The notes beneath the pieces are model-generated. The model was not told the origin of the DNA. It did no database searches and saw only the letters and a list, made by a program, of their open reading frames with translations. This document shows positions 1-33,984 of a DNA stretch of 33,984 nucleotides, one piece after another. Position 1 is the stretch's first letter, and each line of letters begins with the position of its first letter. A program made the position numbers and the translations under genes. The stretch comes from Candidatus Enterenecus merdae (lineage in GTDB: Bacteria > Bacillota > Clostridia > Oscillospirales > Oscillospiraceae), in assembly GCA_018716385.1 (NCBI GenBank), contig DVJZ01000033.1, forward strand, positions 1 to 33,984, given 5' to 3'.

Positions 1-543
1 CCTGTCTCGGCCTGCCCCGCAGCCAGCCCGGCCCAAGATCAGGACGCCTGTCCCGTCCCAGCACCGGAGCAGCCGGGGCAGGAGGATGAGATCGCCCAGG
101 CCATTGTGCGCTTTCAGACCGGCCTGTTCGCCCACATGGGGGTGCAGGCCACCCCCTTGGTCACCCGGGGGGAGGACAGCTATCAAGTGGTGCTGGAAGG
201 GGAGAACCTGGGTGCGCTCATTGGCCACCGGGGAGAGACCCTGGACGCCATCCAGCAGCTCACCGGCTATGTGGTCAACCGGGGCAGGAACCGCCGCTTC
301 CGCATCCATGTGGACGCGGAGGGCTATCGGGCCCGCCGGGCCGAGTCGCTGGAGCGGCTGGCCCGCAAGACCGCCCAGAAGGCGGTGAAGTTCCGCCGCA
401 ACATGACCCTGGAACCCATGAACGCCTATGAGCGGCACATCATCCACACCGCTCTCCAGGACTTTCCCGGCGTGAACACCTATTCCACCGGGGCAGAGCC
501 CAACCGCCGCACGGTGGTGGCCTATGATCCCAGCCAAATGTGA
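1..543 (+). CDS. khpB: KhpB/Jag RNA-binding protein, KH-R3H, 5' partial
   Basis: The frame is open from the first base of the window, so the gene starts upstream; 180 residues are visible. A proline/alanine-rich linker leads into a KH domain with the GxxG loop GHRGETLDAIQ, then an R3H domain with the R-x3-H signature RHIIH in the segment MNAYERHIIHTAL. In Firmicutes KhpB pairs with KhpA and binds RNA, affecting cell elongation and division. It is usually encoded after rnpA-yidC and often before mnmE-mnmG; here mnmE does not follow and mnmG is about 15 kb away. The Jag N-terminal domain is expected before the window. The gene ends with a hairpin terminator, so it probably closes its operon. 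Identification is secure from the two domains in order. Confidence 0.93.
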   Translation, partial: PVSACPAASPAQDQDACPVPAPEQPGQEDEIAQAIVRFQTGLFAHMGVQATPLVTRGEDSYQVVLEGENLGALIGHRGETLDAIQQLTGYVVNRGRNRRFRIHVDAEGYRARRAESLERLARKTAQKAVKFRRNMTLEPMNAYERHIIHTALQDFPGVNTYSTGAEPNRRTVVAYDPSQM

Positions 544-550
544 GTGAACT

Positions 551-590
551 GAGGCCGTCCCGCCGGCAGCGGCAGGGCGGCCTCTTCTTG
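551..590 (+). terminator. Hairpin terminator after khpB
   Basis: GAGGCCG at 551-557 pairs with CGGCCTC at 578-584, with further pairing possible inside the loop, followed by TTCTTG. It begins about 8 bases after the khpB stop codon. The T-run is short and interrupted, so termination may be partial. Confidence 0.55.
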
Positions 591-641
591 TGGAATTTCA
601 AGGCGGGGCGGCCTGCCCCAAGCTGACAGGAGGGATGCCCC

Positions 642-1994
642 ATGGAACGGAAAGGTGGAAAAGGGATGGGAGGCCGTCCCGCTGCCCCGCTGTATGACAG
701 CCTGAAGCGCCTGGCCGCCCGGCGGCCGCTGCGCTTTGACATGCCTGGCCACCACGGGGTGCTCTCCCCTGCACGCCTGGGAGAGGTGGCCCTGGACTTC
801 ACCGAGACCGGGTGCACCGGCGACCTGTTCGGCCCCGGCGGGGACGACATCGAGGCGGCGGAGATCATGTGGGCCCGGCGATTTGGCTTTGACAGCTGCC
901 TATTCCTCACCGGGGGGTCCACCCAGGGGGTGCACACTGGCCTGGCCCTGCTGGCGGGGGCGGGCAGCGCCGTAGCCCTGGACCGGGGCAGCCACCGTTC
1001 CGCTTACCATGCCCTGGCCCTGCTGGATCTCAACCCCCACTACTTGCTCCGCCCCTGGCTGGAGCGGGAGGGAGTGGCTGGGCCCATTCAGCCGGAGGGG
1101 GTGGCGGAAACCCTCCAAAATCACCCGGAAATCAAGACCGTTTGTATTACATCCCCGACTTATTACGGTGTGTTGTCGGATTTGCCCGCCATCGCCAAGG
1201 TGTGCCATGCCCATGGCGCCCGCCTGATGGTGGACGGCGCCCACGGCGCCCACCTGCCTTTCCTAGGCTATGAGGGCTACCAGGCGGCGGATGTGGTGGT
1301 CATGTCCGCCCATAAGACCCTGCCCGCCCTGGGGCAGAGCGCCCTGCTGTTTGCCAACGGCCTGACCCTGGCGCAGCTGCGGGGGATGGGATCGGTGTAC
1401 GGCTCCTCCTCGCCTTCTTACCTGCTTTTGGCGGGGCTGGACGCGGCCCGGGCCTACATGGAGCGGGAGGGGGCCCGCCGGTATGGGTACACCGCCCGGC
1501 GCACCGCCCGGCTGCGCAGCCGATTCCCCGCCTTGCGGCCCGAAAGCGTGGCGTTGGATCCAACCCGGTTGACCTTGGCCTGTGCCGATGGCTTTGCCCT
1601 GGCCCGGCGGCTGCGGGCGGCTGGGATCTTTCCCGAGATGGCCGACCGGGGCCATGTGGTGTTCCTGCTCACCTGCGCCGACGGGCCCCGGCGGTTGGCC
1701 CGGCTGGAACGGGTGCTGGAGAAGCTGGTGGACCAGGGGGCGGAGCCCTACCCCTGCCCTGCCCCGCCAGCCCCGCCCCAGCAGGTGCTCACCCCCCGGC
1801 AGGCCCTGTTTGCCCCCCGGAAGACCCTGCCCTTGAGCCAGGGGGAAGGACAGGTCAGCGCCGGGCAACTGGCCCCCTATCCCCCTGGGGTGCCGGTGGT
1901 GGCCCCTGGAGAGCTTCTGGAGAAAAAACATCTGGTCTATTTGAGGGAAATAGGATATAATAGAAGTGACACAATGGTAGAGGTTGTGTCATAG
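642..1994 (+). CDS. Orn/Lys/Arg decarboxylase-family PLP enzyme
   Basis: A fold-type I PLP enzyme of the Orn/Lys/Arg decarboxylase major-domain family, 450 residues, similar in length to B. subtilis YaaO. Visible landmarks are FDMPGHHG near the N-terminus, LTGGSTQG for phosphate binding, the cofactor aspartate in MVDGAHGAHLPF, and the PLP-lysine motif MSAHKTLPALGQSA. A C-terminal decarboxylase domain with a proline-rich linker follows. AGGAGGG at 628-634 lies 7 bases before the ATG and decides this start. Substrate cannot be told from sequence; relatives act on arginine, lysine or ornithine. In Bacilli this gene sits before tmk-darA-holB-ricT; the order is kept here except that tmk is absent. 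The last 25 coding bases form a palindrome that recurs just before darA. Confidence 0.88.
   Translation: MERKGGKGMGGRPAAPLYDSLKRLAARRPLRFDMPGHHGVLSPARLGEVALDFTETGCTGDLFGPGGDDIEAAEIMWARRFGFDSCLFLTGGSTQGVHTGLALLAGAGSAVALDRGSHRSAYHALALLDLNPHYLLRPWLEREGVAGPIQPEGVAETLQNHPEIKTVCITSPTYYGVLSDLPAIAKVCHAHGARLMVDGAHGAHLPFLGYEGYQAADVVVMSAHKTLPALGQSALLFANGLTLAQLRGMGSVYGSSSPSYLLLAGLDAARAYMEREGARRYGYTARRTARLRSRFPALRPESVALDPTRLTLACADGFALARRLRAAGIFPEMADRGHVVFLLTCADGPRRLARLERVLEKLVDQGAEPYPCPAPPAPPQQVLTPRQALFAPRKTLPLSQGEGQVSAGQLAPYPPGVPVVAPGELLEKKHLVYLREIGYNRSDTMVEVVS
1956..1961 (+). promoter_or_regulatory. Possible -10 box (TATAAT) at the end of the decarboxylase gene
   Basis: A perfect TATAAT lies 6 bases before the first palindrome, so a transcript starting here would begin within or at the palindrome and lead toward darA-holB-ricT. 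No convincing -35 hexamer lies 16-18 bases upstream, so the call is weak. Confidence 0.3.
1967..1991. repeat. Palindromic repeat, copy 1
   Basis: TGACACAA and TTGTGTCA form perfect 8-bp arms around the 9-base spacer TGGTAGAGG. It covers the last codons of the decarboxylase gene, whose TAG stop follows at once. The same 24-base unit recurs at 2183-2206 with one change in the spacer. It could be an operator, an RNA hairpin with a fixed loop, or the end of a small element. Confidence 0.75.
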
Positions 1995-2182
1995 GTTGCC
2001 CAGAAGGCTGCGCAGAGTTCGCGCCCCCCGGCGCAGGGTGCGGAAGAGATGGAATCGGTTTTCGGCTGAGGCATGTACATGGACGAAAACACCACTCGGC
2101 CCGCAAACGTGCGAGCGGAGGGAGTGCGATGAAGCGGGCCGCAAGAATTCCGGAGGAAAAAGCGAAACCTTTTTCGCCGGCC
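1992..2182. other. Intergenic block between two palindromes, no gene
   Basis: About 190 bases between the two palindromic repeats carry no credible coding sequence; the only frame of note is a 70-codon open frame without a good ribosome site or recognisable protein. It holds short self-complementary stretches, for example GCGAAA/TTTTCGC around 2162-2177. In Bacilli tmk occupies this position. The block plus its flanking repeats, about 240 bases, resembles a small non-coding repeat element. Confidence 0.5.
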
Positions 2183-2206
2183 TGACACAACGGTAGAGGT
2201 TGTGTC
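2183..2206. repeat. Palindromic repeat, copy 2
   Basis: GACACAA (2184-2190) and TTGTGTC (2200-2206) are perfect 7-bp arms around CGGTAGAGG. It differs from copy 1 at the first spacer base and at one outer base. It lies 27 bases before the darA start codon. Confidence 0.75.
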
Positions 2207-2233
2207 CAACTGAAACGCAAAAGGGGGATCAAG

Positions 2234-2557
2234 ATGAAACTGCTCATTGCCATTGTCAATCATGACGACGCCAACGCGGTGGTGCAAAACCTGTCCAGAA
2301 ACGGCTTCTCCTCCACCCGGCTGTCCACCACGGGGGGATTCCTGCTGGCGGGCAACGTGACGCTGCTGGTGGGGGTAGAGGAGGACAAGGTGCAAACGGC
2401 CATTGACGTGATCCGGGAGTATTCCCACAGCCGCAAGCAGATGATTCCCACCACCACAGAGATGAGTTACAGTTACATCCCCACCATGCCGGTGGAAGTG
2501 CGGGTGGGCGGGGCCACCATTTTCGTGGTGGACGTGGACCGGTTCGAGCGCCTGTGA
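2234..2557 (+). CDS. darA: Cyclic di-AMP receptor DarA (PstA)
   Basis: A 107-residue PII-like protein that matches the DarA/PstA family in length and sequence: N-terminal MKLLIAIVNHDDA, the N-G-F-x-x-T-R-L-x-T-x-G-G-F stretch at about residues 23-36, and the C-terminal strand with VEVRVGGATIFVVDV. The family forms trimers that bind c-di-AMP; the downstream target is not settled. AGGGGGATCAAG gives a good ribosome site. The stop overlaps the holB start by four bases (GTGA), so darA and holB are translationally coupled, as in other Firmicutes where darA, holB and ricT lie together. Confidence 0.95.
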   Translation: MKLLIAIVNHDDANAVVQNLSRNGFSSTRLSTTGGFLLAGNVTLLVGVEEDKVQTAIDVIREYSHSRKQMIPTTTEMSYSYIPTMPVEVRVGGATIFVVDVDRFERL

Positions 2558-3303
2558 ACCCGCTGCCCCAGACCCTCTCCCACGCCTATCTGGTCACGGG
2601 GGGCAGCCAGGCCAGCCGCGGGGCCTATGCCCTGCGCCTGGCCCAGGCTTACCTGTGCCAAGGGGAGCGCCCTCCCTGCGGGGTGTGCCTGCCCTGCCGG
2701 AAGGCGGCGGCGGGCGTCCACCCCGACCTGATCCGGCTGACCCCGGAGGAGGGCAAGCGGGAGATCGGTGTGGACCAGGCCCGTGCCCTGCGGGCGGACC
2801 TATATGTACGCCCCAATGAGGGGCGGCGGAAGGTCTATCTCATCGACCCGGCCGACGCGCTCAACCCCCCGGCCCAGAGCGCCCTGCTCAAGAGCTTGGA
2901 GGAGGGGCCGGCCTACGCAGCTTTCCTGCTGCTGTCCGGCCAGCCAGGCCTGCTGTTGGACACCATCCGGTCCCGGTGCGAGCAGCTCACCCTGCCCCCA
3001 GAGGAAGAGCCGGCCGATCCCCAGCAGCTCCAGAAGGGGGCGCGGCTGGCCCAGCTGCTGCTGGAGGGGGACGAGCTGGCGGTGGCCGAGGGGCTGGCCG
3101 CCCTGGAGCAGGAGAAGCTCAGCGGCGGGCAGCTGCTGGACCTGCTGGCGGTGGCCGAGGGGCAGGCGGCCCAGGCCCTGGCGATCACCCCACGGCGGGC
3201 GGCGGCGGTGGTGCGCGCGCTCAAGCAGTGCCGGGACAGCGGGGTCTACCACCCTGGCGGCGGACACCTGCTGGGCGCCCTGGCAGCGCGGCTGTTTGGC
3301 TGA
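2554..3303 (+). CDS. holB: DNA polymerase III delta' subunit
   Basis: A 249-residue clamp-loader delta' subunit. It starts with GTG inside the end of darA. Cys35, Cys42, Cys45 and Cys48 (in CGVCLPC and just before) form the zinc module, and the canonical Walker A lysine is absent, both normal for delta'. Other signs are the Walker B-like VYLIDPADALNPPAQSALLK, SLEE, and the sensor/SRC motif TIRSRCEQ at about residues 146-153. Delta' is the rigid stator of the loader that opens the sliding clamp. The protein is shorter than E. coli delta' (334), mainly at the C-terminus, as is usual in this lineage. Followed 51 bases later by ricT. Confidence 0.93.
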   Translation: MNPLPQTLSHAYLVTGGSQASRGAYALRLAQAYLCQGERPPCGVCLPCRKAAAGVHPDLIRLTPEEGKREIGVDQARALRADLYVRPNEGRRKVYLIDPADALNPPAQSALLKSLEEGPAYAAFLLLSGQPGLLLDTIRSRCEQLTLPPEEEPADPQQLQKGARLAQLLLEGDELAVAEGLAALEQEKLSGGQLLDLLAVAEGQAAQALAITPRRAAAVVRALKQCRDSGVYHPGGGHLLGALAARLFG

Positions 3304-3354
3304 TCCCCTTTTTCAAAGCGCGACCAGCGATCAGAATACGGAGGAAACCCTCAC

Positions 3355-4584
3355 ATGACAGAAATCATCGGCGTCCGCTTCAAGGCGGGCGGAAAACAGT
3401 ACTATTTTGACCCCATGGGCCTGCGGGTGGGCAACGGTCAGAGCGTGATTGTGGAGACAGGTAAGGGCCTGGAGTACGGCACCTGCGTGCGGCCCAACGG
3501 CTTTGTCAACGACGAGGCGGTGATGCAGCCCCTGCGTCCGGTGGTGCGCCTGGCCACGCAACAGGACGAGCGGCAGATCGCCGAGAACCGGCGCAAGGAG
3601 AAGGAGGCACTGGGCATCTGCCAAAAGCTCATCGAGCGCCATGGCTTGGAGATGAAGTTGGTGCAGGCCGAGTACAGCTTTGACGGCTCCAAGATCATCT
3701 TTTTCTTCACCGCCGAAGGGCGGGTGGACTTCCGCGCCCTGGTGAAGGACCTGGCCGGGAGGTTCCGGACCCGCATTGAGCTGCGTCAGATCGGTGTGCG
3801 GGATGAGGCGAGGATGCTGGGCGGCCTGGGCATCTGCGGCAAGCCCTTCTGCTGCGCCCAGTTTTTGGACGAGTTCCAGCCGGTATCTATCAAGATGGCC
3901 AAGGTCCAAAACCTCTCCCTCAACCCCACTAAGATCTCGGGCACCTGCGGGCGGCTGATGTGCTGCTTAAAGTATGAGCAGAATGCCTATGAGGATGCGG
4001 TGAAGCGCTGTCCCAAGCAGGAGTCCTTTGTGGAGTGCCCTGATGGGGTGGGCAACGTGGTGTCGGTGGACCTGCTCAAGGAGCGGGTGAAGGTGCGCCT
4101 GGAGGACTCCTCCGAGCAGCCCAAGAGCTATCGGGTCAGCGAGATCCGGGTGGTGCGAAATGGCAAGGGCAAGCGGCCGGAGGATTATGTGGCCCCGCCC
4201 AAGGCGGAGCTGGAGAAGCTGCGGTACATCCCCCCGGAGGGTGAGGGCCAGGCTGCCCTGGGCGGGGCGCGCAACCTGTCTGAGCTGCTGGACCAGTACC
4301 TGGATCAGCAGGGCGGGCAGGGCGCTTCCTCCCAGGCCGGCGGAAGCCGTTCAGGCAGCCGCCGCCGGCGGGGCGGCAAGCGGGAGGGGCAGGGCCAGCA
4401 GCAGTCTGGAAACGCTACCCAGGCCCAGCCTAAGCAGCGGCAGGCCCCGTCCAAGACGGACAAGACCCAGGCCCAGGCAGCCCCGGCTGAAGGAGCCCCG
4501 TCGGGGGAGCGGAAGCGCCGCCGTCACCGCCCCCACCACCGCAAGCCCAAGCCCCCCGCCGGCGGGGAGCAGGGCAACAGCTGA
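3355..4584 (+). CDS. ricT: RicT (PSP1/YaaT) family protein with long basic tail
   Basis: A 409-residue PSP1-domain protein. The core, residues 1 to about 285, matches RicT/YaaT: MLGGLGICGKPFCC and ISGTCGRLMCCLKYEQ hold the conserved cysteines known in B. subtilis to ligand an Fe-S cluster in the RicT-RicA-RicF complex, which directs RNase Y processing. After about residue 305 comes a low-complexity Gln/Gly/Ser/Arg/Pro tail ending in RKRRRHRPHHRKPKPP; B. subtilis RicT is about 275 residues, so the tail is extra. GGAGG lies about 10 bases before the ATG. RicA and RicF homologues are not in this window. The gene ends at the strong shared terminator with divIVA. Confidence 0.92.
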   Translation: MTEIIGVRFKAGGKQYYFDPMGLRVGNGQSVIVETGKGLEYGTCVRPNGFVNDEAVMQPLRPVVRLATQQDERQIAENRRKEKEALGICQKLIERHGLEMKLVQAEYSFDGSKIIFFFTAEGRVDFRALVKDLAGRFRTRIELRQIGVRDEARMLGGLGICGKPFCCAQFLDEFQPVSIKMAKVQNLSLNPTKISGTCGRLMCCLKYEQNAYEDAVKRCPKQESFVECPDGVGNVVSVDLLKERVKVRLEDSSEQPKSYRVSEIRVVRNGKGKRPEDYVAPPKAELEKLRYIPPEGEGQAALGGARNLSELLDQYLDQQGGQGASSQAGGSRSGSRRRRGGKREGQGQQQSGNATQAQPKQRQAPSKTDKTQAQAAPAEGAPSGERKRRRHRPHHRKPKPPAGGEQGNS

Positions 4585-4610
4585 TTGCCCGATCTTCGGT
4601 AGACGAAAAA

Positions 4611-4642
4611 CCGCCCCGGAAGCCACTGGGCTTCCGGGGCGG
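4611..4642. terminator. Bidirectional terminator between ricT and divIVA
   Basis: A perfect 14-bp stem, CCGCCCCGGAAGCC with GGCTTCCGGGGCGG, and loop ACTG. AAAAA precedes it and TTGCTT follows, so the better U-run is on the minus strand, for divIVA. It lies between two convergent genes. Confidence 0.9.
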
Positions 4643-4699
4643 TTGCTTGATAAGCGCTTGCCGGCCGGCCCCTATTTGGCAAGGCTGGCCCAATGGTGA

Positions 4700-5377
4700 T
4701 TAGCGGATCTCATAGTCCTTGCCGAACTGGAGATCCTCAAACCGGCGGGTGGCATCCGGATCCAGCTCGGATGGGGAGTCCAGATCCTCTGCGTCTTCGG
4801 CCTGTTCCGGCTCGGCTTGCTCCTCCCGATTGGGTTCGGCCTGCTGGGGCGGCTGGACGGCGGCGGATACCGACGCCTCGATCTCCGCGGCGGGGTCGGC
4901 TGCCTGCCCCCTGTCGTCCTGGGGCGGGACCAGCTGATCCAGCTTGGCCAGGAAGTCCAGCTCCTCATGGTGGGCTTTCTTCAGCTTCTGCACATAGGCG
5001 GCCGTGGACTCTTGGGCTTGCTTGAGCCGGTACTCCTGGGCGGCAATCTCCGCCTCCAGCTCGGCGATGCGGGCCTCGGCGTTCTCTTCGGCGTCCTTCA
5101 CCAGCTGGGACTTGCGCTTTTCCGCCTCACTGACGATGGAGTCGGCCATCTGCTGGGCCGCCAGCAGGGTCTTGCGCATGGCGTTGTCGGTGGCCCGGTA
5201 CTCCTCGATGGTTTCAGACAGCACTTTCAGCTTGTTCTTCAGGATGGCGTTGTCGTTGTAAAGGGCGGTGTAATCCTCAGTGAGCTGGTCGAGGAACTCG
5301 TCCACCATGGCCATGTGATAACCGCCCAGCGTCGCCTTGGGAAAGGCATGGCTGGCCACTTCCTGCGGTGTCAGCAT
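4700..5377 (-). CDS. divIVA: DivIVA-domain septum/pole scaffold protein
   Basis: A 225-residue DivIVA family protein. The N-terminal lipid-binding region reads MLTPQEVASHAFPKATLGGY and is followed by the VDEFLDQL segment; residues 30 to about 160 are a long coiled coil rich in E, K, A and Q. The last 60 residues are acidic and proline-rich (EQAEPEQAEDAEDLDSP) and end in FEDLQFGKDYEIR. DivIVA binds negatively curved membrane at septa and poles and recruits partners. Its place directly after sepF and yggS is the classic Gram-positive division cluster (yggS-sepF-divIVA; ylmD, ylmG and ylmH are not present here). Confidence 0.92.
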   Translation of the reverse strand: MLTPQEVASHAFPKATLGGYHMAMVDEFLDQLTEDYTALYNDNAILKNKLKVLSETIEEYRATDNAMRKTLLAAQQMADSIVSEAEKRKSQLVKDAEENAEARIAELEAEIAAQEYRLKQAQESTAAYVQKLKKAHHEELDFLAKLDQLVPPQDDRGQAADPAAEIEASVSAAVQPPQQAEPNREEQAEPEQAEDAEDLDSPSELDPDATRRFEDLQFGKDYEIR

Positions 5378-5397
5378 CGTTCAAGCGCCCCCCTCAC

Positions 5398-5856
5398 TCA
5401 AAAGTATAGACCGTTGTTTTCCAGCTCGTCGATGAGATCGCCCAGGATCTCCACGTTATAGGGGGTGATGATGTACGTGGCCAGGGCAACCTTCTTGATG
5501 GTCCCCTCGTTGGCATAGGCCACCCCGGACAGGAAGTCGATGAGGCGGCGGGCGATGGTCTTGTCCGTCTGCTCCAGGTTGAGCACCACGGTGCGCTTCT
5601 CCCGCAGGTGGTCGGCGATCTCCGAGGCATTCTCAAACCGCTCGGGCTTGACCAGCACCACCTGGAGCTGGGTGGTGGTGTGGATGTTGACCACCTTGTT
5701 GTTGCGCCGCTCGGAATCCCGATCCCTCTCCCGGTCTCGATCCCGATCCCGGACGGACTCCCTGGTATTCACAGGGGTAAAGTCCTCCTCATAGACATCC
5801 TCATCCTCGTCCTCATAGGGGCGGGCAAGGCGTTTGATTTCGTCCAAAAAGCTCAT
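5398..5856 (-). CDS. sepF: Cell division protein SepF
   Basis: A 152-residue SepF. The N-terminal amphipathic membrane helix is MSFLDEIKRLARPY, followed by an acidic patch and a linker with an unusual Arg-Asp repeat (RDRDRDRERDRD), then the SepF domain from about residue 53: VVLVKPERFENASEIADHL, the central VVLNLE strand, DFLSGVAYA, and the C-terminal ILGDLIDELE. SepF polymerises and ties FtsZ to the membrane. Its ATG overlaps the yggS stop by four bases (ATGA), so the two are coupled. It is followed 20 bases later by divIVA. Confidence 0.94.
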   Translation of the reverse strand: MSFLDEIKRLARPYEDEDEDVYEEDFTPVNTRESVRDRDRDRERDRDSERRNNKVVNIHTTTQLQVVLVKPERFENASEIADHLREKRTVVLNLEQTDKTIARRLIDFLSGVAYANEGTIKKVALATYIITPYNVEILGDLIDELENNGLYF

Positions 5857-6581
5857 TGGTCAGTACTCCCTTCCTGAATTGGGGGGAACGGGCGGGCGCC
5901 GAACAAGGCGGTGCCCAGGCGCACATGGGTGGCTCCGGCGCACACGGCATCTTGGTAATCATCGCTCATCCCCATCGACAAGTACACCGTATCTGCTCCA
6001 TTATCTCCTATTTCCTTTCTTATGTCAACAGCTAACCGGGCTAAATTTGTAAAATAGGGCAGATTTTTGCCGGGGGCGGCGGCGGGCGGGGGGATGCACA
6101 TCAGCCCCCGCAGGCGCACGTTGGCCAGCTGGGCGGCCAGCCGGGCCATTGGAAGGGCCTGCTGAGGGGCCAGGCCGGCCTTGCTCTGCTCGCCAGCCAG
6201 GTTGACCTCCAGCAGGATCTGCTGCACCACGCCCAGCTTTTCCGCCTGGCGCTGGATGGCCAGCAGCAGCTTTTCCGAGCCCACAGAGTGGATCAGCTCC
6301 ACCCGGCCCACCACAAACTTGACCTTGTTGGTCTGGAGCTGGCCGATGAAGTGGACCTGGGCGCCGTCGTAGGCTCCGGCGGCCAGATGGGCGGTGAACT
6401 CCTGCACCCGGTTTTCCCCGCACACGGTGATCCCCGCGGCGATGGCCTGCCGGATGGTGTCGTCCGTCTGAGTCTTGGTGGCGGCTACCAGGGTGATCTC
6501 CTCCGGATTTCGGCCGCAGCGCCGGGCGGCCTGGGCGATGCCGGCGCGGACGGCAGCCAGCCGCTGGGCAATCAGGTCCAT
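5853..6581 (-). CDS. yggS: YggS/YlmE PLP-homeostasis protein (PLPBP)
   Basis: A 242-residue single-domain fold-type III PLP-binding protein. The PLP lysine is Lys36 in LVAATKTQ. Other family segments are GENRVQEF, HFIGQLQTNKVK, LLEVNLAGEQSK, RGLMCIPP, and the phosphate-binding end LSMGMSDDYQDAV with RLGTALFG. The family buffers PLP and affects amino-acid balance; no enzymatic activity is established. The ATG shares one base with the upstream stop (TGATG), and its own stop overlaps sepF. A much longer frame runs in from upstream, but that part is read antiphase through the adaptor gene and is not real; the start at 6581 fits the family length. Confidence 0.94.
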   Translation of the reverse strand: MDLIAQRLAAVRAGIAQAARRCGRNPEEITLVAATKTQTDDTIRQAIAAGITVCGENRVQEFTAHLAAGAYDGAQVHFIGQLQTNKVKFVVGRVELIHSVGSEKLLLAIQRQAEKLGVVQQILLEVNLAGEQSKAGLAPQQALPMARLAAQLANVRLRGLMCIPPPAAAPGKNLPYFTNLARLAVDIRKEIGDNGADTVYLSMGMSDDYQDAVCAGATHVRLGTALFGARPFPPIQEGSTDQ

Positions 6582-7834
6582 CACCGCACCACCTTTCCGT
6601 CGTACAGCCCCGAGGAGCTCAGGATGATCTCGTCCCCCGGACGCAGCCGGTCGGCGGCCGTCTCGTCCACGGGCTGGACCAGGTAGAACGTGTCCCCGGT
6701 GTAGATCACCTCCACCTGCTTGCGCTCGGCCTGGCGGCCCACCACGGTATACACGAAGTAGAGGTTGCGCTGGCCCACGCTGCCGTCCTCCCGCTCCACC
6801 TCCTGGGTCTCCACCCGCAGGGCCCGGCGGGGGATGCGGATGCCCTCCACGGTGTCTGTGACCAGGCTCACGCGCTGCACCCGCAGCAGCGAGGTGTCGG
6901 ACAGGTTGGAGCGGGCGGAGAAAATGGCCAGCGTCTGGCCCTGGTCGGCCTCCAGCCGCTCCAGCTCCATGGACACGCTGCCGTAGAAGTCCCCGGAGAA
7001 GGAGAGGATGTAGTCCGACCCCTCCACCAGGTGCAGCTGCTCGCTGTCGGGGAACAGGGCGGCAAAGTACCAGGTGGAGTCGGTGATCAGCTTGCCGATG
7101 GAGCCGGTGGCGGCCGCAGTGTCCAGCTCCAGCCACTCTGACAGCTGCTGGGCGGTCAGGCTGTCCAACCCCTGGGGGGTGACCAGGGCCTCGTACCCGT
7201 CCACCTGGCCGGAGAAGATGCCGGAGGCGGGCGCGTAGATGGTCTGGGCCACCTGGCTGAGGGAGCGGCTGAGCGCGTCCCGCTGGGCCTGCTTGTCCGC
7301 AATGAGCTGCTGGATCTCGCCGGAGCCGCCGTAGGCATAGTCCCGCTGGAGTACCGCGGTGCGCAGATTGAGCACCGAATCCTCCAGGTTGGACAGGTCG
7401 CCGGCGGCGGACAGCACCCGCAGGTTGAGGATGGAGCTGACCACCTGCCGGTCCAGCCGGGTCACGTCCACCAACTGGGTGCCGGTGGACTGGGCGTACT
7501 CCAGCTGTTCGATCTCGGCGTCCAGGGTCTGGATGGCCTGCTGGGTGCTCAGGGCGGAGGCGTCGGAGTAAACCAGGGCCACCGTGTCGCCAACGGCGGC
7601 CTTTTCCCCCTCGGAGAGCACCAGATCCACCTGCTCTCCCGCCGCGGACAGCACCCGTTCCTCCCGGATCAGGATACCGGTGGCTTCCACGCCGTGGTTG
7701 ACCGCATCGGTGTAGGCCACGGTGGTGGTCAGCTCCTCCCGGAAGCCGCGCAGCAGGTAGATGCCCAGGTAGACCAGCACGCCAAGGCATAGGATCCCGA
7801 TCATGATTTTGGTGGCAAGGGTGCTCTCTTTCAT
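6581..7834 (-). CDS. HlyD-like membrane-anchored periplasmic-adaptor-type protein
   Basis: A 417-residue protein with one N-terminal membrane segment (about residues 8-27, IMIGILCLGVLVYLGIYLL), a biotinyl-lipoyl/HlyD-type barrel-hybrid region, a helical stretch (residues about 95-190, rich in Q, L and E) and C-terminal beta domains (VRIPRRALRVETQEV, then VEVIYTGDTFYLVQP). It looks like the HlyD_D23/RND-adaptor-like proteins of Gram-positive bacteria that sit beside yggS-sepF in Oscillospiraceae. There is no transporter next to it, so a secretion role is not shown; a cell-envelope or division role is suggested by its coupling to yggS (one-base overlap). Function is not established. Confidence 0.75.
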   Translation of the reverse strand: MKESTLATKIMIGILCLGVLVYLGIYLLRGFREELTTTVAYTDAVNHGVEATGILIREERVLSAAGEQVDLVLSEGEKAAVGDTVALVYSDASALSTQQAIQTLDAEIEQLEYAQSTGTQLVDVTRLDRQVVSSILNLRVLSAAGDLSNLEDSVLNLRTAVLQRDYAYGGSGEIQQLIADKQAQRDALSRSLSQVAQTIYAPASGIFSGQVDGYEALVTPQGLDSLTAQQLSEWLELDTAAATGSIGKLITDSTWYFAALFPDSEQLHLVEGSDYILSFSGDFYGSVSMELERLEADQGQTLAIFSARSNLSDTSLLRVQRVSLVTDTVEGIRIPRRALRVETQEVEREDGSVGQRNLYFVYTVVGRQAERKQVEVIYTGDTFYLVQPVDETAADRLRPGDEIILSSSGLYDGKVVR

Positions 7835-7883
7835 GGCGCAAACCTCGATTCCCGCCTCCCCGGCCCAGGGCCCTGGCAGGACC

Positions 7884-8129
7884 TTACGGCTGATCCATGT
7901 TCACCGGGTGCTCTGGGGCGATGGTGGAGATGGCGTGTTTGTAAATGACCTGCTGCCTGCCGTCTGACATCAGCACCACCACATAGGGGTCAAAGGCGGT
8001 GATGACGCCCCGCAGCTGATAGCCGTTCATCAGAAACAGGGTGACCCGGGCGGCCTGGCGGCGGGCGCAGGTGAGGAAGGTGTCCTGGACATTGGGCTGA
8101 CGGCCCACGGCAACGGCGGTGAAACTCAT
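7884..8129 (-). CDS. hfq: RNA chaperone Hfq
   Basis: An 81-residue Hfq. The Sm1 motif lies in NVQDTFL through LMNGYQLRGVITAFD and the Sm2 motif is YKHAISTIAP, the signature of Hfq. It forms hexameric rings that bind sRNAs and A-rich mRNA. The ATG at 8129 is preceded by AAAGGAGTGCACAGTT, a good ribosome site; the longer frame that runs through is out of phase with miaA and spurious. It follows miaA by 77 bases, the widespread miaA-hfq order. The N-terminus is a few residues longer than usual (VAVGRQP). Confidence 0.95.
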   Translation of the reverse strand: MSFTAVAVGRQPNVQDTFLTCARRQAARVTLFLMNGYQLRGVITAFDPYVVVLMSDGRQQVIYKHAISTIAPEHPVNMDQP

Positions 8130-8206
8130 AACTGTGCACTCCTTTTTCGTTGGCCGGGGGGAAAGGGCCCGGCGAAAATCTGCCGGAAACAGTTCCGGGA
8201 GTGCGG

Positions 8207-9151
8207 TTATTGTAAGCCAGAGTCCAGGATGAGTTCTGTCGAAAACGCGAGGGCAGAGGAAAAAACTGCCTCTTCCTCCCAGAGGAACCAATGGGCCTGT
8301 GGGGCCCGGCGAAACCAGGTGAGCTGCCGCTTGGCATACTGCCGGGAGCGGAGCTTGACCTCTTCCGCCCCTTCCTCCACCGGCCGCCCGTCCTGGATGG
8401 CGGCGGCCAGCTCCTTGTAGCCGATGGCCTGCATGGCGGTGCACCGGGGGGACACCCCGGCGGCCAGCAGCCCGCGCACCTCCCCCTCCAGCCCCCGGGC
8501 CATCATCTGGTCCACCCGGCGGTCGATGCGGGCCCACAGGGCGGGCCGCTCCCGAAAGCTCAGGGCGATGGTGAGGGGGGTGTAGCGGTTGGGCAGGGCC
8601 CGGCTCTCCCGGTTGTGCTGGGACAGGGGCTTGCCGGTGGCCAGGTAGACCTCCAGGGCCCGGATGATCCGCTTGGCGTCGTTGGGGTGCAGCCGTGCGG
8701 CCGTCTCCGGGTCGGCCTGGGTCAGCTGGGCCCACAGGGTGGGCAGCCCCTCCTCCTTGGCCCGGCGCTGAAGGTCCTGGCGCAGGCTGCCCTGCCCGGG
8801 GAAGGGGGCGAAGCGGCGCCCGGCGATCAGATGGTCGATGTACAGCCCCGTCCCACCCGCGATGATGGGCAGCCTGCCCCGGGCGAGGATGTCGTCCACG
8901 ATGGGCACGGCCTGGGCCACATAGCGGGCCACGGAGTAGTCCTCCCCCGGGTCGGCCACGTCGATCATGTGGTGGGGGACGCCTCCCCGCTCCTGGGCGG
9001 TGGGCTTGGCGGTGCCGATGTCCATGCCCCGGTAGACCTGCATGGAGTCGGCGCTGACCACCTCCCCCTGAAACCGCTGGGCCAGGGCCACGGCCAGGGC
9101 GGTCTTGCCCGTGGCGGTGGGGCCGCACACCACCAGCACATTGGGGGTCAT
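8207..9151 (-). CDS. miaA: tRNA dimethylallyltransferase MiaA
   Basis: A 314-residue MiaA, which adds a dimethylallyl group to the N6 of A37 in tRNAs reading UNN codons. The P-loop is GPTATGKTA (residues 10-18). Further family motifs are SADSMQVYRGMDIGTAKP, HHMIDV, IIAGGTGLYI, NDAKRIIRALEV, and the C-terminal AIGYKEL and RQYAKRQLTWFRR. Length is typical. Its ATG overlaps the stop of the preceding metallo-beta-lactamase-fold gene by four bases (ATGA) and hfq follows, so it is inside a tRNA-modification operon. Confidence 0.96.
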   Translation of the reverse strand: MTPNVLVVCGPTATGKTALAVALAQRFQGEVVSADSMQVYRGMDIGTAKPTAQERGGVPHHMIDVADPGEDYSVARYVAQAVPIVDDILARGRLPIIAGGTGLYIDHLIAGRRFAPFPGQGSLRQDLQRRAKEEGLPTLWAQLTQADPETAARLHPNDAKRIIRALEVYLATGKPLSQHNRESRALPNRYTPLTIALSFRERPALWARIDRRVDQMMARGLEGEVRGLLAAGVSPRCTAMQAIGYKELAAAIQDGRPVEEGAEEVKLRSRQYAKRQLTWFRRAPQAHWFLWEEEAVFSSALAFSTELILDSGLQ

Positions 9152-10092
9152 GGCAGCCCCTCCTCATACAGCTGGGCCAGGCTCTGGCTCCGGGGGCCGG
9201 GGGCCAGATAGCCCAGCCCGTCCCGGGCGGTGAGGGCCAGCGCGCCCAAGTCCAGCAGGAAATGGGTGAAAAGCCGGCAGTTGCGCTCGATCCGGACGGC
9301 CAGGATGGGGTCGCTGGAGCGCAGGGCGAAGTGGGTGCTGACCGCCTGCATCAGTTCCCCCCAGGTCATGGGCCGGGTGACCAGGGCGCGGATACCCTCG
9401 GCCCGCTCCAGCATCAGCGCCCGGGTGGCCCGGGCCGCATCGGCCAGCGCCGTGCCGGGGCCCGTCCCCCGGTGAGGGACGAGGTAGGCCCCGCAGCGGA
9501 CCTGCTCCAGGCGGCGGGTGCTGTCCAGCATCCCCTTCAGGTCCAAGGCATAGGGTAGCTTGGAGCGCAAACCGGGGCCGCAGAACACCCCGTCGCCGGT
9601 GTAGCACACCCCGTCGGGGGTGAGCACGCTGATGTGGTCCAGGGAGTGGCCGGGGGTGTGCAGGATGGAGAAGTCCACCCCGCAGAAGGAAAAGGCGTCC
9701 GCCTGCTCCGGGACAGGGCAGTCCACGGGGCAGGCCATGTCCCCGTACTCCCGAGCGACGGTGCCGGGGGAGTAGCAGGACTGGTACTGGCGCAGGGCGT
9801 TGACGCCGCGGCACAGGTGAACCTCCCCGGCGGGGGCGGCCACACGGCAGCCGTAGGTATCCTGCAGCCAGCGGTTGTTGATGCTGTGGTCGATGTGGAT
9901 GTGGCTGGACAGCACCCCCACCGGGGTGAGCCCCGCCTGCTCCAGGGCGGCGGCCAGGGCCTGCCGCTCATGGCGCTGCCCGCTGTCCAGCAGGATGCAC
10001 CGCCCCCCGTCCAGCCGGTACAGGCCGATGAGCTCCTCCCCCTCCAGCACCCAGGTGCGGCCCAGCAGCTGCGTCAAGTTCAAAGGATCCAC
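9148..10092 (-). CDS. Metallo-beta-lactamase-fold hydrolase
   Basis: A 314-residue member of the metallo-beta-lactamase superfamily. The metal ligands are all present: SHIHIDHS (HxHxDH), the second His in HTPGHSLDH, the bridging Asp in YTGDGVF, and the last His in VPHRGTG. The GTG at 10092 lies 13 bases inside the end of mnmA; a longer frame continues through mnmA but is out of phase and is rejected. The C-terminal third is helical with a possible winged-helix-like part (MTWGELMQAV). Substrate unknown; relatives include glyoxalase II-like thioesterases and nucleases. Its place between mnmA and miaA suggests a housekeeping role but does not fix one. Confidence 0.85.
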   Translation of the reverse strand: MDPLNLTQLLGRTWVLEGEELIGLYRLDGGRCILLDSGQRHERQALAAALEQAGLTPVGVLSSHIHIDHSINNRWLQDTYGCRVAAPAGEVHLCRGVNALRQYQSCYSPGTVAREYGDMACPVDCPVPEQADAFSFCGVDFSILHTPGHSLDHISVLTPDGVCYTGDGVFCGPGLRSKLPYALDLKGMLDSTRRLEQVRCGAYLVPHRGTGPGTALADAARATRALMLERAEGIRALVTRPMTWGELMQAVSTHFALRSSDPILAVRIERNCRLFTHFLLDLGALALTARDGLGYLAPGPRSQSLAQLYEEGLP

Positions 10093-11102
10093 CCGCTTCC
10101 CAGCACAAGATCGTCCTCGTAGAACACCGCCAGCTGCCCTGGCGTGGGGGCCCGGGCGGGCCGGCCCATGCACAGCCGCACCCTGTCCCCCTCCAGGGGG
10201 ATGAGCTGGGCGGCCTGGGCGGCGCGGGAGTGGCGCAGCCGGACGGACACCGGCCGCGGCCCATCCAGCGGGGTATCTCCCAGCCAGTTGAGCTGAGCGC
10301 ACTCCACCACCTGGGCCTCCAGCCCCTCCCCGTGGGAGAGCACCACCTCGTTGCGCTCGGGCCGGATGGCGGTGACAAATAGCCGCCCGGTGGAGGGCAC
10401 CCCCAGGCCCCGGCGCTGGCCTAGGGTATAGTGGTGGTAGCCCTTGTGGGTGCCCAGCACATTGCCTGCCCGGTCCACGAAGTTGCCCGGCGGCGGGGTA
10501 CCCCCCCGGCGGTCCAGCCAGGCGGCATAGTCCTGGTCGGGGATGAAGCAGATCTCCATGGAGTCTGGGCGGTGGGCGCTGGGCAGCCCCGCCAGCTCCG
10601 CCTCCCGCCGGACGGCGGTCTTTGGGGTGCCCCCCAGGGGGAAGAGGGCGCGGGCCAGGGTGTCCCGCCCCAGGCGGGCCAGCATATAGGACTGGTCGTT
10701 GCCCTCCGGACCCCGCAGCAGCACGGCCCCTCCGTCCCGACCCTGTCCCACCCGGGCGTAGTGGCCGGTGGCCACATACTGGGCGCCCATCTGGTCGGCC
10801 AGGCGCAGCAGGGCGGGGAACTTCACCGTGGGGTTGCACTGGGCGCAGGGGATGGGGGTGCGCCCGGCCAGATACCCCTCGTAAAAGGGCTGGCAGACAT
10901 GCCGCTCCAGTTCGTCGCCCACCTGGGCCACTTGGAATGCCAGGCCCAGGCGGCAGGCGTTTTCCGATGCGGCTTCCGCCCCGCCCAGTCCCACGTCCAG
11001 ATAGAGGGCGGTGACCTCGTAACCGGCCTGGAGCAGGCGCAGGGCGGCCACGGCGGAGTCCACCCCGCCGGACAGCCCCAGCACCACCTTTTCCCCTGCC
11101 AT
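10080..11102 (-). CDS. mnmA: tRNA-specific 2-thiouridylase MnmA
   Basis: A 340-residue MnmA, which puts sulfur on U34 of Lys, Glu and Gln tRNAs using ATP and a persulfide relay. Seen are the PP-loop LSGGVDSAVAA, the first catalytic Cys in GRTPIPCAQCNPTVKF, GHYA, and the second catalytic Cys in SMEICFI, then YTLGQRRGLGV and the C-terminal beta barrel. The region after the PP-loop is shorter than in E. coli MnmA. GGAGGTGAGGGC stands before the ATG. It heads the minus-strand run and a good promoter lies 40-68 bases upstream. MnmA works in the same wobble-U34 pathway as MnmE/MnmG; mnmG lies divergently about 4 kb away. Confidence 0.94.
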   Translation of the reverse strand: MAGEKVVLGLSGGVDSAVAALRLLQAGYEVTALYLDVGLGGAEAASENACRLGLAFQVAQVGDELERHVCQPFYEGYLAGRTPIPCAQCNPTVKFPALLRLADQMGAQYVATGHYARVGQGRDGGAVLLRGPEGNDQSYMLARLGRDTLARALFPLGGTPKTAVRREAELAGLPSAHRPDSMEICFIPDQDYAAWLDRRGGTPPPGNFVDRAGNVLGTHKGYHHYTLGQRRGLGVPSTGRLFVTAIRPERNEVVLSHGEGLEAQVVECAQLNWLGDTPLDGPRPVSVRLRHSRAAQAAQLIPLEGDRVRLCMGRPARAPTPGQLAVFYEDDLVLGSGWIL

Positions 11103-11141
11103 GCCCTCACCTCCCCGGCCGGTTCTATTCTCGATTCACTT

Positions 11142-11170
11142 AACATAACACAAAATCAGGGAAAGCGCAA
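11142..11170 (-). promoter_or_regulatory. Promoter of the mnmA operon
   Basis: On the minus strand TTGCGC (11170-11165) and TATGTT (11147-11142) are separated by exactly 17 bases. It points into mnmA and lies in a locally AT-rich stretch. Confidence 0.65.
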
Positions 11171-11326
11171 GAGCGGTGGCTGAAGTCTCCCATCGCGCAT
11201 TGCGCTGGGGCCGGGCCGCCGGGCTGGGGATCCGCTCTCCGCCCCTGGCAGCCAGCCGGCCAGGGCCCGCGGAGCTGCCCTGGCAGCGGTTGGGAGCACT
11301 TGGGGCCCAGGGCCCGATAAATAAAA
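11171..11326. other. GC-rich intergenic spacer between divergent promoters
   Basis: No gene is supported between the mnmA promoter and the promoter of the kinase-like gene. The stretch is very GC-rich with several short self-complementary parts (for example GCGCATTGCGC at 11195-11205 and GGGCCCAGGGCCC near 11303-11315). No recognisable RNA or binding site. Confidence 0.4.
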
Positions 11327-11355
11327 TTGCCAAATGGGATCAGGCGTGGTATAAT
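11327..11355 (+). promoter_or_regulatory. Promoter of the shikimate-kinase-like gene
   Basis: TTGCCA (11327-11332) and a perfect TATAAT (11350-11355) are spaced by 17 bases. This places transcription start near 11362 and rules out the earliest in-frame start codon at 11327. Confidence 0.8.
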
Positions 11356-11434
11356 ACTCTGTCATCTTATGGGCGTCATCCCAGAAAACCGCTGTGCGGT
11401 TGGGGTGAACCGCCGTGTATCGGGTGTGGAAATT

Positions 11435-11953
11435 GTGGACAATATCATTTTGATCGGTATGCCCGGCGCGGGCAAGAGCAGCGTGGGCGTGGTGCTGGCC
11501 AAAGCCATGGGTTATGACTTTTTGGACGTGGACCTGGTCATCCAGGAGCGGGAGGGCGCTCTGCTCCAGGAGGTCCTGGACCGGCTTGGGATGGAGGCGT
11601 TCCTGGACGCGGAGAGCCAGGCCATCCAGTCCCTGTCCTGCGGCCGCACCGTCATCGCTCCGGGGGGGAGCTGCGTGTGCCGGGAACAGGCCATGGTCCA
11701 CCTGCGGCGCCTGGGCACGGTGGTCTACCTCGCCCTCTCCCAGAGGGAGGTGGAGGGGCGCATCCATAATCTGGCCACCCGGGGCATCGCCATGGCGCCG
11801 GGCCAGACCATCGCCGACGTCTACCGATACCGGGAACCGCTGTACCGGCGGTATGCCCATCTCACCGTGCCTGCCGACGGCCAGAGCCTGGAGGAGACGG
11901 TGGAAGCAGTTCAACAGGCTCTGGCAGCGCAGATGCGCGACCATCACTTATAA
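11435..11953 (+). CDS. Shikimate kinase-like P-loop kinase
   Basis: A shikimate-kinase-fold protein with Walker A GMPGAGKSS (residues 8-16), the substrate-side DVD (residues 30-32), a lid Arg region (NLATRGIAM) and the late R-x-P-L-Y motif (REPLYRRY). The GTG at 11435 is chosen because it gives 172 residues, the normal family length, starting directly at the first strand; GTG at 11405 is an alternative, and the frame is open back to 11327, before the promoter. The shikimate-binding Arg of the F-R-x-x-E motif is Leu here (AFLDAE, residues 54-59), and GGG is GGS. It may therefore phosphorylate something else. Followed 21 bases later by the DEAD-box helicase, so probably cotranscribed; no other aromatic-pathway gene is near. 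Confidence 0.75.
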   Translation: MDNIILIGMPGAGKSSVGVVLAKAMGYDFLDVDLVIQEREGALLQEVLDRLGMEAFLDAESQAIQSLSCGRTVIAPGGSCVCREQAMVHLRRLGTVVYLALSQREVEGRIHNLATRGIAMAPGQTIADVYRYREPLYRRYAHLTVPADGQSLEETVEAVQQALAAQMRDHHL

Positions 11954-11974
11954 AAGAAGGACGTAATCAAGATC

Positions 11975-13786
11975 ATGGATTTTCGATCATTAGGTCTCAT
12001 CGACCCCATTGCCAAGGCCCTGGACGAGCAGGGCTACACCAACCCTACCCCCATTCAGCAGGGGGCCATCCCCCCCGCCCTGGCCGGGCGGGACGTGCTG
12101 GGCTGCGCCCAGACGGGCACCGGCAAGACCTGTGCCTTTGCCACCCCCATCCTCCAGCGCCTCAACGGCCCTGCCCCCACCCCCCGGGTCATCCGGGCGC
12201 TGATCCTCACCCCCACCCGGGAGCTGGCCATCCAGATCCAGGACAGTTTTGAGGCCTACGGCAGGCACCTGTCCCTGCGCAGCGCCGTCATCTTCGGCGG
12301 CGTGGGCCAGCAGCCCCAGGTGGACAAGATCAACCGGGGGCTGGACGTCCTGGTGGCCACCCCGGGCCGGCTGCTGGACCTGCACGGCCAGGGCCTGCTG
12401 GACCTGGGCCACATCGAGATCTTCGTGCTGGACGAGGCCGACCGGATGCTGGACATGGGCTTCATCCACGACGTGCGCCGGATCATCAAGCTGCTGCCCA
12501 CCCGCAAGCAGACCCTCTTCTTCTCCGCCACCATGCCCCCCGAGGTCATGGACCTGGTCAACAGCCTGCTCCACGACTACGCCAAGGTGGAGGTGGATCC
12601 GGTGTCCTCCCCGGTGGAGGTCATCCGGCAGAGCCTGTACTATGTGGACAAGGCCAACAAGACCAAGCTGCTGGCCCACCTGCTAGACGAGCAGAACATC
12701 CCCTCCGCCCTGGTGTTCTCCCGCACCAAGCACGGGGCCAACCGGATCGCCCAGGATCTGAACAAGCAGGGCATCCGGGCCGCGGCCATCCACGGCAACA
12801 AGAGCCAGACCGCCCGGGTCCAGGCTCTGAACGACTTCAAGGCGGGCCGGGTGCGGGTGCTGGTGGCCACCGACATCGCCGCCCGGGGCATTGACATCGA
12901 GCAGCTGCCCTGCGTGTTCAACTACAACCTGCCCGACGTGCCCGAGACCTATGTCCACCGCATCGGCCGCACCGGCCGGGCGGGGCATGAGGGCATCGCC
13001 ATCTCCTTCTGCCAGTTTGACGAGCGGGACGAGCTCAAAGGGGTTGAGAAGCTGTTGGGCCGGGCCATCCCGGTGGTGGAGGATCATCCCTGGCCCATGG
13101 CCAACTTCGCCCCGCCCCAGCGGGATAAGCGGGGCCGCCCGATCAACGCGGAGGACGCCGAGGCCCGGGCCGCCGCCAAGGAGCGCCGCCGCGCCCGGCA
13201 GGCCGGGCAGGACGCCATGCCTCAGCAGGAGGGGGAGGCCCCGGAGGGCGGGGCGAAGCGCAGCCGCCGCCGGAAGCGGAGCGGGGCCGCCGCGGCCCAG
13301 CCTGGGGCCCCGTCCGCCCGCCTGGATGAGACGACAGCCCAGCCCGAGCGGGAGCGCCCCTCGGGCCGGGGGGTGCGCCAGGGCAAGCTGTCCGATACCG
13401 TGCCCCGGGACCCGGCCATGCCTACCACCGACTTTTACAAGCCCAATCCCCTGGACTCCGACGTAATCATGGACGCCACCGCCCGGCTGCTGGCCTCCTC
13501 CCGCCGGCCGTCTGCCCAAGGGCAGAAGCAGCCGGGCCGGGCCGCCCGGAAGGAGCAGCCCGCCCGGCAGGAGGAAAAGACCAGGCAGTCCAAATCCGGC
13601 CGGTCCGGTGGAGGGAAGGCTGGGGCCCAGTCAGTGCTGCCCCCCTCCCTGTCCAGAAAGCGCAAGCGCCGGCGGGACGACCGGCCCCGTCCCATCGAGG
13701 CCCCCCTGCGCTCTAACCGCCAGAAGGACTCCACCCAGCACAAGAGTTTGATGCGGCCCTATTATATCGGCCATGACGAGGACTGA
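11975..13786 (+). CDS. DEAD-box ATP-dependent RNA helicase
   Basis: A 603-residue DEAD-box helicase of the RhlE/CshA type. Motifs in order: Q motif ([11 protein letters not shown]), I AQTGTGKT (45-52), Ia PTRELA, II DEAD (153-156), III SAT (184-186), [20 protein letters not shown] and [12 protein letters not shown]. Residues about 385-603 form a long basic low-complexity tail with clusters such as RRRKRS and [10 protein letters not shown], typical of RNA-binding extensions. It likely unwinds short RNA duplexes in ribosome assembly or mRNA decay. ATG at 11975 follows AAGAAGGACG. The end overlaps the next gene by 14 bases. Confidence 0.93.
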
Positions 13787-14666
13787 CCCCAGTACAAGGG
13801 GCAGGGCGAACAAGCGCCGCCATCCCCTGCGATGGGTGGCGGCGCTGCTGGTATTGCTGGTGGCCGGCTGGTTCTGGCTGCAATGGCAGCTGTGGGGGAT
13901 CCAGGTCACCGTGACCCAGGTGCCGGTATACGGCCTCCCCGTAGGGTTTGAGGGGCTGCGCATCGTGCAGATCTCCGACCTGCACGGCCATGAGTACGGG
14001 GCTGGCAGCCAGGATCTGTTGGAGCTGGTGGCCAGGCAGGAGCCCGACCTGATCGCCGTCACCGGCGACCTCATCGACCGGGAGAGCCAGTTGGAGATGG
14101 TGCCTGCCCTGGCCCGTGGGCTGGCGGCCATTGCCCCCACCTATTACGTCACCGGCAACCATGAGTGGGCGGTGGGGAGCGTGCCCCGGCTGAAGGGGGT
14201 GCTGGCCGAGTGCGGGGTCACGGTGCTGTCCAACCAATATACGGTGCTGGAGCGGAACGAGGCTAGCCTGGTGCTGGCAGGGGTGGACGACCCCAATGGC
14301 TATGCGGACCAGAAAACGCCGGAGGAGCTTTACGCCGAGATCCGGGCAGAGGGCCAAGCGTCCTGTGTCCTTCTGCTGGCCCACCGCAATGACCGCTTTG
14401 ACCAATATGCCGCGGCGGGTTACGACCTGGTGATCTCCGGCCACGGCCACGGCGGCATCGTCCGGCTGCCCTTCACCGACGGCTTGCTGGGCACCAACCG
14501 GGAGTTCTTTCCCACCTGGACGGCGGGGGTGTACACCCTGGAGGACAGCACGCTGTTTGTCTCCCGGGGGCTGGGCAACAACACGGTGCCCATCCCCGGA
14601 TTCCGGCTATTTAACCGGCCTGACCTGGCGGTGCTGGAGCTGACGGCGCGGGAGGCCGGGGCATGA
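13773..14666 (+). CDS. Membrane-anchored metallophosphoesterase (YkuE/YaeI-like)
   Basis: A 297-residue calcineurin-like phosphoesterase. A basic N-terminus and one membrane segment (residues about 19-37, [17 protein letters not shown]) put the catalytic domain outside. The metal motifs are all present: ISDLHG, TGDLID, TGNHEW, LLAHRND and SGHGHGG. Members of this group include UDP-2,3-diacylglucosamine pyrophosphatase relatives and B. subtilis YkuE, a wall-associated Tat substrate; substrate here is unknown. It starts 14 bases inside the helicase gene and its stop overlaps the next start by four bases, so the three genes are one transcription unit. Confidence 0.88.
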
Positions 14667-15271
14667 ACCGGCTGAACCGGTTCCGCGCGCCCCTGCCCGC
14701 CCCGCCCCTGGGGCGGCGATTCGGCTGTCTGCTGGGGATGCTACTGGCGGGAGCGGCTGTGGGCGTGCTGGCCAAATGGGCGGACTTTTCCGACCTCCAG
14801 CTGCTGGGGGATATGTTCTCTGAGCTGCCCGTCTGGATCCTGCTGGGTCTGCTCATCGCCCGATTCAGCGGCAGCCCCGGCCGGGCGGCTGCCTATGCCT
14901 TTGCCTTTTTCGTGGCTATGATCCCCGCCTATTACCTGGCGGCGGAGTGGATGGGCGGCGTCTGGGGCATGGCGTTTGTCTGCGGCTGGACAGCGGTGGC
15001 CTGCCTGTCTCCCCTTGCGGCCTATACGGTGTGGTATGCCTTTGGCCGGGGATGGTTGCCCAACCTGATGTCGACGCTGGCGGTGGCCGCCGCCCTGCTG
15101 TCCGATGTGGCGGTCTTTCGCAGCTTCAACTTCCGGGACATTGTGCTGGCGCTACTTTGCGCCTTGTTGGTGTTTGCCTGTAAAGCACCTAAACAGCTCA
15201 GGACAGTGAAGCAACGGCCTGAAATAGATACAAAAGGTAATAATAAGGAACAATATAACAAAATGGATTGA
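14663..15271 (+). CDS. Polytopic membrane protein of unknown function
   Basis: A 202-residue protein with about five or six hydrophobic segments: near residues 19-37, 55-67, 73-92, 100-125, 130-145 and 157-171, with short loops. I do not recognise a named family. Its start overlaps the phosphoesterase stop (ATGA). The last 25 or so residues (KQRPEIDTKGNNKEQYNKMD) are polar and encoded by markedly AT-rich sequence compared with the rest, so the 3' end may be less constrained or may also contain a promoter for mnmG. Confidence 0.75.
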   Translation: MNRLNRFRAPLPAPPLGRRFGCLLGMLLAGAAVGVLAKWADFSDLQLLGDMFSELPVWILLGLLIARFSGSPGRAAAYAFAFFVAMIPAYYLAAEWMGGVWGMAFVCGWTAVACLSPLAAYTVWYAFGRGWLPNLMSTLAVAAALLSDVAVFRSFNFRDIVLALLCALLVFACKAPKQLRTVKQRPEIDTKGNNKEQYNKMD

Positions 15272-15302
15272 AGTATTCCGGTTTTGGGAGTGAAAAGCGC
15301 GA

Positions 15303-17180
15303 ATGAGCGCCATGAACTATGATGCGGGACAATTTGACATCGCGGTGATCGGGGCCGGGCACGCGGGCATTGAGGCTGCTCTGGCCGCCGCTCGGATGGG
15401 CCTGCGCACGGTGTGCTTCACCATCAACCTGGACGCGGTGGGCAACATGCCCTGCAACCCGGCCATCGGGGGCACGGGCAAGGGCCACCTGGTGCGGGAG
15501 ATCGACGCGCTGGGGGGTGAGATGGCCAAGGCCGCCGACCGGGCCTGCATCCAGTACCGGATGCTCAACCGGGGCAAGGGCCCCGCAGTGTGGTCCCTCC
15601 GGGCCCAGGCTGACCGTCGCCGCTACCAGCAGATCATGAAGCACACCCTGGAGCGTCAGGACAACCTGTGGGTCAAGCAGGGGGAGGTGGTGGACATCCT
15701 CACCGGCGCCCACGGCCAGGTGACGGCGGTGCGCACCGCCACGGGGGCCACCTATGCGGTGGGTGCGGCCATCGTGGCCACCGGCACCTATCTGGGCGGG
15801 CGCACCATCGTGGGCGAGGTGATCCGGGACTCCGGCCCCGACGGCATGGCCGCCTCCCTGCCCTTGACGGACTGCTTGAAGAAATTGGGGCTGGCCCTGC
15901 GCCGGTTCAAGACGGGCACGCCCCCCCGGATAAACCGCCGCAGCGTGGACTTCTCCCAGCTGGAGCTTCAGCCGGGGGATCAGGAGGCGGAGCCCTTCTC
16001 CTTCTCCACCGGGCAGCCTCCGGAAAACCAGGCGGTGTGCTACCTCACCTACACCAATGAGCGCACCCATGAGGTGATCCGGCGCAACCTGGACCGCGCC
16101 CCTCTGTACGACGGCACCATCGAGGGGGTTGGGCCCCGGTACTGCCCCTCCATTGAGACCAAGATCGTCCGCTTCCCGGACAAGCCCCGGCACCAGCTGT
16201 TTCTGGAACCCATGGGGCTGGACACCGAGGAGCTGTATCTCCAGGGGCTGTCCTCCTCCCTGCCCGAGCAGGTGCAGGTGGAGCTGCTCCACACCATTCC
16301 CGGGCTGGAGCGGGCGGAGATGACCCGGCCGGCCTATGCCATCGAGTACGACTGCGTGGATCCCACCCAGCTTCTGCCCACCCTGGAGTGCAAGGGTGTG
16401 CCCGGCCTGTATGGGGCGGGGCAGTTCAACGGTTCCTCCGGCTACGAGGAGGCGGCCGCCCAGGGGCTGATCGCCGGTATCAACGCGGCCTTGAAGCTCA
16501 AGGGGGAGCCTCCCCTGGTACTCACCCGGGGGGATGGGTACATCGGCGTGCTGCTGGATGACCTGGTGACCAAGGGCACCAACGAGCCCTACCGGATGAT
16601 GACCTCCCGGACGGAGTACCGGCTGATCCACCGGCAGGACAACGCCGACCAGCGGCTGACCGCCCACGGCTGCCGGGTGGGGCTGGTGAGCCGGGAGCGG
16701 CTGACTCAGGTGGAGGCGAAGTACGCCGCCGTGGAACGGGAGGCGTACCGTTTGGACCATGCCGGAGCGCCCCCCTCCCCCGCCCTGGACGCCATGCTGG
16801 CGGAACGGGGGGAGCCCCCCTGCCCCCACGGCGCCCGCCTGGGCGACCTGTTGCGCCGTCCCCGGGTGGGCTATGACGACCTGGCTCCCTTTGACCCGGA
16901 GCGGCCCGACCTTTCCCGGGAAATGATCCGGCAGGTGGAAATCTCAGTGAAGTACCAGGGCTACATCCAACGGCAGAACCGGCAGGTGGAGGAGATGCGT
17001 AAACTGGAGGGCCGTCCCCTGCCCCCGGAGATGGATTACCAATCCATCCAGGGCCTGCGCCTGGAGGCCCGGCAGAAGCTTGACCAGATCAGGCCGCTGA
17101 ACCTGGGCCAGGCCAGCCGGACCTCCGGCGTCAGCCCGGCGGATGTGGCGGCACTGATGATATATCTGGGCCGGGGCTGA
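15303..17180 (+). CDS. mnmG: tRNA U34 carboxymethylaminomethyl synthesis protein MnmG
   Basis: A 625-residue MnmG (GidA), the FAD subunit that, with MnmE, modifies wobble U34. The FAD fold is [18 protein letters not shown], followed by the signature [20 protein letters not shown] and GGEM, then [16 protein letters not shown], the second FAD motif [18 protein letters not shown] and the C-terminal helical domain ending in [16 protein letters not shown]. Length is typical. ATG at 15312 is a possible alternative start. mnmE is not in the window. Its last 45 coding bases are repeated downstream at 17326-17386, around a hairpin element. Confidence 0.96.
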
Positions 17181-17190
17181 CGCCGGGGAC
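17132..17190 (+). repeat. Direct repeat, copy 1, at the 3' end of mnmG
   Basis: This stretch covers the last 16 sense codons and the stop of mnmG plus about 10 bases. It recurs at 17326-17386 with only a few changes: three bases differ or shift by one near 17153-17155, and there is one more single-base indel after GACGCC. Confidence 0.85.
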
Positions 17191-17325
17191 CCCACGGAAG
17201 TGGGGCGGCGTGGAAGCGCCGAACCAGGGCTGGGCACAGCCCAGGCCTGGGCGCAGGGCCAATTCAGTTGGCCCGAGCAGGATGAAGAAAGGGGCGCCCC
17301 CACGGGCCGGAGGGCCGTGGGGAAA
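17191..17325. repeat. Multi-hairpin intergenic element B
   Basis: Three hairpins in a row: GGGCTG-GGCA-CAGCCC (17227-17242), GGGCCAA-TTCAG-TTGGCCC (17256-17274), and CCCCACGG with CCGTGGGG (about 17298-17322). Between the second and third is a purine-rich linker, CGAGCAGGATGAAGAAAGG. The same order and linker occur at 26226-26383 with different but still paired stems. No gene. Immediately flanked by the two copies of the mnmG 3' end. Confidence 0.75.
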
Positions 17326-17386
17326 CAGCCCGGCGGATGTGGCGGCGTTGGATGATATATCTGGGCCGGGGCTGACGCCAGGGGAC
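17326..17386 (+). repeat. Direct repeat, copy 2, of the mnmG 3' end
   Basis: A duplicate of the mnmG terminus, SPADVAAL... to the stop, with one extra base that shifts its frame. It is a non-functional remnant lying 55 bases before the MurT-like gene. A small hairpin TGCCGG/CCGGCA (17403-17420) follows. Confidence 0.85.
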
Positions 17387-17441
17387 TCTGTGCAAACCCT
17401 TCTGCCGGCATGGACCGGCAAAACCATAAGGAGAGGGAAGT

Positions 17442-18773
17442 ATGCGCGTATTTCTTGCCATTGTGGCCTGTAAATTGTTGCGCCTGGCGGGCAAGCTGCT
17501 GGGCCGGGGCAGCTCCCTGCCCGGGCAGTTTGCCCTGAAGGTATGCCCCGACGTGCTGGGCCGGGTGAAACTGCCCGCCCGTATCATCGCCGTCACCGGC
17601 TCCAATGGCAAGACTTCCACGGTGGAGATGATTGCCGCCATCCTGGCCGCAGACGGCCGGCAGGTGGTGTACAACAAGGAGGGTTCCAACCAGATCGAGG
17701 GGGTGGCCACCCTGATCCTGTCCCGCTGTACTTTGGGGGGCCGGGTGCGGGGAGAGGTGCTGCTGCTGGAGAGCGATGAACGCTATGCCCGCCACATCTT
17801 CCGGTGGTTCCACCCCACTCATTTCGTGATCACCAATCTCTACCGGGATCAGCTCACCCGCAACGGCCATCCCCAGTGGGTATATGAGTCCATCCAGCCC
17901 GCCATCTATCCGGACGAGATCCTGGTGCTCAACGCCGACGATCCCCTGGTGTCCTGTTTCGCCCGGGGCCACGACCCGGCCAAGGTGAAGTGGTTCGGCC
18001 TGGAGGAGTGCTCGGTGAGCGCCCAGGAGCACCGGGGGACCTATCACGATGGGGCCCGCTGCCCGGTGTGCGGCGGCAAGCTGGCGTATACCTGCTACCA
18101 CTACGCCCACATCGGGCACTACCGCTGCGAGGCCTGCGGCCATCACCGGCCCCAGCCGGACTTTGCCGTCACCCAGCTGGATCTGGCCCAGGGCCGGCTG
18201 ACCATCAACGGCCAGGTGGAACTGGATCTGGCCTTTCGCAGCATCTACAATGTGTACAACATCCTGGCTGCCTGGTCGGTGTGCGCCCTGTGCGGGGTGG
18301 AGCAGGGGGTGATGGCAGGGGTCATCAACAACTACCTGCTGCAAAACGGCCGGATGGTCACCTTTGCGCTGGGCGACCACAAGGGCGTCCTGCTCACCTC
18401 CAAGCATGAGAACTCGGTGGCCTACGATACCAACTTGGCATACCTTGAGGGGCTGGGTCAGCCCTGTGAGGTGATGGTGATCGTGGACGCGGTCAGCCGC
18501 AAATACTTCACCGGCGAAACCAGCTGGCTGTGGGACATCGACTTTGACCGGCTGGCCTGCCCCCATGTGGAGCGGGTGTGGCTGTGCGGCCGATATGCCA
18601 GTGACCTGGCTCTGCGCCTGGACTACTCCCAGGTGCCCCGGGACAAGCTGGTGATCCAGCCGGACATCGCCGCGGCGGCGGAGGCACTCAAAAAAGAGGG
18701 GGGCCTGCCCTTGTATGTGGTCACCTGCTTCTCAGACCGGGACAAGCTGCTCCATCTGACCCAGCGGGATTGA
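17442..18773 (+). CDS. MurT-like Mur ligase (divergent)
   Basis: A 443-residue Mur-ligase-fold protein of the MurT group. The ATP loop is TGSNGKTST (52-60), followed by VITNLYRDQLTRNG (the TN-x-x-RDQL motif of the family) and a zinc ribbon with Cys207, Cys210, Cys229 and Cys232, typical of MurT. MurT with GatD amidates the glutamate of lipid II. The C-terminal domain is unlike the canonical one: where MurT normally has an Asp-rich N-D-x-x-A-D-G stretch before SWxWD, this protein has SRKYFTGETSWLWD (352-365). AGGAGAGGG precedes the ATG. Paired with the GatD-like gene 12 bases later. The ligase half seems active; the coupling to a glutaminase is doubtful. Confidence 0.8.
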   Translation: MRVFLAIVACKLLRLAGKLLGRGSSLPGQFALKVCPDVLGRVKLPARIIAVTGSNGKTSTVEMIAAILAADGRQVVYNKEGSNQIEGVATLILSRCTLGGRVRGEVLLLESDERYARHIFRWFHPTHFVITNLYRDQLTRNGHPQWVYESIQPAIYPDEILVLNADDPLVSCFARGHDPAKVKWFGLEECSVSAQEHRGTYHDGARCPVCGGKLAYTCYHYAHIGHYRCEACGHHRPQPDFAVTQLDLAQGRLTINGQVELDLAFRSIYNVYNILAAWSVCALCGVEQGVMAGVINNYLLQNGRMVTFALGDHKGVLLTSKHENSVAYDTNLAYLEGLGQPCEVMVIVDAVSRKYFTGETSWLWDIDFDRLACPHVERVWLCGRYASDLALRLDYSQVPRDKLVIQPDIAAAAEALKKEGGLPLYVVTCFSDRDKLLHLTQRD

Positions 18774-18785
18774 GGGGGAGAGACT

Positions 18786-19517
18786 ATGGAACTGATCATC
18801 CTGCATCTGTATCCGGACTGCATGTCCCTATATGGAGAATACGCCAATGTGGCAGTGCTCCGCCGGCATCTGGAGGCCGCGGGCGTGGCCGTCACGGTGT
18901 GCCAGGCCGGGCTGGACGACGTCCCGGATTTCTCCGGCGTGGGCTTTGTCTATATGGGGGCGGGCACCGAGCGGGGCCAGAAGTGGGCCCTCGCCGCCCT
19001 TGGGCCCCATGCCCCGGCCCTGAAGGAGCTGCTGGATCAGGGCGCGCCGGCGCTATTTACCGGCAACGCCATGGAGCTGCTGGGCCAGAGCGTGACCGAC
19101 CGGGCGGGCAAGGTGTGGCCCTGCCTGGGCCTGGCGGAGTTTACCACCCAGGAGACGGACCGGCGGGTCCCCGGGGATGTGATTGCCTACACCTCCTTGT
19201 GGGACGAGCCGGTGGTGGGCTTTATGAACAAGTGCTCCCACACCGCCGGGGTGACCAGTCCTCTCTTTGACCGCCTCACCCTGGGGGAGGGCAACGAGGG
19301 GATGGGAGGCGGCGAGGGCTATGTGTCCGGCAACCTGTTTGCCACCCATCTCACCGGGCCGGTGCTGGTGAAGAACCCGGCCTTTACCCGGCTGCTGCTC
19401 ACCCGGATCTTTGCCCACAACGGCTGGCCGCTGCCCGATTCCCTGCCGGTGCTGACCCATGAGCAGGAGGCCTATCAGATGACCCTTCGGGAGCTGTCCG
19501 CCCGGACGGGGGGCTGA
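18786..19517 (+). CDS. GatD-like class I amidotransferase domain, catalytic Cys and His missing
   Basis: A 243-residue CobB/CobQ-type glutamine amidotransferase-fold protein. The family frame is clear: HLYPDCMSLYGEYAN (canonical LYGDxGN), FVYMGAGTERGQ (canonical GGGSDREQ), and ETDRRVPGDVI with the glutamine-contacting Arg region. But the nucleophile elbow, normally ICGGYQxLG, reads FTGNAMELLG (91-100) with no Cys, and the catalytic His of the YLHGP motif is Thr190 in THLTGP. So glutaminase activity is not expected. In S. aureus GatD the residues are Cys94 and His189. Located directly after the MurT-like gene, as in true murT-gatD operons. Reading-frame decay is unlikely since the rest is intact. 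Confidence 0.8.
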   Translation: MELIILHLYPDCMSLYGEYANVAVLRRHLEAAGVAVTVCQAGLDDVPDFSGVGFVYMGAGTERGQKWALAALGPHAPALKELLDQGAPALFTGNAMELLGQSVTDRAGKVWPCLGLAEFTTQETDRRVPGDVIAYTSLWDEPVVGFMNKCSHTAGVTSPLFDRLTLGEGNEGMGGGEGYVSGNLFATHLTGPVLVKNPAFTRLLLTRIFAHNGWPLPDSLPVLTHEQEAYQMTLRELSARTGG

Positions 19518-19542
19518 ACGGCAACCCAAACGTTACCTTGTG

Positions 19543-19565
19543 AAACCAAAACTGGCTGGTGGTTT
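19543..19565. promoter_or_regulatory. Candidate operator before the XRE regulator gene
   Basis: AAACCA (19543-19548) and TGGTTT (19560-19565) form a dyad with an 11-base spacer. It lies 13 bases before a -10 box, so it overlaps the -35 area. It is a fitting site for self-control by the XRE protein, but this is an inference. Confidence 0.4.
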
Positions 19566-19575
19566 GGGCCAAAGC

Positions 19576-19584
19576 TGATATGCT
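19576..19584 (+). promoter_or_regulatory. Extended -10 promoter of the XRE operon
   Basis: TGA-TATGCT forms an extended -10 element about 30 bases before the start codon. No good -35 hexamer is visible, which fits an extended -10 promoter. Confidence 0.45.
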
Positions 19585-19620
19585 GAAGACATCCTGACAG
19601 GCGAGAGGAGAGGAATGTCT

Positions 19621-20085
19621 ATGAGTATGGGGCGTAAATTGGCCCAGGCCAGACGGAAAAACAACCTGACCCAGGAGCAGCTGGCGGAACGGTTGGGGGT
19701 TAGCCGGCAGGCGGTGAGCCGCTGGGAGTCGGACGCCGCCTATCCGGAGACAGACAAGATTGTGCGCATGAGCAAGCTCTTGGGCGTGAGCTGCGACTGG
19801 CTGCTCCAGGACGGGGAGGAGGCCCCTGTCCCAGCCGCCGGAGCGTCCTCCCCCGCCCTGGTCACCCGGTTGCTGGAGCAGGCGGTGGGGCGCAAGGTGC
19901 GGCTGTCTTTTTACGGCAATGAAAACAGAGTGCCTGCCTGCGACTGGTGCGCCATCCGGGAGTTTGACGGGGCCTGGGCCAACGTGGAGTTCGTCAAGGA
20001 GAAAAAGGGCCAGCGGGAGAGCCTGCTCATTCCCGTGTCCTCCATCCACTCCATCACCTTTGTGAAGGAAAAGGAGGATGCGTGA
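19621..20085 (+). CDS. XRE-family transcriptional regulator with C-terminal beta domain
   Basis: A 154-residue protein. Residues 4-62 are a Cro/C1 helix-turn-helix (LAQARRKNNLTQEQLAERLG, VSRQAVSRWESDAAYPE). Residues about 88-148 look like a small beta-barrel domain: VRLSFYGNE...GAWANVEFV...RESLLIPVSSIHSI. This second domain is similar to the C-terminal domain of the next gene's product. ATG at 19621 is preferred over 19615 because AGGAGAGGA ends right before 19615. Its stop shares one base with the next start. Role: probably a local regulator acting on its own operon. Confidence 0.82.
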   Translation: MSMGRKLAQARRKNNLTQEQLAERLGVSRQAVSRWESDAAYPETDKIVRMSKLLGVSCDWLLQDGEEAPVPAAGASSPALVTRLLEQAVGRKVRLSFYGNENRVPACDWCAIREFDGAWANVEFVKEKKGQRESLLIPVSSIHSITFVKEKEDA

Positions 20086-20408
20086 TGGACGGGATGGAAT
20101 TCTTCGGCGTATTTGCCTTTCTCATGGTGATCTTCCTGTGGGGCAAGGTGGGGCGGCTGGAGCGGCTGCTCCGGGAGAACGGCATCCGGCCGGTGGGGGG
20201 CAAAGACCTGTCCCGCCGCCTGGGAGAGCTGACAGGCCAGACCGTCACCCTCACTTTGTACAGCGACGGCTGGGACATGAGCGGCCTGGTCTGCCGGGTA
20301 CTGGACACCGATGAGGAGTGGGCTCTGGTGCGGGCGGACGAAGGGAAAAAGAAGGAGCGGGAACTGCTCATCCGGCTGGACAGTATCAAGAGCGTCAAGG
20401 AGGCGTGA
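20085..20408 (+). CDS. Small membrane-anchored protein sharing the regulator's C-terminal domain
   Basis: A 107-residue protein with one N-terminal membrane helix (residues 5-20, EFFGVFAFLMVIFLWG), a short charged linker and a C-terminal domain (52-104): VTLTLYSDGWD...DEEWALVRADEG...KERELLIRLDSIKSV. This lines up with the end of the preceding XRE protein (L-[ST]-x-Y, W-A-x-V, RE-x-L-I, S-I-x-S). GGAGG lies 7 bases before the ATG, and TGATG joins it to the XRE gene. No family name is recognised. It may tether or sense at the membrane what the regulator senses in the cytosol. Confidence 0.78.
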   Translation: MDGMEFFGVFAFLMVIFLWGKVGRLERLLRENGIRPVGGKDLSRRLGELTGQTVTLTLYSDGWDMSGLVCRVLDTDEEWALVRADEGKKKERELLIRLDSIKSVKEA

Positions 20409-20439
20409 GCGCGATGATTGGGAGCAAGGAGAGAGCGCA

Positions 20440-21411
20440 ATGAGCGAACAGTGGCTGGAGGTCACATTGGCGGTCCCGGCCCGGGAGCTGGAGCGGGTGT
20501 GCGACGTGCTCACCGCCAACGGCATGGCCGGGCTGGCGGTGGAGGAGGAGGGGGAGTTCCTCCGCTTTCTGGAGCAGAACCGGCAGTACTGGGACTATGT
20601 GGACGAGGATCTGGCCCGCCATATGAAGGGGGCCAGCCGGGTGAAGTTCTATGTGCCGGACAGCGAGGAGGGCCGGCGGCAGATGGCGGCCTATCTGATT
20701 GGGCTGGAGGGGTACGAGCCTCACACCGTCTCCCTGCGGGAGGAGGACTGGGCCACCTCCTGGCAGAAGCACTACCAGCCCATCCCGGTGGGCCGCCGGC
20801 TCTACATCGTGCCCGAGTGGATGCGGGGCCAGCCGGTGCCCGATGGCCGGGCGCCGCTGTACCTCAACCCCGGCCTCACCTTCGGCACCGGCGCCCACGC
20901 CACCACCCAGCTGTGCCTGGAGCTGCTGGAGCAGGCGTTGATCCCTGGCGGCCAGGTGCTGGATCTGGGATGCGGATCGGGCGTGCTGGCCATCGCTGCC
21001 CTGGCCCTGGGGGCGGAGCACGCCATCGGGGTGGACATCGACCCCAAGGCGGTGGATGTGGCCTATGAGAACGCGGCCCTGAACGGCGTCGGCCCGGACC
21101 GGCTGACGGTGTACGCGGGGGACGTGCTGGGGGACGGGGCGCTGGCCCAGCGGCTGGAGCCCGGACGCAGCCAGGTGGTGCTGGCCAACATCGTGGCCGA
21201 CGTCATCATCCCCCTGTCCGCCGTGGTGGAACGCTTCCTGGCCCCGGAGGGGGTGTTTTTGGCCTCGGGGATCATCGACACCCGGGCTGACGAGGTGGCC
21301 GCCGCCCTGGCGGACAACGGCCTTGCCGTCACCCGCCGGCTGGAGCGGGCTGGCTGGTGTGCCTTCCAGGCCCGCCGGGCTGGCGGGGAGACGACAGCGC
21401 GCCTCCATTGA
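20440..21411 (+). CDS. prmA: Ribosomal protein L11 methyltransferase PrmA
   Basis: A 323-residue PrmA. The N-terminal substrate-binding domain starts MSEQWLEVTLAVPARELE; the methyltransferase has the PrmA signature LTFGTGAHATTQLCLELLE, the SAM motif I VLDLGCGSGVLAIAA, acidic motif GVDIDPKAVDVA, and motif IV VLANIVADVI. The ATG at 20440 follows AAGGAGAG; the frame is open further back but that overlaps the previous gene. Trimethylates L11. Usually beside dnaJ or rsmE; here those are absent and it follows the XRE pair by 31 bases. Confidence 0.94.
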   Translation: MSEQWLEVTLAVPARELERVCDVLTANGMAGLAVEEEGEFLRFLEQNRQYWDYVDEDLARHMKGASRVKFYVPDSEEGRRQMAAYLIGLEGYEPHTVSLREEDWATSWQKHYQPIPVGRRLYIVPEWMRGQPVPDGRAPLYLNPGLTFGTGAHATTQLCLELLEQALIPGGQVLDLGCGSGVLAIAALALGAEHAIGVDIDPKAVDVAYENAALNGVGPDRLTVYAGDVLGDGALAQRLEPGRSQVVLANIVADVIIPLSAVVERFLAPEGVFLASGIIDTRADEVAAALADNGLAVTRRLERAGWCAFQARRAGGETTARLH

Positions 21412-21721
21412 CCCGGACCCCCACAGCGGCGGTAAGGAGGGGGGCCTTCCTGCCCTTGGCCTTCTGCGCCATGCTGCCCAAGGGGGGCTTTTCCCGATGT
21501 GCACCAGGGCGGAGCTGAGGGCTGATCTTCCCGCGGCGAAGCGGTGATGGGAAAAGGGCTTTCCGCCGGAGGTTTTGCTCCGGGGTTGGCGACGGCCTGT
21601 GCCGGCGCAGTGCCGTGATGGCCTTAGGTGCGGCGGGGGTGGGTAGGGCCTGTCTCCGGCGGACTGACTTTCCCGGGAAATGGGTGCCAACCCGGATCAA
21701 GTGAAGGAGAGGTGGATTGCC
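21412..21721. other. 310-base intergenic stretch, hairpins only
   Basis: No gene is supported. The stretch has CCGGAG-GTTTTG-CTCCGG (21566-21583), GGAAA/TTTCC just before it (21550-21564), and several GC-rich runs. No clear terminator with a U-run for prmA, and no clear promoter for the next gene, is seen. It does not duplicate the prmA 3' end and does not contain the core of the elements after mnmG and ileS. Confidence 0.4.
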
Positions 21722-22696
21722 ATGGAGCGCAGACACAAAAGCGGGAAAAAGCGTATATGGGGGATCCTGTCCATGGTTTCCGGCGTAGTGCTGTGCGGTG
21801 CGCTGCTGGTGCCATGGGTCATGCGGCCGGAAAATTTCCGCGAGCAAAAGGATGCGCTCCGTGTCTTTCTATCCCAGATGGTGCAGGAAGAGCCCTATAC
21901 CGAGGACTTCTATCATGCACAGTCCCTGCTGGTGGTGGACCGGGGGCGGGATGAGGTTTTTATCTCCAAAAAGGCGGAGGAGCCGCAGCTGCCCGCCAGT
22001 TTGGCCAAGCTGTTCGTGGTGGAGTATGCGTCGAGCGTTGCGGATCTGGACAGCATTGTTTCCGCGTGCCCAGGGGCAATCGCGCTGACAAAGCCCGGCT
22101 CTTCTGTTGCGGGGATTGAGCCGAGGGAGTATTTTCTGCGCAATCTGTTGGCGGCCATGCTGGTTCCCTCTGGGAATGACGCGGCCTATGTAGTGGCGGA
22201 CTATTGCGGCGGCATCCTTTCCCCCCAGTCGGGGACGGTACAGGAGCGGGTCCATGCGTTTATGGATGGCCTGAACGCGCATCTGCAGGAAAACGGGTAT
22301 CAGGGCACTGTTTTATACGACCCGAGTGGCTTTGACGCAGATGCCCGGACAACGGTTTCGGACCTGAGCGCCGTCGTGGACTGCCTGCTGGAGTACGAAT
22401 GGTTCCGGGATATCGTGGCGCAGAGCACCTATACGGCGGTTTTGCCGGATGGAAGCACCCAGATGTGGAGGAATACCAACGCCTTTCTCAACGTGTCATC
22501 GGAACATTATAACCAACGGGTGACGGGGATTAAAACGGGATCTTTGGGCGATGATTATAACTTGGTGGTGCTCTATGAGCAGTATGGCCGGGAGTTCCTG
22601 ATCTGCAGTTTGGGGTCCAGTTCCAACGGCTCGCGGTATGATGATGTAGCCTATATCATCCGGACCATCGAGGAATCCGACTATTTGGCGGGGTAG
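21722..22696 (+). CDS. D-alanyl-D-alanine carboxypeptidase-like serine peptidase (S11)
   Basis: A 324-residue penicillin-binding-type enzyme. A basic N-terminus and a membrane helix (residues 12-32) anchor it outside. The three active-site motifs are present: SLAK (Ser93, Lys96), SGN (150-152) and KTG (271-273). The order and spacing fit the S11 D,D-carboxypeptidases that trim the pentapeptide. ATG at 21722 follows AAGGAGAGG; the frame is open 14 codons further up without a better site. The usual C-terminal PBP5-like domain is lacking. Codon use is less GC-biased than in neighbours (more GTT, GCG, ATT, TTT), suggesting separate origin. Confidence 0.85.
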   Translation: MERRHKSGKKRIWGILSMVSGVVLCGALLVPWVMRPENFREQKDALRVFLSQMVQEEPYTEDFYHAQSLLVVDRGRDEVFISKKAEEPQLPASLAKLFVVEYASSVADLDSIVSACPGAIALTKPGSSVAGIEPREYFLRNLLAAMLVPSGNDAAYVVADYCGGILSPQSGTVQERVHAFMDGLNAHLQENGYQGTVLYDPSGFDADARTTVSDLSAVVDCLLEYEWFRDIVAQSTYTAVLPDGSTQMWRNTNAFLNVSSEHYNQRVTGIKTGSLGDDYNLVVLYEQYGREFLICSLGSSSNGSRYDDVAYIIRTIEESDYLAG

Positions 22697-22755
22697 GGCG
22701 GCGGATCCGGAGCTGCCTTCCGGCGGGGCGTTTCCCGGCTTTCCCGGAAAAACGG

Positions 22756-22784
22756 TTGACAAATCCTCCCGCCGCGGATAAGAT
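22756..22784 (+). promoter_or_regulatory. Promoter of the ileS T-box transcript
   Basis: A perfect TTGACA (22756-22761) and TAAGAT (22779-22784) with a 17-base spacer. Start expected near 22791. Confidence 0.8.
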
Positions 22785-22790
22785 AAAAGG

Positions 22791-23088
22791 GTTCCAGCAA
22801 TGAAATACGCCCCCCGCCCACCCCGGCGGGGAGCTGGCGTTGAGCAGGACGAGTACCCGGCACACCTCCCTCAGAGAGTTGCTCAAATGGTGGAAGAGCG
22901 GCGGGACGGTCCCGGGGAAGATCCCCTGTGAGCCGCGGACCCAACGGGCGTACGCCCCAGTAGGCTCCGCCGGGCGTTCCCGTTACAGGACAAGTGGAGG
23001 GGCCGCGCTTGGCGCGGCAACGAGAGTGGTACCGCAGAGGTCAGCGCGCCTTTGTCTCTCATTTGGGAGGCAAAGGCGCTTTGTATTT
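22791..23088 (+). promoter_or_regulatory. T-box riboswitch, isoleucine specifier
   Basis: A T-box leader that senses uncharged tRNA-Ile. Stem I features are GGACGAGTA near 22849 and CAGAGAG near 22872. The likely specifier is ATC at 22921-22923, in GGGGAAGATCCCC. The conserved T-box is AGAGTGGTACCGCA (23023-23036), whose TGGT can pair with the tRNA ACCA end. A terminator stem follows: GCGCCTTTG (23046-23054) with CAAAGGCGC (23071-23079) and then TTTGTATTT. High tRNA-Ile charging would end transcription here. It controls the zinc-ribbon gene and ileS. The specifier position is by analogy. Confidence 0.92.
23046..23088 (+). terminator. Regulated terminator of the T-box leader
   Basis: Perfect 9-bp stem GCGCCTTTG/CAAAGGCGC followed by TTTGTATTT. 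Competes with the antiterminator formed with the T-box sequence. Confidence 0.85.
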
Positions 23089-23119
23089 GCAGCAGAGAGC
23101 GGGAAAGGAGCGCATACGC

Positions 23120-23350
23120 ATGGACGATCAAACCTGTCCCTTCTGCGGCGGGGCGCTGGAGGTAGGCTTTCTGGCCGCCGGCGGCCAGCCCATCAAGTGG
23201 ACCCAGAAGGGGCGCAGCATGACCGGGGCCGCCCTGGGCGAGGGGGAGGTGGGCCTGCAGGAGGGCGTGCAGCTGCTGTATAAGAACACCGTGCGGGCCA
23301 TGCTGTGCCGCAGCTGCCGGAAGGTGATTGCGGACACCCTCCAGGACTGA
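23120..23350 (+). CDS. Small zinc-ribbon protein (possibly DUF6487-like)
   Basis: A 76-residue protein with CPFCGG at residues 6-11 and CRSC near residue 65, a split zinc ribbon. Between them are FLAAGGQPIKWTQKG and a Gly/Glu-rich middle. The PxCG...G...I-x-W pattern recalls the DUF6487 putative zinc-binding family, but the match is from memory. AAAGGAGCGC lies before the ATG. It is the first gene after the T-box terminator, 83 bases before ileS, so it should be induced with ileS when isoleucyl-tRNA is low. No function known. Confidence 0.75.
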   Translation: MDDQTCPFCGGALEVGFLAAGGQPIKWTQKGRSMTGAALGEGEVGLQEGVQLLYKNTVRAMLCRSCRKVIADTLQD

Positions 23351-23433
23351 CGGGCCGAGCTTGAAAGCCATGACGGCCGCCGTAAATGGGCCGGCTGTCC
23401 CATGAAAAGATCAAGGAAAAAGGAGAACCACCC

Positions 23434-26229
23434 ATGGATTACAACCAGACCATTCACCTGCCCCAGACCGACTTTCCCATGCGGGCCGGGCTGCCCCGCC
23501 GGGAGCCCGAGCTGCTCAACGGCAAGTGGGAGGTGGAGACCTACCGCAAGCTGATGGAGCGCAACCAGGGCAAGCCCAAGTTCATCCTCCACGACGGCCC
23601 CCCCTACGCCAACGGCCACATCCACATTGGCACCGCCCTGAACAAGATCCTGAAGGACATCATCGTGCGCTATAAGAACATGACCGGCTTCCAGGCCCCC
23701 TATGTCCCCGGCTGGGACACCCACGGCCTGCCCATCGAGTCGGCCATCCTCAAGGACAAGAAGCTCAAGCGGGACGAGCTGACCGACGCCCAGTTCCGGG
23801 ACAAGTGCAAGGAGTTTGCCCTGAACTTTGTGGACATCCAGCGCGCCGAGTTCCAGCGCCTGGGGGTCATCGGCGACTGGGACAATCCCTATCTCACCCT
23901 GAAGCCGGAGTTTGAGGCCAAGCAGATCGAGATCTTCGGCAAGATGGCGGAAAAGGGCTATATCTACAAGGGGATGAAGCCGGTGTACTGGTGCCCCCAC
24001 GACCAGACCGCCCTGGCCGAGGCGGAGATCGAATACGCCGACGACCCCTGCACCACCCTGTTCGTCAAGTTCCCCATCCGGGACGACCTGGGCAAGCTGG
24101 GCGGCTATGCAGACCTGTCCAAGACCTTCTTCGTGATCTGGACTACCACCCCTTGGACCATCCCGGGCAATCTGGCCATCTGCGTCAACCCCGACTTTGA
24201 CTATGTGCTGCTGCAAGCCCCCAACGGCGAGGCGTATATCCTGGCCCAGGGCCTGGCGGAAAAGGTGTGCAAGGCCGCGGGGCTGGACTACGCCGCCTGC
24301 ACCGTGCTGGCCACCCTGAAGGGCAGCGAGTTTGAGCTGATGGCGGCCCGCCATCCCCTCTTTGACCGGGACTCGGTGATCCTGTGCGGCGAGCACGTCA
24401 CTCTGGAGGCGGGCACCGGCTGCGTCCACACCGCCCCCGGATTCGGCGCGGACGACTTCAACATCTGCCGGGCCTATGACGAGGCGGGCAAGACCAAGCT
24501 GGGTGTGAGCGTGCCGGTCAACGCCAAGGGCGTGATGACCGACGAGCGCTACAACGGCCAGTTCTACGCCAAGGGCAACGACCAGGTGACGGCCGACCTG
24601 GAGGCCGGCGGTTTCCTGCTGGCCAAAGAGCACATCACCCACGCCTATCCCCACTGCTGGCGGTGCAAGCACCCCATCATCTACCGGGCCACCGAACAGT
24701 GGTTCTGCTCGGTGGACGCCATCAAGGCCGCGGCGGTGAAAAGCTGCGACCACATCGCCTGGCACCCGGCCTGGGGCAAGGAGCGCATGACCGCCATGAT
24801 CTCCGAGCGCAACGACTGGTGCATTTCCCGCCAGCGCAAGTGGGGGGTGCCCATCCCCATCTTCTACTGCGAACAGTGCGGCTCGGACATCGTCACCCCC
24901 GAGACCATCCGTCGGGTGTCCGACCTGTTCCGGCAGCACGGCTCCAACATCTGGTTTGAAAAGACCGCCGACGAGCTGGTCCCGGAGGGGCTGGCCTGTC
25001 CCCACTGCGGCCACACCCACTTTTCCAAGGAAGGGGACATCATGGACGTGTGGTTCGACTCCGGCTCCACCCACGCCGCCGTGTTGGACGAGCGGGACGA
25101 GCTGGCCTTCCCCGCCGACGTGTACCTGGAGGGGGGCGACCAGTACCGGGGCTGGTTCCAGTCCTCTATGCTCACCGCCATCGCCGCCAAGGGGGCGGCC
25201 CCGTACCGGCAGATCATCACCCACGGCTGGACGGTAGATGGGGAGGGCAAGGCCATGCACAAATCCCTGGGCAACGCCGTCTCCCCGGACGAGGTCATCA
25301 AGGACTACGGCGCGGATATGCTCCGGCTGTGGGTGTCCTCCGCCGACTACACCCAGGATATGCGTATTTCCCCGGAAATCCTCAAGCAGCTCAGCCAGGC
25401 CTATCTGAAGATTCGCAATACCGCCCGGTATATGCTGGGCAACCTGGCGGGCTTTGACCCGGATCGTCCCGTGGCCGTGGCCGAGCTGGAGGCGCTGGAC
25501 CGCTTTGCCCTGGCCAGCTTCAACGACCTGGTCAAGACCTGCCGGGAGGCCTATGAGCGCTACGAGTTCCACGCCGTCTACCGGGCTGTCTACAACTTCT
25601 GCGTCACCGACCTGTCCAATTTCTACCTGGACATCATCAAGGACCGGCTGTACTGCGGGGACGATGCGGGCCGGGCCAGCGCCCAGACCGCCCTGTTCCT
25701 CATTCTGGACGGCATGACCCGGCTGCTGGCTCCCATCCTGGCCTTCACCAGCCAGGAGATCTGGGCGGCCATGCCCCACGCCGCCGGGGACGATGGAGCG
25801 TGCGTGCTGTTCAACGACATCCCTGACTACCGCTCTGAGCTGGCCCTGTCCGACGAGGAGCTGTACCGTTGGGGTGTGCTGGTGTCCCTGCGAGACGCGG
25901 TGAACAAGGCCCTGGAGAACGCCCGGGCCGCCGGGGTGTTCAAGAAGGCCCAGGACACCGAGCTGACCATCTCCGTAGCCGAGGAGAAGGATGCCGATTT
26001 CCTGGCCGGGGCCGACCTGGCCACGCTGTGCATCGTGTCCAAGGTCACGGTCACCACCCAGGCCATTGAGGGGGAGCGGGCGGAGGACTGCCTGGTGCCC
26101 TGCATCATTGCCGTCAAGCCGTCCCAAGCGCCCAAGTGCCCCCGCTGCTGGAACCATGACGAGCACATTGGCGCTTCTGGGCACCACATGGAGCTATGCG
26201 ACCGGTGCGCCGCGGTGCTGGGGGAGTAG
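23434..26229 (+). CDS. ileS: Isoleucyl-tRNA synthetase
   Basis: A 931-residue class I isoleucyl-tRNA synthetase. The HIGH-type motif is PPYANGHIHIGTALNK, with HIGT at 64-67; the KMSKS-type motif is MHKSLGN near residue 608. Both are variants seen in related clostridial enzymes. WTTTPWTIPGN and the segment with GCVHTAPGFGADD mark the CP1 editing domain, and WFDSGSTHAAV the active site. The C-terminal zinc finger is CPRCW and LCDRCAAVLGE. ATG at 23434 follows AAAAAGGAGAACCACCC. A long antisense frame is spurious. Regulated by the upstream T-box. Its last 33 bases before the stop are repeated 191 bases downstream. Confidence 0.97.
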   Translation: MDYNQTIHLPQTDFPMRAGLPRREPELLNGKWEVETYRKLMERNQGKPKFILHDGPPYANGHIHIGTALNKILKDIIVRYKNMTGFQAPYVPGWDTHGLPIESAILKDKKLKRDELTDAQFRDKCKEFALNFVDIQRAEFQRLGVIGDWDNPYLTLKPEFEAKQIEIFGKMAEKGYIYKGMKPVYWCPHDQTALAEAEIEYADDPCTTLFVKFPIRDDLGKLGGYADLSKTFFVIWTTTPWTIPGNLAICVNPDFDYVLLQAPNGEAYILAQGLAEKVCKAAGLDYAACTVLATLKGSEFELMAARHPLFDRDSVILCGEHVTLEAGTGCVHTAPGFGADDFNICRAYDEAGKTKLGVSVPVNAKGVMTDERYNGQFYAKGNDQVTADLEAGGFLLAKEHITHAYPHCWRCKHPIIYRATEQWFCSVDAIKAAAVKSCDHIAWHPAWGKERMTAMISERNDWCISRQRKWGVPIPIFYCEQCGSDIVTPETIRRVSDLFRQHGSNIWFEKTADELVPEGLACPHCGHTHFSKEGDIMDVWFDSGSTHAAVLDERDELAFPADVYLEGGDQYRGWFQSSMLTAIAAKGAAPYRQIITHGWTVDGEGKAMHKSLGNAVSPDEVIKDYGADMLRLWVSSADYTQDMRISPEILKQLSQAYLKIRNTARYMLGNLAGFDPDRPVAVAELEALDRFALASFNDLVKTCREAYERYEFHAVYRAVYNFCVTDLSNFYLDIIKDRLYCGDDAGRASAQTALFLILDGMTRLLAPILAFTSQEIWAAMPHAAGDDGACVLFNDIPDYRSELALSDEELYRWGVLVSLRDAVNKALENARAAGVFKKAQDTELTISVAEEKDADFLAGADLATLCIVSKVTVTTQAIEGERAEDCLVPCIIAVKPSQAPKCPRCWNHDEHIGASGHHMELCDRCAAVLGE
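26193..26225 (+). repeat. Direct repeat, copy 1, at the 3' end of ileS
   Basis: 33 bases covering the last codons of ileS, up to the GAG of the GAG-TAG end. Repeated without change at 26384-26416. Confidence 0.9.
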
Positions 26230-26383
26230 GCCGTTTCGCATCGCTCGGCGGGGCCCCGCAGCGCGGGGCGCGCGAGAGCGCGTACAAGCATGTTTGCCGC
26301 AGGCAAAAATCTTGGCGCAGGCGCAATTCACTTGCGCCGAGCAGAGGAAAAAAGGGGTCCCCACGGGGCTTGCCCCGTGGGGC
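26226..26383. repeat. Multi-hairpin intergenic element C
   Basis: Hairpins in the same order as the element after mnmG: TTTGCC-GCA-GGCAAA (26293-26307), GGCGCAA-TTCAC-TTGCGCC (26320-26338), and an 11-bp stem CCCCACGGGGC (26359-26369) with GCCCCGTGGGG (26372-26382). The linker between the last two is CGAGCAGAGGAAAAAAGGGG. An extra GC-rich hairpin-prone part lies at 26250-26285. No gene. Confidence 0.78.
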
Positions 26384-26416
26384 GCTATGCGACCGGTGCG
26401 CCGCGGTGCTGGGGGA
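26384..26416 (+). repeat. Direct repeat, copy 2, of the ileS 3' end
   Basis: An exact 33-base copy of the end of ileS. In the matching frame it reads LCDRCAAVLGE and goes on to SSKMP and a stop (26433-26435), so it may be the original end of the gene. Confidence 0.88.
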
Positions 26417-26443
26417 ATCGTCGAAAATGCCCTAAAAAGCATA

Positions 26444-26475
26444 AAAACCAGCGCCCTCCAGGGCGCTGGTTTTTT
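26444..26475. terminator. Bidirectional terminator between ileS and the serpin gene
   Basis: CCAGCGCCC (26448-26456) and GGGCGCTGG (26461-26469) with loop TCCA, preceded by AAAAA and followed by TTTTTT. Serves both convergent genes. Confidence 0.92.
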
Positions 26476-26533
26476 GAAAGCCTTGCAGAGTCACCGCCCG
26501 CAGGCGTGAAGAAAACGAAGCGTGTCTTCGGCG

Positions 26534-28015
26534 TTACACCTGGTTCACCACGCCCACGAACAAAAGCTGTCCCGTCTGGCTGGTGATGGCGAACAGGAAG
26601 GGCCGGTCCAGCACAAAGTCGATCTCATCCCCCAGAGGGGCTCCTTCGGCCGCATAGATTGTGGTGAAGGCTGCCGCCTGGCAGCCCTCCTCGTCCACCT
26701 TTACCCGGGCGGCCTGGGTGGCCTGACTGACATAGGCGTCCGCGCCTTCCCCCAACATGGGGGTGAAGTCGGCCCGGCCGGCGTCAAACACGTCGGTGAC
26801 CCCCAGCTGTTTTAGCCCGGGGACCAGATCGGTTTGGGCGGACACGTCAAACTTGGGCATGGACAGGTTGACCTGGAAGGATTGCCGGTTCTCCCACTCC
26901 CAGCCTGCCATGAGAAACTCGGTGAGCTGGCTTCCCGCCAGCAGTTCCTCCGGGGCGGTTCCCTCGTCCGGGAGGATGAGCCACATCTCCCCGCCGTTCC
27001 GGAAGGGCTTGGCCACGGCGGAGAAGCCCTCCCCCCAGAAGTAGGAGCCAACCTCGCTCTGGTTCATGAAGTCTGTCTCCACGTCTCCGCCGGCGGCGGT
27101 GTGGAAGGTACGGGGGGCGGTGGCGCTCTTGTCAAACTCGTCAGACCAGCTGGCCTGAAAGTAAATGGTAGAGGCCAGGGCCAGCAGGGTTTCCGGCCTT
27201 GTCTTGACGTTTTGGGCGTACTCCTCCAGCAAGCCTCCGGTCTGCTCGTTGAGCCAGTCCTGGAGGGCCTGGTTCAGCGCATCCGAGCCCATCTCCCCCT
27301 GGTAGGAGGAGGCGTAGTAGATGTCCGCCAGGGTATTCAGGGCATCCTGGTTGTAGGAAAGCCCTTTATCCAGCCAGACGGAATTGGCCAGGAGACTGGT
27401 GGTCTGCCCGTCGTCCCGGTAGTTGGCGTTCCACAGGTTGGCGGCTTGGGCGCGCAGGGCCTCTATGCTGTCCACCCCCAGCAGGTTCAGCAGCTGCGCC
27501 CGGCTGTCCCCATCGGTGGTCTCCGCCAGCATGGCCAGGGCCAGGTAGAGGTTCAGGGGGGAATAGACCGCGTTTTCTCCCCCGTTGTCCCCCAAAAACT
27601 GGGCCATGGTGGCGGCGTAGTAGTCCGCCATGCTCTCGTTGCCCACCCTCAGCGCCTGACGGGCCTGGTTTTCCGCCCACCAGCTGTCATAGGCGGCCTG
27701 ATCCACCTCCCCGGTGACGGGGTCGACATCAGGATAGGGCATCCGATGGGGATACTCCGCCTGGACGATGGCGCCCAGGGGCTGAGCCATCAGACCGCCC
27801 GGCTGCGCGGATGCGGCTGGGCTGGATTGTCCGGCCAGGGGGCTGCCCCCCGGCCAGAGCACTGCCCCAACGGCAATGGCCAGGACCAGCCCCGCGGCGA
27901 CAGCGCCCCACCAGGCGGGATGCCGCCGGCGGGCCGGACGGGTGGCGCGGATTACTTGCCGCTTTAACGACTCCGGGACATGGATGCCCTCATTGGCTTT
28001 TTGGTAGCGATTCAC
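26534..28015 (-). CDS. Membrane-anchored serpin with anti-sigma-like N-terminus
   Basis: A 493-residue protein. Residues 1-33 are a basic cytosolic segment (IHVPESLKRQVIRA), 35-54 a membrane helix, 55-85 a Ser/Pro/Gly linker, and about 120-493 a full serpin domain. Serpin signs are NAVYSPLNLYLALAML, the hinge EEGCQAAAFTT (from residue 442) with Gly at P15 and small residues at P12-P10 as in inhibitory serpins, and the end signature DRPFLFAI with LLFVGVV. The GTG at 28015 overlaps the ECF sigma stop by four bases (GTGA), with AAGGAGGAGA before it; the longer frame crosses the sigma gene and is not real. Anti-sigma function is inferred from the coupling and topology. Confidence 0.88.
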   Translation of the reverse strand: MNRYQKANEGIHVPESLKRQVIRATRPARRRHPAWWGAVAAGLVLAIAVGAVLWPGGSPLAGQSSPAASAQPGGLMAQPLGAIVQAEYPHRMPYPDVDPVTGEVDQAAYDSWWAENQARQALRVGNESMADYYAATMAQFLGDNGGENAVYSPLNLYLALAMLAETTDGDSRAQLLNLLGVDSIEALRAQAANLWNANYRDDGQTTSLLANSVWLDKGLSYNQDALNTLADIYYASSYQGEMGSDALNQALQDWLNEQTGGLLEEYAQNVKTRPETLLALASTIYFQASWSDEFDKSATAPRTFHTAAGGDVETDFMNQSEVGSYFWGEGFSAVAKPFRNGGEMWLILPDEGTAPEELLAGSQLTEFLMAGWEWENRQSFQVNLSMPKFDVSAQTDLVPGLKQLGVTDVFDAGRADFTPMLGEGADAYVSQATQAARVKVDEEGCQAAAFTTIYAAEGAPLGDEIDFVLDRPFLFAITSQTGQLLFVGVVNQV

Positions 28016-28494
28016 AGTTGAATCTCCTCCTTTAACGCTTCCCGCAGGAGGGCCCGGCCCCGGGACAGCTGGGACTTGATGGTTCCCTCCGTGGCGTTCA
28101 GGTCGGCGGCGATCTCCGCCACGCTCAGGCCCTCGAAATAGAACAGATGGATCACCGTCCGGTACTTTTCCGGCAGGGCCAGCACCGCGCCGTACACCTC
28201 GCGGTACTCGTCCTCCACCCCGATCTGGGCGGCGGTCTCCAGGGGCACCGTCCGGCGCCGCCAGGGAGAGGTGAGCAAGCTCTTTGCCCGGTTGACCGTG
28301 CAGCGGATGAGCCATGCTTTGCGGTGCTCGTCCTGGAAAAAGGCAGCCCGATCCTCCTGACGGAAATAGCGCAGAAAGACCTCCTGGAACACGTCTTCCG
28401 CGTCGCTGACATTGGCCGTGCGCACCAGCGCCAGCCGCCACACCAGGTCGCCCCAGCGCTCCACCGCCTGTGTTTTCCGGTCCGGATCGCCCAT
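28012..28494 (-). CDS. ECF-type RNA polymerase sigma factor
   Basis: A 160-residue sigma-70 family protein with region 2 (SDAEDVFQEVFLRYFRQ, then KAWLIRCTVNRAKSLLTSPWRR) and region 4 (LPEKYRTVIHLFYFEGLSVAEIAADLNATEGTIKSQLSRGRALLREAL), and no regions 1 or 3, so an ECF sigma. GGGAGGGAGAACT precedes the ATG. It is translationally coupled to the serpin gene, the usual order for a sigma and its anti-sigma. A candidate self-controlled promoter lies just upstream. Target genes may include the serpin operon itself; others are unknown. Confidence 0.93.
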   Translation of the reverse strand: MGDPDRKTQAVERWGDLVWRLALVRTANVSDAEDVFQEVFLRYFRQEDRAAFFQDEHRKAWLIRCTVNRAKSLLTSPWRRRTVPLETAAQIGVEDEYREVYGAVLALPEKYRTVIHLFYFEGLSVAEIAADLNATEGTIKSQLSRGRALLREALKEEIQL

Positions 28495-28515
28495 AGTTCT
28501 CCCTCCCTTCTTTTG

Positions 28516-28544
28516 TAATACCCTGCAACAGGGGAAACGGTTGC
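28516..28544 (-). promoter_or_regulatory. Candidate ECF-type promoter of the sigma-serpin operon
   Basis: On the minus strand, GCAACC (28544-28539) and GTATTA (28521-28516) are 17 bases apart, 22 bases before the sigma start codon. An AAC-type -35 box is typical of ECF promoters. The -10 element is not assigned by experiment, so autoregulation is an inference. Confidence 0.5.
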
Positions 28545-28619
28545 GCCGCGGGCCTTAAAATTTGTCCAAGTCCGGGACATTGGGATGGCTGGGGGCCCGT
28601 CGGCGGTCAAGGAATGGCC

Positions 28620-28649
28620 TTGACAGAACCCCGTCCTGTCTGCTATGCT
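28620..28649 (+). promoter_or_regulatory. Promoter of the lipoprotein gene
   Basis: TTGACA (28620-28625) and TATGCT (28644-28649), spacer 18. The -10 lies wholly inside the spacer of a perfect inverted repeat. Confidence 0.65.
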
Positions 28650-28660
28650 GAGACAGGACG
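28632..28660. promoter_or_regulatory. Perfect 10-bp inverted repeat over the -10 box (operator candidate)
   Basis: CGTCCTGTCT (28632-28641) and AGACAGGACG (28651-28660) around the 9-base spacer GCTATGCTG that contains the -10. A protein bound here would block the promoter. It could also form a hairpin at the 5' end of the transcript. No U-run follows, so it is not a terminator. Confidence 0.6.
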
Positions 28661-28754
28661 AGCGGCCGGGCTGTGCCGGGCCGCGTCTGGATCGGGGCCC
28701 GGGGCCTGCCCTCGGGCCGAGGCAATCAAGCGGAAAGAAAAGGAGAAGAGAAGT

Positions 28755-30402
<1,648 letters not shown>

Positions 30403-30426
30403 AACGCCGCCGCGTCAGGCGGAAAA

Positions 30427-30460
30427 GACGGGCGGGAAGCCATATGGCTTCCCGCCCGTC
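30427..30460. terminator. Bidirectional terminator between gapA and the LRR lipoprotein gene
   Basis: A perfect 15-bp stem, GACGGGCGGGAAGCC with GGCTTCCCGCCCGTC, loop ATAT. AAAA precedes it (U-run for the minus strand); the plus-strand side has only TGCGCTGTTT. Confidence 0.9.
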
Positions 30461-30471
30461 TGCGCTGTTTG

Positions 30472-31344
30472 TCAGTCGGCGGAATAGGCTTTGGTCATGG
30501 AGGTAAAGCCCCACAGCTCATTGAAGTGTTCATCGGCCCAGGAGCCCTCGGTGACATAGACGGTCATGCCATCGTCGTGGGTACAATTATAGAAGGGCAG
30601 GGTTTCGGGGTCGTATACCTCCAGCTCCATCCCTGCGGGGATGACCATCTGGGTGAGATTACAACCGGTAAAGGCTATGCTGCCAAGGGTTTTCAGGCCC
30701 TCCGGCAGGGTGATGGAGGTCAACGACTCACAATTTTGGAACGCCTGGGGCCCGATGAAGGTGATGGAGTCTGGCAGATTGATGCTGGTGAGGGAGGTGC
30801 AGCCGTTAAAGGCGCCCTCAGGAATGGCGGTGATATGATCCCCTAGGAAATTCACCTCTTCCAGGGCCTCGCAGAACTCAAAGCCATCCTCCTGGATCTC
30901 TGTCACCCCCGCGGGGATGTCGATGGATTTCAGGGCGGAACAGAGACTAAAGGTGCAGTCGGCCAGGCTGGTGAGCTGGGCGGGCAGCGTGATAGACTCT
31001 ACGGTTGATACGCCCTGGAAAGCAGAGCCAAGCTGAATATCCTGATCGCTTTCAAAGCTTACCCGGCGCAGGCTCTGTGAGCGTGTAAAGGCATAATCTC
31101 CGATCTCTTCACACCGGGCAGGGACGACCAGCTCCTCTTGCTGCAGGCCGCTCTCACTCAAGCCGGTGATGGTGTTGCCCTGCCATATGAAGTAGTCCTC
31201 ATTGGCGGTCACGGAGCCGCCTGCCTGGTTGCTGCTCTCTGGCCCGGGGGAAGCGCCTGCTCCGCCGCTGGAGCCGCAGCCTGCCATGGACAGGACCAGC
31301 GCCGCCAGAAGGGCGGCCCCCATCCAGTTGCGCCACAGTTTCAT
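30472..31344 (-). CDS. BspA-type leucine-rich-repeat lipoprotein
   Basis: A 290-residue protein with signal peptide and lipobox LSMAGC (Cys23), a Gly/Ser/Pro-rich linker, and about six LRR_5 (BspA-like) repeats of roughly 22 residues from about residue 75 to 240. Each has the pattern I-x-x-x-A-F-x-x-C-x-x-L-x-x-I-x-L-P: for example IPEGAFNGCTSLTSINLP and IGPQAFQNCESLTSITLP. The end reads YVTEGSWADEHFNELWGF. Such proteins of gut bacteria and parasites are surface-exposed and may bind host or microbial proteins; the ligand is unknown. It has its own promoter and terminator. Confidence 0.87.
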   Translation of the reverse strand: MKLWRNWMGAALLAALVLSMAGCGSSGGAGASPGPESSNQAGGSVTANEDYFIWQGNTITGLSESGLQQEELVVPARCEEIGDYAFTRSQSLRRVSFESDQDIQLGSAFQGVSTVESITLPAQLTSLADCTFSLCSALKSIDIPAGVTEIQEDGFEFCEALEEVNFLGDHITAIPEGAFNGCTSLTSINLPDSITFIGPQAFQNCESLTSITLPEGLKTLGSIAFTGCNLTQMVIPAGMELEVYDPETLPFYNCTHDDGMTVYVTEGSWADEHFNELWGFTSMTKAYSAD

Positions 31345-31418
31345 TCACAGATCAATCCTTTCCTTCTTTCTATCCGGCCCAAGGACCCGACCGGCCCCTG
31401 GAGCGGGAATGCATGGCC

Positions 31419-31447
31419 ATTGTACCAGAAACGGCGGCGGATTGCAA
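31419..31447 (-). promoter_or_regulatory. Promoter of the LRR lipoprotein gene
   Basis: On the minus strand TTGCAA (31447-31442) and TACAAT (31424-31419), spacer 17, 75 bases before the ATG. Confidence 0.65.
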
Positions 31448-31505
31448 CTCTATTTTCCCATCTGGAGCTGTGTTTCCTCTTTACGTTTGGAGAACCGTGT
31501 GATAG

Positions 31506-31511
31506 TATAAT
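31506..31511 (+). promoter_or_regulatory. -10 box of the DUF1836 gene
   Basis: Perfect TATAAT 28 bases before the start codon. No clear -35 hexamer at the right distance. Confidence 0.5.
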
Positions 31512-31538
31512 AGAAACAAGATTGGGAGGGTAGCCCGG

Positions 31539-32135
31539 ATGGAGCAGCTGCAAGAGCTCAAGCGCTGCCTGGAGCAGCACCGGCCGGACACTTGGGAGGA
31601 ACTGCCCGACATTCCCCTATATATGGATCAGGTGGTGTCCTACCTGTCCCGGCAGATGATCTCCTTTGAGGAGGGGGACGGCCTCACCCCGGCCATGATC
31701 AACAACTATATCAAGGACGGCTTGCTCTCCCGGGCAAACGGCAAGAAATACGGCCAGGAGCACCTGGCCTACCTCACCGCTATCAGCGCCCTCAAGCAGG
31801 TGCTGTCGGTGCGGGAGATGCGGGCGCTGACCGCCATCGGCCGGGAGCGGCAAGACTCCAAGCGCCAGTACGAGTACTTCTGGGCCTATCTGGACGCGGC
31901 CCTGTCCGCCGCCGCCCAGCGGCTGGACGAGAACACCGCCGACCAGGACCTGCCCAAGCTGGTGCTGGACCTGGCCCTGCGCAGCTATGCAGACGGCCTG
32001 GCCTGCCGGCGGGTGCTGGCTATCATGGCCCAGCGGGCGGGCTACGAGGGGCTGCTGACCGGGGAGAAGGAGAAAAAGAAAGGGAAAAAAGAAAAGGCGA
32101 CCCCAGGGGCGCCGGACCCCGTTGACCCAATTTGA
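31539..32135 (+). CDS. DUF1836 protein
   Basis: A 198-residue protein of the DUF1836 family. The typical core is present: IPLYMDQVVSYLSRQM, LTPAMINNYIKDGLLSRANGKKY, HLAYLTAISALKQVLSVREMRAL. The first half looks like a MerR-like winged helix. The last 25 residues are a Lys-rich tail (EKEKKKGKKEKA) and a short Pro/Asp end. GGGAGGGTAGCCCGG lies before the ATG. It is 21 bases before the degV gene, so the two are likely cotranscribed. Function unknown; DNA binding is suggested by the fold only. Confidence 0.87.
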   Translation: MEQLQELKRCLEQHRPDTWEELPDIPLYMDQVVSYLSRQMISFEEGDGLTPAMINNYIKDGLLSRANGKKYGQEHLAYLTAISALKQVLSVREMRALTAIGRERQDSKRQYEYFWAYLDAALSAAAQRLDENTADQDLPKLVLDLALRSYADGLACRRVLAIMAQRAGYEGLLTGEKEKKKGKKEKATPGAPDPVDPI

Positions 32136-32156
32136 TCTGTATCGGGAGGTATGTGT

Positions 32157-33029
32157 ATGCGCGACTATGTCATCGTGACCGATTCGTCCTGTGACCTGCC
32201 GGCCAAGCTGGTGGAGGAGCTGGAGCTGCAGGTGGTTCCCCTGGCCTTTACCCTGGGGGAGACGACCTACCGGAACTACCCGGACAACCGGGAGATGGAG
32301 CCTGAGGCGTTCTACGCCCGGCTGGCCGCCGGCGAGATGGCCACCACCACCGCCGTCAATGTGGGTCAGGCCATGGACATCCTGGAGCCCATCCTGCAAG
32401 GGGGGAAGGACGTGCTGGTGCTGGGCTTCTCCTCGGGGCTGTCGGCCACCTTCCACTCCTTCCAGATGGCCGCGGCTGAGCTGGCCGACCGCTATCGGCA
32501 GCGTCGGGCCTATGCCGTGGACACCCTGTGTGCTTCCCTGGGACAGGGGATGCTGGTGGCCCAAGCCGCCCGGCTGCGCCAGCAGGGCATGGATATGGAT
32601 CAGGTGCGCTCCTGGGTGCTGGACAACCGGCTGCACCAGTGCCATTGGTTCACCGTCAATGACCTGAATTTCCTGAAGCGGGGGGGCCGGGTGTCCGCCG
32701 CCACCGCCCTGGTGGGCACCATGCTGCAGATCAAACCGGTGATGCACATGGATGACGCCGGGCACCTGATCAACATGGCAAAGGCCCGGGGGCGCAAGGC
32801 ATCCCTGCTGGAGCTGGTGGACAAGGTGCGGGAGCTGGGGACGCAACCAGATCAGCAGACCATGTACGTCAGCCACAGCGCCTGCCTGGAGGACGCCCAG
32901 TTCGTAGCCGACGAGGTGAAGCGGCGCTACGGGGTGAAGGAGGTCGTCATCAACAGCATCGGCCCCGTCATCGGCGCCCACACCGGACCGGGGTGTGTGG
33001 CCCTGTTCTTCACCGGAAGCAAGCGATGA
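32157..33029 (+). CDS. DegV family fatty-acid-binding protein
   Basis: A 290-residue DegV/EDD-fold protein. The start is IVTDSSCDLP, then VVPLAF, TTTAVNVGQ, FSSGLSATFHSF (serine pocket for the carboxylate of a fatty acid), VDTLCASLGQGMLV, TVNDLNFLKRGGRVS, LVGTMLQIKPVMHM and the end INSIGPVIGAHTGPGCVALFF, all typical. The family binds fatty acids and some act as FakB partners of FakA kinase; no fakA is near. ATG at 32157 is preferred over 32151 because GGGAGGT ends at 32150. Confidence 0.94.
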   Translation: MRDYVIVTDSSCDLPAKLVEELELQVVPLAFTLGETTYRNYPDNREMEPEAFYARLAAGEMATTTAVNVGQAMDILEPILQGGKDVLVLGFSSGLSATFHSFQMAAAELADRYRQRRAYAVDTLCASLGQGMLVAQAARLRQQGMDMDQVRSWVLDNRLHQCHWFTVNDLNFLKRGGRVSAATALVGTMLQIKPVMHMDDAGHLINMAKARGRKASLLELVDKVRELGTQPDQQTMYVSHSACLEDAQFVADEVKRRYGVKEVVINSIGPVIGAHTGPGCVALFFTGSKR

Positions 33030-33062
33030 ACGCTGTCTGCCCTATGGGGAGAGAAGGAAAGG

Positions 33063-33092
33063 AAGGGAGCGCCCTCTGGAGGGCGCTCCCTT
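33063..33092. terminator. Bidirectional terminator between degV and the hydrogenase-domain gene
   Basis: AAGGGAGCGCCC (33063-33074) pairs with GGGCGCTCCCTT (33081-33092), with a six-base loop. Both ends are flanked by short A/T runs. Confidence 0.88.
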
Positions 33093-33118
33093 TGTGATAT
33101 GGTATGGTGGGGGCAAGG

Positions 33119-33984
33119 TCAGTCCACCAGTTTGTCCAGCTCCTTGATGTGCTCGGTATCGCTGGCCACCTGGTGGTTGGCCTGCTTGGCGTATAGGTTG
33201 ACCGCTGTCTGGGACTTCTTGATGGGCTGCATAGTGCCCGCGCCGGCCACGCAGCCGCCAGGACAGGCCATCCCCTCCAGCAGATAACCGGGGTACTTGC
33301 CCGCCACCGCCGCCTGCATCATCTTGCGGCACTCCCGCAGCCCTTCTGCGGAGGCGACCTTCACTTCGGTGCCGGGATAGCGGGACTGGATCACCCCCAG
33401 CACTGCTTTGGCCACGCCGCCGGACACGGCGAAGTTGCGCCCGTCGGTAGAGGCGTCGTTGACGCCGTTGGGATCCTCCTCAATGGTCTCCAGATCCAGG
33501 TGCTTGGCGGCGAAGATGCCCGCCATCTCCTCAAAGGTGAGCACGAAATCCACCTCGCTGCGCACACTCTTGCGCATGGCTTCCAGCTTCTTGGCCGCGC
33601 AGGGGCCGATAAAGACCACCTTGGCGTTGGGGTGCTGGTGCTTGATCAGCCGGGCGGTCAATGTCATGGGGGTCAGGGCCATGGAGATGCAGTTGGCGTG
33701 ATCGGGGAACAGCTTCTTGGCCATGACAGACCAGGCCGGGCAGCAGGAGGTGCCCATGAAGGGCAGCTCATCGGGGACCTCCCGGATGAAGTCCTCTGCC
33801 TCCTGGGTGGCGCACAGGTCGGCGCCGATGGCCACCTCGAATACGTCGGCAAAGCCCAGCTGCTTCATGGCGGCCCGGAGCTTGCCGGGGGTGACCTTGG
33901 GCCCAAACTGGCCCACAAAGGCGGGGGCCACGGCGGCGTACACCCGCTCGCCGGACTGGATGGCCCGGATGACCTGGAAGATCT
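33119..33984 (-). CDS. [FeFe]-hydrogenase catalytic (H-cluster) domain protein, 5' partial
   Basis: The frame stays open to the window edge, so the start is outside; 287 residues are seen. The H-cluster motifs are L1 GTSCCPAWS, L2 FIGPCAAKKLE and L3 EGMACPGGCVAGAGT, with the Cys ligands present. L2 lacks the Met of canonical HydA (MPC) and L3 ends GAGT rather than GGGQP, which points to a non-prototypical group (B or C type) and not to the classical bidirectional enzyme. Ferredoxin-like [4Fe-4S] domains are expected before the window. It could make or sense hydrogen. The end after ELDKLVD is normal. Confidence 0.85.
   Translation of the reverse strand, partial: IFQVIRAIQSGERVYAAVAPAFVGQFGPKVTPGKLRAAMKQLGFADVFEVAIGADLCATQEAEDFIREVPDELPFMGTSCCPAWSVMAKKLFPDHANCISMALTPMTLTARLIKHQHPNAKVVFIGPCAAKKLEAMRKSVRSEVDFVLTFEEMAGIFAAKHLDLETIEEDPNGVNDASTDGRNFAVSGGVAKAVLGVIQSRYPGTEVKVASAEGLRECRKMMQAAVAGKYPGYLLEGMACPGGCVAGAGTMQPIKKSQTAVNLYAKQANHQVASDTEHIKELDKLVD

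What the first reader, a model, noticed from the sequence alone, without database searches (positions are those of the whole stretch)
26534..28544. An ECF sigma factor coupled to a transmembrane serpin: a possible protease-sensing anti-sigma system
The sigma gene and serpin gene overlap by GTGA. The serpin has a short basic cytosolic N-terminus, one membrane helix, and the whole serpin domain outside, the topology of many anti-sigma factors, and no separate anti-sigma is encoded. A serpin changes shape massively when a protease cuts its reactive loop. So an outside protease could be trapped and the change passed through the membrane to free the sigma factor. Sigma-anti-sigma coupling is established knowledge; the use of a serpin as the sensor is my inference.
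Basis: partly seen in the sequence, partly recalled or inferred. Interest (0 to 1): 0.78.

Follow-up and report, generated by a model that had tools for sequence, protein, structure and literature searches.

The report
Membrane serpin as anti-sigma factor
In gut bacteria related to Oscillospiraceae, a gene switch (an ECF sigma factor) is encoded directly before a membrane protein whose inner tail looks like a sigma-holding module and whose outer part is a serpin, a protease trap, so the cell may sense outside proteases with the same protein that inhibits them.

Summary
An ECF sigma gene (28494-28012, -) overlaps by GTGA a one-helix membrane protein (28015-26534, -): a 33-residue inner tail, then a serpin outside. 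The pairing is not chance: 38 of 55 serpin places in the genus (29 of 42 genomes) have an ECF sigma directly before them. Seven more are second serpins in such operons, and seven are lipoprotein serpins lying third, after a sigma and a separate anti-sigma-like gene. Of the 80 nearest sigma loci, 50 are followed by a serpin, 29 by other membrane proteins, many with the same tail, and 1 is cut. A second tail with its own sigma group carries serpins (8 of 30, a biased sample) or other outer domains (22 of 30). The tail goes with the sigma; the serpin domain has moved between tails. This marks the tail as the anti-sigma module and the serpin as one of several swappable outer parts. Hinge and sigma promoter are conserved, the bait region varies. 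Closest analogues: RsiV (lysozyme receptor and inhibitor) and Tt-TolB. That a protease caught by the serpin releases sigma is inferred, not shown. Four text searches of the held library found no paper on such a pair.

The parts
28517..28544 (-). Candidate autoregulated ECF promoter GCAAC-N16-GGGTATT
   Evidence: Upstream regions of type A sigma genes: 24 of 30 have GCAAC-N16-GGGT. Only exact match in own genome, 0 for the reversed pattern.
28012..28494 (-). ECF sigma factor, 160 aa (regions 2 and 4)
26534..28015 (-). Membrane-anchored serpin / proposed anti-sigma factor, 493 aa, GTG start overlapping the sigma stop
27947..28015 (-). Inner anti-sigma module (residues 1-23; motif R-Y-x-x-A-N-x-G-I-H-x-P)
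   Evidence: Pairwise identity 0.73 in residues 2-20 against 0.63 in the serpin core and 0.32 in the linker, 29 genus sequences. Same module on non-serpin partners. Two short helices in the model, pLDDT about 50.
27854..27913 (-). Transmembrane helix (about residues 35-54)
   Evidence: Hydropathy; alignment A1
27806..27814 (-). Candidate signal-peptidase-like A-x-A (residues 68-70), hypothesis only
   Evidence: Sequence; an A-x-A in the juxtamembrane motif window of 39 of 61 sigma-linked but also 10 of 46 unlinked serpins
26543..27601 (-). Serpin domain (residues 139-491)
   Evidence: Pfam; solved-structure hits; AlphaFold model against PDB
26618..26692 (-). Hinge and reactive centre loop (about residues 442-466, P17 E442, P15 G444, P14 C445)
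   Evidence: hinge statistics; loop 455-467 under pLDDT 50 in the model
26443..26474 (-). Intrinsic-terminator-like hairpin after the operon

Best explanation
The two genes are a sigma/anti-sigma pair. The first 20-odd residues of the serpin protein hold the ECF sigma at the inner face of the membrane, one helix crosses it, and the serpin outside is the sensor. A protease that attacks the reactive loop is trapped, or at least cuts the loop. The serpin then snaps into its relaxed form, and this exposes the stretch next to the membrane to site-1 cleavage (signal peptidase by analogy with RsiV). The site-2 protease RasP finishes the cut, the sigma is freed, and it transcribes its own operon from the GCAAC-N16-GGGTATT promoter, making more serpin. 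Shown by sequence: both gene products, overlap, topology, conserved pairing, module sharing, conserved hinge, conserved promoter motif. Inferred: binding of sigma by the tail, the protease as signal, conformational transmission, the proteolytic cascade, autoregulation.
For: Pairing: 38 of 55 genus serpin places have sigma directly before them, 31 of these 38 with a -4 overlap. Sigma's view: 50 of 80 nearest sigma loci are followed by a serpin, 29 by non-serpin membrane proteins, 1 partner is cut by a contig end. A profile of the type A tails finds the tail in 6 of 29 non-serpin partners at E<=0.01 (15 of 29 at E<=1), against 0 (1) of 580 shuffles, 0 of 30 type B tails and 0 of 46 unlinked serpins. 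Type B sigmas: 30 of 30 listed loci have a partner at -4 with what by eye is the same tail, 8 of them serpins (biased, see Tried and rejected). The sigma tree splits A and B at 100/99, while in the serpin-domain tree A, B and unlinked serpins interleave, starred branches forcing at least 4, 7 and 10 changes (quick tree). A hinge pattern with Gly at P15 and small residues at P12-P10 fits 29 of 31 type A and 28 of 30 type B serpins, and each of these 57 has Glu at P17; identity is 0.75 in the hinge against 0.44 just after it. Machinery present: one strong M50 site-2 protease (4.0e-59) and one signal peptidase I (9.7e-37). Serpin as output: second serpins in 7 genus operons, lipoprotein serpins third in 7 more. 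Precedents, passages read: Tt-TolB's 39-residue N-terminus binds its sigma (PMC3397946); RsiV is both receptor and inhibitor of lysozyme (PMC5014341).
Against: No binding was measured or modelled; a complex could not be predicted with the tools. The tail helices have low model confidence. The A-x-A also occurs in 10 of 46 unlinked serpins. The DUF4179 region that masks the cut site in RsiV is not found in the window protein and only below cut-off in a type B protein (E 0.087). P14 is Cys or Val and P9 mostly aromatic, so inhibition is uncertain; L071 and L073 lack P15 Gly. In 7 genus genomes the serpin is not the anti-sigma but a lipoprotein behind a separate anti-sigma-like gene. One serpin-linked sigma (L358) falls outside the type A clade. 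The own-genome partner at L160 looks similar in its tail by eye, but the tail profile does not find it.
Confidence: 0.62

Rival explanations
1. The protein is the anti-sigma factor, but the serpin is not driven by a protease: its metastable fold reports a ligand, heat, pH or misfolding (latent or polymer transition), or binds a small molecule as non-inhibitory serpins do.
For: Unusual hinge residues (P14 Cys/Val, P9 Tyr/Phe). Other outer domains on related tails include beta-propellers (3 of 10 scanned), which are not protease baits.
Against: P17 Glu and the Gly/Ala hinge are kept while the bait residues vary, the pattern expected for protease targets.
Confidence: 0.15
2. The protein is the anti-sigma factor and proteases are the signal, but they act by simply cutting the long linker (site-1 cleavage by the outside protease itself); the serpin is only a protective or concentrating domain.
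For: The linker is long and variable (identity 0.32) and could be cut by many proteases.
Against: A serpin that traps proteases would oppose such cutting; hinge conservation argues for a working switch.
Confidence: 0.15
3. The serpin is only an effector made under the sigma; the inner tail is a plain anchor and the sigma is held by something else.
For: Serpin is an output elsewhere in the genus: 7 second serpins without the tail and 7 lipoprotein serpins placed third, after sigma and a separate anti-sigma-like gene.
Against: In the window no other anti-sigma gene lies in the operon. The tail is among the most conserved parts (0.73), recurs on non-serpin partners, and its type follows the sigma clade.
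Confidence: 0.09

Closest known systems
RsiV / SigV (Bacillus subtilis, Clostridioides difficile)
   Same: ECF sigma plus membrane anti-sigma; the outer part is both receptor and inhibitor of a host enzyme; autoregulated operon; signal peptidase and RasP (PMC5014341, PMC6066255 passages).
   Different: Lysozyme, not proteases; the outer part is not a serpin; the window protein shows no DUF4179 match.
Tt-TolB / Tt-RpoE1 (Thermoanaerobacter tengcongensis)
   Same: Short N-terminus of 39 residues, one helix at 39-61, large outer domain; tail binds the sigma; promoter tGTTAC-N16-CGTC with the same spacing (PMC3397946 passages).
   Different: TolB-like outer domain; other promoter sequence.
RsgI-like anti-sigma factors of Clostridium thermocellum
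   Same: Membrane anti-sigma factors with outer sensor domains (PMC3990059 passages).
   Different: SigI partners and polysaccharide sensing; the passages list serpins only as separate cellulosome proteins.
Gut bacterial serpins (siropins, bifidobacterial serpin)
   Same: Serpin fold, gut habitat; bifidobacterial serpin transcription responds to proteases (PMC8201313 passage).
   Different: The passages read mention no tail and no sigma partner.

Membership tests
Serpin superfamily (PF00079) | Serpin domain over the curated cut-off | tested here: met
   6.2e-69, 233.4 bits against cut-off 27, profile positions 13-368 of 370; fold match to PDB serpins
Inhibitory serpins | Hinge with P17 Glu, P15 Gly, small residues P12-P9 (consensus recalled) | tested here: inconclusive
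   P17, P15, P12-P10 fit; P14 Cys and P9 Phe do not
Inhibitory serpins | Covalent trapping of a protease | not testable with these tools
   needs biochemistry
ECF sigma factors | Regions 2 and 4 in a short protein | tested here: met
   Pfam r2 and r4_2; NCBIfam TIGR02937 65.9 against 42.9 bits
Transmembrane ECF anti-sigma factors (functional class) | Gene directly after the sigma, cytosolic N-terminal module, one helix, outer domain | tested here: met
Transmembrane ECF anti-sigma factors (functional class) | The module binds and inhibits the sigma | not testable with these tools
   only indirect evidence
Class I (ASDI / zinc) anti-sigma factors | Anti-sigma domain of about 100 residues, often zinc-binding | tested here: not met
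   Tail is about 33 residues without Cys; no anti-sigma Pfam family. The class I census dropped domains under 50 residues (PMC7406223 passages)
RsiV family | DUF4179 and RsiV outer domain | tested here: not met
   one search shows Serpin only

The most novel reading that the evidence does not exclude
A serpin used as a transmembrane receptor: the one-way stressed-to-relaxed transition, set off by a protease that is destroyed in the act, is passed through the membrane to release a sigma factor. Oscillospirales and some other Clostridia would have done this repeatedly by joining serpin domains to at least two unrelated anti-sigma tails.
Probability: 0.5. Interest if true: 0.9.

Novelty: new variant of a known kind. 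Interest (0 to 1): 0.76.

Why it matters
Why some bacteria keep serpins is stated as open in the serpin phylogeny paper (PMC8233489, section 15). Here many gut serpins come wired to a sigma factor, which gives a concrete and testable role: sensing and blocking host or microbial proteases with one protein, as RsiV does for lysozyme. It also exposes a set of very short anti-sigma tails with many different outer domains.

Tried and rejected
Chance neighbourhood: rejected by the counts. Membership in the RsiV or class I families: rejected. Signal-peptidase A-x-A as a specific mark: weak, since it also occurs in unlinked serpins. A larger regulon in the window's own genome: not seen, one exact site and one further one-mismatch site. 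A shared promoter for type B sigmas: the simple word count found none (best word pair in 4 of 30). ECF group: not settled, since of the 25 NCBIfam rows shown only the general ECF model passed its cut-off.

Counts to read with care. The family sample (L107-L158) was picked by me from middle and lower-scoring matches with longer frames, and the order and class picks (L233-L272) from matches reaching the tail or with long frames, so their fractions are biased; the genus places and the 80 sigma loci were taken as returned. The type B profile A4 was made from serpin-linked sigmas, and at least 7 of the 8 serpin loci among its 30 are places already fetched for their serpins, so 8 of 30 is too high as an estimate; their tails were matched by eye. 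Module A was called by a pattern; B means sigma-linked and not A. The hinge pattern itself demands Gly at P15. By a hydropathy rule, of the 107 serpins that could be typed in genus and family sample, 61 of 67 with at least 20 residues before the helix have sigma directly before them and 0 of 40 others do; 3 of 110 could not be typed. The six exceptions include second copies in tandem at L121 and L147 and lipoproteins with an over-long start call (sequences). Many loci are the same genomes as the genus set, so those counts overlap. In the serpin tree some rows labelled unlinked are tandem second copies or lack upstream sequence (L254), which inflates the changes; it is a quick tree without bootstrap in which long branches meet. 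The sigma tree's bootstrap had not fully settled.

Full report
What is there. On the minus strand the window holds an ECF sigma gene (28494-28012, 160 aa) and a second gene (28015-26534, 493 aa) whose GTG start overlaps the sigma stop as GTGA. Pfam finds Sigma70 regions 2 and 4 in the first and a serpin domain, residues 139-491, in the second. The serpin protein begins with about 33 residues rich in Arg and Lys, then one hydrophobic stretch from residue 33 on, then a linker and the serpin. A terminator-like hairpin of 14 pairs follows at 26474-26443, and ileS (23386-26229, +) converges beyond it. A lipoprotein-like gene without a Pfam match starts at 28755 in the other direction. So the unit is just sigma plus serpin. 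The genome (1.80 Mb, 50 contigs, 99% complete) has this one serpin match.

Is the pairing more than chance? Serpins were found in 37 of 42 genomes of the genus, at 55 places, and I fetched all 55. Thirty-eight have an ECF sigma directly before the serpin, 31 with the same four-base overlap, in 29 genomes. The other 17 are: 7 second serpins behind a paired one; 7 lipoprotein serpins (L060-L066) that lie third, after a sigma and a separate membrane protein with a type B-like tail; one lipoprotein serpin without a sigma within 3.5 kb (L067); one at a contig end (L105); and one inner fragment (L106). So 52 of 55 lie in an operon-like row with an ECF sigma. Eight genomes have a serpin but no direct pair: seven hold those third-gene lipoproteins, and in the eighth (G028) both the serpin (L105) and a type A sigma (L291) end at contig ends, so a pair may have been split by assembly. 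In a chosen family sample 23 of 55 serpins are directly paired; of the 32 that are not, only L111, L121 and L147 have a sigma within 3.5 kb upstream, and for some little upstream sequence was held. In the order, 20 of 21 serpins in L233-L252, regions that I chose and of which 18 of 20 come from other families, have a sigma before them; among 20 further regions, mostly from the class, two do, L253 and L257.

Looking from the sigma side. A scan of named genomes with the sigma alignment kept the best 80 of 309 loci. The next gene is a serpin in 50 of 80; one partner (L328) is cut by the contig end and begins with the same tail; 29 are not serpins. The 29 belong to sigmas at most 56% identical to the query, the 50 to sigmas 51-86% identical. 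A profile made from the type A tails finds the tail in 6 of the 29 non-serpin partners at E<=0.01 and in 15 at E<=1, against 0 and 1 of 580 shuffled tails, and none of 30 type B tails or 46 unlinked serpins. Of 10 non-serpin partners scanned, 3 carry a Pfam beta-propeller (PF09826), 1 has weak DUF4179 and DUF5643 matches, 6 nothing. The window's own genome has two further ECF genes followed by one-helix proteins without a serpin (L160, L161); the L160 tail looks similar by eye, but the tail profile does not find it.

A second tail. Many paired serpins carry another tail (consensus MKxxDLxxxIGxVDDxxVxxA) behind another ECF group. For such sigmas in 61 family genomes the 30 loci given are all followed at -4 by a protein with, by eye, this tail; 8 are serpins and 22 have other outer domains, a sample biased towards serpins because the query was made from serpin-linked sigmas. 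A sigma tree of 137 rows separates the two groups at 100/99. The type A serpin-linked sigmas form one clade of 56 rows (100/99) among non-serpin ones, except L358 (Clostridium sp. Cult2), which stands outside it. In a quick tree of 158 serpin domains, type A, type B and unlinked serpins are mixed, with well-supported branches forcing at least 4, 7 and 10 changes of label. So the tail goes with the sigma, and the serpin has been moved between tails. This is what an anti-sigma module plus exchangeable outer part predicts and what a mere membrane anchor does not.

The serpin itself. Its nearest solved relatives by sequence include conserpin (7e-40), plant serpin ZX and tengpin. The model (31 sequences, mean pLDDT 78.6) matches serpin structures, best by target-normalised score to loop-inserted forms (cleaved CBG 2vdy 0.89, latent tengpin 2pef 0.87; native tengpin 2pee 0.80), which says the fold can take up its loop but not which state it is in. 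Among 29 genus type A sequences the tail (0.73) and the hinge (0.75) are more conserved than the core (0.63), while the loop after the hinge (0.44) and the linker (0.32) vary. A hinge pattern that demands Gly at P15 and small residues at P12-P10 fits 29 of 31 type A, 28 of 30 type B and 39 of 46 unlinked serpins; P17 is Glu in all 57 paired ones that fit. P14 is mostly Cys in type A (23 of 29) and P9 is aromatic in most. I recall that inhibitory serpins prefer Thr or Ser at P14 and small residues at P9, so inhibition is likely but not certain.

Promoter and output. In the genus it occurs 44 times in 30 of 42 genomes, against 6 for the reversed pattern. Of 13 sites that I looked at beyond the known pairs, 1 precedes a type A sigma (L291), 5 (L277, L284, L287, L296, L300) lie at one conserved place next to genes that I read as trmL and pgk and before lipoprotein genes, and 7 look like chance or lie in genes. 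DUF4358 is over its cut-off in 3 of the 4 lipoproteins scanned from these places. The simplest output is therefore the operon itself, more serpin, with an envelope lipoprotein added in some relatives.

How it most likely works. The tail holds sigma; the serpin is hit by a protease; the change of shape, or the trapped protease, opens the membrane-near part to cutting; RasP completes it; sigma is freed and makes more serpin. The genome has a strong M50 protease and one signal peptidase I. RsiV works by this kind of cascade and is both receptor and inhibitor of lysozyme (PMC5014341 and PMC6066255, passages read). Tt-TolB shows that a 39-residue tail suffices to bind an ECF sigma (PMC3397946, passages). 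The protease step, the transmission and the cascade are inference. The relatives with a lipoprotein serpin behind a separate anti-sigma-like gene show that a serpin can also be a plain output of such a sigma.

Known or new. Text searches for serpin with ECF sigma factor and anti-sigma (0 papers), bacterial serpin with sigma factor and operon, serpin with sigma factor and Clostridia (8 papers), and serpin with anti-sigma (13 papers, 12 listed) showed no paper on such a pair. I read passages of two of these, where serpins are separate proteins, and otherwise judged from titles and abstract starts. The serpin phylogeny paper notes membrane-anchored prokaryotic serpins, and the word sigma does not occur in its held text (PMC8233489). 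The large ECF reclassification paper was not held, so a mention there cannot be excluded. I rate it a new variant of a known kind.

Noticed in passing
L060-L066: In 7 genus genomes a lipoprotein serpin is the third gene after an ECF sigma and a separate one-helix protein of about 295 aa with a type B-like tail, an alternative wiring of serpin to sigma.
   Followed up: partly
window 26190-26225 and 26381-26416: A 36-base stretch of the 3' end of ileS is repeated 191 bases downstream at 97% identity.
   Followed up: no
L277, L284, L287, L296, L300: The sigma-type promoter motif recurs at one conserved place before lipoprotein genes (DUF4358 in 3 of 4 scanned) in relatives, a likely second target of the sigma.
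   Followed up: partly
L388-L417: Type B ECF sigmas of the family are followed at -4 by membrane proteins with a similar short tail; 22 of 30 have outer domains other than serpins.
   Followed up: partly
L250, L251, L252: A third kind of tail (motif LY-x-x-TAHI-x-E-x-LID-x-x-IG) on serpins behind more distant ECF sigmas.
   Followed up: no
L160 and L161 (own genome, contigs C35 and C40): Two further ECF plus membrane-protein pairs of the same layout without serpins; L160's partner has no Pfam match at E<=1.
   Followed up: partly
L071, L073, L087, L097, L098, L100, L101: A second serpin without the tail follows the sigma-serpin pair in the same direction, as if regulator and effector serpins shared an operon.
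   Followed up: no
window 26683-26681 (residue 445): Cysteine at hinge position P14 in 23 of 29 type A serpins that fit the hinge pattern, also in 12 of 39 unlinked ones; unusual and unexplained.
   Followed up: no
window 28755-29276 (+): Divergent lipoprotein-like gene without a Pfam match, with a sigma-70-like promoter match at 28620-28649.
   Followed up: no
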